DNA of 64,000 nucleotides, from the NCBI RefSeq assembly GCF_000226095.1, contig NC_016472.1, positions 4,464,001 through 4,528,000 of the forward strand, in the 5' to 3' direction. This document shows positions 1 to 64,000 of this stretch, piece after piece. The position numbers and the translations under genes were made by a program. Numbering within the stretch: the first letter of the stretch is position 1; each line of letters begins with the position of its first letter. This stretch comes from Thermothelomyces thermophilus ATCC 42464 (lineage: Eukaryota > Ascomycota > Sordariomycetes > Sordariales > Chaetomiaceae). The notes under the pieces were generated by a model. The model saw only the letters and a list, made by a program, of their open reading frames with translations, was not told the DNA's origin and did not search any database.

Positions 1-833
1 CCCGCATGGTAGCGGGGCGTGCCGCATCTCGGGACGACCCGGCAGCATCTTAGGGTAGGGACTCACGTAGCCATTGTCTCTGGGACGGACGCCCGAGTCA
101 AGCAAGCTTCTCCGGGGCTTTTTGCCGTCCACGCTGTTTTCTCTTTAATTATTTGCGCCGTAGGGGTAGAGAGGAGTGCCGGTTGCCGTTGACAAAGAGA
201 AAACACACACGGCGAACCCGTCCGGCATACTATGTACCGACTTCTCTCGTCGCGGCCTCGAACTGGTGGGGGTGATAGTGGGGCAGTACCGATTGCGGCC
301 CCGAAATCCGCTCGTCGCCGCCGCAGCCCTGAGCGATTTCGAGACATGATGACTGGACCTGCCTCCGATCCGGCGCGGAGCAAAGTCTGGAAAACCCCGC
401 TTAATGCCCAGCTGCGGGTGTCCAATAGCTAGGCCAAGTTCTATTGTGCTCAACAGCATTTCAGCTCGACCCCCTTCAACTCCGCATTAGAACCAATCAT
501 GTACCATCCTCTAAAACATGGTGAAGAACAAGGTCCGACGAGCCACCTTGGTACTTTTTCAGTCAACCTTCCCGTGCTATCATGATTAGGCCAGCGCATT
601 GAATCACAGAAGCCTCATCCGTCGCAGCTTTAATGTCGACTCGTCTCTCTACTCTGGCCTTCCCTCCCCATCATCGTCTCGCAGTGTTTACCTTTGCTAG
701 CGACGCCAGCTGAACGGAGGAGGTCGTGGAAGAGTTAATTACAAGACCAGCTGGTCACATGCAGGCTGTACGATATGTTTCCGAGTCTAGTTCACTGGAT
801 ACACCTTTGCCATCATCTGGAAGGGCATCTCCG
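1..833. other. Unassigned GC-balanced region
   Basis: This stretch has ordinary composition and no sign of RIP. Several overlapping open frames of 66-120 codons exist on both strands between positions 63 and 459, but none gives a recognisable protein, and none has convincing splice sites linking it to neighbours. It may hold the end of a gene lying left of the window, or regulatory or UTR sequence. No tRNA or repeat was seen. Confidence 0.4.
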
Positions 834-1819
834 TCAGCGAAACCCATGCTTCTCAAGAAAGGTTGGGCGGATGGCTGTGTGGTTGGGGATGAGCAGGGTA
901 CGCACCGACGCCTGTTTGGGCGAGACGTAAAGTGCGCTAGCCGTCGCCAGAACGGTTGGTTGTTGGTTTTCATCTTCCGGTAGGGTCTCGATCTGACCCT
1001 CGACCCATGCTTTCCTACCCTCTACCTTGATAGTTGTCGCCCGAAGCACAAGGTACTGATCAGCCATGGCGGGGGCCTTATAGTTGATCTCGAGCTTGGC
1101 CGTCATACCCACATTGTAGGGTAAGACGGGAAAGCAACACCTTGCCAGTCCCTCGTCCAGCATGGTAGCCAAGAATCCCCCGTGGATCACGCCCATGTGG
1201 CCGCAGAGATCCGTTCCCACGTGGGCGATCTGCACGTATCTCCTCCCCTCTCTATCTGTCCAGCTAAATGGCGGCGTGACCATCTTGCCCGGCCCAATAA
1301 GAGTGCCCCCGGTCAGGTTATGCTTGCGCCATGACGCCGGTATCTTCATGTGAGGGCGCGACTCGATCAAGTTCGGGTCCGCCCGAAGCGCCGCCGTAAG
1401 TGGGTGCGAGTTAATATAGTCCTCCTTGGCCTTCGCCTCGTCGTCCTGCGGAAGAAATGATTCCAGTGCGTCGGCATCGCTTGGAGGGGACAGGACTTCG
1501 ACTGCCGACTTGTAGGCTGGTGCCGCTGCCATGGCAAAGCCGAGCGTGGTAAAGAGGAGGACGCGACCGGTAATCGATGCAGCACGGCGTATCAAGGGGG
1601 TTGTGGTGGCCGTGGGAGAGGATGCACCTGGTTCAAAGGAGCGAGTGTAAGAATCCTAACCAAGCGCAGCACGGGGCGGAGGGTGTGGAGGGTGCAGCCA
1701 AGTTTACCAGCAGCAGTCGCGATGAACCGGGAGAAGGATGCCCGAGTGAGGCGATTGGGGGTCCGTAACGGGAGAGCCCAAGTCCAGCGGCTCGCGCTCG
1801 AAGGTAGTCTTGAAGACAT
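834..1819 (-). CDS. Hotdog-fold (PaaI/THEM4-type) thioesterase, probably mitochondrial
   Basis: Predicted acyl-CoA thioesterase of the 4HBT hotdog superfamily, which hydrolyses acyl-CoA thioesters; the substrate is unknown. I model two exons, 1819-1708 and 1627-834, joined across an 80-nt intron (donor GTAAAC, acceptor CCAG), giving 301 residues. The N-terminal 37 residues are rich in Ser, Arg and Ala and lack acidic residues, like a mitochondrial presequence. They are followed by a hydrophobic stretch at about residues 59-76 (VLLFTTLGFAMAAAP), possibly a membrane anchor. The catalytic-type motif HGGFLATMLDE lies near residues 186-196, with the HGG loop and the downstream Asp seen in THEM4-like enzymes. 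Known fungal relatives are small uncharacterised mitochondrial thioesterase-like proteins (from memory, the yeast FMP10 / UPF0644 type). The ATG at 1819 was chosen because it restores a presequence and keeps phase 1 across the intron. The ORF alone would otherwise start at a TTG at 1595. The fold is confident; the first exon is less so. Confidence 0.85.
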
Positions 1820-1855
1820 ACTGGAGGCCGGCCCCCGAACCAGGCAGTTCGCGGG

Positions 1856-1864
1856 TCTATATAG
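1856..1864 (-). promoter_or_regulatory. Possible TATA element of the thioesterase gene
   Basis: The strand-symmetric sequence CTATATAG lies about 37 nt upstream of the proposed ATG at 1819. This would allow only a very short 5' UTR, so it is a weak candidate based on sequence and position alone. Confidence 0.25.
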
Positions 1865-2690
1865 AAAACGGGACGACGCCGGTTCTCGCGCTGTGGGTGG
1901 ATGTGCTCGCGAGCGATGCCGGCAGCCGAGGAAGCGGATCCACCAATTCTCTGGCCCCAGTCGACAGGACATCCACCGGGCACCAGGATGCCAATGACCG
2001 GGGGTTCAACAACGCCTCGGCATCGCGCCATGCCATCAAGCTACCTGGGGCTCGAGGAAACAAAAACTCGCATAGCTCTGGCCTGCTGTGTCTGGGCACA
2101 GAAGTGCTAATGCCACTCCCGTGTGCTGCATATCGGTCACGCTGGCACCCCTTGCACTAATGACTTGCGGCTGAGCCTGTGACGCAATACATAGACCTGC
2201 ACCGCATAGCCAAGTCTCCTGTCAGCACTCTGGTCTCTCACCTCCATCCAAGCAAGCATTCGACGATATAACTTCCACATTCCGTCAGGAGTATTGGTAC
2301 CCTATCCCCAAAAGGAGAAAATAATATGTTCATTTCTTTTTGGCTTGGATAACTCCCAACCCGAGGACCGTGAAAGAACCGTCTATATCCTTATGGTATG
2401 TGGGTGTGCGAAATGCAGTACTGTCATCCTTATGTCCCTAGCACAAAACGCGCCGGCTCGCCTCTACGTCTAATTACCCTCTGCACCTGGCTGATAGAGA
2501 CGTGCCACACTGCCTGCAGGCGACAGTGAGCACCGTACAGCTTAGTCAACCCCATAAACCGGGGGAGGAGTCCATCAGAGTCTTCGAGCAAATCCAGCAT
2601 GAACTCAAGAGATCCCTTGTACGCATCCGTCATGAATACAGAAGTGAGTTGCCACCACATCATAGTCGGTCGAGAAATGTTACTTATTCT
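1865..2690. other. Intergenic region between divergent genes
   Basis: Unique, GC-balanced sequence between the minus-strand thioesterase gene and the plus-strand 111-residue gene, so it should contain both promoters. Open frames here (for example 1810-2160 plus and 2430-2663 minus) have no recognisable product and are treated as chance. Nothing else was identified. Confidence 0.4.
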
Positions 2691-3085
2691 ATGAACGCCC
2701 GGATTGAACTAGAGCACGAACCAGAGTGCTTTGCTGCTGCAGAGCACCTGAGTGATGCGCAGCTGACCGCTTTCGGGCCGGACGACCTCGATGAAGTCCG
2801 CATCGCCGTTTCAGCATATGGACTTCACGTCTTTGGCAAGGTGCGCATTCCGGCTTTGCCCGACGAGGGCCCAGCATATGTTCACTTTCGAGCCTTCACT
2901 GGCGGCCCTGATGACAGGGCGACCCTGCACAGCATTCGTATGTCCTTGTCCAACCCCATCACAGGGGAGTTTTGACTGACAGAGCTCCGCTTTTAGACAC
3001 CGAAGAACGAGAAGGGGGTGATGGAGGCCACGCATACCGCGCAATCTTCACAAAGGATGATAGCCTGGATTGGTTCGACAGCTAA
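2691..3085 (+). CDS. Conserved-looking small protein of unknown function (111 aa)
   Basis: I do not recognise a named family. The gene model is two exons, 2691-2937 and 2997-3085, joined by a 59-nt intron with donor GTATGT, a branch-like CTGAC and acceptor TTTTAG; it keeps phase 1 and ends at TAA 3083-3085. The product is acidic, soluble, and has no signal peptide or membrane segment. It begins MNARIELEHEP and ends with IFTKDDSLDWFDS. Without splicing the frame runs into a stop at 2973-2975, so the second exon would be missed by simple ORF calling. A plausible splice and a sensible C-terminus argue that it is real. From memory, similar roughly 100-residue hypothetical proteins occur in Sordariomycetes. 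An in-frame upstream extension to 2502 exists, but its composition is unlike the rest. It converges with MAK21 across a 131-bp gap. Confidence 0.7.
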
Positions 3086-3216
3086 GGCGGGCAGAACCTC
3101 GCAAGTCGGTGTGGTTTTGCGGTAGCCACATTTCCAATAGTCCTAACCAGTAAATAGGGTCGGTTGAACCGCTAATATAATAGCGTCTTGTTCCGCTCCG
3201 ATTTGACAGCGTCCTC

Positions 3217-6200
3217 CTAGTCATCCAGATCATCCTCCGCAGCCAGCACATCCGCGTAGTCATCAGCCGATGCAAAGGTGGGGAGGCTCCGCATCTCCTT
3301 TCTGCTGAGTCTGCCCCTACGGCCCCGGCGAGGTGATGCCGTCGCAGGTTTGTCTTCAGCCTGGCCCTCAGCCTCGTCCTCGCTTACGCCCGTCCCATCG
3401 CTTTCCTCGGAATCATCAAAGATACCCTCAAAGCCACCGTCGTCCTCGGAGCCTGACATCTTGTCGTCAGCACTGAAACCGTCAGGTTCCATGTCATTGC
3501 CCGAGTAATCGTATTCCTCCATGTCCACGTCCGAGTCTTCCTCAACGTCAACACCCTCAATTTCCGGGTGAGAATTGACCAGTGCATCCCATATCTCCTC
3601 CTCTTCCGCGGCCTCGCTGTCCGACGCAACCTGATCGTTGGTTGCCGTCTTCTTGACGCGGGAGGTTTCTGCAGGTTTGCCAACGCGGGAAAAGTACTCG
3701 TGGAAGAAGACATCTTCGGCCGAAACTTGGTCGGGCTTGAGACTCCAAAAAGAAGAAGAATTGACAGCCGGCTGCTGTCTGGCGCTAGCTTTGGTAGACG
3801 TCACGATGTGCGACGTGCTGCCCGAAGCAAGGATAGGCTGCATGATGGAGCCTCCACGTTTGGATTCTTCCGTCTTGGGATTGCGGTAGACGAATTTGTC
3901 CAGGAAATGCATCAGCGTATGGTTGGCGAGGTCTGGTCTAGGCAAGGCTTTGTCCCGCGTCACCAAGTTTCCGGCAAACATGCAGACAGAGGGATGGTAA
4001 TGATGGAGGAACGGCACCTGACATCTGGTCAGTAAACGATATTCCCTACCCACTCAATATCAGCTACTTACCAGCTCCCAGAGGCAGCTTCGGTGTGCGT
4101 TGCTGTGTTCCGGATTCCGTTTCCGGCCGTCGTAGGCAGCGACAAGCTGACTGGTGGTTCCAGTCTGGGTCTCGGAAATGGCCCCTTCATGATCCTCTTT
4201 CTCGGGAACATCTCGGTAAAACTCCTCTCCATCTTCTTCATTGTCTTCGGGGTCATCCAGCAGAGTGTGCAGGTCTGGGAAGGTAGATTGTAACTCAGCA
4301 ATCAGAAACATGGCGCCACAAGTAAAAGATGGTTGATGCAGGCTCAACACCTGAATCAACCTCTTGACGAACGCCTTGACCCGACGGACGTCAACATCAT
4401 TCTTCAGAGCTCGGAACAGAAGGTTGAGGTATAGCGCATGCTTAGACGAAGTGGTGAGTCTCGGGTCTAGAAGAGATTCATACAAGGTCCGGTAAAACCT
4501 GTCAACGGCGAGTTGCTTCGAGATCGCGAGCTGTTGGATGAGCATCAGTGCTTGAACGCTAGTGTTGAAGTTGGATGAGTGAGTGATCCTGAAAAGCGTG
4601 TCGAGGTGCTTCTCCAGTGTCGAGTCTTCGGTGTTGGCAAAAGGAATCGCCCGATTGACACCTGTCAGCAGAGCTGAGACAAGCTTTTGTGCTGTTTCCT
4701 GCCCGTTCCCTGGCGCTGGCGTGCCGGGCGACGCCTTCTTCTTCGACATTTTCTTAGAGCGACCCGTTCTTTCATCACGACCTTCGACACCTAGATTGCC
4801 CAAGGCACCGGTCTTCAGGAGAGAGAGAAAGTTGTCAAAGTAGATGCGTAATAGCATCTCGGCCACAGACGGTTCCTTTGTGCTCAGGATTGTCTGATTC
4901 AGAGTGTTGATGGCTGTGTACTTGGTCCGTAAGCTCTGCCCAGGCTTCAGCAGCAGTTCCTGTTCAACAGTGCCGATGACTATCGCTTTCATCCCCGGGT
5001 GTATGTTGAGGAGCTGCAAGAGGAGATATGAGGCCCGAGAAGCAATTTTTCGCTCTCGGTCACCGAGTTTATTCACCAACAGCCGCAGTAGGTTGGCTTC
5101 CTGTTCTGGCTTGTTCTTGAGTAGACCGAAGACAAAGTCGAGTGCTCTTGACCTAGAATACTCGATCTCGTCGGAACACCAGACCTCCAGAAGCTGAATA
5201 ATGCGAAAATAGGCAGCTTTAAGCCAGTCCTCATACGCCCACATCATTAAGTGAGCAGCCGTCACGTTCCCAGGGAGCTTCTGTCCTTCCGTCCATGTGA
5301 GACCGTTATGCTGGTCCAGAGCTCCAAGTAATGCAGGTTGGGCGTTGAACGGGTAAAGTCGGCGGTCATTAGGAAGCAGCATTCCGTTACCTAACAGATC
5401 GACGAGGGCTCCCAAAGCAGCTATCGCCTGACCGCGACTCTTCTTCCCAGCGAGAGTTACCAAGCTCTCGAACGCCTTTCGATTGTGCAATGGCGACTCT
5501 TGAACCGAAAGCGTCAAGGCCGAGACTTTGTCGGACAGTGTTCCGGACGACATAATTGTAGACATGAACTTCTGTGATGGGCTGGATGCTCGTTCTGCGA
5601 GATATTCGGACGAATCCTTTTCCAGCAACCTTTCCGCGTAGGCCTTCAGGTTCGAAATCGACGCCGAGTGTTGTTTACTGCTGTCCAAACGCGTCGGAGA
5701 CAATCCGTCCATGGGCAGCCCATGCCAATCAGGACGAGGTTCGAATATCTGGCTCGTGTCAGACAAGAATTCTAGTTCCAGCTGCAATGAACACACTGCA
5801 AAGCCGCTTACTGACCAACTTCCCAAGCTGTTTTTCTTTCCGAGCTTCCTGTGGTTGAGGCAGGGTGTCGTCCCTTTCCTCGTGTTCATCGTATACGTCG
5901 TCATCCTCGGAGCTTTCTGCTGTGACATCCGAGGAATCGTCGGTCTCCGGGTCCTCTTTGTCGTGGAACTTGCTGAAGCCCAGGCTGGAGGCAAACTTGG
6001 CGAGCTCATCCCTCAAAGAGTTGTCGATGGTGGATTCTGACGAACCCTTGGAACGAGGTGCTTCGCTACCTTCGTCGTCAGAATCAACGTTGGCAACCAA
6101 CTCCAGGTCGTCTTCATTCCCACCAAGCGCCAAGATCTCGTCGAGGAGAGTAGACGCTTGCTTGCTGTTCCGGCCACGGCCAGTTTCTTTCTGTGAGTTG

Positions 6201-6397
6201 TGCTTTTCATGGAGGGTATGACGTCTTTTTGGGTCGTGTTCGTCATCATTATCGCGCTGTCGTTTTCTCTTGGGCGGGCGCTCCTTCTTAGAGTCGGCAA
6301 GATTTTGGTTGATTTTGCTCGTCAACTCGGCAAGTGCAGTCTCGTCAAAGCTCGGCTTGACCGACTTCTTTTTTTGTTTTGTCCGCTTTACGCCCAT
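3217..6397 (-). CDS. MAK21: Ribosome biogenesis factor Mak21/Noc1 (CBF/Mak21 family)
   Basis: Nucleolar 60S pre-ribosome assembly and export factor (Noc1 of the Noc1-Noc2 complex; CEBPZ in animals). Three exons, 6397-5816, 5748-4072 and 4017-3217, give 1019 residues, close to yeast Mak21 (about 1025). Intron 1 (67 nt, donor GTCAGT) and intron 2 (54 nt, donor GTAAGT, acceptor GTCAG) are both phase 0 and each has a CTGAC branch site. Residues 1-180 are basic then acidic (KRTKQKKK start; Ser/Asp/Glu runs), typical of nucleolar proteins. The HEAT-like body follows. The family signature is split by intron 2: YDGRKRNPEHSNAHRSCLWEL joins VPFLHHYHPSV (about residues 733-764). The C-terminal 130 residues are strongly acidic, then basic (RRGRRGRLSRKE). 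The ATG at 6397 was chosen for its perfect ACCATGG context; an in-frame ATG lies four codons upstream. The gene is divergent from the prolyl-tRNA synthetase gene. Confidence 0.96.
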
Positions 6398-6903
6398 GGT
6401 GACCGTCATGTACGGCCGTTGCCTGCTCTGAAGGGAAACCACGACCTGTCGAATATACAGCGCGGCGCCTACTTTATAAACGTTCGACAGGAATGCCCTA
6501 GCCTGCAGACGAAGTGGGAAAAAAAATAAAGTTGCGAAGCCTGCACGCATCGAGGGCCCGCTCTTCCCTGACTGGTCATCCCAGAAGACGGGCTCCACTG
6601 TAGCCAATTGAAAAACTGGGACGGTTTGACAGGGATGGACAAGTACTTCGCCTTGAGAGAAGCCACCGCGTTTCCAGACGTAAACAATTGAAGGTTCTAC
6701 TCCAGTGCTTGGACTTCAACGAGGAGCCAGGCCGCGCAGCTCTCGGTCTACATTCGCGCTGCGACAGGAAGCACAAAAAAGCAAGAAAAGGGAACTAGAA
6801 AGAAAGCCCAGCCGCCAAGTCTCTGCTTTGCACACCGGCCTGCTAGCGAACTTCGTTGAAAGCACCTGCGAAACCTCTCAGCCGAAGCATCAGCGCCTGA
6901 GAT
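6398..6903. promoter_or_regulatory. Shared divergent promoter region of MAK21 and mitochondrial prolyl-tRNA synthetase
   Basis: A 506-bp intergenic segment separates the two start codons. A palindromic TTTATAAA at 6474-6481 lies 77 nt upstream of the MAK21 ATG and could be its TATA element. Short ORFs in this interval look like chance. Coupled control of cytosolic ribosome assembly and mitochondrial translation is only an inference from the arrangement. Confidence 0.4.
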
Positions 6904-8779
6904 ATGGTCCCCCCAGCGGTGGCCCGCCTTTCGAGGGCGTGGTTCCCGAGCGGCGGAATTGCCGCTTCTGCGTCCGAAGATGCCCACTCAAAGCTGGTCC
7001 GGGCTGGCTTCCTACGCCAGTCGAATGCCGGCATGTTCCACATGCTCCCATTGGGGCGCCGGGTGCAAGATAAAGTCGAGAGCCTGATTGCCAGCCACAT
7101 GGAGCAATCACTAGGTAAGTCTTCGGCGTTCTGCAATGGTTGCAGCGGACACGCCCCGCTTACGCGTCTTAATCCCATGGCCGACAGCGGCGTCTAGAGT
7201 CTCCCTGTCCTCGATATCAGCCGAGTCACTATGGGAGAAAAGCGGTCGCCTGGACAAGGTCGCATCAGAGGTTCGTACTCGGTCCGGCACGCCATTGCCT
7301 GACGTGCTCTGCAGGTGCTAACATCAGCTGTACCCATAGCTCTTCAGATTTTCTGATCGCAGGGATATAGCCTACCTCCTCGCCCCAACGCACGAGGAGG
7401 AGATCACATCCCTGGTAGCTCGCTCGGTTCGGTCGTATAAGGAGCTCCCTCTGCGGTTGTATCAGATCACACGCAAATACCGGGATGAGTTTCGCCCACG
7501 CCACGGCCTCCTCCGTGGACGAGAATTCGTCATGAAGGACCTATACACTTTCGACAACACCGTTGAGTTAGCCCTTGAAACGTATCACAAGGTTCGTTCC
7601 GTCTACAGCCAGTTTTTTTCGGACATGAAGCTGCCTGTTCTGGCGGCCAAAGCCAGTTCTGGCGATATGGGAGGTGACCTGAGTCACGAGTATCACCTCC
7701 CCACGCCGCTCGGTGAAGATCACGTCATCAGTTGCAACAACTGCGACTACGTGGTAAACGAGGAAATAGCCGATGCAGCTGTTTCTAGCGAGGTCGCCGC
7801 GGACAGCTCGTTTGAAACCTGGCGAGGCATCACCAAGGACAGAACTAAACTCGTGAACGTTTGGTACCCCAGGTGGATCCAACTACCCGGCGGCGGAGAG
7901 CTGCGGGAGATGACGTATCGAGACATCAACATGTCCGCGGTGAAATCCGTCGTGCCGGACCTCGACACGGCAGTAGAAGATGCCCTGCCTTTCTGGTCGG
8001 CCGCCATTGCCCCTCAGACGAGAACGGCTACTGAGGTAATCAACGTCATTGACAGTCGTCTCCCATCGTCGCTGGCCGATGGCCTGAGTGGCCCTTCACC
8101 CACTATTTCAAGCTGGCCGGCAACACTGAGTCCTCCATCAATGCCGCTGCCTGTTTCTTCCTGTCGTGGGGTGCGCAGCGGCAGCGGCAGCGTCTCGCTT
8201 AACATTTTGCGCGTCCGTACCGGCGATAGGTGTCCTCAGTGTTCATCCGGGAGCCTAAAGGTGGAAAGAGCAATGGAGCTAGGTCACGCTTTTTTCCTCG
8301 GCACGAGATACTCGGAGCCATTGGGAGCCATGACAACCATGCCCCCTGCTGGACAACCTTCGCCTATGCAGATGGGGTGTTTCGGAATCGGTATTTCTCG
8401 TGTGATGGGCGCGGCTGCCGAATACCTGGCCGACAGAACGGGTTTAAATTGGCCATTAGCCATAGCGCCGTATTCATGCGTCGTGATACCGGGCAAAGAC
8501 GCAAGCGACAGTGATGCCACGCAAGTGTATCACCAGATAAATGGACTTTCCGGTTCCGCTAGGCGTTTTTTGGACCCCGTGCTTGACGACCGCCAAAAAC
8601 CTCTGCCATGGAAGCTTACTGATGCAGACCTTATTGGGTTTCCGGTGATTGTAGTACTCGGGAGGGAGTGGGAAAGGGCTAAGAGAGTCGAGGTACAGTG
8701 CCGAAGGCTAGGAGTGAAACAAATCGTTGACGTCACCGACTTAGCAGTTATTATAGAAAAGCTACATATGACATTATAA
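6904..8779 (+). CDS. AIM10: Mitochondrial (bacterial-type) prolyl-tRNA synthetase
   Basis: Class II aminoacyl-tRNA synthetase charging mitochondrial tRNA-Pro (ProRS/PARS2; yeast AIM10). Exons 6904-7114, 7188-7270 and 7340-8779 give 577 residues. The introns are 73 nt (GTAAGT) and 69 nt (GTTCGT, branch GCTAAC), phases 1 and 0. Motif 1 is near residues 43-60 (AGMFHMLPLGRR), the proline/ATP-site loop LAPTHEEE near 112-119, motif 2 near 143-167 (KYRDEFRPRHG, then REFVMKD), and motif 3 near 441-455 (GCFGIGISR). A C-terminal anticodon-binding domain ends FPVIVVLGREWERAKRVEVQ and QIVDVTDLAVI. A Ser/Pro-rich segment at about residues 348-375 (8085-8200) is poorly family-like and also open in another frame. 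The last roughly 12 codons are AT-rich, and the stop sits at the edge of the RIP-affected block. The protein is of normal length, so the gene is probably intact. The gene symbol is by family resemblance. Confidence 0.93.
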
Positions 8780-8865
8780 ACAATATAGGGAAGACTTATT
8801 TAAAAAAACCATTATATATACTTTATATATCATTTAACTAAGCTTATTAATATATTTATAGTACA

Positions 8866-8988
8866 TTAAAGGCAGGACAGAGGTTTTTATCCGGCCTATT
8901 AGGCACGGTTTCCTTTATATATAACTAGAGAGGCTCTAGTATACTTATTAGCATAGCAGTATGGGATTAATAATAATAATAATAATAT
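8866..8988 (+). mobile_element. LINE 3'-end remnant (copy 1)
   Basis: About 123 bp matching the last part of the plus-oriented LINE copies (GGACAGAGGTTTTTATCC, then CTAGAGAGGCTCTAGTA) and ending in (TAA)n. It is severely 5'-truncated, as is common for LINE insertions. It lies 87 bp past the synthetase stop and is tail to tail with the next LINE copy. Confidence 0.8.
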
Positions 8989-9095
8989 ATTTATAGTATA
9001 TTTAGGTAATTTAAATTTAAAGTAACTATTTATAATTTATTAATAATTAAAAGATAAAGCTTTCTTATAACTTCTAATAGTAAATAAAAAGGGTA

Positions 9096-9136
<41 letters not shown>

Positions 9137-12100
9137 GTCCTATACCATTATGCTAATAAGCATACCAGAGCCTCTCTAATTATATATAAAGGAAACCATG
9201 CCTAATAGGCCAGATAAAAACCTCTATCCTGCCTCTAACGCCTAATCTAGAGTACTAATACACTATAAAGAAAAGGAGAAGTGGCTAGAATAGCCCTATA
9301 GAGGCCTTCCCTCCCGGTCTAGCCTCCTTGCGAGGCGGTATTCCGGGAGCCTCCCTAGGCCCATTAGCTACTATAGAACCCTCCTTGCCAACTGATGGTT
9401 ACGGGCCCCTATACCCCGTAGAATGAGGTCTAGGTCCCTTTACGACCGTATTTCCTAGGATTCCTACGTTCGGCTTCTTAGTAGGTTCGGGCACCATACG
9501 ACTAGGTGCTCTATAGTTTCCCTCTCCTAGCTATAGGTATAATAGGGGGTACTAACCCCTGGGACTTGAACCCTAAATAGGAAGTTATAGAGGCCAATAG
9601 CCCCTATATAGGCCTATACTAGTAGGGAGCTCTAGGCCTTTGGTAGGCCCTAGTACCTTTATAGGCCTTCCCCTATAAAAACTAAGCACGGGGGGTCCTT
9701 ATCTAATATATACTATATCCTCTTACTAGCTTGGTTGGCCCTCTAATGGTTACTCTAGCTAGCTACTATAGCTAGTTCTATAGCCTATAGCCTTCTTTAT
9801 AAGGTCTATAGGGGGGGTTAACCCCCTCTATAGCCTTCCTAAACCTATTGCCAGATCGTCAACCCTATTACTTCTAGGGCTATAGGCTTCGGCTCCTGAC
9901 CCCTTACCCTAGCCCTTCTCTTCCGGAACCTCTAGCTTAGCCTATTATAGGCCTGTTAGATAAGAGCCTTTACGAGGACCTAGGGGGCCCCTAGGCCTAT
10001 CCTGGTCTATAGAAGTGGCTGATCGAGTTTAGCTTCGAAGTCGGCTAGCCTCTTGTTAAGATAGAGGTTAAGGGGCGGTACCTAGGCTTCCGTTTCAAGG
10101 CACCAGATAGGGGTAGCCTTATAGGCCCTAGTAACTACTTAAAGGGCTCTATATTAGGCTTTCGATAGTTCCCTAGCAGGGCCTTTCGGCTTACCCCCTA
10201 GCTTAGTAGGCTTATAGAAGTTCGAGGCCCTATAAGCTAGGGCGCTATAGATATACTTAGTATAGACCTTGTAGGCCTATAGGAGGCTAGGGCCCTAGGT
10301 CTTTGTAGTAAGCCTAGTTAGGGCGAACTCCTAGGTTTCTAGCTTCTTAGCTACCTTTATATAGTAAGGGCCCTATTATAGCCTCTAGTCTAGCTAGACC
10401 CCTAGGAATCTAGCTAACTTTGATAGGGCTATAGTAATAGTACCCCCTTTAGGCTATAGGAGCTCTAGTAGTTATAACTACCATTTCCGGCCTCTATTAA
10501 AGTAGATAAGTTTATACTTTTCCGGGGTAAAAGCTATACCCTAGGTCTTTTCCTATTATAGGTAGGCCTTCTAAGCCCTCTATAGCTAACCGTTATAGGC
10601 CTCCTTGGCCCTCCTAAAGGCTAGAAGGTTAGTATCGTTAGTAAAGCCTATTAAACTGACTATAGGGTAAGCCTAGCGAATAGCTTAGTAAAGAGAGGCT
10701 ATATAGAAGATGAATAGTATAGGGGAGAGGGGTAACCCTTAGGGGACCCTAGCCCTTACTACTATATCCTCTAGTTCCTAGCTATCAAAGTAAAGGATAG
10801 CTACCCTATCCTATAGCCACTCCCTAACCTAGACTATTAACTACTTTAGGAAGCCCTAGCTCTATAAAGTGGCTAATAGCTAGGTATAGTTCATAGTATT
10901 AAAAGCCCCTCAGATATCAAGCTATAGGAAGGAGGTAGCCGCCTTATACCTCTAAGCCTCCTAAACCTAGGCTATAATAAGCTAGATAGCTAGTTTAGTG
11001 GACCTATATTCCTAGTTACCTATTTGTTCGGCTAGGAGAAGCCTATAGGCCTCTATAACGGCCGTTACCTTCTAGGTAACTATAGCTTCTAGTACCTTGC
11101 CTACTATTAGTAAGAGTACTATAGGCCTATAGCTACCTAGGGTAAAGTAGGCCTATAGGGGTTTGCTAGGCTTATAGAGGACTACTGTCTTAGCCCTTTT
11201 AAACTAGCCTAGGAAATAGCTAAGCTATAGGCTCTCTAAGGCTAGTTTAGCTAGTATCTGGTAAAGTAGCTACCTATAGGCCTTTAATAGGCCTATAGGG
11301 AGGAGGTCCTCCCCCGGGGCCTTTTATAAGGCCGCTTTAGCTAGTACTACCCTAACTTTGCCTATTATAACCTCCTAGCTTATTTCGAACTTTGGCTCCT
11401 AGTAGTCGTTCAGATCTAGGTCATTAATATCTAATAGATCTACTTCCGGGTTTAGGAAGAACTTATCGGCTAGGGCCCTAGCTTTCTATTAGTAGGTTAT
11501 AAGCCTTCTTTCGAAGGCCGGGAGCTTTAGAGGGTCGACCGGTAGGTAGCTTTATAGCCTTGCCTACCGCTCTAGCCTCTATAGTAGGTCCGGCCGGTTA
11601 GTTACCTCCTATAATATAGCTCTCTAGCTCTTGGTCTTCGTAGCCGTAATAGTCTTAGCCTGGTCCCGTAGGGCCTGCTAAAGTACCTCCTATATATAGG
11701 GGTTTAGGGTGCTTTTATAGGCCTTCTCTGCCTCCTTAGCCCTCTTCCGGGCCTCCTAAACCTCCTTTATCTACTATCGAGCTCGTTTACTACCTATACT
11801 AGCCTTCTTTGCCAGGGCCGAGACCGTAGCTATTTCCTCGAAGGCCTCTATAAGCCTATCGAAGGCCTATAGAAGCTCCTTTAGGCCCTGGAAGACAGGC
11901 CCGGCCGGGGCCGATACCTACCTACTAAGCTATAGTAGGAGGTAGGCCGCCTTGGCCTACGCTACCTCCTTATCTAGGCTCTTCTAGTCCCACCCTTTGC
12001 TAGCTAGTATAGGCCCGTTAGTCCCCTAGAGGGAGACGTTTAGGGCCTATAGGTAGTAGTCGGATTTCCCGTATTCTACGATATCCCTATAGGTTACTTC

Positions 12101-14338
12101 TAGCCTAGTTAAGACCTAGAATAGGTCTATTATAGAAGGCTAGCTATATTAGTCCCCTTAGGGGGCCTTAGTAACCTAGCTATATAATATATATAGGTTA
12201 AGGTCTTACTAGTCTATAAGGCTAAGGAGGTCTCTAGCCCCTAGGCTAAGCCTATTAAATAGGTCCTAGACTAGGTAATAGAGGTTAAAGTTACCTATAA
12301 GAACTAAGGGGTAGGTTAGCTAAGGTAGGGTTAGCAGGTCCTATAGGAGGGCCTGCTCCTCCTTATTATTATAGACTAACTAGAGCTCGAACCCCCTCTT
12401 ACCTAGGGTTAAGAAGGTTACCTTATACTAGTTTTCCTCCGCTAAATAATCCTATTAGCTAACTAGGAAGTGCTTAGCTACTAGAATAGCTATTTCACCT
12501 TTAGGCTTATAAACTAGGTAGTATTTTAAAGCCTAAGGGTAGTATATTAACCTTATAAAACGGTTAATCTATAGCTTTTAGATAGTTAGTAAGTTATATT
12601 TAGCCTCTTTTAATAGAACCTTAAGGGCCTATTTATTACCTTAGGTATTCTACTAAAGGATCTTAATTTATATTTAAGGTAGCTAGAGTAAAGGCTAAGG
12701 GTATAGTAGTAGGCTCTATAGCTATTACCCCCTTAGCCGGTTACGAAAAGGAGGGGGTTCTAGGCTATAGAAAGGAGATATAGGTCTATCGGGCGTCAAA
12801 TAAGGCGCTCCTAGCCGCTTATTAGGCTAGGGTAGGCCTCCTATAAGGGCGTTTGGCCCTAGTTTAATAGTAGTTATTGTCTTCTAGCTAGCTATTAAAC
12901 TTAAAGGCTACCTTCTAGTATAGTTACTCTAGTGGTTAGAAGGTCTAGGGTCTATACTAGTAGGCTTCCCTAGCCCTCTCCTAGGCCTTGACTTTCTTTA
13001 GGCAGCCCCTATACTAGGTAATATAGAGGCCTCTATAGGCTATATACCTATAAGGGAGTTAGTTAGAGTAGGTAAGGTACTAGGCCTCCCTAGTCTTCCC
13101 CCCTTCCTTATAGGCCTTTATACTATAACGGCTATAATAGGCCAGCTACTAGTAATACTACTAGGTATAGCCAAAGCTCTAATACCTATAATACTACCTT
13201 AGCTCTAGAGCATCCTAGTAGGGCTTGTAGTCTAGTACCCAGGTATCCTAGACTATACCTTCGTTATAGGCCTTCTAGGCCTTATTAAGGTCTTATAAGC
13301 CTAGGAGTACTATGGCCTACTTCCTCTATAGGCTCTTTAGTAGCTAGAACTTAACTATTTCGATCGAGTATAAGCCTATAGCCCCCTTAAAGTCTTATTT
13401 ACTAACCCCCTATAGCTCTTCCTTCTAGACTCTCTTAGCTAGGACTATATAGGCCTTACTAACCTCCCTAGCCTCCTCTCTAAAGGTTATAGCCACCTAT
13501 CGCTTGTTAGCCAAATACTAATCCTTAGTAGCCTTATCTTTAAAGACTATTATTATATCCCTACTTAGGAGCTTCCTAGCTATAATAGCTCCCTAGCGGC
13601 TAGAAGCCCTATTAACTACTTAGACTATTTTAACTAGGGTTTAGGCTTTAAGGTCCTCTTATAGGCTTATATTCTATATTATAATCTTCTATAAGGCCCA
13701 TAATGGCACTGCCTTAGCTAATAGTAGGCCTCCTTAGGGGCTAGTTACCCCCTATTATAGCCCTATAACTACCTATACCTAGGTAGGGCAGGGGGTAGCC
13801 TTAAAGGCTTCTTTAAACCCCTTTTTAACTTCTTTAGCTATAAGTTTCTATAGGTTCGGAACTAGGCCTATAATAGTAGTCGTAAGGCCTTATAAAAGCC
13901 TATTAGTAAGGTCCTATACCTTACTCTATTTAGGGCTTAATATAAGGTTAACTAATTATATAATAAGACCCCTTAGCTCCTTAATATCTAGAGTAGGGTA
14001 GGCCTATAGTAGGCCTCCCTTTAATTAGTTCAAAGCTATAGGCCTCCCTACTTAGTGGCTTAGTATTAGGCCTTAAATTGACGTTACGTTTAGGGGCGCT
14101 AGGTAGTCTATATAGTGAAAATTTTTAACCGGCACGCGAGGTACGGTCGGATTACGGTCGGGTCCGGTTCTTATACCTACGATGCCTGTTGCATACCCGT
14201 AACGGCTCGCGTACGGTTAAAAGTGGTGCCGTTAGATAGCATTTTTCGAGAGCTTTCTAGTGATAGTAGTTTCGTATGTTTTGGTAGGGTATTCGCAAAG
14301 ATGCAAGAGAAGCCCTCCTCTATACTTAAAAAGGGTAT
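9096..14338 (-). mobile_element. Full-length Tad1-like LINE (copy 2), RIP-inactivated
   Basis: A non-LTR retrotransposon of about 5.2 kb on the minus strand. It starts in window order with its (TTA)n tail at 9096-9136 and ends with its 5' region near 14338. The reverse-transcriptase active-site region reads GFTNDTNLL on the minus strand near 10,620-10,680, where an intact element would have an acidic F/Y-x-D-D box. The family C-terminal region (AYKATP..YL.IEA, PLDLYL) and an AP-endonuclease-like GDFN region are recognisable in the better-resolved plus copy. Every frame is broken by TAG/TAA. The 5' region, about 14,086-14,330, is strikingly less mutated and CG-rich. The TAA tail and C-terminal sequence suggest the Tad1 clade; this is inferred without alignment. 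Confidence 0.85.
14086..14330 (-). promoter_or_regulatory. LINE 5' UTR/promoter segment with little RIP
   Basis: A CG-rich segment at the 5' end of LINE copy 2. Its reverse complement occurs at about 19,060-19,245 at the 5' end of copy 4, and a heavily mutated version lies near 40,870-41,060. It contains the internal near-repeat ACGGTCGGATTACGGTCGG. Since it precedes ORF1 it probably carries the element's internal promoter; this is inferred from position only. Confidence 0.55.
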
Positions 14339-14667
14339 ATAATAATAAGCTTTTTATCTTTAGTCTAATGATAATAATAGCTAATTATTTTAAATCAAAA
14401 AATATTTATATTTTACTTAAAGGCTATATATTAAATCTTTTTTCATTTTTGAATTTTTAATATACTTATAACTATTATATTAAATTAGACAATATAACTA
14501 ATATTTGAAAGCCTTTAATATATCTTATCTAATTATATTGCCTAGATATATACCTTATATTATAACTAAGCTAGAAGGATATAGATATAAGATATTTAGT
14601 TATCTCTTATTATACCTATAGCTAGGAGAGGGAAACTATAAAGCACCTAGTTATATAGTAGACTAGG
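14339..14667. other. AT-rich sequence with a small LINE scrap
   Basis: Very AT-rich, no coding signal. Around 14,605-14,650 a short stretch (CCTATAGCTAGGAGAGGG, then AAGCACCTAGTTAT) matches the plus-strand LINE C-terminal region found elsewhere. This suggests a fragment fused to the unclassified repeat that follows. Confidence 0.45.
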
Positions 14668-16005
14668 GCTAGAAGCACTTAATATAACTAGAGGGCTATA
14701 GGTTATAGTTTTGCTTTTCTGGCTCTAGGGAGCTTTATTATATAATAGATATAAATAGGAGGTGCCTATCTAAGGGTACTAATAGCAATAATAAGGATAG
14801 ATAAGGAATAATAAATGGTAATAGAGAGTTATTTACATAATATAGATATAGTTTTCCTTTCTTTTATAATAAGTTTAGGTATCTTTTTCCATATAAGTAG
14901 ACTCTAACGTCTACTTAGAGCGGTAATACTATTATTACCATTATATCTATCGTTCTTACCATCTAAAGGGCTAAGTTTATCTATTATAACTATAAATACT
15001 CGGATGCCCTAGATACTCTAAGCTATTACTCCTCCCTATTTAACTAGATAGAGGTTTAGTTTTAGAGGTATATAGCTATATTATAGGAAGTTAGCACTAG
15101 TTTATATTCCTAGGGGCTTAATTAGAGAAGAGCTTAGTATATCTAGTAGTAGGCTATAGAACTACTCTTACTATAATGTGATTATACCACTAACAGAGAT
15201 AGTAAGAATAACAAGATATTAAGTTTAAAGGAGTTTAGTATCTATCTAAAGGGATAGAAATTCCGAAATATAGATTAATAAAGCTAGAACTATTTAGGTT
15301 TTAGGGATAAGACTTTAGAGTTATAAGGACATTAAAGGAAAGTCTTATACCTATTCTAGCCCTAGTTACCTTTATATTAGCATTCACTAGTAAGGATATC
15401 TCTATCTATATACTATTACTCTTTAATAATCTGGTATAGATTTATCTTAGGAGCTCTAGTTATAAAGATTAGAATATTTTTTAGTATCCCTTATTAAAAG
15501 GTTTAGGAATGGCTTTATAAGGTATACTCTAAAAGATTAAAAGTAATAATAGACTAACTTTACCTTTAGTCTTACCTATTATAAAAAGATTTAAATGAAG
15601 AAAGGAAGGCTTCCTATATTATCTATTTGGATAATAAGGCTATCTTTAAAGAAAATACCTAAATAGGAAGTTATAATTAGTATTAATAAATCTATAAAAC
15701 CTCTCTTCCTATTAGTTTAGTAAATATCTTAATCTAAATTGCTATTTTTAATACCTCTTATACCTAGGTATATTAAAACCTTATTAAGAAGAAAACCTTG
15801 AGAATTACTATAATTAATAGGGTTTAGAAGCTTTACTTTACACCTAGAAGTTATATATTATACGTAAATGAATATTATAATAGATTAGGTTACTAAAGTT
15901 ATCTAGGTTATATTATCTTTATTAATAGATAAGGGATTATAAGGTATTTTCCCTAATTATAATATTATTAAATATTTTAAGCGTTTTACAAAGGCCTATC
16001 AGATC
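14668..16005. repeat. Unclassified repeat X, copy A
   Basis: A degenerate element of about 1.3 kb repeated in the same orientation at 17,496-18,982 (shared blocks include AATATAACTAGAGGGCTATA and ACTCGGATGCCCTAGATACT). A broken plus-strand frame reads YSDALDTLSYYSSLFN near 14,995-15,050. I cannot assign it to a superfamily. No LTR, TIR or tail is visible. It is followed at 16,212 by a truncated LINE. Confidence 0.6.
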
Positions 16006-16211
16006 ATTAATATTAATAAGATCTCTTACTTTAAATAGTAATATATTAATAACCTCTATAAGATCCTTAAATAATAGCTAGAAGTAAAGAAGAAAGATTA
16101 GGTTATATTTAAAGCTATTATTAAGGAATATTATAAGTAGAATAACTCCTAGTAAGAAACTTTTATTTAAGAGCTAAAATATCTTTTAGATTCCTAATAT
16201 ATATACTTAGC

Positions 16212-17252
16212 CCCTAATATAAGGCCCTTTAAGTAATGACTAGGGCCTATAAGGCTACCCCTATCTATTACCTTAAAACAGAAGCCTAGGTACTACCCCT
16301 CGACCTCTATCTTAATAAAAGGCTAGCCGACTTTAAAATAAAGCTTGACTAGCTACTTCTATAGCCTAGGGCTAGCCTAGGGGCCCCCTAGGTCCTAGTA
16401 AGAACCCTTATCTAATAGGCCTATACTACGCTTAGCTAGAGGTTCTAGAGGAGGAGGGCAGGGGTATAGAGCTAGGGGCCAAAGCCCATAGCCTTGGAGG
16501 TAGTAGGAGTAACAGCCTAATAATAGGTCTAGGAGAGCTATAAAGGGAGCTTACCCCCTTTATAGACCTTATAAAAAGGGTTATAGGCTATAGAATTAGC
16601 CTTAATAGCTAGTTAGAGTAATTACTAGAAGGCTAACTAGGCTAGTAAAACGCTATAATATATATTAGATAAAACTCCTTATATTTAGTTTTTATATGGG
16701 AAGGCCTATGGAGGTACTAGGGCCTAATAATGGCCTAGAGCTCCCTACTAATATAGGCTATATAGGGGCTATTAGCCTCTAGGACTTCCTATTTAAGGTT
16801 TAGATCCTAGGGGGTATTACCCCCTACTATATCTATCCCTAGAAGAGGGAGACTATAGAGTACCTAGTTATTTAGTACTTAAACCTACTAAGAAGCCAAA
16901 TATAGGAATCCTAGGAAATACGTTATAAAGGGACCTAGACCTCGTTTTATAGGGTGTTAGGGCCTATAATTATCGTTTAGTAAGGAGGGTTCTATAGTAG
17001 CTAATAGACCTAGGGAGGCTTCTAAAATACCGCCTTATAAGGAGGCTAGACTAGGAAGTGAGGCCTCTATAGGGCTATTTTAGTTACTTTTCCTTTTCTT
17101 TATAGTATATAAGTATTCTAGATCGGGCGTTAAAGGTAGGATAGAGGTTTTTATCTAGCCTATTATATATAGTTTCCTTTATATATAACTAGAGAGGCTC
17201 TAGTATCTTTATTAGTATAGTAGTATAGGATTAATAATAATAATAATAATAA
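16212..17252 (+). mobile_element. 5'-truncated LINE (copy 3)
   Basis: About 1.04 kb of LINE 3' end on the plus strand, from the C-terminal coding region (ACTAGGGCCTATAAGGCTAC) to the (TAA)n tail at about 17,230-17,252. It lies between the two copies of repeat X. The broken frame retains a PGV-like zinc-knuckle region (GVLPP..SIPRRGRL) with the Cys residues lost to RIP. Confidence 0.8.
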
Positions 17253-17495
17253 TATATATTTTGCTAAATGTATTTATAATTATCTAAAGTATATTAATAT
17301 TTTACTTATCTAGGTATTAAAGACAAAGAAAGCGGTCTATTAATTATCTATTATCTAAAAGGTATAAGATTGATTCCTACATGTTCCCTAGATTAATCTT
17401 TAAATCTATAAGAAAGGTAATATATAAGTTAATGATATAGAATAAGATAGGTTCTATAACTTTATATAGGAGTACCTATATTAAACTAAGGCTAG

Positions 17496-18982
17496 AAGTT
17501 CTTAATATAACTAGAGGGCTATAAGGTATAGTTTTGATTTTCTGGTTATAAGGAACTTTGTTATATATAATAAATATAAATAGGGGCCGCCTATCTAGGG
17601 GGGGACTAATAATAACAAGGAATAATGGAGAGAGTTAGTAATCCTAGACACTTATTTGCTCTAATAGATCTAGGGGATAAGATATAGTTTTTCTTTCTTT
17701 TATAAGTTTAGATATCTTTTTCTAGATAAGTAGACTCTTTTACGTTTACCTAGAAGGGTATTACTATTATCGCTTTTAAATCTGTCGTTATTACTATCTA
17801 AATAGCCTAGATTTGTCTATTATAATTATGAATACTCGGATGCCCTAGATACTCAAAGCTATTACTACTCCTTATCTAACTAGATAGAGGTTTTAGTTTT
17901 AGAGGTATAGAGCTATAGTATAGAGAATTAGAATTAGCTTATATAGTTTTAGGGGCTTAATTAGGCAAAGACTTAGCTCTAAGTCTAAACTAGACTACTA
18001 GACGTAAGTATAGTAGATAGTAACATTTACAATGGAGAAGTAAAGGGATATATATAGAGTAATGTAATAAAGATAAATATAGGTATTAAGAGATTAGTAT
18101 ATCTAGTAGTAGGCTAGAGAACTACTCTTATCCTAATATAATAATACTATTAGTAGAGATAGTAAGAACCATAAGATAATAAGTTTAGAGGAGTTTGACA
18201 TCTATCTAGAGGGATAGAAACTGTAAAATATAGATTAGCAAAGCTATAACTATTTAGGTTCTAGAAATGAGACTTTATAGTTATATAGATACTAGAAGAG
18301 AGCTTTATCACTATCCTAACCCTAGTTACCATATTACTATTAGCACTTGCTAGTAATAGTATCTCTATCTATATATTTATTATTACTCTTTAGTAATCTA
18401 GTATAGACTTGTCTTATTGTCTTAGAGACTCTACTTATAAGGATTGAAGTACTATTATTATAGGGTACCCTTTATTAGAGGATTTAATAATAGCTTTATA
18501 AGGTATATTCTAAGGGCTTAAAAGTAGTAGACTAAGTTTACCCTTAATCTTACCTTTTATAAGAAGATTTAAAGGAAAGAAAGAAGACTTCCTAGATTAC
18601 CTATTTAGATAATAAGATTATCTATGAGGAAAGTACCTAAATAAGAAGGTATAATTAAGAATAGTAACCTCCAGAATCTTACTTCTTATTGGTTTAGTAA
18701 ATATCCTAATCTAAATTATTACTTTTAATACCTCTTATATCTAGATATATTAAAACCTTATTAGGAAGAATACCTCTAGAATTACCTTAATTAGTAAGGT
18801 TTAGAAAACTTACCTTAAAGGTTAAGTATTACACTTATATATATATTATAGTAAATAGAATTATTAAAGTTATTTAGGTTATATTTCTTTCATTAATAGA
18901 TAAGGGATTATCTAGTCTCTTCTCTAGTTATAATATTACTAAGTACCTTAAGTATTTTATAAAGGCCTATAAGATCTTTAGT
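17496..18982. repeat. Unclassified repeat X, copy B
   Basis: Direct repeat of 14,668-16,005, colinear throughout. It has roughly 105 bp of extra sequence around 17,980-18,085 that copy A lacks. It ends just before the 5' end of LINE copy 4. The intervening 17,253-17,495 is AT-rich with no assignable feature. Confidence 0.6.
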
Positions 18983-19014
18983 AGAGATAATACTAATATA
19001 ATATCATAATCTTA

Positions 19015-22000
19015 GTTTTTAAAAAAGGACCTTCTCTTATATCTTTACAAATACCCTACTAACACTTACGAAACTACTATTACTAGAAAGCTCTCGAAAA
19101 ACGCTATCTAATGGTACCACTTTTAACCGTACACGAGCCGTTGTAGGTATATAACAGGCATCGCAGGCGTTAGAACCGGACCCGACCATAATCCGACCAT
19201 ACCTTACGTACCCGTCAAAATTTTCACTGTACAGACTACCTAGAGCCCCTAAACGTAATATCGATTTAAAGCTTACTACTAAGCTACTAAGTAGGGAGGC
19301 CTATAGCTTCGAACTAATCAAAGGGGGGCCTATTATAGGCCTACCTTACCCTAGATATTAAGGAGCTAAGGGGTCTTGTTATATAACTAGTCGACCTTAT
19401 ACTAAGCCCTAAGTAAGGCAAGGTATAGGACCTTGCTAATAGGCTCTTATAGGGCTTTACGACTATTATTATAGGCCTAGTCCCGAACCTATAAAAGCTT
19501 ATAGCTAAGGAAGTTAAAAAGGGGCTTAAAGAAGCCCTTAAGGCTACCCCCTGCCCTACCTAGGTATAAATAGCTATAGGCTTATAATAGGGGGTAATAG
19601 GCCCCCAAGGAGGCCTACTATTAGCTAAGGCAGTGCCATTATGGACCTTATAGGAGGTTATAATATAGAATATGAGCCTATAGGAGGACCTTAAAGCCTA
19701 AACCCTAGCTAAGATAGTCTAAATAGTTAATAAGGCTTCTAGTTACTAGGGAGCTATTACGGCTAGGAAGTTCCTAAGTAGGGATATAGTAGTAGTCTTT
19801 AAGAATAAAGCTACTAAGGATTAGTATTTAGCTAATAAGCGATAAGTGGTTATAGCCTTTAGAGAGGAGGCTAGGGAGGTCGGTAGGGCCTATATAGTCC
19901 TAGCTAAAGGAGTCCGGAAGGAGGAGCTATAAGGGGTTAGTAAACAAGACTTTAAGGGGGCCGTAGGCCTATACTCGATTAAAATAGTTAAGTTCTGGCT
20001 ACTAAAGAGCCTATAAAGGAAGTAGGCTATAGTACTCCTAGGTCTATAAGACTTTAAAGAGGCCTAGAAGGCCTATAACGAGGGCGTAGTCTAGGATACC
20101 TAGGTACTAGACTATAAGCCTTACTAGGATACTCTAGAGCTAAGGTAATACTATAGGTATTAGAGCTTTACTTATATCTAGTAGTACTACTAATAGCTAG
20201 CCTATCATAGCTATTATAATATAAAGGCCTATAGAGAGGGGGGGAAGACTAGGGAGGCCTAATACCCTACCTACTCTAACTAATTCCCTTATGGATATAT
20301 AGCCTATAGGGGCCCCTATATAGCCTAGTATAAGGGCCACCTAAAGAAAGTCAAGGCCTAGGAAAGGGCTAGGGAGGCCTACTAATATAGACCTTAAACC
20401 TTCTAACTATTAAAGTAACTATACTAGAAGGTAGCCTTTAAGTTTGCCAGCTAGCTAGAAGATAACGACCACTATCAAACTAGGGCTAAACACCCCTATA
20501 GGAGGCTTACCCTAGCCTAATAGGTGGCTAGGAATGCCTTATTCGATGCCTAACAGACCTATATCTCCTTTCTATAGCCTAGAACCCCTTCCTTTTCGTA
20601 ACTAGCTAAGGGGGTAATAGCTATAGAGCCTATTATTATACCTTTAGCTTCTACTCCGGCTATCTCAAATATAAATTAAGATCCTTTAATAGAATATCTA
20701 AGGTAATAAATAGGCCCTTAAGGTCCCATTAGAGGAGGTTAAATATAACCTACTAGCTATCTAGGAGCTATAGATTAACTAATTTATAAGGTCAATATAC
20801 TACCCCTAGGCCTTGAAATATTACCTAGTTTATAAGCCTAAGGGTAAGGTAACTATTCTAGTAGCTAAATAGTTCCTAGTTAGCTAGTAAGACTATTTAG
20901 TAGAAGAGAACTAATATAAGGTAACCTTTCCGGCCCTAGGAAAGAGGGGGTTCGAACTTTAGTTAGTCTATAATAATAAAGGTAAATAGGCTTTCTTATA
21001 GAACCTATTAGCCTTACCTTGGCTAACTTACCCCCTAGTTCTTATAGATAACTTTAACCTTTACTACCTAATCTAGGACCTATTTAATAGGCTTAGCCTA
21101 AGGGCTAGGGACCTCTTTAGCCTTATAGACTAATAGGACTTTAATCTATATACACCCTATAGCTAGGTTACTAGGACCCTCTAAGGGGACTAATATAGCT
21201 AGCCTTTCATAATAGACCTATTCTAGGCTTTAGCTAGATTAGAAGTAGCCTATAGGGATATTATAAAATAAGGGAAGTCTAACTACTACCTATAGGCTCC
21301 ATATATCTCCCTTTAGGGGACTAATAGATCCATATTAGCTAGTAAAGGGTAGGACTAGAAGAGCCTAGATAGGAAGGTTATGCGAGCCGAAGCGGCCTAC
21401 CTCTTACTCCGGCTTAGTAGATAGGCATTAGCCCTAGCCGGGCCTGTCTTCTAGGGCCTAGATAAGCTTCTATAGGTTTTTGACAGGCTTATAGAGACCC
21501 TTAAGGAGATAGCTATAGTCTTAGCTCTAGTAAAGACGGCTAGTATAGGTAGTAAATGGGCTTAATAGTAAACAAATAAAGTTTAGGAGGCCTAGAAGAG
21601 GGCTAAAGAGGTAGAGAGAGCTTATAAGGGTACCTTAAACCCTTATATATAGGAGACACTTTAATAGGCCCTATAGGACTAGGCTAAGACTATTATAGCT
21701 ACGAAGACCAAGAGCTAGAGAGCTATATTATAGGAGGTAACTAACTAGCTTGACCTATTATAGAGGCTAGAATAGTAGGTAAGGCTATAAAGCTACCTAC
21801 TAGTCGACCTTCTAAAGCTTCTAGCCTTTAAAGGGGGACTTATAACTTACTAATAAAAGGCTAAAGCACTAGCTAATAAGTTCTTTCTAAACCTAGAAGT
21901 AAACTTATCGGATATTAATAACCCTAAATCAAATAACTACTAGGAGCCGAAGTTCGAAGTAAGTTAGGAGGTTATAATAGATAAAGTTAGAGTAGTATTA

Positions 22001-22825
22001 GCTAGGACGGCCCTATAGAAAGCCCTAGGGGAAGACCTCCTCCCTATAGGTCTACTAAAGGCCTATAGGCAGCTACTTTATCGGATATTAGCTATACTAG
22101 CCTTAGAGAGCCTATAGCTTAGCTATTTCCCAGCCTAGTTTAAAAGGGCTAAGACAATGGTCCTCTATAAGCCTAGTAAACCCCTATAGGCCTACTTTAC
22201 CCTAGGTAGCTATAGGCCTATAATATTCTTACTAATAGTAGGTAAGGTACTAGAGGCTATAGTTACCTAGAAGGTAATAGCTATTATAGAGGCCTATAGG
22301 CTTCTCCTAGCTAAATAGATAGATAACTAGGAATATAGGTCTATAGAACTAGCTATTTAGCTTATTACGGCTTAGGTTTAAAAGGCTTAGAGGTATAAGG
22401 TAGCTACCTCCCTCCTATAGCTTAATATATTAAAAGCTTTCGATACTATTAACTATATCTAGCTATTAGCTACTTTAAAGAGCTGAGGCTTCCTTAAATA
22501 GTTAATAGTCTAGGTTAGGGAGTGGCTATAGGATAGGGTAGCTATCCTTTACATTAATAGCTAGGAAACAGAGAATATAATAATAAGGGCTAGGGTCCTA
22601 TAAAGGTTACCCCTCTCCCTTATATTATTTATTCCCTATATTACCTCTCTCTACTAGGCCATTTGCTAGGCTAGCCCTATAATTAGCTTAATAGACTTTA
22701 CTAATAATACTAACCTTCTAGCCTTTAGAAAGGCTAAAGAGGCCTATAATAGTTAGCTATAGAGGGCCTAGAAGGCCTACCTCTAGTAGGTAAGGACCTA
22801 GGGTATAGCTTTTACCCTAGAAAAG
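19015..22825 (+). mobile_element. Full-length LINE (copy 4), segment 1 of 3
   Basis: The 5' part of a complete plus-strand Tad1-like LINE split by two LTR retrotransposons; it resumes at 30,420 and 38,713. The 5' CG-rich segment is at 19,060-19,245. ORF1 remnants follow. An AP-endonuclease-type motif appears near 21,025-21,070 (IDNFNLYY, where LGDFNLHH is expected). The RT box near 22,680-22,730 reads DFTNNTNLLAF. All frames are stopped by TAG/TAA. The three segments together total about 5.2 kb, the same as copy 2, so the element was full length before interruption. Confidence 0.85.
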
Positions 22826-23272
22826 TGTCACGGATAAGCACATAGACGGCCTGACAGGCTGCAGCCAGGACACGGGACATTCCGACAGCCAATCACTTGA
22901 CGGACCAATTAGAAGATTATCACCGCCAAGACCAAGGTCTTCACTGGTGATAATAACATGTCACCGTCGACGACACGGAGTCACGGAGTAAAAGGAGAAA
23001 TGGTACTAGTGATAACTATTAAAGAGGGACAGACAATTATATATATATAGCTAGCTAGTCACTTGTTATAGTAGACTCTAGGAGTTTACTAGTAGTAACA
23101 ATCATAATTATAGTACTTATACCAAGTATTGCTAATTACTATGAGAGATAACTCTAGTGTTGTTATAAACCCTTTAGCTTTACCGAATCCCTTAGATAAC
23201 CTGCCTACTTGTCCTACTTAATCTACCTCTATCTAGACCCTTTTAGAAGCAGTCTAAGTTAGGTTCGTTACA
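22826..23272 (+). repeat. 5' LTR of chromovirus 1
   Basis: 447 bp beginning TGTCACGG and ending TTCGTTACA (TG..CA). It matches 29,973-30,419 over its full length. The differences I read at the start are all C-to-T or G-to-A (for example GCACATAG versus GCATATAG), so divergence reflects RIP rather than age. Confidence 0.95.
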
Positions 23273-23299
23273 CGTTATTACTACTCTCTTTATTCTATT

Positions 23300-25560
23300 A
23301 TAGTTTAGAATGGAGGTGACTTCGACCTCGATATCGACATGGCTACTAACGTTACGGCCGAACAGCTGCTCGCTTAGCTTGGTCAACTCTAGTAGCGGAT
23401 CTAGGAGTTAGACTAGAGAGATAAGGCTGCTTAAGCTCGAATCAAGGAACTCGAGAATCGTGAAAAGTATTTACAGAAGTTAGTTAACGAGGCTTACGCC
23501 AAAATCGAGGCACTCGAGGGCGCCAAAGCGAAGCGTATCAAGATCGAACTACCTAGTAAATACGGAGGAACCAAGGAGGATCTTGTAGGATTCCTAACAA
23601 ACCTCTGATCCTACTTCTAGCTTAATGACGATAAGTTTCCGGATAATAAAGCCAAAGTCCTCTATATAGCTACGAGACTAGAGGGCAAGGCACTTAGATG
23701 GTTCGAGCCTATATGGAACGACTATCTCACTAAGGAAGATAAAGATAAACGAGACGTGTTTATATAGGCAGTCTTCCGATCTTATGACCGTTTCGAAGAA
23801 GAGCTTTGGAAAGTTTTTGGCGACAAAGATAAGAAGATTTATATATAAGAAAGACTTGCTAATCTCTAATAGACTAAGTTAGTAGCCTCTTATACTATAT
23901 AATTTAGATAGGATATACTTAAGTCTTAGCTTAATGATAAGGCATTAATATAATTGTTTTATAATAGCCTAAAGGAAAAAGTTAAGGACAAGCTATATAA
24001 GTATAATTAGCCTAAAACCTTAGATAAATATATTATATAGGCTATTAGGATCGATAATCGACTCTATATACAAGAGTAGTAGAAATGAGGTTAAATGAAT
24101 AGAACTATAGTTAAGGCTAATAACAAGAAAAAACGAGCATACGTCAGTACCTCGTATAGGATGTACCTCGGAGCTATAGATATAGATATAGCGTAGAAGC
24201 AAGACTAGAAAAAGACGACCAAAGACAAGTCTAATGTTACCTACTATAACTACGGAAAGAAAGGGCACTATAAGCAAGAATGCTAGAGCCCGAAGAAAGA
24301 ATAGAAACTAGCCCCTAGAAAGGAAATTACGGCTATCGACGAAACTACTAAGGATGTTATCGAAGTAGTGGCTACGAGCTACAAAGACAGGGACAGTGAT
24401 ACGGATAGTCTCGGACATGACGGCAATGGTAAAGACGAATAAGCACCGTACTCCGAACTGGTCACTATAGACCTAGAGATAGGTCTTGCCGAATAGGATA
24501 TAGTAGGAGAATATGTACCACTAATTTCGATTCTCCTAGCCTTAAGTTAGTAGGGTTTTATAGTTATATAGAGGTAGGATAGATTATAGATAACTGATAC
24601 CTAAGGAATCGAAAGACCTAGACCTAATGTTCTATTCCTCTAGGAACGAATCAAATGGTACTATAATAAAGTTTTCTAACTTAATATAGAACTACGCGAA
24701 CAGGATAGGCACTTGACTCGACTTGCCTAGTAGAGCAATAAGATAAAGGACAAGATAAGGGAACTCTAATATATCGTAGAAGCCCTTAAAGGAGAATAGC
24801 CTATAATATATAATAGGCCTAATAGCTATACTAAGTATCTTAACGATTAGTAACTTAGTAACGACGTATAGAACCTAGAATACTAGTTTATACGTGCGAA
24901 CCGTGGAAAAGACAAGCGTATGTAGGAAAGCTACTAGAAGAAACATTCCTATATTAGCACTAGAGTACCTATAGCCTATATATAGTAGGAAGGATTCGGG
25001 AAAGAATTCTAATACCTCCTAGGCGACGTTACACGACTATACCCTTAACACGAGGTATATACGCAAGTGCCCTAGTTCTAGTGTATAGTATATAAATGCC
25101 GATATTACTTCCGTGACAAATTCGAAAATAATCACTAGCCGACCTAACAAGGAAATAAGGATAGAAGCTTACGCCCTATAGAAAGGGTCTATAATACAGG
25201 AAATAGAGCAGCCGAATTGCTCTAGAAGATCGAAGCCTGTAATCTAGAAGGCATTACGATAGTTCCAAGACGAGCCTGGCCTAGGTACTACGGAACCGGA
25301 CGAGACATATAGGACTTGTGCTAGAGCAATGATTGCCTCTATTACGCGGACGAAAAGAAATTGCGAATTCGGGAGCTTTAGACAAAGCTATGGTATATAT
25401 AACGGAAAGTAGAACAGACCTAATGGTAGGAAGCTATAAGCACTTAATGGCTTACGGAAATGAGTATAATTGACGAAGCTACTATTAGCTAAATAACTGA
25501 AGAGGTTAGCACTAACCTAGGAAACAGGTTAGGGCCCTTTAAGGGGCCTAGAAACCATTA
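23300..25560 (+). pseudogene. Gag remnant of chromovirus 1
   Basis: Broken frame starting at a mutated ATG (ATA). It has an N-terminal coiled-coil region (repeated E/K/L near 23,400-23,520), a retrotransposon Gag core around 23,560-24,060 and a CCHC knuckle at 24,244-24,285 read as YYNYGKKGHYKQEC, where two Cys have become Tyr. A further Cys/His-containing stretch near 25,084-25,134 (CIVYKCRYYFRDKFENNH) lies in the long spacer before the protease. The second and third chromoviruses have the same layout. Confidence 0.8.
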
Positions 25561-25724
25561 ACGCCCGTATAACGGTAAGTGGTAGCGTAGTATAGGAGGA
25601 ACTAGTGTAAGAGACCACTATATCGAGACCTCCTAGTAGAAATATAGGAAATTGCTATAATCTTTGGATAACGATAGTAGGACAAGCGACTATAGATAAT
25701 AGCGTAATAGAAACAGCACGAAAT

Positions 25725-28700
25725 GCTTATACTAGTAGATAGTAGAGCAGAGATAAACCTAATTTCGCCGACGCTTGTAAATTAGCTATAGATACCTTAG
25801 AGAATAAAGCGGAAGTATAGCATAGTCAAAGGGCCATTTCCAATATAATAGGTATATAGGGAGACCGAACTAATCGATATTACTATAGCAAGGAAGACTA
25901 TAGTAGTCGTATTTAGCATTATAGATATAGGTAACGACAAAGATATAATATTAGGGTTACCATAGTATAAAGATTATAACCCGGACATTAGCTAAAAGAA
26001 TAGTAGCTACCTATAACCCTAAATAGAGTTATATTTGACTAGTAAGATAGGGAGTACGTAAGGATCGTAAGCAGACGATGCTCAGAAAAAGGTATATCCT
26101 ACGGATCTACCGCAAGAGACAGACAGTGGCAGGCAGACCACTACAGACTCTAGAAGAGGCGGTATAACGATATCGATATCACGACAGGAGGAACGAGCTA
26201 AATTGCCGATAGCTATTCTCTCTATTGACGAATATAGAGCACTATAATAGGAGTAGTAGGTTGAGATAGGAGAAATCGCTAGCATCGCTATAGACGGAAC
26301 TAAGTTTGTATACTATTAGAAAACCGAGAGACAAGACAAGACTAGGGAAGTACCAAGGGAATACGAAGGACACCTAGCATTCGAACCGAAGTATCTAGAA
26401 GGATTACTAGAACACGGCCTATAGGATTACGAGATCAAGCTTAAGGAAGGGGCACGACTAAAGTTCTTTAAGATTTACTATACGAGCTAGATATAGAACG
26501 AAGAACTTAAGCGATATTTAGAGGAGAACCTTCGAAGAGGATATATCTACCTATCGATATCATTAGTAGGCTACCTAATCCTATTTGTACCTAAGAAAGA
26601 TAGAAAGCTATAGTTATACGTCGACTATTAGTAACTTAATAAATAGACTATAAAAAATCGATACCTGTTACTACTAATCTTATAGCTCTAAGATCAGTTA
26701 GCAGGAGCCTAATATTTTATATATCTTGACTTACTATCGGCCTATAACTATATATAGATCAAAGAAGGCGACAAGTAGAAAACGGCCTTTAGGACACCCT
26801 ATAGCCATTACAAGTACCTCGTCATGCCATTCGGACTTATAAACACGCTAGTAACGTTCTAAGCCCTAATTAATTAAGCTATCCGACCCTTTCTCGACAA
26901 ATTTACGGTATATTATCTCGACGATATACTTATCTTCTCTAAGACGATAGACGAATACTAGAAGCACGTAGAAGTAGTACTAGACGTGTTACATATGTAT
27001 AAGCTATTAGTTAACAAGGAAAAGAGCAAATTCTATATTAGGAAGATAGTCTTTTTAGGATATAAGATATCCCTAGGATAAATCTAGATAGAACCTTCAA
27101 AGGTTAAAGCTATCAAGAATTGGCTATGACTAACGTCAGTTATAGAAGTACAAAGCTTTATCAGATTTACAAACTTTTACTAAATGTTTATTAGGAACTT
27201 TAGAGCGATCGTATAACCTTTGTACGAACTTACTAAGAAGAACGCTAAATTCTAATGGGAAGAGTAATACAAGTAAACATTTATATAGATCTGTAACGCT
27301 ATTACTAAAGATCTAGTACTAGTATTACTAGACCCTAAGAAGCCATTTGAGGTGGAAATAGACGCTTTAGACTACGCCATCGGAGGACAATTAGGATAAC
27401 GAGACGAACAAGGGAAGCTATATCCTATAGCCTTCTTTTCAAAGAAGCTCGATAGACTACGTCTTAATTATCTAATTTATAATAAGGAACTACTTATAAT
27501 TATCGAAGCTTTCAAGGAATGGCGACTATATCTTAGTAGTACGATTGAATTAGTATAAGTATATATAGATTACAAGAACCTACAATACTTTATAATGATA
27601 AAGGAACTTAACAGACAATAAATACAATAGGTAGAATTCCTCACAGAATTTAACTTCAAGATCCGCTACAAGAAAGGCAAAGAAAACGTATAAGCAGACA
27701 TTTTAAGTCGACAAATAGATCATACGAAAGGACGAACAGGAATAATACTACCGTTATTCAAGGAACAAATAGACGGAACACTATATTACGAAATGTAGAC
27801 ACCTATAGAAGATGATCTACTTAACTTATTCCTAGAATGCTACACAATCTTTCGAGAAGAAAGGATTAACGAGGCATAGTATCAAGTAGCACCCGGACTA
27901 GTAGTACCTGACGGAGTAGAAGAGAAAGATAGGAAACTCTAGTACCGAGGTAAAGTGTATATCCATGACAAAGACTAATAGCTGCAAATGATTTAAGAAC
28001 TTTATAAGTCAAAACTCGGAGGATACAAGGGAGTTACGAAGACTGTCGTACAAGTCAAGAGACACTACGACTTTCTATAGTTAACGGCACGAGTTAAGGA
28101 AGTTATATAGAGCTATAATATCTATAATCAAAGCAAAACGGCACGATATAAGCCGTATAGGCTACTTTAGCCATTGTTAATAGCTGACAAACTATAGAGT
28201 TTAGTTACGATAGACTTTATTATAAAGCTGTTAGAATCTAAGGACACGGCTATAAGAGTAATCTACGATAGTATTCTTACTATAGTAGATCGCCTGACTA
28301 AATAGGTATACTTCTTTCCCTATAAGGAGTCCTAGATAGCTAAATAGCTAGCAGATGTGATCTATCGGCAAGTTACATTAGTATATGCTTAGCCGTAAGA
28401 ATAGATTACTAATAGAGATACTAAGTTCGTATCGAAGTTCTAGCAAGCGTTAATACGACGATTAGGCGTCAATAGTAAACTATTAATAGCATATTACCTA
28501 TAGACTAACGGACAAACGGAACGATTAAACTAAGTTATTAAGCAATACCTCTGCTCTTACGTCAATTACTAGTAAGACAACTAGATCATGCTATTACTAA
28601 TAGTATAACTCGCCTATAATATAACGCCAACAGAAACGACTAAAGTTACACCATTCTTCGCGAACTACAGATATAAAGCAGACCTTAGGCAAGGACCAGA

Positions 28701-29250
28701 GGTTATAGTGCCAAGAGTAGTAGTCAAAGTAGAACAGATATACGTACTATATAAGAAGCTTAAAAAGGAACTCGAGTTTATCAGGACCAGAATAAAGAAC
28801 CATTACGACAAACACAGGCTCGAGGGACCTTGCCTAGAGAGGGGAGATAAAGTCTACCTAATTATACGAAACCTACGAACCAAACGACTAAGCACAAAGC
28901 TAGACTTTAAGAAGGTTAGACCCTTTATTATCAAAGAACAAATTTCGACATCTAACTACCGACTATCGTTACCATTATCTATATAACTACAGACAGATGT
29001 TTTTTATATTTCACTCCTCGAACTAGTACCGAAAAACGCTAAGGTTACTACATATATCAAAGTAGAAGACAAAGAAGAAGAATAGGACATTAAAGAAATT
29101 CTAGATTTACGTATTATTAATAGAGAACTATAGGACCTGGTCAAATAGCTTAATTTTAGACTAGAAGATAACTTATAGGAACTAATTAAGAATCTAAATT
29201 GCCCTAAGAAACTAGAACAGTTCTACTAGTAGAATCTAGATTGACTAAAG
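25725..29250 (+). pseudogene. Pol remnant of chromovirus 1 (PR-RT-RNaseH-INT-chromodomain)
   Basis: Protease motif LVDSRAEINLISP (from DSG) is near 25,733. RT active site YLDDILIFS is intact near 26,911-26,937. RNase H runs from about 27,350 (FEVEIDALDYAIGGQLG). Integrase has an HHCC-like region near 28,000-28,160 and the terminal DDE context NGQTERLN near 28,508. Its C-terminal domain is the best preserved part (GDKVYLIIRNLRTKRLS, 28,708-28,986). A chromodomain (IKEILDLRIINREL..LVK, then LEDN..ELIKNLNCPKK) follows at about 29,085-29,230, identifying a chromovirus. Many RIP stops interrupt the frame; no product is expected. Confidence 0.88.
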
Positions 29251-29846
29251 GGAAACCTAGGATAGAACCAAAGACGACGCCCTAGTCAATAGCATTAGCG
29301 GCATCATTAATCTCTGACAAGGGTATAGTAGGCGCCTCTTGCCGCTCTTGCCGTTTAACCGCCTCTAACTCGTCTAAGGTCGACAGACCATGCGCCACCA
29401 TATTAGCACCTTTCTCTACCAAAAACTCCTTCTGCTAACGAAGACGCCGGAGCTACGTAAGCTTTTTAGACAACTCGTGCTAGGCTTCTTCTAGACGGCA
29501 TTAGGATTTATCTAGCTCAAGTTTGGTACGATATTTAGTATCCTTAATATGATGTTACTCCTAGAGAATACGATCTATTAGAAAGAACATCAGAAATCAC
29601 ACTTAAAAAAAAAAAAAAAGAGAAGGAGACGAGCTTATAAGAAGAAAGCAGGATGCTAGAGCTATCGTAAGAACGACCTCGACAAATATAGACCTCGTAA
29701 CGCTTTATACGTGTAATCATTTTACAGACAAGGCCTTAAGACGCGTACCAAGAATAAGGTATAATGACAAAACCGTTCTTGGCGATGTTCTAAGCAAGGG
29801 AAGCACGGTAATGTGCAGAATACGACTTCCGTTTCTCTACCGGCAT
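29186..29846 (-). pseudogene. Antisense ORF of chromovirus 1 with Zn2Cys6-spaced motif
   Basis: Opposite to gag-pol, between pol and the PPT. ATG at 29,846 is followed exactly 30 codons later by six positions (29,756-29,667) spaced as C-x2-C-x6-C-x8-C-x2-C-x6-C. The third is still Cys; the other five are TAT/TAC Tyr, each one RIP transition from Cys. A probable intron (29,638-29,575, 64 nt) has its donor GT mutated to AT. The second exon is charged and coiled-coil-like and retains FLVEKGANMVAHGLSTLDEL. It ends at TAA 29,186-29,188, overlapping the chromodomain-coding end of pol. Original length was about 198 residues. A regulator or DNA-binding role is inferred from the spacing only. Confidence 0.75.
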
Positions 29847-29972
29847 TTTGTCAACATGGCGACCACAACGTAGAAATAGGAAGAATGCAGTACTCACAAG
29901 CGAAGGGTATTAGCACTATTTAAAACGGCCTAAGAGGGCTTTCAGGTCGAAAGCCTTAAAGGAGGGGCATCG

Positions 29973-30419
29973 TGTCACGGATAAGCATATAGACGGCCTG
30001 ATAGGCTGTAGCCAGGACATAGGACATTCCGACAGCTAATCACTTGACGGACCAATTAGAAGATTATTACCACCAAGACCAAGGTCTTCACTAGTGATAA
30101 TAACATGTCACTATCGACGACGTGGAGTTACGGAGTGAAAGGAGAAATGGTACTAGTGATAACTATTAAAGAGGGACAGACAATTATATATATATAGCTA
30201 GCTAGTTACTTGTTATGGTGGACTCTAGGAGTTCACCAGTGGTAATAATCACAATTATAGTACTTATACTAAGTATTGCTGATTACTATAAGAGATAACT
30301 CTAGTGTTGTTGTAAACCCTTTGGCTTTACCGAATCCCTTAGACGACCTGCCTACTTGTCCTGCTTAATCTACCTCTGTCTGGACCCTTTTAGAAGCAGT
30401 CTGAGTTAGGTTCGTTATA
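29973..30419 (+). repeat. 3' LTR of chromovirus 1
   Basis: 447 bp, TGTCACGG to TTCGTTATA (terminal CA mutated to TA), directly followed by the target duplication AAAAG. It is preceded by the purine-rich PPT and CATCG. Confidence 0.95.
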
Positions 30420-31220
30420 AAAAGTATAAACTTATCTACTTTAATAGGGGCTAGAAATAGTAGTTATAACTACTAGAGCTCTTATAGCCTAGAAGGGGTA
30501 CTATTACTATAGCCCCTTTAAACTTAGCTAGATTCCTAGGGGTCTAGCTAGACTAGAAGCTATAATAGGGCCCTTACTATATAAAGGTAGCTAGGAAGCT
30601 AGAAACCTAGGAGTTTACCTTAACTAGGCTTATTATAAAGACTTAGAGCCCTAGCCTCCTATAGGCCTATAAAGTCTATATTAAGTATATCTATAGTACC
30701 CTAGCTTATAAGGCCTTAAACGTTTATAAGCCTACTAAGCTAGGGGGTAAGCTAGAAGGCCTTACTAAGGAGCTATCAAAGGCCTAATATAAGGCGCTTT
30801 AAATAATTACTAGGGCCTATAAGGCTACTCCTATCTAGTACCTTAAAATAGAAGCCTAGGTACTACCCCTTAACCTCTATCTTAATAAGAGGCTAGCTAA
30901 CTTTAAAGCTAAACTTAACTAGTTACTCTTATAAACTAGAGTAGGCCTAGGGGCCTCTTAGGTCCCTATAAAGGCTCTTATCTAATAGGCCTATAATAGG
31001 CTTAGCTAGAGGTTCCGGAAGAGAAGGACTAGGGCAAGGGGCTAAGAGCTAAAGCCTATAGCCCTAGAGATAGTAAGGTTAATAGCCTAGTAATAGGTTT
31101 AGAAAGGCTATAAAGGGGGTTAACCCCCTTTATAGACCTTATAAAGAAGATTATAGGCTATAGAACTAGCTATACTAGCTAGCTAGAGCAACCGTTAAAG
31201 GGCTAACTAAGCTAATAGGA
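30420..31220 (+). mobile_element. LINE copy 4, segment 2 of 3
   Basis: 801 bp of the RT C-terminal and downstream coding region of the plus-strand LINE, colinear with segment 1 (ends 22,825) and segment 3 (starts 38,713). It carries the conserved C-terminal stretch (ITRAYKATPI, PLDLYLNKR). It is bordered by AAAAG on the left and TAGGA on the right, the duplications of the two flanking LTR elements. Confidence 0.9.
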
Positions 31221-31639
31221 TGTGACAAACCCAACTCAGACTTCTTCTAAAAGGGTCCAGACGGAGGTAGGTTAAGCGTAACGAGCGGGCAGGTTGTCTA
31301 AGGGATTCGGTAAAGCCAAAGGGTTTATAACAACACTCAGAGTTATCTCTCACAGTAATCAGCAATACTTAGTATAAATACTATAATTGTAATTATTACC
31401 ACTGGTAAACTCCTAGAGTCCACTATAACAAGTGACTATCTATATGTATATATAATCCTAGTGATCACTCCTAATCACGGTGATCGTGAGTGATCGCATA
31501 GTGGTGATCACCCTGATCGCTAGTAAGCGTAGTGATCACTGTACTTCCTATGTTGTAATTAGTCCTTCTATTCCTTCGGCTTGATTGGCCCGTTTGTGCC
31601 GGTAGCCTAGGCAGCATCTATATATATATTTCCGTGATA
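31221..31639 (-). repeat. 3' LTR of chromovirus 2
   Basis: 419 bp, the same length as 38,294-38,712. Its outer end is TGTGACAAAC and its inner end TCCGTGATA. It contains a cluster of GATC motifs at 31,462-31,540. Confidence 0.93.
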
Positions 31640-31769
31640 CGATGCCCTCCCTCCGAGGCTTTCGACCCGAAAGCCCTCTTTTTAGGCTATCTTAAATAGT
31701 GCCAATATCCCTTGCATTACTTGTACGTGTTTTTCTCCTTAGTCCTTATTACCCTTCGTGCTGTCAATT

Positions 31770-32380
31770 ATACCATCTAACGCGCATAGATCCCTAGCGT
31801 CTATTCGTCGTGAGCGTTTAGCTCAGTTTATTTCCGATCACGGGTTTGTAGTAATGGCGTGTTCCTATTACGTAGAGCACAACCGAGTGTACAAGATAAT
31901 TGAAAAATCTCGTCGCTACAAGGCTTGCGTATGTTAGGGTCGTGCTTATAATGGTTCTAGCGTTCTAGTTTCTTCTTGTAAGTTCCTGTTTTCTTGCGAG
32001 GGCACGTCTCTGATCGTAACGCAGTAGATCGTATTATACGCGAGTAACGTCGTTTGAAGGCTAAAGAGAAAGAGGTTAAAGCCTTGCTATAGGAATATTA
32101 ATGTAAAGCTTCTAAGGCATTAGCCTGTCTAACTCGGGTTTATAAATAACGAGAGTTCCTAGTAGAGAAGGGGGCAGATATAGTTATATAGGGTTTATTA
32201 AATCTAGACGAATTAGAGGTAGTAGAATAGTAAGAATTAGGGGCTATTATGTAACTTAACGGTAGCGTTAACGTTATTAACTAGGGCGCTATTTTCGGTT
32301 CTATCCTAGGTTTGCCTTTAGCCGATCTAGGTTCTGCCGATAGAACTGTTCCAGTTTCTTAGGGCAGTTTAAGTTCTTAA
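31770..32380 (+). pseudogene. Antisense ORF of chromovirus 2 with Zn2Cys6-spaced motif
   Basis: Homologous to the antisense ORF of chromovirus 1. The start codon is ATA (ATG mutated) at 31,770. Exactly 30 codons later, 31,860-31,949 holds C-x2-C-x6-C-x8-C-x2-C-x6-C spacing; the first and fifth positions are Cys and the others TAC/TAT Tyr. Exon 1 (31,770-31,977) ends at an intact GTAAGT donor, in the same codon phase as chromovirus 1. A 47-nt intron ends in GCAG at 32,024. Exon 2 (32,025-32,380) has a basic/acidic coiled-coil-like part, the motif FLVEKGADIVI then LNLDELEVVE, and a C-terminus reading IFGSILGLPLADLGSAD. About 187 codons originally. The last roughly 60 bp overlap the pol 3' end on the other strand. 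Confidence 0.75.
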
Positions 32381-35300
32381 CTAATTCCTATAAGTTATCT
32401 TCTAGTCTAAAATCAAGCTATTTGACCAGGTACCATAGTTCCCTATTAATAATATATAAATCTAGAATTTCTTCGACGTCCTATTCTTCTTCCTTATCTT
32501 TTACTTCGATATACGTAGCAACCTTGGCATTTTTCGGTACTGGTTCGAGAAGCAAAATATGAAAAATATCCGTCTATAGTTATATAGATAATAGTAATAA
32601 TAGTTAGTAGTTAGATATCGAAATTCATTCTTTGATAATAAAAGGTCCGACCTTCTTAAAGTCTAGCTTTATACTTAGTCGTTTGGTTTATAGGTTTCGT
32701 GTAATTAGGTAGACTTTGTCTCCCCTCTCTAGGCAAGGTCCCTCGAGCCTATATTTGTTATAGTAGTTCTTTATTCTGGTTTTGACAAACTCGAGTTCCT
32801 TTTTAAGCTTCTTATATAGTGTATACATCTGTTCTACTTTGACTGCTGCTCTTGGTACTGTGACCTCTAGTCCTTGCCTAAGGTCTACTTTATATCTGTA
32901 GTTCGCGAAGAACGGTATGACTTTGGTCGTTTCCGTTAGCGTCGTATTATAAACAAGTTATACTATTAGTAATAGTATAACCTAGTTGTCTTACTAGTAA
33001 TTGACGTAAGAACGGAGATACTGCTTGATAACTTGGTTTAGTCGCTCTGTTTGTCTATTAGTCTATAGGTGGTATACTATTAATAGCTTGCTATTAACGC
33101 CCAATCGTTGTATTAACGCTTGCCAGAACTTTAATATAAACTTGGTATCTCTGTTAGTGATCTATTTTTACGGCCAAGCATACACTGATATAACTTGCTA
33201 ATAGATCACGTCTACTAACTGTTCCGCTATCTAGGACTCCTTATAGGGAAAGAAATATACTTACTTAGTCAGGCGATCTACTATAGTAAGAATACTATCG
33301 TAGGTTACTCCTATAGCTATATCCTTAGATTCTAGCAGCTTCGTAATAAAGTCTATTATAACCGAGCTCTATAGTTTGTCAGCTATTAGCAGTGGCTAAA
33401 GTAGCCTATACGGCTTATATCGTGCCGTTTTGCTTCGGTTGCAGATGTCGCAGTTCCGTACGACTTCCTTAACTTGTACCGTTAACTATAGAAAGTCATA
33501 GTGTTTCTTGACTTATACGACAGTCTTCGTAACTCCTTTGTATCCTCCGAGTTTCGACTTATAGAGTTCTCGAATCATCTATAGCTATTGATCCTAGTTA
33601 TAGATATATGCTTTACCTCGGTACTAAAGTTTCCTATCTCTTTCTTTTACTCCATTAGGTACTACTGGTCCGGGTGCTGCTTAATACTATACCTTGTTAA
33701 TCCTTTCCTCTCGAAAGATTATATAGTATTCGAGGAACGAGTTAAGTAGATCGTCTTCTACAGGTGTCTATATTTTGTAATGTAGCGTTCCGTCTATTTA
33801 TTCCTTAAATAACGGTAATGTTGTTCCTATTTGTCCTTTTGTATAATCCGTTTGTCAGCTTAAAATGTCTGCTCGTACGTTTTCTTTGCCCTTCTTATAG
33901 CAGATCTCGAAGTTAAATTCCACGAGGAATTCTGCCTATCGTATTTATCGTCTGTTAAGCTCTTTTGTCGTCGTAAAGTATTATAGGTTCTTATAATCCG
34001 TATATACTTATATTAATTTAATCATACTACTAAGGTATAGTTGTTATTCCTTAAAAGCTTCGACAATTACAAGTAGTTCCTTATTATAGATTAGATAATT
34101 AAGACATAGTCTATTAAGCTTCTTTAAAAAGAAGGCTATAAGATATAGCTTTCCTTATCTATCTCGTTATCCTAATTGTCCTCCGATAGCGTAGTCTGAA
34201 GCATCCGTTTCTACCTCAAATGGCTTCTTAGGGTCTGGCAGTACTAGTACTAGATCTTTAGTAATGGCGTCACAGATCTACATAAATGCTTGCTCATGTC
34301 ACTCTTCCCATTGGAATTTAGCATTCTTCTTGGTAAGTTTATGTAAAGGTCGTACGATCGCTCTAAAGTTCCTGATAAACATTTGGTAGAAGTTCGTAAA
34401 TCTGATGAAACTTTGTACTTCTATAACTGACGTCGGTTGTGGCCAATTCTTAATAACTTTAACCTTTGAAGGTTCTATTCGAATTTGTCTTAGGGATATT
34501 TTATATCCTAGAAATACCATTTCTCTAACGTAGAATTCGCTCTTTTCCTTGTTAACCAATAGTTTATATATATATAACATGTCTAATACTGCTTTTATAT
34601 ACTTCCGGTGTTCGTCTATCGTCTTAGAGAAGATAAGTATATCGTCAAGATAATATACCGTAAATTTGTCGAGAAAGGGTCAGATAGCTTGATCAATCAG
34701 GGCTTAGAACATTGCTAGCGTGTTTATAAGTCTAAATGGCATGACGAGGTACTTGTAGTAGCTATAGGGTATCCTAAAGGCTGTTTTCTACTCGTTACCT
34801 TCTTTAATCTATATATAGTTATAGGCTAATAGTAAGTCAAGATACGTAAAATGTTAGGCTCTTACTAACTAATCTCGGAGCCGTGAGATTAGTGGTAATA
34901 GGTATCGATTTTTCACGGTCTGTTCGTTAAGTTACTAATAATTAACGTATAATTGTAGCTTTCTATCTTTCTTAGGTATAAATAGGATTAGGTAGCCTAC
35001 TAGCAATGTCAATAGGTAGATATATCCTCTTTAAAGGTTCTCTTCTAAATATTACTTAAGTTCTTCATTCTATATCTAGCTTATATAGTAAATCTTGAAG
35101 AACTTTAGTTATACTCCTTCCTTAAGCTTGATCTCGTAATCCTATAGGCTGTATTCTAGTAATCCTTCTAGATGTTTCGGTTCGAATGCTAGGTGTCCTT
35201 CGTATTCCTTCGGTACTTCCCTAGTCTTGTCTCATCTCTCGGTTTTCTAATAGTATACAAACTTGGTTCCGTCTATAGCGATACTAGCGATTTCTCCTGT

Positions 35301-38266
35301 CTCAACCTACTACTCCAATTACAGTGCTCCGCATTCGTCAACGGAGAGAACAGCTATTAGCGATTTAGCTTGTTCCTCCTATTATAATATCGATATCGTT
35401 ATACCGCCTCTTCTAGAGTCTATAATAGTCTGCCTACCACTATCCATCCCTTGCGGTAGATCCGTAGGATATGCCTTTCTTTAAGCATTGTCTGCTCGCG
35501 ATCCTTATACGCTCCCTATCTTGCTAGTCGAATATAACTCTGTTTAGGGTTATAGGTAGCCACTATTCTTCTAGCTAATGTCTAGGTCGTAATCTTCATA
35601 CTATAGTAACCCTAATATTATATCTTTGTCGTTACCTATATCTACGATACTAAATATAACTACTATAATCTTTCTTACTATAGTGATATCGATTAGTTTG
35701 GTCTCCCTATATACCTATTATATTAGGAATGGCCCTTTGACTATGCTATACTTTTGCTTTATTCTCTAGGGTATCCGTAGCTAATTTATAAGCGTCGGCG
35801 AAATCAGGTTCATCTCTGCTCTACTATCTACTAGTATAAGCATTTCGTACTATTTCTATTGTGCTATTATCTATAGTTGCTTATCTTGCCGCCGTCGTCT
35901 AAAGATTACGGCGATTTCCTATACTTCTGCTAGGAGGTCTCGATATAGTGGTCTCTTACGCTAGTCCCTCCTATACTACGCTACTACTCGCCGCTATACA
36001 GGCGTTAATGGTTTCTAGGCCCCTTAAAGGGCCCTAACCTGTTTCCTAGGTCAGTGCTAACCTCTTTGGTTATTTGGCTAATAGCAGCTTCGTCAATCGT
36101 ACTTATTTCTATAAGCTATTAAGTGCTTATAGCTTCCTACTATTAGGTCTGTTCTACTTTCTATCGTATATACTATAGCTTTATCTAAAGCTCCCGAATT
36201 CGTAATTTCTTTTTATCCGCGTAATAAAGGCAATCATTACTCTAGCACGAGTCCTATATATCTCGTCCCGTTCCGTAGTACCTAGGCCAGGCTTGTCTTA
36301 GAACTATTATAATACTTTCTAGGTTACGGGCTTTGATCTTCTAGAGCAATTCGGCTGCTCTGTTTCCTACATCATAGACCCATTCCACAGGGCGTAAGCT
36401 TCCGTTCTCATTTCCTTATTAGGTCGGCTAGTGATTGTTTTCGAATTTGTCACAGAAGTAGTATCGGCATTTGTATACTATACACTAGAACTAGGGCACT
36501 TGTGTATATACCTCGTATCGAGGGTATAGTCATATAGTGTTGCCTAGGAGGTATTAGAATTCTTTTCTAAATCCTTCCTACTATATATAGATTGTAAGTA
36601 CTCTAGTACTAATATAGGAGTATTTCTTCTAGTAGCTTTCCTACGTATGCTTGTCTTTCCTATAGTTTACTCGTATAAACTAGTATTCTAGGTTCTATAC
36701 GTCATTACTAAGTTACTAATCGTTAAGGTACTTAGTATAGCTATTAGGCCTATTATATATTACAGGCTATTCTCCTTTAATAGCTTCTATAATACGTTAG
36801 AGTTCCCTCATTTCGTCCTTTATCTTATTGCTCTACTAGGCAAGTCGAGTCAAGCGCCTATCCTATTTACGTAGTTCTATATTAAGTCGAAAAACTTTAT
36901 TACGGTACTATTCAATTCGTTCCTAAAGGAATAGAGCATTAGGTCCAGGTCTTTCGATTCCTTAGGTATCGGTTATCTACAATCTATCCTACCTCTACGT
37001 AACTATAAAACCCTATTACCTTAAGGCTAAGAGAATCGAAACTAGCGGTATATATTCTCCTACCATATCCCATTTGGCAAGACCTATCTCTAGGTCCACA
37101 GTGACCAGTTTGGAGTACGGTGCTTGTTCGTCTTTACCATTGCCGTCGTGTCCGAGACTATCTATATCACTACCCTTGTCTTCGTAGCTCGTAGCCGCTA
37201 CTTCGATAACGTCCTTGGTAGTTTCGTCGATAGCCGTAATTTCCTTTCCAGGGGCTAGTTTCTATTCTTTCTTTAGGCTTTGGCATTCTTGCTTATAGTG
37301 CCCTTTCTTTCTATAGTTATAGTAGGTAACATTAGACTTGTCTTTAGTCGTCTTCTTCTAGTCCTGCTTCTATGCTATATCTATATCTATAGCTCTAGGG
37401 TACGTCCTATATAAGGTACTAACGTATGTTTGCTTTTTCTTATTGTTAGCCTTAACTATAGTTCTGTTTATTCGACCTCGTTTCTATTACTCTTATATAT
37501 AGAGTTAATTATCGATTCTAATAGCCTATATGATATATTTGTCTAGAGTCTTAGGCCGATTATACTTATATAGCTTGTCCTTGACTTTTTCCTTTAAGCC
37601 GTTATAGAATAATTATATTAATGCCTTGTCGTTAAGCTAAGACTTAAGTATATCCTATCTAAACTATATAGTATAGGAGGCTACTAACTTAGTCTATCGG
37701 AGATTGGCGAGTCTTTCTTACATATAAATCTTCTTGTCTTTATCGCTAAAAACTTTCTAAAGCTCTTCTTTAAAACGGTTATAAGATTAGAAGACTACCT
37801 ATATAAATATATCTCAGTCGTCTTCGTCTTCCTTAGTAAGATAGTCATTCTATATAGGCTTAAACTATCTAAGTACCTTGCCCTCTAGTCTTATAGCTAT
37901 ATAGAGGACTTTGGCTTTGTTATCTAGGAACTTATCATCATTAAGCCAGAAGTAGGATCGGAGGTTTGTTAGGAATCTTACAAGATCCTCTTTAGTTCCT
38001 CTGTATTTGCTAGATAGTTTGATCTTGATACGCTTCGCTTTAGCACCCTCGAGTGCCTCGATTTTAGTATAGGCCTCGTTAACCAACTTCTATAAGTACT
38101 TTTCGCGGTTCTCGAGTTCCTTAATTTAAGCTTAAGTAGTCTTATCTCTCTAGTCTAACTCCTAGATCTACTACTAGAGTTAACTAAGCTAAGCAAGCAG
38201 CTATTCGGCCATAACGTTAATAGCCATATTGATATCGAGGTCGAAGTTACCTCTATTCTGAACCAT
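32360..38266 (-). pseudogene. Gag-Pol remnant of chromovirus 2
   Basis: Same domain order as chromovirus 1. The Gag ATG at 38,266 survives, and a 74-codon Gag core (KIEALEGAKAKRIKIKL, then LVRFLTNLRSYFWLND) is open at 38,086-37,865. The RT box VYYLDDILIFS is intact near 34,632-34,664. The RT C-terminal/RNase H connection is open at 34,580-34,299 (VFLGYKISLRQIRIEPSK). The integrase C-terminal region lies near 32,600-32,880. The chromodomain is near 32,380-32,510. Numerous RIP stops lie elsewhere. Confidence 0.85.
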
Positions 38267-38293
38267 GACAGAACAAAGGGAGTGGTAACAACG

Positions 38294-38712
38294 TATAACA
38301 AACCTAACTCAGACTTCTTCTAAAAGGGTCCAGACGGAGGTAGGTTAAGCGTGACGAGTAGGCAGGTCGTCTAAGGGATTCGGTAAAGCCAAAGGGTTTA
38401 CAACAACACTCAGAGTTATCTCTCACAGTAATTAGCAATGCTTAGTATAAGTACTGTGATTGTGATTGTTACCACTGGTAAACTCCCAGAGTCTACTATA
38501 ACGAGTGACTATCTACATGTATATATAATCCTAGTGATCACTCCTGATCACGGTGATCGTGAGTGATCGCATGGTGGTGATCACCCTGATCGCTGGTGAG
38601 CGTAGTGATCACTGTACTTCCCATGTTGTAATTGGTCCTTCCGTTCCTTCGGCTTGATTGGCCCGTTTGTGCCGGTGGCCCAGGCGGCATCTGCATGCAT
38701 ATTTCCGTGACA
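38294..38712 (-). repeat. 5' LTR of chromovirus 2
   Basis: 419 bp. In element orientation it starts TGTCACGGAAATATG (right edge) and its last bases, at 38,294, read TATAACAAACC on the plus strand, where TGTAACAAACC is expected. It is less RIP-mutated than the other LTR of the same element. It carries the GATC array at 38,535-38,613. Confidence 0.93.
38535..38613. promoter_or_regulatory. GATC-motif array in LTR U3
   Basis: Seven TGATC motifs within about 80 bp, several as palindromic TGATCA, with start-to-start spacings 10, 9, 10, 14, 9 and 19 bp. A mutated counterpart lies at 31,462-31,540 and in the third chromovirus LTR near 59,720-59,790. It is absent from chromovirus 1. Its position in U3 suggests a transcription-factor binding cluster. 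Confidence 0.5.
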
Positions 38713-39317
38713 TAGGAGGATATAGTATATGTCGGATAAGGACCCTTTATACCTAGTATTTATAAGGGAAGGCCTATAAAGGTACTAGGGCCTAACAAAG
38801 GCCTAGAGCTCCCTACTAATATAGGCCTATATAAGGGTTATTAGCCTCTATAACTTCCTTTTTAGGGTTTAAGTCCTAGCGGTTATACCCCTTACTATAC
38901 CTATAGCTAAGGGAGGAAAACTATAGAGCACCTAGTTATTTAATGCCTAAACCTACTAAGAAGCCGAATATAAGAATCCTAGGAAATACGGTCACAAAGG
39001 GACCTAGACCTCGTCTTATAGGGCATAGGGGCCTATAACCATTACTTGGTAAGGAGGATTCTATAGTAGCTAATAGACCTAGGGAGGCTCCTAGAATACT
39101 GCCTTATAAAGAGGCTAGACCAGGAGGTAAGGCCTCTATAGGGCTATTCTAGCTACTTCTCCTTTTCTCTATAGTATATTAGTATTCTAGATTAGGCGTT
39201 AAAGGCGGGATAGAGGTTTTTATCCGGCTTATTAGGTACAGTTTCCTTTGTATATAACTAGAGAGGCTCTAGTATACTTATTAGCATAATAGTATAGGAC
39301 TAATAATAATAATAATA
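38713..39317 (+). mobile_element. LINE copy 4, segment 3 of 3 (3' end)
   Basis: The 605-bp 3' end of the plus-strand LINE, colinear with segment 2, including the 3' UTR and the (TAA)n tail ending near 39,317. It completes the interrupted full-length copy. Confidence 0.9.
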
Positions 39318-40094
39318 TAGTAGATAAGGACTTTATTAGCTCTAATTATAATTAATAGGTCTTTATCTATAGAAACCTTATATATTAGGTATAAACCTAA
39401 GTTATAGCCTATTATAAATCTATAGGCCTAATAGTAAGATATAATCTAACCTAGTTCCTCTAAAACCTTAATCTTTTCTAAATCTTATAAGAGGATAATA
39501 GCCCTAGTAAAACGAGAATTATTATAATAGAGGGATAATAAACTATTCTTTACTTTTATTATTTAGCTTAAGGCTAAGCTATTAAATATAGGTAGTCTCC
39601 TCTAGCACGATGAGATATACCTAATTAAACTATAATAGTACCTCTCTTTAAATCTTAAATATATAATAGTAAGATAAGGAATCCCCTAAGATAATTATAT
39701 AATAGCTATAGAAGAATATTATAAGGTTACTCTAGATATTAAGGCCTTTTGACTAGGTAATAGATATCATTAGATATAAGAGTAGTAGGTAGTACCTAAA
39801 TAATAGAGAGAGACGGATATAGAAGGGAATATACTAATAACTAGAATTAACTTAGCTTATACTAACTTATAGAATAAAGGTCTTAATAAGAATAGAATAG
39901 GTAGGTATAGGAGTAATACCCTACAGGTAAAATAGGTTAGCGAGGAAGTACATTTAATATAATAGGCAGTTAGAGTATATATCTAGTATAGATAGAAGGG
40001 TTACTTTATTACTAAATATAATTTCGCCCTTACTATAAGACTTAATATAGAAGAAGTAGCTAAGAGCTAACTTTAATATCTTAGAGGCTAAGTC
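39318..40094. other. AT-rich degenerate sequence, unclassified
   Basis: RIP-mutated, no frame over about 40 codons, no match that I can see to the LINE, gypsy or Tc1 elements here. It may be the remnant of another transposon. Small less-mutated islands occur (for example AGTCTCCTCTAGCACGATGA near 39,595). Confidence 0.4.
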
Positions 40095-41073
40095 TTTAGC
40101 AGCTAGAACTTGACCGTTTTACCCGATTATAGGCTTATAACTCCCTTAAAGTCTTACTTACTAACCCCCTATGAATCCTCCTTCTAGATATCTTTAGCGA
40201 GGACTATATAGGCTCTATTAATCTCCTTATCCTACTATCTAAAGGCTTTAGCTACCTATCGTTTATTAGCTAAATACTAGGCCTTAGTAGCCTTATCCTT
40301 AAAGACTATTACTATATTATTATTAGGAGCTTACTAGCTATAATAGCTCCCTAGTAGCTAGAAGCCCTATTAACTACTTAGATTATCTTAGCTAAGGTCT
40401 AAGCCTTAAGGCTATCCTACTATAGGCTTATATTCTATATAATAATCTCTTATAAGGCCTATAATAGTACTACCTTAGCTAATAGTAAGCCTCCTTAGGG
40501 CCCTATTACTCCCTATTATAGACCTATAGCTACCTATACCTAGGTAAGGCAAGGGGTAGCCTTAAAAGCTTCTTTAAGCCCTTTCTTAACTTCCTTAGCT
40601 ATAAGTTCCTATAGGTTTGGAACCAGCCCTATAATAGTAGTTATAAGGCTCTATAAGAGCCGGTTAGCAAGGTCCTATATAACGCCTTGTCTAGAGCTTA
40701 GTATAAGGTTAACTAGATATATAATAAGGCCCCTAAGTTCCTGATATTAGGTATAAGGGTAGTCTATTAGGGGCCCTCCTTTGATTAGTTTATAGCTATA
40801 GGCCTTCCTACTTAGTAGCTTAGTAGTAGGCCCTAAGTTAACATCGCTTTCAGAGGTATAGGGTAGTCTATATAGTAAAGATTTTGATAGATATACTAGA
40901 TGTAGTCAGGTTATAGTTAGGTGTGATCACTATGCTTGTAGTACCCGTTATATAGCTAAAATGGCTTATGTGTATTTGAGAGTGGTACCGTTAGATAGCG
41001 TTTTTCGAGAGCTTTCTACCAATAGTAGCTTTGTATATTTCAGTAGGGTATTTGCGAAGATATATAAGAAGTG
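40095..41073 (-). mobile_element. LINE 5' fragment (copy 5)
   Basis: Matches about 13,330-14,330 of copy 2 in the same orientation, covering ORF1 start and 5' UTR and ending near 41,073. It lacks the 3' part, so it is a deletion remnant rather than a normal 5'-truncated insertion. Unlike copies 2 and 4, its 5' UTR (about 40,870-41,060) is strongly mutated. Confidence 0.8.
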
Positions 41074-41499
41074 TTTTTAACTTAATCTATATAATTATAT
41101 TGTTATAAGAATGTATATATTAATTGTTTATCCTAGATAACTTTATAGAATATTAGAACCTTAAACTTCATATATATTATTTCTTATATAATATTATCAT
41201 TGTCTTCCTCCCTCCTTATTTAATATAGTTTGTCTAGCTAATAGATATAGGAGTGTTTGACTATCTTAAGAAACGATAATAATATCTCTAGTAGATAGTT
41301 TGAAACGGCGACGTTATATTTACCTTGGCAAATGTTATCAAAGGATTCTAGGAAATGTAAGAGGCTAGTTTCAAATGCCAAAATATTATAATAAGATGCG
41401 AAAAGACTAGTCCTTTTCTATTAAACTAATATGCTATAATAGACTGGATTAAGGATAAAATATTATCTAGTATAACCATTAGATATTATATAATAAGTT
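41074..41499. other. Unassigned AT-rich segment with a low-RIP island
   Basis: About 425 bp between two LINE pieces. Positions 41,250-41,430 retain many CA/TG steps (GAAACGGCGACG, TTACCTTGGCAAATG), unlike its surroundings, suggesting single-copy or late-arriving DNA. No coding frame was recognised. Confidence 0.4.
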
Positions 41500-43494
41500 T
41501 TAATGGTAAGGTATTAGAAGCTATCATTACCTAGAAGGTAATAGATATTATAGAGGCCTAGTAGCTTCTCCTAGCCAAAAAGATAGGTAACTATAAGTAT
41601 AGGTCTGTCTATAGAGCTAGCTAACCGGCTAGTTACGGCCTAGGTATAGGAGGCTTAGAGGTATACGGTAGCGGCCTCCCTTCTATAGCTTAATATCTTA
41701 AGGGTATTTAATACTATGAACTATACCTAGCTACTAGCTACTTTATAGGGGTATAGCTTCCTAAAGTAGGTAATAGTCTAGGTTAGAAAGTAGCTATAAG
41801 ATAGAGTAGCTATCTTTTACTTTAATAGCTAGGAAATAGAAGATATAATAATAAGGGATAGAGTCCTATAGGGGTTACCCTCCTCCCTTATATTATTTAT
41901 CCTCTATATATCTCCCTCTACTAGGCTATTTAATAGGCCTACCCTATAGTTAGTTAAGTAGGCTTTATTAATAATATTAACTTACTAGCCTTTAGAATGA
42001 CTAAGGGGGCCTATAATAGCTAGCTATAGAGGGTATAAGAGGCCTATTTATACTAGGTAAGGACCTATAATATAGCTTTTACCTTAGAAAAGAGTAAGCT
42101 TATCTACTTTAATAGGGGCTAGAAATAGTAATTATAATTATTAGAGCTTTTATATCCTAAGGAGGATATTACTATTATAGCCCCTTTAAAGTTAGCTAGA
42201 TTCTTAGGGGTCTAGCTCGATTAGAGGCTATAATAGGGCCCTTATTATATAAAGGTAGCTAAAATGCTAGGAACCTAGGAGTTTACCTTAATTAGGCGTA
42301 TAATAAAGACCTAGGGTCTAGGCCTTTTATAGGCCTATAAGGTCTATATTAAGTATATCTATAATGTCTTAGCTTATAAGGCCTTAAACCTCCATAATCC
42401 TATTAAGTTAGGGGGCAAGCTAGAAGGCCTTATCAGAAAGCGATTAAAGGCTTAAAATAGGGCCCTTTAAGTAGTAACTAGGGCCTATATAGCTACCTTT
42501 ATCTAATGCCTTAAAATAGAAGCCCAGGTACTATCTCTTAATCTTTATCTTAATAAGAGGCTAGCTAAGTTTAAGGCTAAGCTTAACTAGCTACTTCTAT
42601 AGCCTAGGATAGGCCTAGGGACCCCCTAGGTCCTAGTAAGGACCTTTATCTAATAGGCTTATAATAGGCTAAGCTAGAGATTCTAGAAGAGGAGGGCTAG
42701 GGTAAAGAGCTAGGGATTAAAACCTATAACAGAGGTAGTAAGAATAATAGTCTAATAGTAGGTCTAGGAGAGCTATAAAGGTAGCCTACCCCTTCTATAG
42801 GCCTTATAGAGGAGATTATAGACTATAGAGATAGCTATAGTAGCTAGTTAGAGTAACTACTAGAGGGCTAACTAGGCTAACAAGAGGATATAATATATAT
42901 TAGATATAGACCCCTTATATCTAGTTCTTATAGGGAAAGGACTATAAAGGTACTAGGGCTTAATAAAGGCCTAGAGCTCCCTACTAATATAAGGCTATAT
43001 AGGGGCTATTAGCCTCTATAACTTCCGATTTAAGGTTTAAGTCCTAGGGGTTAGTACCCCTTACTATACCTATAGCTAGGGGAAGGAGATTATAGAGTAG
43101 CTAGTTATATAGTGCCTAAACCTACTAAGAAGTTAAACGTAGGAATCCTAGGAAATTTGGTTATAAAGGGACCTAGACCTTGTTTTATAGGGTATAGGGG
43201 CCTATAAGCATTATTTAGTAAGGAGGGTTCTATATTAGCTAATAAACCTAGTAAGGCTCCTGGAGTATTGCCTTATAAAGAGGCTAGACTAGGAGGTAAG
43301 GTCTCTATAGGGCTATTCTAGCCACCTCTCCTTTTTCTTAGAGTATATTAGTATTTCGGATTAGGTATAGAGTATTAAAGGTAAGATAGAGGTTTTTATC
43401 TTACCTATTAGGTAGTTTCCTATATATATAACTCGGGAGGCTCTAGTATACTTATTAGTATAGTGGTATAGGATTAATAATAATAATAATAATA
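41500..43494 (+). mobile_element. LINE 3' half (copy 6)
   Basis: About 2 kb from within the RT domain to the (TAA)n tail at about 43,475-43,494, plus strand, 5'-truncated. It is uninterrupted where copy 4 carries the two chromoviruses, so it shows the empty sites (GAAAAGAGTAAGCTTATC near 42,090 and AACAAGAGGATATAATAT near 42,880). Confidence 0.85.
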
Positions 43495-43920
43495 AATATA
43501 GTAACTATTACTAACTAATAGATAGAATATATGAAATATAAGGTATCTATTGCCCTAGCTAGTAATGCAAGTCTATAGTATCTAATAGTCTATAAAGCTC
43601 TTTAATATTCCTACTTCTACCTTATATAATTGCTTTACTAGTAAGTAAAAGGAAAATAATATCTCTAAGTAATATCTTTAATATATTATACTAGTTAAAG
43701 AGAAGGTAGTTATTAAGGTAGTCTGTTAAATAATATATAGGGCTAGCTAATAATTATCTCTACCCTTAAGAGCCTAGTTGCCTAGTTCCTTTTTAGAAAA
43801 AGTAATAATAAGCCTACTAGCAAGTGCTAGTATTATAACGTTATATTATAGTTAATGATAATATTTATAATATAGATAATAAGGGGTATATAAAGGGGAA
43901 AGAAGCACTTTAGCTAGGCT
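43495..43920 (+). mobile_element. Fot1/pogo-like transposase N-terminal remnant (copy 1)
   Basis: Plus-strand homologue of the minus-strand sequence at 53,400-53,900. Shared blocks include CAAGTCTATAGTAT and CTACTTCTACCTTATATAAT. The mutated frame resembles a psq-type helix-turn-helix (A.KLFNVP.STLYNRF in the better copy). It starts abruptly at the LINE tail, so its 5' end was lost when the LINE inserted or by deletion. Confidence 0.5.
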
Positions 43921-43924
43921 AAGC

Positions 43925-44610
43925 TATTAACTATATAGGAGATATAGCAATAGAAGTAGGAAACAGAAGAAAGGGAAGCTATTAAATACCTCTGAGGGAA
44001 AAGGAACGGTATAATAAGCAAGGTAGCTATATAAGCAGTGTATAGATTACATTACTATATACTAAGAAAATATAAGGCTAACCTGTCAAGTTAATAGAAG
44101 AGGCTATAACATATAACTATTTAATAGATTTAGGAGATCTAAGCTTAGAAAACAGTAAGGCATTTTAAGACACTAGCTAAAAAGCTACCTATATTACTAT
44201 TAAGCAGATTAAATAGGATTATAAGGAGGAATATAGTATAATCTATATATATCCTACTTATATAGCTACCCTACTTATATAGCCAAATCTCTACCTAAAC
44301 CACCACCTAACTTACCCCTAAATAAAAGAAATATCTAGGTAATAATAATAATTCTAATAGCTAAATAGCTAAATAGTCTAGTTTAATTTAATCTAGTAAT
44401 ACTCTACTTAATATTATATCTATCTATCTACTTAAATAAGTCCTAGTTACTTAAATAAGCTCTGATATATCTTATAATCCTTCTAAACTAACTTAATAAA
44501 GCCTATAAACTCCATAAGGTACTATACACCGTTCCTTTTCCCTCTGTTTAATAGCTTCCTTTTCCTCCCTTTCTTGCTTCTATTCCTAAATCTCCTATAT
44601 GATTAGTATA
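43925..44610. repeat. Imperfect fold-back / inverted-repeat element
   Basis: The left arm near 43,925-44,012 (AGGAGATATAGCAATAGAAG ... GAGGGAAAAGGAACGG) recurs inverted at about 44,525-44,608. An inner arm at 44,009-44,053 (CAAGGTAGCTATATAAGCAG then ATAGATTAC) recurs inverted at about 44,233-44,285. A related, less mutated inner arm is at 54,064-54,108. There is no coding capacity; it is probably a non-autonomous DNA transposon or MITE derivative. Confidence 0.5.
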
Positions 44611-45999
44611 ATAGGGTGTCAGAAGTCTCATACCACCCTACCTGTCCCTAGCCATATACATTTTTACCACCAGACATTAATATAGGATATCTTAATAGCT
44701 ATAAGCTATGTAGGAAAACTGTTTACATTAGATAGTAGACCTGGTTCTAAGCTTTAATATTTTATATACCACCCCCTGGCTCTTTTGACTATAGCTAGCC
44801 GACGTAGCATTCCCTAGATTAGCTTCTCGATTAGCCCCTGATTAATAGCCTACTATGCCTCCTATAGGCACTTAGTAAACTCTTTAATATCTAGCCTATT
44901 CTACCTCAAATTCTATGGATCTAGGAACATCGTATATACCCTCTATTTAAGAAGGGCCTATATATATTTAATAAGGTTTAAATTACGGCTATATATAGGA
45001 TATTTAATCTAGGAAATCCCTTATATTAGGAGCCACTATTCGATAGATTTATAGATATATATAGGAGTATTATCTTGTTAAAAGTGTCAAGTTCTATTAT
45101 AATAAGGTAAAAGGCCCTCTTCTAAAGCCTTCTAGTATGACTAGGCTATATATCTATAGTATAGAGTACTTTGATCCCTCTCTAAGATAATAAGCTTACT
45201 CTAATTACCTACCTATATTACCCCTTATACTATAAATATAATATCTACCCTTATATAGTTCTTTAAGTTAATAAATCTATAGTCGTACTTCTTAGAAGGA
45301 AAACAGAATACCTAGGTAGTTAGATTTAAGGTATTATTTTAATAAGAACACTTGTTAGAAAAGATAGTCTAAGATAGTTAGAATAACTAAAAAGAATTAT
45401 TATATTATACTTGACTTACTCGAACTAATTCGTTAGTTTTTTCTAACTAGTTATATATAAAGTTATATCTATCCTTTGTTAACTCTTTTATTAAAGGAAT
45501 CCTCTTTTTTACCTACTATTTATATAAGTAATATACTTAGAGAAATTATCGAATAGTTAAAGGTAATACTTTCTTCCTAATTTGTATTAATAAAAGCCTT
45601 CCTTACTATATATCGTTCCTTTTTAATTATTAAAAGGATATATCGCTTTTCCGAAGGCGAAAGAATTTTAGGACGGCCGCTTCGAGGTAAAGACTTAAAA
45701 GTATTGTAAGAATTCCAGAGATTAATGGTATAGTAGATAGCCGGTCGAGATACGCCAAACAGCATTACTAGAGATCACTTGCTATATCCTATAGATATAA
45801 GGCTATAAATAGTAACTCGAATATAAGGGCTTAATTCCCTATTACCGTGATGGTTAGCTATCAATTTAGATATAAAATTGTATAGTTTAGGCTCTATATT
45901 ATAGAGCTATAGGATGTAGAAAAGAAGGTTAGGTACGTATCTCTATTGTGGAACGCATTTATATAGGTAGGGTGGTAGGGGACTTTTGGCCCCTAACTG
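44610..45999 (-). mobile_element. Tc1/mariner element, full length, inactivated
   Basis: About 1.39 kb with imperfect terminal inverted repeats sharing TACCACCCTACCT and AAGTC blocks, followed by TA at 46,000-46,001. The minus-strand transposase remnant starts with a helix-turn-helix region in an open frame 45,765-45,577 (GVSRPAIYYTINLWNSY, PRSGRPKILSPSEKR). The C-terminal DDE context is visible near 44,880-45,000 (YSRNLNLIKYIWALLK-like, with the catalytic Glu of PIE changed to Lys). The left boundary is approximate. Confidence 0.78.
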
Positions 46000-46001
46000 T
46001 A

Positions 46002-46394
46002 CCCTAGCCTAGCCAAAGTGCTTCTTACTTTTCTTTATCTATCTATCTTTACATTTATTAATAAGCTCCTAATTTAGTATATCTAGGATAATGGTATTAG
46101 TATATAAGGCTAGGAGGTCCTCCTTTAAATTAGTAACCTAGTGTCTTAGAAGTATATTATAAAGCTAGGAGATTTATTTAATAAGGGTATTGACTTTAAT
46201 AGCTAGGTCCCTTAAAATTATGATGTTAATAGATTACCTATTCTTATTAGTAAAGCTTATAAATAGGGGAGTCCTTATATAGTTATAGCTAAGGATTTTC
46301 TCTAGGTAGAAAGAAATTAAGTTAGCCTAATATATATTATATAATAGGGATATTATCCTTTATACCTATTAATATATATAAAGGAACTATTATC
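46002..46394. other. Unassigned AT-rich segment
   Basis: RIP-mutated sequence between the Tc1 element and the next LINE tail. No frame, repeat end or match was recognised, apart from simple T/A-rich tracts. Confidence 0.4.
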
Positions 46395-46935
46395 ATTATT
46401 ATTATTATTATTATTAGTCCTATACCGCTATACTAATATATATGCTAGAGCCTCTCTAGTTATATATAAAGAAAAACTATACCTAATAGGCTAGATAAAA
46501 ACCTCTGTCCTACCTTGAATGCCTAATCCAAAATACTAATATACTACAAAGAAAAGGAGAAGTGGCTAGAATAGCCCTATAGAGGCCTTACCTCCTGGTC
46601 AAGCCTCCTTATAAGGCGATATTCTAGGAGCCTCCCTAGGTCTATTAGCTACTATAGAACCCTCCTTACCAAACGATAGTTATGGGCCTCTATACCCTGT
46701 ATAACGAGGTTTAGGTCCCTTTATAACTATATTCCTAGGATTCGTACATTTAGCTTCTTAGTAGGTTTAAGTACTAAATAATTAGGTACTCTATAGTTTC
46801 CTTCCCTTAGCTATAGGTATAGTAAGGGGTACTAACCCCTTGAACTTAAACCCTAAAAAGGAAGTTATAAAGGCTAATAACCCCTATATAGGCCTATACT
46901 AATAGGGAGCTCTAGGCCTTTATTAGGCCTTAGTA
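46395..46935 (-). mobile_element. LINE copy 7, segment 1 (3' end)
   Basis: A minus-strand LINE starting with (TTA)n at 46,395-46,415. It is interrupted at a TA dinucleotide by a Tc1-like element and resumes at 47,896. Confidence 0.85.
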
Positions 46936-47895
46936 CAGTGGGGTTAGAAAAGTGTTTGCCTACCTACTTTTTCCACCCTCTAACTTTAAAGACATATAGA
47001 ACACGCAAAACAGGGCCAAACTGCCACCAAATTGATATTACAACTACGGCTATTTCAGTACTTAATTAGGGCCACCTTGTCACTAAGCCAAATGATCTAT
47101 CCTTTTCTCTATACCTATAGCCAAAAACTAGGAATTCAACAGGTATTTAGCTCTAGACTTCCTGGAATACTATAGCTATCTAAGCTATTGTCTTAATCTA
47201 ATGCCACCTTTCAGGGATTTTTATCTTCATCTAGTGCCAGATATTTTCAATTAGAGTAAGGTCTAGGCTCTGTAGTGGCCACTAGAGTAGCCGAAAGTTG
47301 GTAAACCTCGGTAGCCCTCTTTAATAGTTAAATAAGCCCCCTATAGTAATATATTACCCTATCCTCTTATAATTGTACCCCGGAGCTATATATTAACCTT
47401 ATCTTATTATAGAAAGAAAGGAAGTGTGGTATAAAGATCTGGTCGGTATAATTAAGTCGGTTTAACTAGGTACCTTAATATAAGTAATTTAAGGGTATAT
47501 ATTTAATTAGTTTTTACATACCATAGAAGGTACCAGACGGCTTGGTCATCTAACTTATAAGGTCTTCTAGATCTAGGCTTTGATTAGAACAGCTTGTTAG
47601 CTCTATTGGTAAGGTTATGTTTAACTTTCGAGATGGTATAATTAATGGTCTGTTTTAATAAGCTAGTACAGGCTGTAATTGTACCTCCTTTCAATCTAGC
47701 CAAATGGAGGCTATAAACTAGAGATATCTAGGCTTCTATAAGTTCCTAGTAAATAGTCTTTGGTTATTAAAGAGGAGGTTAAAGATAGAAAAGTCGGTAT
47801 AGCTGTCGTTAAAGTTAAAGAGGGGTAGTTAGTTAAGCTGATTTGGAAGTAGATTACTAGGGTTAAAGTGGGCAAACACTTTTCTAACCCTACTA
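46936..47895 (-). mobile_element. Internally deleted Tc1-like element in LINE copy 7
   Basis: 960 bp with 28-bp terminal inverted repeats (left CAGTGGGGTTAGAAAAGTGT..; right complement TAGTAGGGTTAGAAAAGTGT..). The three mismatches are all transitions of the RIP type. TA is duplicated at 46,934-46,935 and 47,896-47,897. The minus strand retains the Tc1 catalytic-end motif WPLQSLDLTLIENIWH (canonical form W-P-A-Q-S-P-D-L-N-P-I-E-N) near 47,225-47,275, with the catalytic Glu intact. Its length is below the usual 1.3-1.6 kb, implying internal deletion. Confidence 0.85.
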
Positions 47896-50228
47896 TACCT
47901 TTATAGGCCCTCTCTTATAAAAACTAGGTATAGGGGGTCCTTATCTAATATATATTATATCCTCTTACTAGCTTAATTAGCCTTCTAATAGTTGCTCTAG
48001 CTAGATACTATAGCTAGTTCTATAGCCTATAGCCTTCTCTATAGGGTCTATAGGGGGGGTAGACCCCTTCTATAGCCCTCTTAAACCTATTAGTAGACTA
48101 TTAACCTTACTACCTCTAGGGCTATACGCTTTAGCTCCTAGCCCTTTGCCCTAGCCCTTCTCTTCTAGAACCTCTAGCTTAGCCTATTATAGGCTTATTA
48201 GATAAGAGCCCTTATAAAGACCTAGGAAGCCCTTAGGCCTACCCTAGTCTATAAGAGTAGCTAGTCAAGTTTAGCTTTAAAGTTAGCTAGCCTCTTATTA
48301 AGATAGAGGTTGAGGGGTAATACCTAGGGTTCTATTTCGAGGTACTAGATAGGGGTAGCCTTATAGACCCTAGTAACTACTTAAAGGGCCTTATATTAGG
48401 CGTTTAATAGTTCCCTAGTAGGGCCTTTTAGCTTATCCCTTAGCTTAGTAGGTTTATAGAAGTTTAAAGCCTTATAGGTAAGGGCATTATGAATATACTT
48501 AGTATAGACCTTATAGGCCTATAAAAGTCTAAAGCCCTAGGTCTTTATAGTAAGCCTAATTAGGGCGAACTTTTAGGTTTCTAGCTTCTTAGCTATCTTT
48601 ATATAATAAGGGCCTTACTATAGTCTCTAGTCTAGCTAGACCCTAAGGAATCTGACTAACTTTGATAGGGCTATAGTAGTAATGTTCTTTCTAGGTTATA
48701 TAAGCTCTAGTAATTATAATTACTATTTCTGGCCTCTATTAAAGTAGATAAGTTTATACTTCTCTAAGGCAAAGGCTATACCCTAGGTCTTTACCTACTA
48801 TAGGTAGGCCTTCTAGGCCTTCTATAGCTAACTATTATAGGCCTCTTTAGCCTTTCTAAAGGCTAAAAGGTTAGTATTATTAGCAAAACCTATTAAACTA
48901 ACTATAAGGTAGGCCTAGTAAATGGCCTAGTAAAGAGAGATTATATGGAAGATAAAGAATATAGGGGAAAGGGGTAACCTTTATAGGACCCTAGCTCTTA
49001 CTAATATATCTTCTGTTTCCTAACTATTAAGGTGAAGGATAGCTTCCCTATCCTATAGCTACTCTCTAATTTAGATTACTACCTACTTTAGGAAACCCTA
49101 GCCCTATAAAGTAGCTAATAGTTAAGTATAGTTAATAATATTAAAGGCCCCTGAAATATTAAGTTATAGGAGGGAGGTAGCTATCTTATACCTCTAAGCC
49201 TCCTAGACCTATACTATAATAAGCTAGATAGCTAGCTCTATAGATATATATTCCTAGTTACCTATCTATTTAGCTAGAAGAAGCCTATAGGCCTCTATAA
49301 TAGCTATTACCTTCTAGGTAACTATAGTCTCTAATACCTTACCTACTTTTAGTAAGAGTACTATAAGCCTATAGCTACCTAGGGTAAAGTAGGCCTATAA
49401 GGGTTTACTAGGCTTATAGAGGACTACTATCTTAGCCCTTTTAAACTAGGCCAGGAAATAGCCAAGCTATAGGCTCTCTAAGGCTAATATAGCTAGTATT
49501 TAGAAGAGTAGCTACCTATAGGCCTTTAGTAGACCTATAGGGAGGAGGTCCTCCCTTAGGGCTTTCTATAGGGCTACTCTAGCTAATACTACCCTAACTT
49601 TATCTATTATAACCTCCTAGCTTACTTTAAACTTTAGCTCCTAATAGTTATTTAGCTTTAGATTATTAATATCTAATAGGTATACTTGTAGATTTGGAAA
49701 GAACTTATCGGCTAATACTCTAGCCTTCTATTAATAGGTTATAAGCCCTCCTTTACAGGCTAAGAGCTTTAGAAGGTTAAGTAGTAGGTAGCTTTATAGC
49801 CTTACCTACTACTTTAGCCTCTATAATAGGTCTAGCCGGTTAATTATCTCTTATAATATAGCTCTCTAGCTCTCAGTCTTCATAGCTATAATAGTCTTAG
49901 CCTAGTCCTATAGGGCCTACTAAAGTACCTTTTATATATAGGGGTTTAAGGTACCCCTATAGGCCCTCTCTACCTCCTTAGCTCTCTTCTAGGCCTCTTA
50001 AACCTCCTTTATCTACTATTAAGCTCGTTTACTACCTATACTAGCTTTCTATATTAGAGCCAAGACTATAGCTATCTCCTTAAAGGCCTCTATAAGCCTA
50101 TTAAAGGCCTATAGAAGCTCCTCTAGGCCCTAGAAGATAGGCCCGGCCAGGGCTAATACCTACCTACCAAGCTAGAGTAGGAGGTAGGCTACCTTGGCCT
50201 ATATAATCTCCCTATCTAGGCTCTTCTA
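47896..50228 (-). mobile_element. LINE copy 7, segment 2
   Basis: Continuation of the minus-strand LINE through the RT domain, colinear with copy 2 (9,650-11,985). It is interrupted again at TA 50,227-50,228 by a second TIR element. Strong RIP throughout. Confidence 0.88.
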
Positions 50229-52283
50229 CGGAGGTTGGCTTCAAAAGATATTACAGTGCCCAGACTGCCAAGACCTCTATATATAGTACGGATCTATATA
50301 GTCAGCCAAGACGATTCCCTACCCTCTACAGCCTTCTTACTTACTAACTTACTAGCAGGTGAAACTGGCTTAAAACTAGCTTAAAACCAGGCTATTTTAA
50401 GCATTCCAAATAGCATTCAATTCGCTATTTATAAGATAGTCAAAGTAGCTCTATTTTACCAGCAGTTACGTCGCTTTCCCCTAGACTAACTACTTATAAG
50501 TTACTAACTTCTACGATTTCTACATAGTAGATACAGAAGTTCTCCTAACCGAAGTCGATCCTTACCGTTAGCTTCTTCTAACTTAGCTTCCTATTTAGCC
50601 TTCGATTTCTGACACCATTCGTGCTATACGCGATACCTTAGCTCCTCTTATCTAGGCGATAGAAGGTTAAAAGTAGTACCTTCCTTATATTTGTTCCCCC
50701 TAGCTAGCTAGATTACCTATTTAATATTGCCCTAAATCCTCTTAATATATTGTTATATCTGCTCTATTAGAAACTCTCGCCACTACCTGGCCTAATCTTT
50801 TTCTAGCTAGGTACGAGAATTTAGGATCTTTCGCCTCTTATAAGACTATTTAATCCTTACTTATATAGGCTTAATAGTATTAAGGTTAGGTAAGTTTAGT
50901 AGCTACTTTAGGACCTTAAACCTTACTTCCTCTTAAAGCTAACGATTCTATTAAGAGGTATAAGTACCAGTATTATCTTCTTATATAATATAGATAGGGC
51001 TGTACTTCTTCCTAAGTTCTTCCATAAAAGGAAGAAACAAAGGAAGTAATACTTCCTATTAGTAATGTATCCAGTTAATCCCTCCTTTCCCTTGATATAC
51101 CTACTTACTAGTCTTTATAATATACCTCTATAATAGTTTATAACCTCCTTTTCCTACTAAGGATAGTCTATCTTTATTTCTAACTCTTATACCTATTAAG
51201 CTTTATCCTTATAAGCCTTATTATATATATCCATTAGTTCCTAATACTATATTATTATCTTTATTAACTCCTTTAGCTAATAGTAATAAGGATTAATCTT
51301 AGATTATATACAATAACCCTAGAATATAAAAGTCATCTAGCCCTTCTAATACCTCTTAATATAATAGGGGCTATTTACTTCTTAAGTTTAATACTAGGTA
51401 TGACGTTTTCTATAGACTATATCTAAAATAATAGAGGTTTTATTACTCTAGACTACTTTCTTCTAATCCTCTAAGGTCTAATCTTTAACGTATATTATAA
51501 ATTTAAGATAAGCTATCTTCTAGGCTTTATTTGATCTTAGCTTAGTTATTAACTTAATATTCTTAAACCTAGCCTATTTTAACTATTACTAGATTATTAA
51601 AGGACTTAGCCCTTTTCCACCTAGATATTAAGCAACTATCTTAATAATCTATTAGTAAAAGTATTATCTTATAGTACTATTCTTAGTTACTACCTATTTA
51701 ATAACCTAGGTAATAGATTTAGTTACTATTTTTGGTCTTTTAGATTTTAAAGCATTTATAATATACTTATCCTTAATAAGGCTACCTAGTATATATCCCT
51801 ACTCTTTTACTCTTCTTAATATTATATAGAATGTCCTCTCTTTTATCCTAGTTATAGCCTCGATTTCTAATATCTTAGCTCCCTTTGAATAGAGAATTAG
51901 AGCCTATACCTATGAGGCAGGAGTTATATATTTACGGCTTGATTTGGTAGGCATTAAAGACTTGGTTAGAATAGACTTGGTCAGGATAGACTTGGTCAGC
52001 GCCATTATACAGAAGGCACTATAAAGGCTAATAACTAGTTAGTTAGATCTATCAAATCGACAAAACAAAGCTTACCAAAACGCTCTGAAAGTATTATAAC
52101 TACTAGATCTAGAAGACTTGGTAGACTTAGGTAAAAGGTTAGGTAGGAATAAACCCTAGATGTACAGGGAAGATCACTAAACTATAGAAATTACAGTATA
52201 AATAGGATCATTAGTGCATTTCGCACGTTGTTATATGCCAAGCCTTGGCACAGGGCTGTAATATCTTTTGAAGCTAACCTCTA
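50229..52283 (-). mobile_element. 2.06-kb Tc1/mariner-type DDE transposon in LINE copy 7
   Basis: 2,055 bp with TIRs sharing GGCTTCAAAAGATATTACAG-type ends (the right end is the inverted equivalent) and TA duplications at 50,227-50,228 and 52,284-52,285. The minus-strand transposase remnant includes an N-terminal region near 51,800-52,000 (IEAITRIKERTFYNI, helix-turn-helix-like), a second-Asp motif near 50,970-50,990 (EDNTGTYTS) and the PNLNTIKP context near 50,890 (from PDLNAIEP). It has Lys-Ser repeats near its start (ALTKSILTKSILTKS). Inactivated by stops. Confidence 0.82.
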
Positions 52284-52848
52284 TAGTCCTACCTTCTACT
52301 AGCCGGTATAGGTCTACTAGTCCCCTAGAGGGGGACGTATAGGGCCTATAGGTAATAGTCAGACTTCCCCTGTTCTACGATATCCCTATAGGTTGCTTCT
52401 AGTCCTATCAAGGCCTAGAGTAGGTCTATTATAGAAGGCCGGCCATGTTAGTCCCCCTAGGAGGCCCTAGTGACCTGGCTATATGGTATACGTAGGTTAA
52501 GGTCCTACTAGTCTATAAGGCTAAGGAGGTCCCTAGCCCCTAGGCTAAGCCTATCGAACAGGTCCTATACTAGGTAGTAAAGGTTAAAGTCGCCTATAAG
52601 AACTAGGGGGTAGGATGGCCAGGGTAGGGCTAGCAGGTCCTATAAGAGGGCCTGCTCCCCCTTATTATTATAGATTAACTAGAGTTCGAACCCCCTCTCC
52701 CCTAGGGCTAGGAAGGTCACCCTATACTAGTTTTCCTCTGCCGAATAGTCCTACTCGCCGACCAAGAATCGCTTGGCCACTAGAATAGCTGCCTTGCCCT
52801 TAGGCTTGTAAACTAGGTAGTAGTTCGAGGCCTAGGGGCAGTATATAG
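52284..52848 (-). mobile_element. LINE copy 7, segment 3
   Basis: Colinear continuation (matches copy 2 about 11,985-12,540), then the LINE homology stops near 52,848, so the 5' part is missing. Unlike segments 1 and 2, this piece keeps many CA/TG steps (GGTTGCTTC, GTGACCTGGC). Confidence 0.85.
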
Positions 52849-53399
52849 AGGAACTAAAGATTATAGATATAACTAGTACTAAAACGAGTACCCTTGTTAG
52901 TAGCTATATAATATATCTTTATAAATAAGCTAAAGATATTAATATTAAGAAGTTATAAGATATATATTATATATAGTAGTAAGTAAAGGGCAATAATGTT
53001 ATATATAATATAATATTTTATAAACTCTATTAATATATAATTATTATAGCTATTAAGAAGAAGAAATTAATATTTACTATATATATAAGGTAATATATAG
53101 GTATTAAAGTACTTAACCTATTTAAAGGTAATCTTATAATTTATCTATCTATTTAAAGATATATAGATAGTAATATCTTCATTAACTTTATCATTAACCT
53201 ATAAGTATTAAATCTATATCCCTTCAAAGATAATAAATAGCAAGAGAGAGTACCTATTAGCTAAGATATACTTAATAATTAAGACCTATTTATAGTTACT
53301 AAGCTAGATAGAAAAGGCTTTAAGTTCTTTATATAAGAAGAAGAATCTTATAAGTATTACTAGTCCGCTTTATATACCCCTTATTGTCTACATTATAGA
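52849..53399. other. Extremely AT-rich degenerate sequence
   Basis: Dominated by TA steps, with no readable frame. It probably includes the deleted C-terminal part of the Fot1-like element that follows, but this cannot be shown by eye. Confidence 0.35.
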
Positions 53400-53940
53400 T
53401 ATTATTATTAGCTATAATATACTTTAACTAGGTATTCTAGAATAGGGCAAACTACTCTATTAGAACCTTACTATTAAGTATATTCTTCTAGGCTTAATGA
53501 AGGTTATAGCTTTATTATACCTTTAACTCTATACACTATATCATAAAGTTATAATACTAGCACTTGCTAATAGGCTTATTATCGCCTTTTCTATTAAGAA
53601 ACTAGTAGCTAAGCTCTTAAAGGTAAAGATAGTTATTAGCTAGCCTTAAGCATTAAGCTAATAGATTACCTTAATAACTACCTTCTCTTTAGCTAATATA
53701 AGGTATTAAAGATATTACTTAGAGACCTTACTTTCCTTTATCTTACTAGTAAAGCGATTATATAAGGTAGAAGTAGGAACGTTAAAGAGCTTTGTAGCCT
53801 ATAGAATACTATAGACTTGTTTAGTATTTAATGCATTAATAGCTAGAGTAATAGATACCTCACGTTTTACCTGTTCTATCCGTTAGTTAGTAATAGTTAC
53901 TATAGTATTTAAAGACGATGAACTGATAGTTTAGTGGAAA
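53400..53940 (-). mobile_element. Fot1/pogo-like transposase N-terminal remnant (copy 2)
   Basis: The broken minus-strand frame starting near 53,930 reads like the psq/CENP-B helix-turn-helix start of Fot1 transposases (REVSITLAINALN, then ATKLFNVPTSTLYNRF). It is homologous to 43,495-43,920, which lacks about 150 bp present here. Element ends were not identified. Confidence 0.55.
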
Positions 53941-54110
53941 ATACTGCTATTCGAATTGTTAGCTGAAAGGCTATTAAAGTGGCTATAAATTGCTATTCCA
54001 ATTGCCATTCGAATTACTATTCGAATTGGTGGAAATTGGTAGAAATTGAAGTTTTAGATATCCCTACGTAAGTAAGGTAGCCACGTAAGCAGGGTATGGA
54101 TTACGTTAAA
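53941..54110. repeat. ATTCGAATT-rich cluster and terminal-repeat-like arm
   Basis: About 100 bp with several variants of CTATTCGAATTG / CTATTCCAATTG in both orientations (53,949-54,035). At 54,064-54,108 a less mutated relative of the inner arm of the fold-back element follows (GTAGCCACGTAAGCAGGGTA). Confidence 0.45.
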
Positions 54111-54990
54111 GTCTAGAAACAGCGCCTAAAAATAAGATTCCTAGTACTAATAGGTATTACCTTTATATAGTAACCTTTACTAAATTCTTAGAAAATACTA
54201 ATAATAAGAATAACTATCTTCTTTTTAACGATAATGACCCTCTTTAGGTTCTACTAAAGGAGCATTAGCCATTAGCATTTTTCGACTTTAGGGATAGAAA
54301 GGAAGTCCTAATCCCCTAATTAGCTAAGAAGCTATTATTAGAAGTTCAACTCCTATCCCCTAAACGTCCTAGGATATAGATTAACGGTATATCTATAATA
54401 TTAATTAATAATAGCGACAATGATAGATTTTATAGATAGTAAAGTTAGGTAGGAAGAGGATATTAAGTTATAATCTCTATCTAAGGTTAAGAAGGAGCCT
54501 TTAGAGATAGCTATTATAAAGGATATTAGGAGGTTTAAGAAGTAATATACCGATAAGTCTATAGTAATAATGCTAGGGATAGAAGATAATAATTATTACT
54601 AGGAGGCTAAAAGACAAGGTACTATTATAATTAAGAGCGTTAGGAGTAACCGAGATCGGGGGTATAATATAGAGGGAGAGGGAGACGAAGGTAAGTTATA
54701 TAACTAGTTGTTCGACTAATTATAACTAGGTAGAATTGAATTCTATTACGTTTTGAGGCTTTTTAGGACCTAGTCTATATAATTGAACTATTTATAGCTA
54801 TTTAAGGCTATTATTATAACGGTAATTAAACTTGAAAGTACCCTTTGTAAACATACAAATGTATAGGAAATTTGGTAGCGATATGTCTGGCTATATCTAG
54901 GTGTCTAGGGGTTTTCGCCCTACCTATCAGGGGACAGGTAGTAGTTCTAAACTAATTAGTTAGCCCTAACTACCAGGTAACTAAGCTCCT
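54111..54990. other. Unassigned degenerate sequence with low-RIP patches
   Basis: A plus-strand frame near 54,150-54,400 is only lightly broken (TKFLENTNNKNNYLLFNDND; LAKKLLLEVQLLSPKRPRI) but not recognised. A patch at 54,885-54,960 keeps CA/TG steps (GTGTCTAGGGGTTTTCGCCC). These could be parts of an unidentified DNA transposon. Confidence 0.35.
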
Positions 54991-57686
54991 AGGTTTCATC
55001 TTAATAATAGTATAGTCTTTAGCGTATTAGTATCCGTTTTATCAAATGGTATCTTATATTAATTTATTATCTATTTCTATAAAGCGTTACTTTATAGGAG
55101 ATATACTTTATATCATTATTATAATATTACTATCCCTATTAGAAATATCTTTACTATTAACTTCTAAGTTAATAGTATTAAACGCTTATATTACTATCTA
55201 GTTAGACTAAGATATATCTGCTAGTAAGCGTTTATAATTAGCAGTAAAAATAAGATTATCTGTCTAAGATATTATCTATGTTACCTATTAGACGATGGTA
55301 TATCTACCTTACTTATAATCTATCTAGAAATTAATCTATCTAGCCTTAGTATAGTTATAGACTAATTCTAAAGAAACTCTCTTAATATTATTAGTAAGGT
55401 AATTAAGAGAGGTTTTAACTACTTCTAGTAAGTATAGACCTTTAGCCTATTAGAGAAAGATACTATTAGTTATAAGGTTTAAATCTAGATAGTACTACTA
55501 ACTATATTCTCTCTAATAGCTCTTTATAAACTTTTAGTATAGCTCTTACATAGGAAAGTCCGGCTAAAGAGATATATATAAGTACAATTAACGTATTATT
55601 ATATATATTAATTAGCCATAGTAGCTATATCTTTACTAAAGATTTTAACCTTCTAGCTCTCTAAAAGGCTAGGATGTCCTCTACCTAGGATTTATTAATA
55701 GCTAAGCTAATAGACGAATCTATTATAGATATCCTCTATAAGTTTTAACATATATATAGGTAAAGTATATCTAGTTACCATAATAATAATAGCTATAAGG
55801 AGTAGCTAAGGTTAAACTTCGTTAAAACCTACTAGTTATCTTCTTTTACTAAGACTCTTAGGTAGTTAATAAGTAGGTCTAGATCTCTTTAATCTTATTA
55901 TTACTTAGGTTCTCTATCTGGCTATATAAATGCCTATCTCTAAGGATTTATAGCTAACTTTGCTCTTATTAATCTAGAGTTTATATAAAGTATTTATAAG
56001 CCTATCTATAATCTTATTAAAAGTAGTATCCCTCTAGGTAGATAAACGTAAAGGACTTTCCTAGGTCTATAGAGCTAAAGGACTTTTCTTAGTAATGTAG
56101 TTTACCTATAGCTTTACCTCTCTTCTTTTTAGATCTAACCTATAATAAATTAATCTAATTTTAGTACCCTTATATAGGTATTCGTATATAAAGTTATAGA
56201 ACTCCTCTTATTCTATATTATTAACTTATAAGTTACCTTTCTTATGAACTTAAAGACTAAAGAATAGGTAGGAATATATCCTATATCTTCTAGATAGTAG
56301 ATAACTAATAGACTACTTTTTTCTTTTTTAATACCTAGGTAAGCAGGATATTAATATACTCTAGGTAGTTATAGATAGACTTAGCTAAATCTATATACTA
56401 GCAGTCTAAAAGATATTCTAGTTCCTAAGTAGAAGTCTCTTATTAAGAGTCGTTCTACTTCTAATATTCTTTAATAGTAGCCTTAAATATAACCTAGTCC
56501 TTCTTTAATTCTAGCTACTAGTTTAGAATCTCCTAAAGGTCATTAATATATTACTACTTAAGGTAGGAGATTATAAAGCTTAGCTAATTAGGCCTTTAGG
56601 TATAAGATAATTATAAGTAATTCCTTATTATAGATTATATAGTTCTATTTAGCTAGGGTTAGTTTTATAAAGTAATAGGCTATAGGGTATAGGACCTTAT
56701 CTTCTCCCTATTAGGATAGGTAACCTCCTAATACTATCTTAAATTAATCTACCTCGAGTATTATCTCTTATTTAGGGTTATATTATACTAAGATAGGGTT
56801 TAATATAAAACCTATCTTAAGGGCTTTAAAGGCCTCTTATTACTTAGTCTCCTACCAGAATAGGGTATTCTTATAAGTTAACTATATTAAGGGTATGATT
56901 AATATAAAGAAGTTAAAGATAAAGTTATAATAGAACTTTATAACCCCTAGGAAACTTTATACTCTCTAAACCTTCTATAGTACCTCTTACTTATAGATAG
57001 TAACTAGCTTTTTAGGGTCTAAGTAGACTTAGGCCCCTATCTTAAGAATATAGCTAAGGTATTTAACCTCTTTTATAGTAAATATATATTTCTTAAGATC
57101 TAATATAAATCTTACTTTCTATATAACCTTTAGAATATATCTCTTATCTATTTTAAATAGTCTTTCCTATTATCCATAATGTAGATTAAGATATTATTAA
57201 GGTATATTATTATAAAGTCTCTAAATATTAGGCTAAAGATATTATTAATATATTATTAGAAGGTTATAGATATATCTATAAATCTAAATGGGTAAATAAG
57301 CTTCTTAAAGAGGCTAAACTAGGTCTAGAATACTATTAAATATTTATTACCCTCTATAATCTAGATCTAGTAAAAGTCTATATAGATATATAACTTTATA
57401 AATTACTTAGCTATAGCTAGGGAATAAAATATCTCTTTAATAAGTAATAGAAGGTATTAATCTTACTTTATAATCTTATTTACTACCTGATAATTAATAT
57501 AGAATCTCTATCCCCTATTTACTTTCTTTATTAAGAAGATAAGGGTAATATCTAAAGAAGAGTTAACCTAGATCTATCCTTTATCTAGTCAGTTAATAAT
57601 TTATTTTTAGACTTCTAATAAATAATGTTATAATATATTATAGAGAGGCCTTTCTTTAACTAAATATAATAATTAGTTATATTATA
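54991..57686 (-). mobile_element. Second, divergent Ty3/gypsy remnant
   Basis: The minus strand encodes a gypsy RT box in context RDFIIIYLNNILIY at 57,181-57,222 (from YLDDILIY) and an RNase H region near 56,580-56,800 ([29 protein letters not shown]). It is unlike the three chromoviruses in sequence. No LTRs were found; the limits given are approximate, and the 54,991-56,500 portion is assigned only by adjacency. Confidence 0.65.
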
Positions 57687-59607
57687 ATATTATTATTATT
57701 AGTCCTACGCCGTTATACTAATAAGCATGCCAGAGCCTCTCTAGTTATATATAAAGGAAACTGTACCTAATAGGCCAGATAAAAACCTCTGTCCCTCCTT
57801 TAATGCCTGATCTAGAATACTAATATACCACAAAGAAAAGGAGAAGTAGCTAGAATAGCCCTAAAGAGGCCTTCCTTCCCGGTCTAGCCTTCTTATAAGG
57901 CGGTATTCTAGGAGCCTCCCTAGGTCTATTAGCCACTATAGAACCCTCCTTGCCAAACGATAGTTATAGGCCCCTATACCCTGTAAAACGAGGTCTAGGT
58001 CCCTTTATAACCGTATTTCCTAGGATTCCTATGTTCGGCTTCTTGGTAGGTTTAGGCACTAAACAACTAGGTGCTTGACAGTCTCCCTCCCCTGGCTATA
58101 GGTATAGTAAGGGGTACTAACTACTAGGACTTAAACCCTAAATAGGAAGTTACAGAGGCTAATAGCCCCTATATAGGCCTATACTAGTAGGGAGCTCTAG
58201 GCCTTTGTTAGGCCCTGGTACCTTTATAGGCCTTCCCCTGTAAAAACTAGGTAGGGGGGGTCCTTGTCTGATATATACTATATCCTCCTACCGGCTTAGT
58301 CAGCCCTCTAGCGGTTGCTCTAGCTAGCTACTACGGCTAGTTCCGTAGCCTATAGCCTTCTTTATAAGGTCTAAAGAGGGGGTCAACCCCCCCTATAGCC
58401 TTCCTAAACCTACTATTAGACTATTAACCTCATTACCTTAAAGGCTATAGGCCTTAGCTCTTAGCCCCTTACCCTAGCCCTTCTCTTCTAGAATCTCTAG
58501 TTTAGCCTATTATAAGCCTACTAGATAAGAGCCCTTATAGGGACCTAGGGGGCCCCTAGGCCTGCCCTAGTCTATAGGAGTAGCTAGTCGAGTTTAGCTT
58601 CGAAGTCAGCTAGCCTCTTATTAAGATAGAGGTCGAGGGGCAGTACCTAAGCTTCTATTTTAAGGCACTAGATAGGGGTAGCCTTATAGGCCTTAGTAAC
58701 TACTTGAAGGGCCCTATATTAGGCCTTTAATAGTTCCTTAGTAGGGCCTTCTGGCTTGCCCCCTAGCTTAGTAGGCTTATAGAAGTTCGAGGCCCTATAA
58801 GCTAGGGCACTACGGATATACTTGGTATAGACCTTGTAGGCCTATAGGAGGCTAGGGCCCTAGGTCTTTATAGTAAGCCTAGTTAAGGTAAACTCCTAGG
58901 TTTCTAGCTTCTTAGCTACCTTTATATAGTAAGAGCCCTATTATAGCTTCTAGTCTAGCTAGACCCTAAAAAATCTAGCTAACTGTAATAAGGCTATGGT
59001 AGTAGTACCCCCTCTAGGCTATAGGAGCTCTAGTGGTCGTGACTACTATTTCTAGCCCTTGTTAAGGTAGATAAGCTCGCACTTTTCCAGGGCAAAAGCC
59101 ATACCCTAGGTCCTTACCTACTAAAGGTAAGCCTTCTAGGCCCTCTATAGCTAACCGTTATAGGCCTCTTTGGCCCTCCCAAAGGCTAGGAATTTAATAT
59201 TATTAGTAAAGCCTATTAAATTAATTATAAGGCTGGCCTAGTAAATAGCCTAATAGAGGGAGGCTATATAGAGGATAAATAGTATAAGGGAAAGGGGTAA
59301 CCTTTATAGGACTCTAGCCTTTACTACTATATTCTCTATTTCCTAGTTATTAAAGTAAAGGATAGCTACCCTATCCTATAGCTACTCCCTAACTTAGACT
59401 ACTACCTACTTTAGGAAGCCCTAGCTCTATAAAGTAGCTAGTAGCTAGGTATAGTTAATAGTATCGAAAGCCCTTAAGATATCAAGCTATAGGAGGGACG
59501 TAGCTACCTTATACCTCTAAGCCTCCTAAACTTAAGCTATAATAAGCCAGATAGCTAGTTTAGTAGACCTATATTTCTAGTTACCTATCTATTCGGCTAG
59601 GAAGAGC
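57687..59607 (-). mobile_element. LINE copy 8 (3' part), interrupted by chromovirus 3
   Basis: A minus-strand LINE from the (TTA)n tail at 57,687-57,700 through the RT domain, colinear with copy 2, broken at 59,607 by an LTR. The remainder presumably lies beyond the window. Confidence 0.85.
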
Positions 59608-60024
59608 TATCACGGAAATATATATACAGATACCGCCTAAGCCACCGGCACAAACGGGCCAATCAAGTCAAAGGAACGAAAGGACTAATTACAACATAGG
59701 AAGCATAGTAATCACTACGCTTACCAGTGATTAGGGTGATCACCACCATACGATCACTCACGATCACCGTGATTAAGAATGATTACTAGGATTATATATA
59801 TATATAGATAGTCACTCGTTAGGTAGACTCTAAGAGTTTACCAGTAGTAACAATTACAATCACAGTACTTATACCAAGCGTTGCTAATTACTATAAGAGA
59901 CAACTCTAATGTTATTATAAACCCTTTAGCTTTACCGAATCCCTTAGACGACCTGCCCGCTTGTCCTGCTCAATCTACCTTCGTCTAAACCCTTTTAAGA
60001 GAAGTCTGAGTTAGGTTTATTATA
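59608..60024 (+). repeat. 5' LTR of chromovirus 3
   Basis: 417 bp, matching the 419-bp LTRs of chromovirus 2 in inverse orientation (ACCGGCACAAACGGGCCAAT near 59,642). Both termini are RIP-mutated (TG to TA at the start, CA to TA at the end). Confidence 0.9.
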
Positions 60025-63000
60025 TATTATTACTACTCCCTTTGTTCTATTATAGTTTAGAATAGAGGTAACTTTGACCTCGATATCGATATAGCTACTA
60101 ACGTTATAGCCGAATAGCTGCTTACCTAGCTTGGTTAACTCTATTAGCGAATCTAGGAGTTAGACTAGAGAGATAAGGCTGCTTAAGCTCGAATTAAGGA
60201 ACTCGAGAATGGCGAAAAGCACTTATAGAAACTAGTTAATAAGGCCTATACTAAAATTAAGGTACTCGAAGGCGCTAAAGCGAGCTATATTAAGATCGAA
60301 CTACCTAGTAAATATAGAGGAACTAAGGAGGATCTTGTAAGATTCTTGATAAACCTCTAATCCTACTTCTGGCTTAATAACGACAAGTTTCTAGACGATA
60401 AAGCCAAAGTTCTCTACGTAGCTACGAGACTAGAGGGTAAGGCACTTAGATAGTTCGAGCCTATATGGAATGACTATCTTACTAAGGAAGACGAAGACGA
60501 CCGAGACGCGTTTATATAAGTAGTTTTTCGATCTTATAACTGTTTCGAAGAAGAGCTTTAGAAGGTTTTTAGCGATAAAGATAAGAAGATTTATATATAA
60601 GAAAGACTTGCTAATCTCTAATAGACTAAGTTAGTAGCCTCTTATATTATATAGTGTAGATAGGACATACTTAAGTCTTAGCTTAATAATAAGGTATTAA
60701 TATAATTATTCTATAATGGCTTAAAGGAAAAAGTTAAAGATAAGCTATATAAGTACGATTAGCCTAAGACCCTAGATAAATATATTATATAGGCTATTAG
60801 AATCGATGATCGACTCTATATATAGGAGTAGTAGAAACGAGGTTAAATAAATAGAACTATAGTTAAGGCTAATGATAAGAAAAAGCAAGTATACGTTAGT
60901 ACCTTATATAGGACGTACCCTAGAGCTATAGATATAGATATAACGTAGAAGCAGGACTAGAAGAAGACGACTAAAGATAAGTCTAATATTACCTACTATA
61001 ACTATAGAAAGAAAGGGCACTATAAGTAAGAATATCAAAGCCTAAAGAAAGAGTAGAAGATAGTCCCTAGAAAGGAAATTACGGCTATTGACGAAACTAC
61101 TAAGGACGTTATCAAAGTAGCAGCTATAGGTTACAAAGATAAGGGTAGTAATATAGATAGTCTTAGATACAATGGTAACGGTAAAGATAAATAAGCACCG
61201 TACTCCGAACTGGTCACTATAGACCTAGAGATAGGTCTTGCTAAATGGGATATAGCAGGAGAATACGTACTGCTAATTTCGATTCTCCTAGCCTTAAGGT
61301 AGTAAGGTTTCATAGTTATATAGAGGCAGGATAGATCGTAGACAATCGATACCTAAGGAATCGAAAGACCCGGACCTAATGTTCTATTCCTCTAGGAACG
61401 AATCGAATAGTACTATAATGAAGTTTTCTGACTTAACACGGAACTACGCGAATAGGATAGACGCTTGACTCGACTTGCCTAGTAGAGTAATAAGATAAGG
61501 GATGAGACAAGGGAACTTTAACGTATCGTAAAAACCATTAAAGGAAAATAGCCTATAATATATAATAGGCCTAATAGCTATGCCGAGTATCTTAGTGACT
61601 AGTAACTTAGTAACGATATATAGAACCTAGAATATTAGTTTATATATACGAACCGTAGGAAAGACAAGCATATATAGGAAAGCTACTAGAAGAAATACTC
61701 CTACTATAGTATTAGGGTACCTATGGTCTATATATAATAGGAAGGATTTGGGGAAGAATTCTAATATCTCCTAGGTAACGCTATATAACTATATCTTCAA
61801 TATAAGGCATATACGTAAGTACCCTAGTTCTAGTATATAGTATACGAATGCCGATACCACTTCTACGACAAATTCGAAAATAATCACTAGCCAACCTAAT
61901 AAGGAAATAAGGACAGAAGCTTATACCCTATAGAATAGGTCTACAATATAGGAAATAGAGTAGCCAAATTACTCTAGAAGATTAAAGCCTATAATCTAGA
62001 AGGCATTATAATAGTTCTAAGACAAGCCTAGCCTAGGTACTATAGAATAGAACGAGACATATAGGACTTATACTAGAGTAACAATTACCTTTATTATACA
62101 GATGAAAAGAAATCGCGAATTCGGGAGCTCTAGATGAAGCTATAGTATATATGACAAAAAGTAGAATAGACTTAATAGTAGAAAGCTATAAGTACTTAAT
62201 AGCTTATAGAAATAAGTATAATCGATAAAGCCGCTATTAGCTAAATAACTAAAGAGGTTAGTACTAACCTAGGAAACGGGTTAGGGCCCTTCAAGGGGCC
62301 TAGAAACTATTAACGCCCATATAGTAGCGAGTAGTAGCGTAGTATAGGAGGAACTAGCGTAAGAGACTACTATATCGAGACCTCCCGGCAGAAATATAGG
62401 AAATCGCTATAATCTTTGGACGACGGTGGCAAGACAAGCGACTATAGATAATAGCACAATAGAAATAATACGAAATGCTTGTACTAGTAGATAGTAGAGT
62501 AGAGATAAACCTGATTTCACTAACGCTTGTAAATTAGCTATAGATACCCTAGAGAATGAAGTGGAAGTATAGCATAGTCAAAGGGCCATTTCTAACGTAA
62601 TAGGTATATAAGGAGACTAAACTAATCGATATCACTATAGTAAAGAAGACTATAGTAGTCGTATTTAGCATTATAGATATAGGTAATAATAAAGATATAA
62701 TATTAGGGTTACTATAATATAAAGATTATAACCTAGACATTAGTTAGAAGAATAATAGCTACCTACGACCCTAAATAGAGTTATATTCGACTAGCAAGAT
62801 AAGGAGTATATAAGAATCACGAGTAGACGATGCTTAAGGGAAGGCATATCCTATAGATCTACCGTAAGAGATAGATAATAGTAGGCAGACTACTACAGAC
62901 TTTAGAAGAGGCAGTATAACGATATCAATATCACGATAGGAGGAACAAGCTAAGTCGCTAATAGCTATTCTCTCCGTTAACGAATACAGAGCATTGCAAT

Positions 63001-64000
63001 TAGAGCAGTAGGTTAAGACAGGAGAAATCGCTAGCATCGCTATAGACGGAACCAAGTTCGTATATTATTAGAAAACCGAGAGACGAGATAAGACTAGGGA
63101 AGTACTAAAAGAATATAAAGGACACCTAGCATTCGAACTAAAGCATCTAGAAGGATTATTAGAATATAGCCTATAGGATTATGAGATTAAGCTTAAGGAA
63201 GGAGCACGACTAAAGTTCTTTAAGATTTACTATATAAGCTAGATATAGAACGAAGAACTTAAGCGATATTTAGAGGAGAACCTTCGAAGAGGATATATCT
63301 ACCTATTGATATTACTAGCAGGCTATCTAATCCTATTTATACCTAAGAAAGACGGAAAGCTATAGTTATATATTAACTATTAGTAACTTAACAAATAGAC
63401 CGTGAAAAACTAATACCTATTACTACTAATCTTACGGCTCCGAGATTAGTTAGCAAGAGCCTAATATTTTATACATCTTAACTTACTATCGGCCTATAAT
63501 TATATACGGATTAAAGAAGATAACGAGTAGAAAACGGCCTTTAGGATACTCTATAGCTACTACAAGTACCTTATCATACCATTCAGACTTACAAACACGC
63601 TAGTAACGTTCTAAGCCCTGATTAATCAAGCTATCTAACCCTTTCTCGACAAATTTACAATATATTATCTCGATAATATGCTTATCTTCTCTAAGGCAAT
63701 AGACAAACACTAGAAGTACGTAAAAGTAGTACTAGACGCGCTATATATATATAAACTATTAGTTAATAAGGAAAAGAGCGAATTCTATATTAGGAAAATA
63801 GTGTTTTTAGAATACAAGATATCCCTAGGACAAATTCGGATAGAACCTTTAAAGGTTAAAGTTATTAAGAATTAGCTATGACCGACGTTAGTTACGGAAA
63901 TATAAAGCTTTATCGGATTTATAAACTTCTACCAAATGTTTATTAGGAACTTTAGAGCGATCATACGACCTTTATACAAACTTATTAAGAAGAATGCTAA
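59608..64000 (+). mobile_element. Ty3/gypsy chromovirus 3, cut by the window edge
   Basis: 5' LTR at 59,608-60,024 (417 bp; starts TATCACGG, where TGTCACGG is expected), then Gag from about 60,050 (core near 60,290-60,800, CCHC-like region near 60,985-61,035), protease near 62,490-62,700 and RT with YYLDNMLIFS near 63,661-63,690 (from YLDD). The window ends in the RT/RNase H link. Its LTR resembles chromovirus 2, including GATC motifs. It is inserted in LINE copy 8. Every frame carries RIP stops. Confidence 0.93.

What the first reader, a model, noticed from the sequence alone, without database searches (positions are those of the whole stretch)
29186..32380. Antisense gene in chromoviruses with an exact Zn(II)2Cys6-type cysteine spacing
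Both complete chromoviruses carry, opposite to gag-pol and just inside the 3' LTR, an ORF whose start is followed after exactly 30 codons by C-x2-C-x6-C-x8-C-x2-C-x6-C (29,756-29,667 minus; 31,860-31,949 plus). In copy 1 only position 3 is still Cys; in copy 2 positions 1 and 5 are. All other positions are TAT or TAC, one RIP-type transition from a Cys codon. Independent mutation of two copies agreeing on one spacing argues for real ancestral coding. This spacing is that of Gal4-type fungal DNA-binding clusters, so the element may have encoded its own regulator. I know of similar hypothetical proteins in Pezizomycotina from memory, but not of a described function.
Basis: partly seen in the sequence, partly recalled or inferred. 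Interest (0 to 1): 0.88.

Follow-up and report, generated by a model that had tools for sequence, protein, structure and literature searches.

The report
Antisense zinc-cluster gene in fungal retrotransposons
Jumping genes in a heat-loving fungus carry, on the strand opposite their own genes, a real spliced gene for a small protein that resembles fungal DNA-binding regulators, and this gene and the element's promoter are the two parts that change fastest, as if each element carried its own switch.

Summary
Both chromoviruses carry a two-exon antisense gene between pol and the 3' LTR. In 31 of 31 aligned copies the six positions are Cys or Tyr, and no other of 41 exon-1 codons is. Eighteen further copies (L036-L053) have an identical, stop-free exon 1 with all six Cys, and a public 196-aa protein equals the spliced product exactly. 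Diverged families show purifying selection.

AlphaFold models of relatives retrieve Gal4-class zinc clusters, with weak scores. Pfam Zn_clus stays below its cut-off, and the basic loop sits in the second half of the cluster instead of the first. I call it Zn2Cys6-like, not a member.

New: between families pol, the PPT block and R-U5 stay similar, while the antisense gene and the U3 promoter both fall close to random identity. U3 of family F3 holds three GGATCAC-N10-GTGATC dyads. Best reading: an element-encoded regulator of its own LTR, working like HBZ of HTLV-1. Expression and DNA binding are untested. Antisense brtn of Botrytis Boty is a precedent for the arrangement.

The parts
22826..30419 (+). 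Copy 1, chromovirus of family F1 (RIP-mutated); 5' LTR 22826-23272, 3' LTR 29973-30419
   Evidence: LTR ends located; repeat D5
29186..29846 (-). Antisense gene of copy 1 (mutated): exon 1 29846-29639, intron, exon 2 about 29577-29186
   Evidence: ATG at 29846, mutated donor at 29638, exon 2 frame from 29575 to its stop at 29186
29667..29756 (-). Zn2Cys6-like cluster of copy 1; one of six positions still Cys (position 3)
31221..38712 (-). Copy 2, chromovirus of family F2 (RIP-mutated); 3' LTR 31221-31639; the other LTR from about 38294, its outer end estimated from the repeat offset
31770..32380 (+). Antisense gene of copy 2 (mutated): exon 1 31770-31977 (start ATA), intron 31978-32024, exon 2 32025-32380
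   Evidence: same frame and no net indel in 29 further copies
31860..31949 (+). Zn2Cys6-like cluster of copy 2; positions 1 and 5 still Cys
22917..23015 (+). U3 sites in the 5' LTR of copy 1: TTATCACC 22917, GGTGATAA 22946, AGTGATAA 23008
   Evidence: repeat test on the F1 copy L036
31461..31539 (-). U3 GATC-type sites in the 3' LTR of copy 2 (family F2)
   Evidence: placed by counting from the LTR start at 31639

Best explanation
Each of five chromovirus families in this genome carries an antisense, two-exon gene between pol and the 3' LTR. The protein has an N-terminal helix, a Zn2Cys6-like cluster, and a long helix of about 66 residues that I take to pair into a dimer. The most likely function is a sequence-specific regulator, probably a repressor or autoregulator, of the element's own LTR promoter, binding repeated inverted sites in U3. 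Shown: the gene, its intron, the six-Cys cluster, purifying selection, the near-random divergence of both gene and U3 beside conserved pol, PPT block and R-U5, and repeated U3 sites in F3, F2 and F1. Inferred: zinc binding, dimerisation, an antisense promoter near the 3' LTR, binding to U3, and the sign of regulation.
For: Cys/Tyr at six positions in 31 of 31 rows and nowhere else in 41 codons. 18 of 18 copies L036-L053 with identical exon 1 and one protein sequence. P0002 equals the spliced product. 9 of the 12 chosen relatives that cover the cluster keep all six Cys, and the four departures in the other three are all Tyr. pN/pS 0.50 (0.40-0.61) for F1-F3 over 154 codons. Fold: 9 of 12 VIA rows, 12 of 17 Foldseek rows and 3 of 3 VIA rows are zinc-cluster proteins. 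Divergence pattern. F3 U3: GGATCAC-N10-GTGATC three times, 34 nt apart, and six GATCAC-type sites, not reached in 1000 shuffles.
Confidence: 0.55

Rival explanations
1. The protein is a nuclear accessory protein that acts on host chromatin, silencing or integration-site choice, or pairs with a host zinc-cluster factor, and does not bind its own LTR; the U3 sites are bound by host factors.
For: The basic loop 1 of DNA-contacting zinc clusters is weak or absent; the U3 half-sites are not CGG, and U3 of all five families also holds a CCAAT motif, a host-type site (sequences; motif meaning recalled).
Against: Gene and U3 are the two hypervariable segments beside conserved neighbours, which a purely host-directed protein does not predict.
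Confidence: 0.27
2. The gene is a passenger: antisense transcription itself (dsRNA, interference) is what is selected, and coding is secondary.
For: Antisense transcription is discussed as regulatory in its own right for plant elements (PMC7264820, conclusion passage).
Against: Purifying selection on the protein and six conserved Cys across genera.
Confidence: 0.1
3. Chance: RIP of a non-coding antisense frame produced a pattern that resembles a zinc cluster.
For: Both window copies are mutated and not open.
Confidence: 0.01

Closest known systems
brtn, antisense gene of Boty-like retrotransposons of Botrytis cinerea (Zhao et al. 2011, Virology 417:248; seen only as a title in reference lists; paper not held)
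   Same: Antisense additional gene in a fungal chromodomain Ty3/gypsy element (CHROMO domain of the Boty-like element: passage of PMC4227169).
   Different: Sequence, domain and function of BRTN could not be compared here; homology is open. No zinc cluster was mentioned in the passages seen.
HBZ of HTLV-1 (review PMC10186651, passages)
   Same: Antisense, spliced and unspliced RNA from the 3' LTR, nuclear protein of transcription-factor type, lowers LTR-driven expression.
   Different: HBZ is a bZIP protein of a vertebrate retrovirus; no sequence relation is claimed. Here the domain is Zn2Cys6-like, and expression is unknown.
TRP28 antisense ORFs of plant Retand elements (PMC11963269, abstract and passages)
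   Same: Antisense ORF between pol and 3' LTR in nearly all copies, predicted to bind DNA.
   Different: Plant, non-chromovirus lineage, other domain (PF04195), no splicing or U3 pairing reported in the passages seen.
Zn(II)2Cys6 transcription factors (Pho7, HAP1, Gal4, PUT3, Leu3, PPR1; PDB rows)
   Same: C-x2-C-x6-C-x8-C-x2-C-x6-C within the usual spacing, a short helix after Cys 1 and after Cys 4, then a long helix; inverted sites at fixed spacing (binding logic recalled).
   Different: Mean K+R 1.18 in loop 1 and 2.91 in loop 2 of 11 relatives, against 4.67 and 1.00 in six host Zn_clus proteins; below the Pfam cut-off; U3 half-site GTGATC-like.

Membership tests
Zn(II)2Cys6 binuclear cluster (Pfam PF00172) | six Cys with spacing C-x2-C-x6-C-x(5-12)-C-x2-C-x(6-8)-C | tested here: met
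   Met in 9 of 12 chosen relatives, others differing by Tyr only, in F1, F3 and F5. Not met in F4, x8 between Cys 2 and 3.
Zn(II)2Cys6 binuclear cluster (Pfam PF00172) | score over the curated Pfam cut-off (21 bits) | tested here: not met
   Listed for 7 of 20 proteins scanned, several of which lack the cluster; best 18.1 bits, E 0.0028, P0027.
Zn(II)2Cys6 binuclear cluster (Pfam PF00172) | basic, DNA-contacting loop between Cys 2 and Cys 3 | tested here: not met
   0-2 K/R in 11 relatives; six host proteins have 4-5. F4 has a basic stretch there, in an 8-residue loop.
Zn(II)2Cys6 binuclear cluster (Pfam PF00172) | fold of the cluster | tested here: inconclusive
Zn(II)2Cys6 binuclear cluster (Pfam PF00172) | long helix after the cluster for dimerisation | tested here: inconclusive
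   Helix 67-132 predicted, blocks of pLDDT mostly above 90; pairing into a dimer not tested.
Zn(II)2Cys6 binuclear cluster (Pfam PF00172) | binds two zinc ions and DNA | not testable with these tools
   needs protein
chromovirus (chromodomain Ty3/gypsy) | chromodomain at the end of pol | tested here: met
   PF00385 Chromo, E 2.2e-13, with Integrase_H2C2 in the pol frame of L036.
brtn-type antisense gene | antisense gene in a fungal chromovirus | tested here: met
brtn-type antisense gene | sequence homology to BRTN | not testable with these tools
   BRTN sequence not at hand
HBZ-like antisense regulator | antisense RNA and protein that lowers LTR transcription | not testable with these tools
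   no RNA or reporter data

The most novel reading that the evidence does not exclude
Chromoviruses of Sordariales carry a matched pair: an antisense-encoded, dimeric zinc-cluster-like regulator whose DNA-contact loop has moved to the second half of the cluster, and a U3 array of fixed-spacing dyads. The two evolve together and apart from pol and R-U5, and give each element lineage its own self-recognition and copy-number switch, an immunity-like system among retrotransposons.
Probability: 0.3. Interest if true: 0.88.

Novelty: new variant of a known kind. Interest (0 to 1): 0.7.

Why it matters
Gag-pol is considered sufficient for LTR retrotransposition (abstract of PMC7264820). A selected, spliced antisense gene of transcription-factor type beside a fast-diverging promoter would mean that fungal retrotransposons evolved HBZ-like self-regulation on their own. 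It gives a concrete regulator-operator pair to test, explains at least 15 T. thermophilus 'hypothetical proteins' listed, and bears on how elements restrain or tell apart one another in a genome with RIP.

Tried and rejected
Chance from RIP: rejected. Overlap with pol: the Cys cluster lies outside pol; 41 aligned exon-2 codons overlap it and were kept apart (transversions 1/1/1 there). Profile comparison with six host Zn_clus proteins: hhalign 66% over 15 columns, out of register (first half on second half). Shuffling all columns gave at most 5.9% in 30 runs, but shuffling with the Cys columns kept exceeded 66% in 1 of 30, so the similarity rests mostly on the cysteines. PDB sequence searches: no zinc-cluster protein, mainly coiled-coil rows. 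Foldseek with the whole P0002 model: 4 rows, none a zinc cluster. Relatives in viral contigs and genome contigs: none. NCBIfam: nothing over a cut-off. The first codon alignment had 10 loci in the wrong orientation and was redone.

U3 repeat test: five families by three word lengths, uncorrected. Share of 1000 shuffles reaching the top count at k=6/7/8: F1 0.244/0.027/0; F2 0/0.024/0.002; F3 0/0/0; F4 0.328/0.922/1; F5 0.237/0.028/0.364. F2 is a RIP-hit copy, and U3 of F2, F3 and F5 look related, so these are not five independent cases.

Rows dropped: one search left out P0030, P0032 and P0036 (not all six Cys); P0036 has loop 2 MLHGHS, with no basic residue, against the rule. P0024 starts inside the cluster.

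Literature: searches (titles and abstract starts seen) listed no paper on a zinc cluster in an antisense gene of a fungal LTR element; subscription papers are mostly not held. PMC3248453 was searched for such terms: no 'antisense' or 'zinc'.

Full report
What was checked. The two chromoviruses of the window are inverted copies, 6155 nt at 87%. Copy 1 has LTRs at 22826-23272 and 29973-30419; copy 2, on the minus strand, has its 3' LTR at 31221-31639. Both frames carry stops.

Whose genome. The window is G000:C1:4464001-4528000 of a 38,744,216-base, 7-contig genome. The lengths of six of its seven contigs equal those listed for Thermothelomyces thermophilus ATCC 42464 proteins; this is a member of Sordariales, Chaetomiaceae.

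More than chance. Thirty copies of the copy 2 region were cut out (40 of 707 candidates scored). With copy 1, copy 2 and L002-L030 aligned (31 rows), the six positions are Cys or Tyr in every row, each Cys at least once, and no other of the 41 codons behaves so. Exon 2 is 354 nt in all 30 family-2 rows and 36 nt longer in copy 1.

Unmutated relatives. A search with natural exon letters (X at stops) found 22 proteins, a second with intact relatives 51 at E up to 0.01 (8000 candidates scored). Named sources are T. thermophilus, Chaetomium globosum, Canariomyces notabilis, Corynascus similis, Achaetomium macrosporum and Apiosordaria backusii, mostly as hypothetical proteins; the UniRef name of the Chaetomium protein P0023 begins 'Zn(2)-C6 fungal-type do'. 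Canariomyces and Apiosordaria were looked up and are Sordariales. Of 13 proteins that I chose for alignment A5, 12 cover the cluster: 9 have all six Cys, and the four departures in the other three are all Tyr. In the genome itself 18 copies (L036-L053, of 30 loci returned; 150 of 444 candidates scored) have one identical stop-free exon 1 with six Cys, 17 have one identical exon 2, the 18th differs without changing the protein, and the T run in the intron varies from 19 to 33. The public protein P0002 equals exon 1 (69 residues), one split codon and exon 2 (126 residues) exactly. Whether P0002 stems from RNA or from a gene prediction is unknown.

Five families. F1 (copy 1, L036-L053), F2 (copy 2, L002-L030), F3 (L061, L063, L065, and by similarity L067, L068, L071), F4 (L062, L064) and F5 (L066, L069, L070) carry the gene antisense to pol at the same place. 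The intron is phase 1 in F1, F2, F3 and F4. In F4 both copies read have a stop next to Cys 2 and x8 instead of x6 between Cys 2 and Cys 3. The pol frame of L036 has integrase and Chromo domains.

Selection. Between little-mutated copies, pN/pS is 0.50 (bootstrap 0.40-0.61) for F1-F3 over 154 codons, 0.64 (0.51-0.80) for F1-F4 over 137 and 0.59 (0.48-0.71) for F3-F4 over 143, with pS 0.75-0.78, that is, saturated. Exon 2 was cut at 85 codons for F1 and 90 for F3 to leave out the pol overlap, which was measured for F1 only. In exon 1 of F1-F4 alone the interval reaches 0.96. Protein-guided alignment favours low values somewhat. Transversions, which RIP does not make, by codon position: F1-F3 45/28/68 (third position p 0.0002), F1-F4 53/36/58 (p 0.07), F3-F4 50/33/57 (p 0.04), F1 against F2 rows 29/19/44 outside the overlap (p 0.003).

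The promoter. Pol DNA is 94.6% identical between F1 and F3 over 1470 nt, 94.8% between F1 and F4 over 938, and 93.4% between F3 and F4 over 922. Over all six pairs of F1, F3, F4 and F5, by segment: pol 90-96%; antisense gene 52-58% (shuffle maxima 54-55); PPT block 72-94%; U3 51-69% (shuffle maxima 54-58); R-U5 92-96%. The gene beats all 100 shuffles in two pairs (F1-F3 57%, F3-F5 58%), U3 in three (F1-F3 56%, F3-F5 69%, F4-F5 56%). So the gene and U3 are the two fast-diverging segments, although a conserved block with a hairpin and the PPT lies between them. Whether they diverge as a pair is not decided by six pairs from four families.

U3 sites. In F3, GGATCAC-N10-GTGATC occurs three times, 34 nt apart, with different spacers; six GATCAC/GTGATC sites are not reached in 1000 dinucleotide shuffles. 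The alternating sites are seen in three further RIP-hit F3 copies, all six intact in L067, one mutated in L068 and two in L071. F2 has five such 6-mers (0 of 1000) and F1 three GGTGATAA (0 of 1000 at k=8); F5 is marginal and F4 not significant. Inverted half-sites at fixed spacing are what dimeric zinc-cluster proteins bind (recalled), but the half-site here is not CGG.

How it most likely works. Antisense transcription from the 3' LTR side would yield a spliced mRNA; the dimeric protein would bind the U3 dyads and tune sense transcription. Repression is my guess by analogy with HBZ, which lowers HTLV-1 expression (PMC10186651, passages). No binding step is shown.

What is known. An antisense gene in a fungal chromovirus is on record: brtn of Botrytis Boty-like elements (title in the reference list of PMC8365987; a Boty-like element with CHROMO domain and brtn-106, PMC4227169 passage; a Monilinia transcript similar to BRTN, PMC5987419 passage). 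That paper is not held, and I could not compare sequences. Plant Retand elements have antisense ORFs with a domain predicted to bind DNA (PMC11963269, abstract and passages). The arrangement is thus known; the zinc-cluster-like domain with its swapped basic loop and the shared divergence with U3 did not turn up in the searches.

Noticed in passing
L036 about 2052-2137 (sense); same place in L061, L062, L066; window about 29,900-29,972 and 31,640-31,700: A conserved block between the antisense start and the 3' LTR holds an inverted repeat (GGCTTTCGGGTCGAAAGCC in several copies) next to the polypurine tract; 72-94% identical between families whose flanks do not align. Function unknown.
   Followed up: partly
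L062, L064 (family F4): Cys 2 to Cys 3 spacing is x8 with a basic stretch (KPRKR) before Cys 3, unlike the other families; possibly another DNA-contact geometry.
   Followed up: no
L036-L053: Eighteen near-identical copies differ in a T run of 19-33 in the antisense intron, while most other copies in the genome are RIP-hit: a recent burst that has escaped RIP so far.
   Followed up: partly
22339-22828, 30420-30719 and 41607-42387: Copy 1 sits inside an older repeat whose uninterrupted counterpart runs through about 42,090 (repeat families D7, D8, D10): a nested insertion with its empty-site relative in the same window.
   Followed up: no
U3 of F1, F2, F3, F4 and F5 (sequences): A CCAATCA or CCAATC motif precedes the repeated sites in all five U3 sequences, a possible host HAP/CBC site (meaning recalled).
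   Followed up: no
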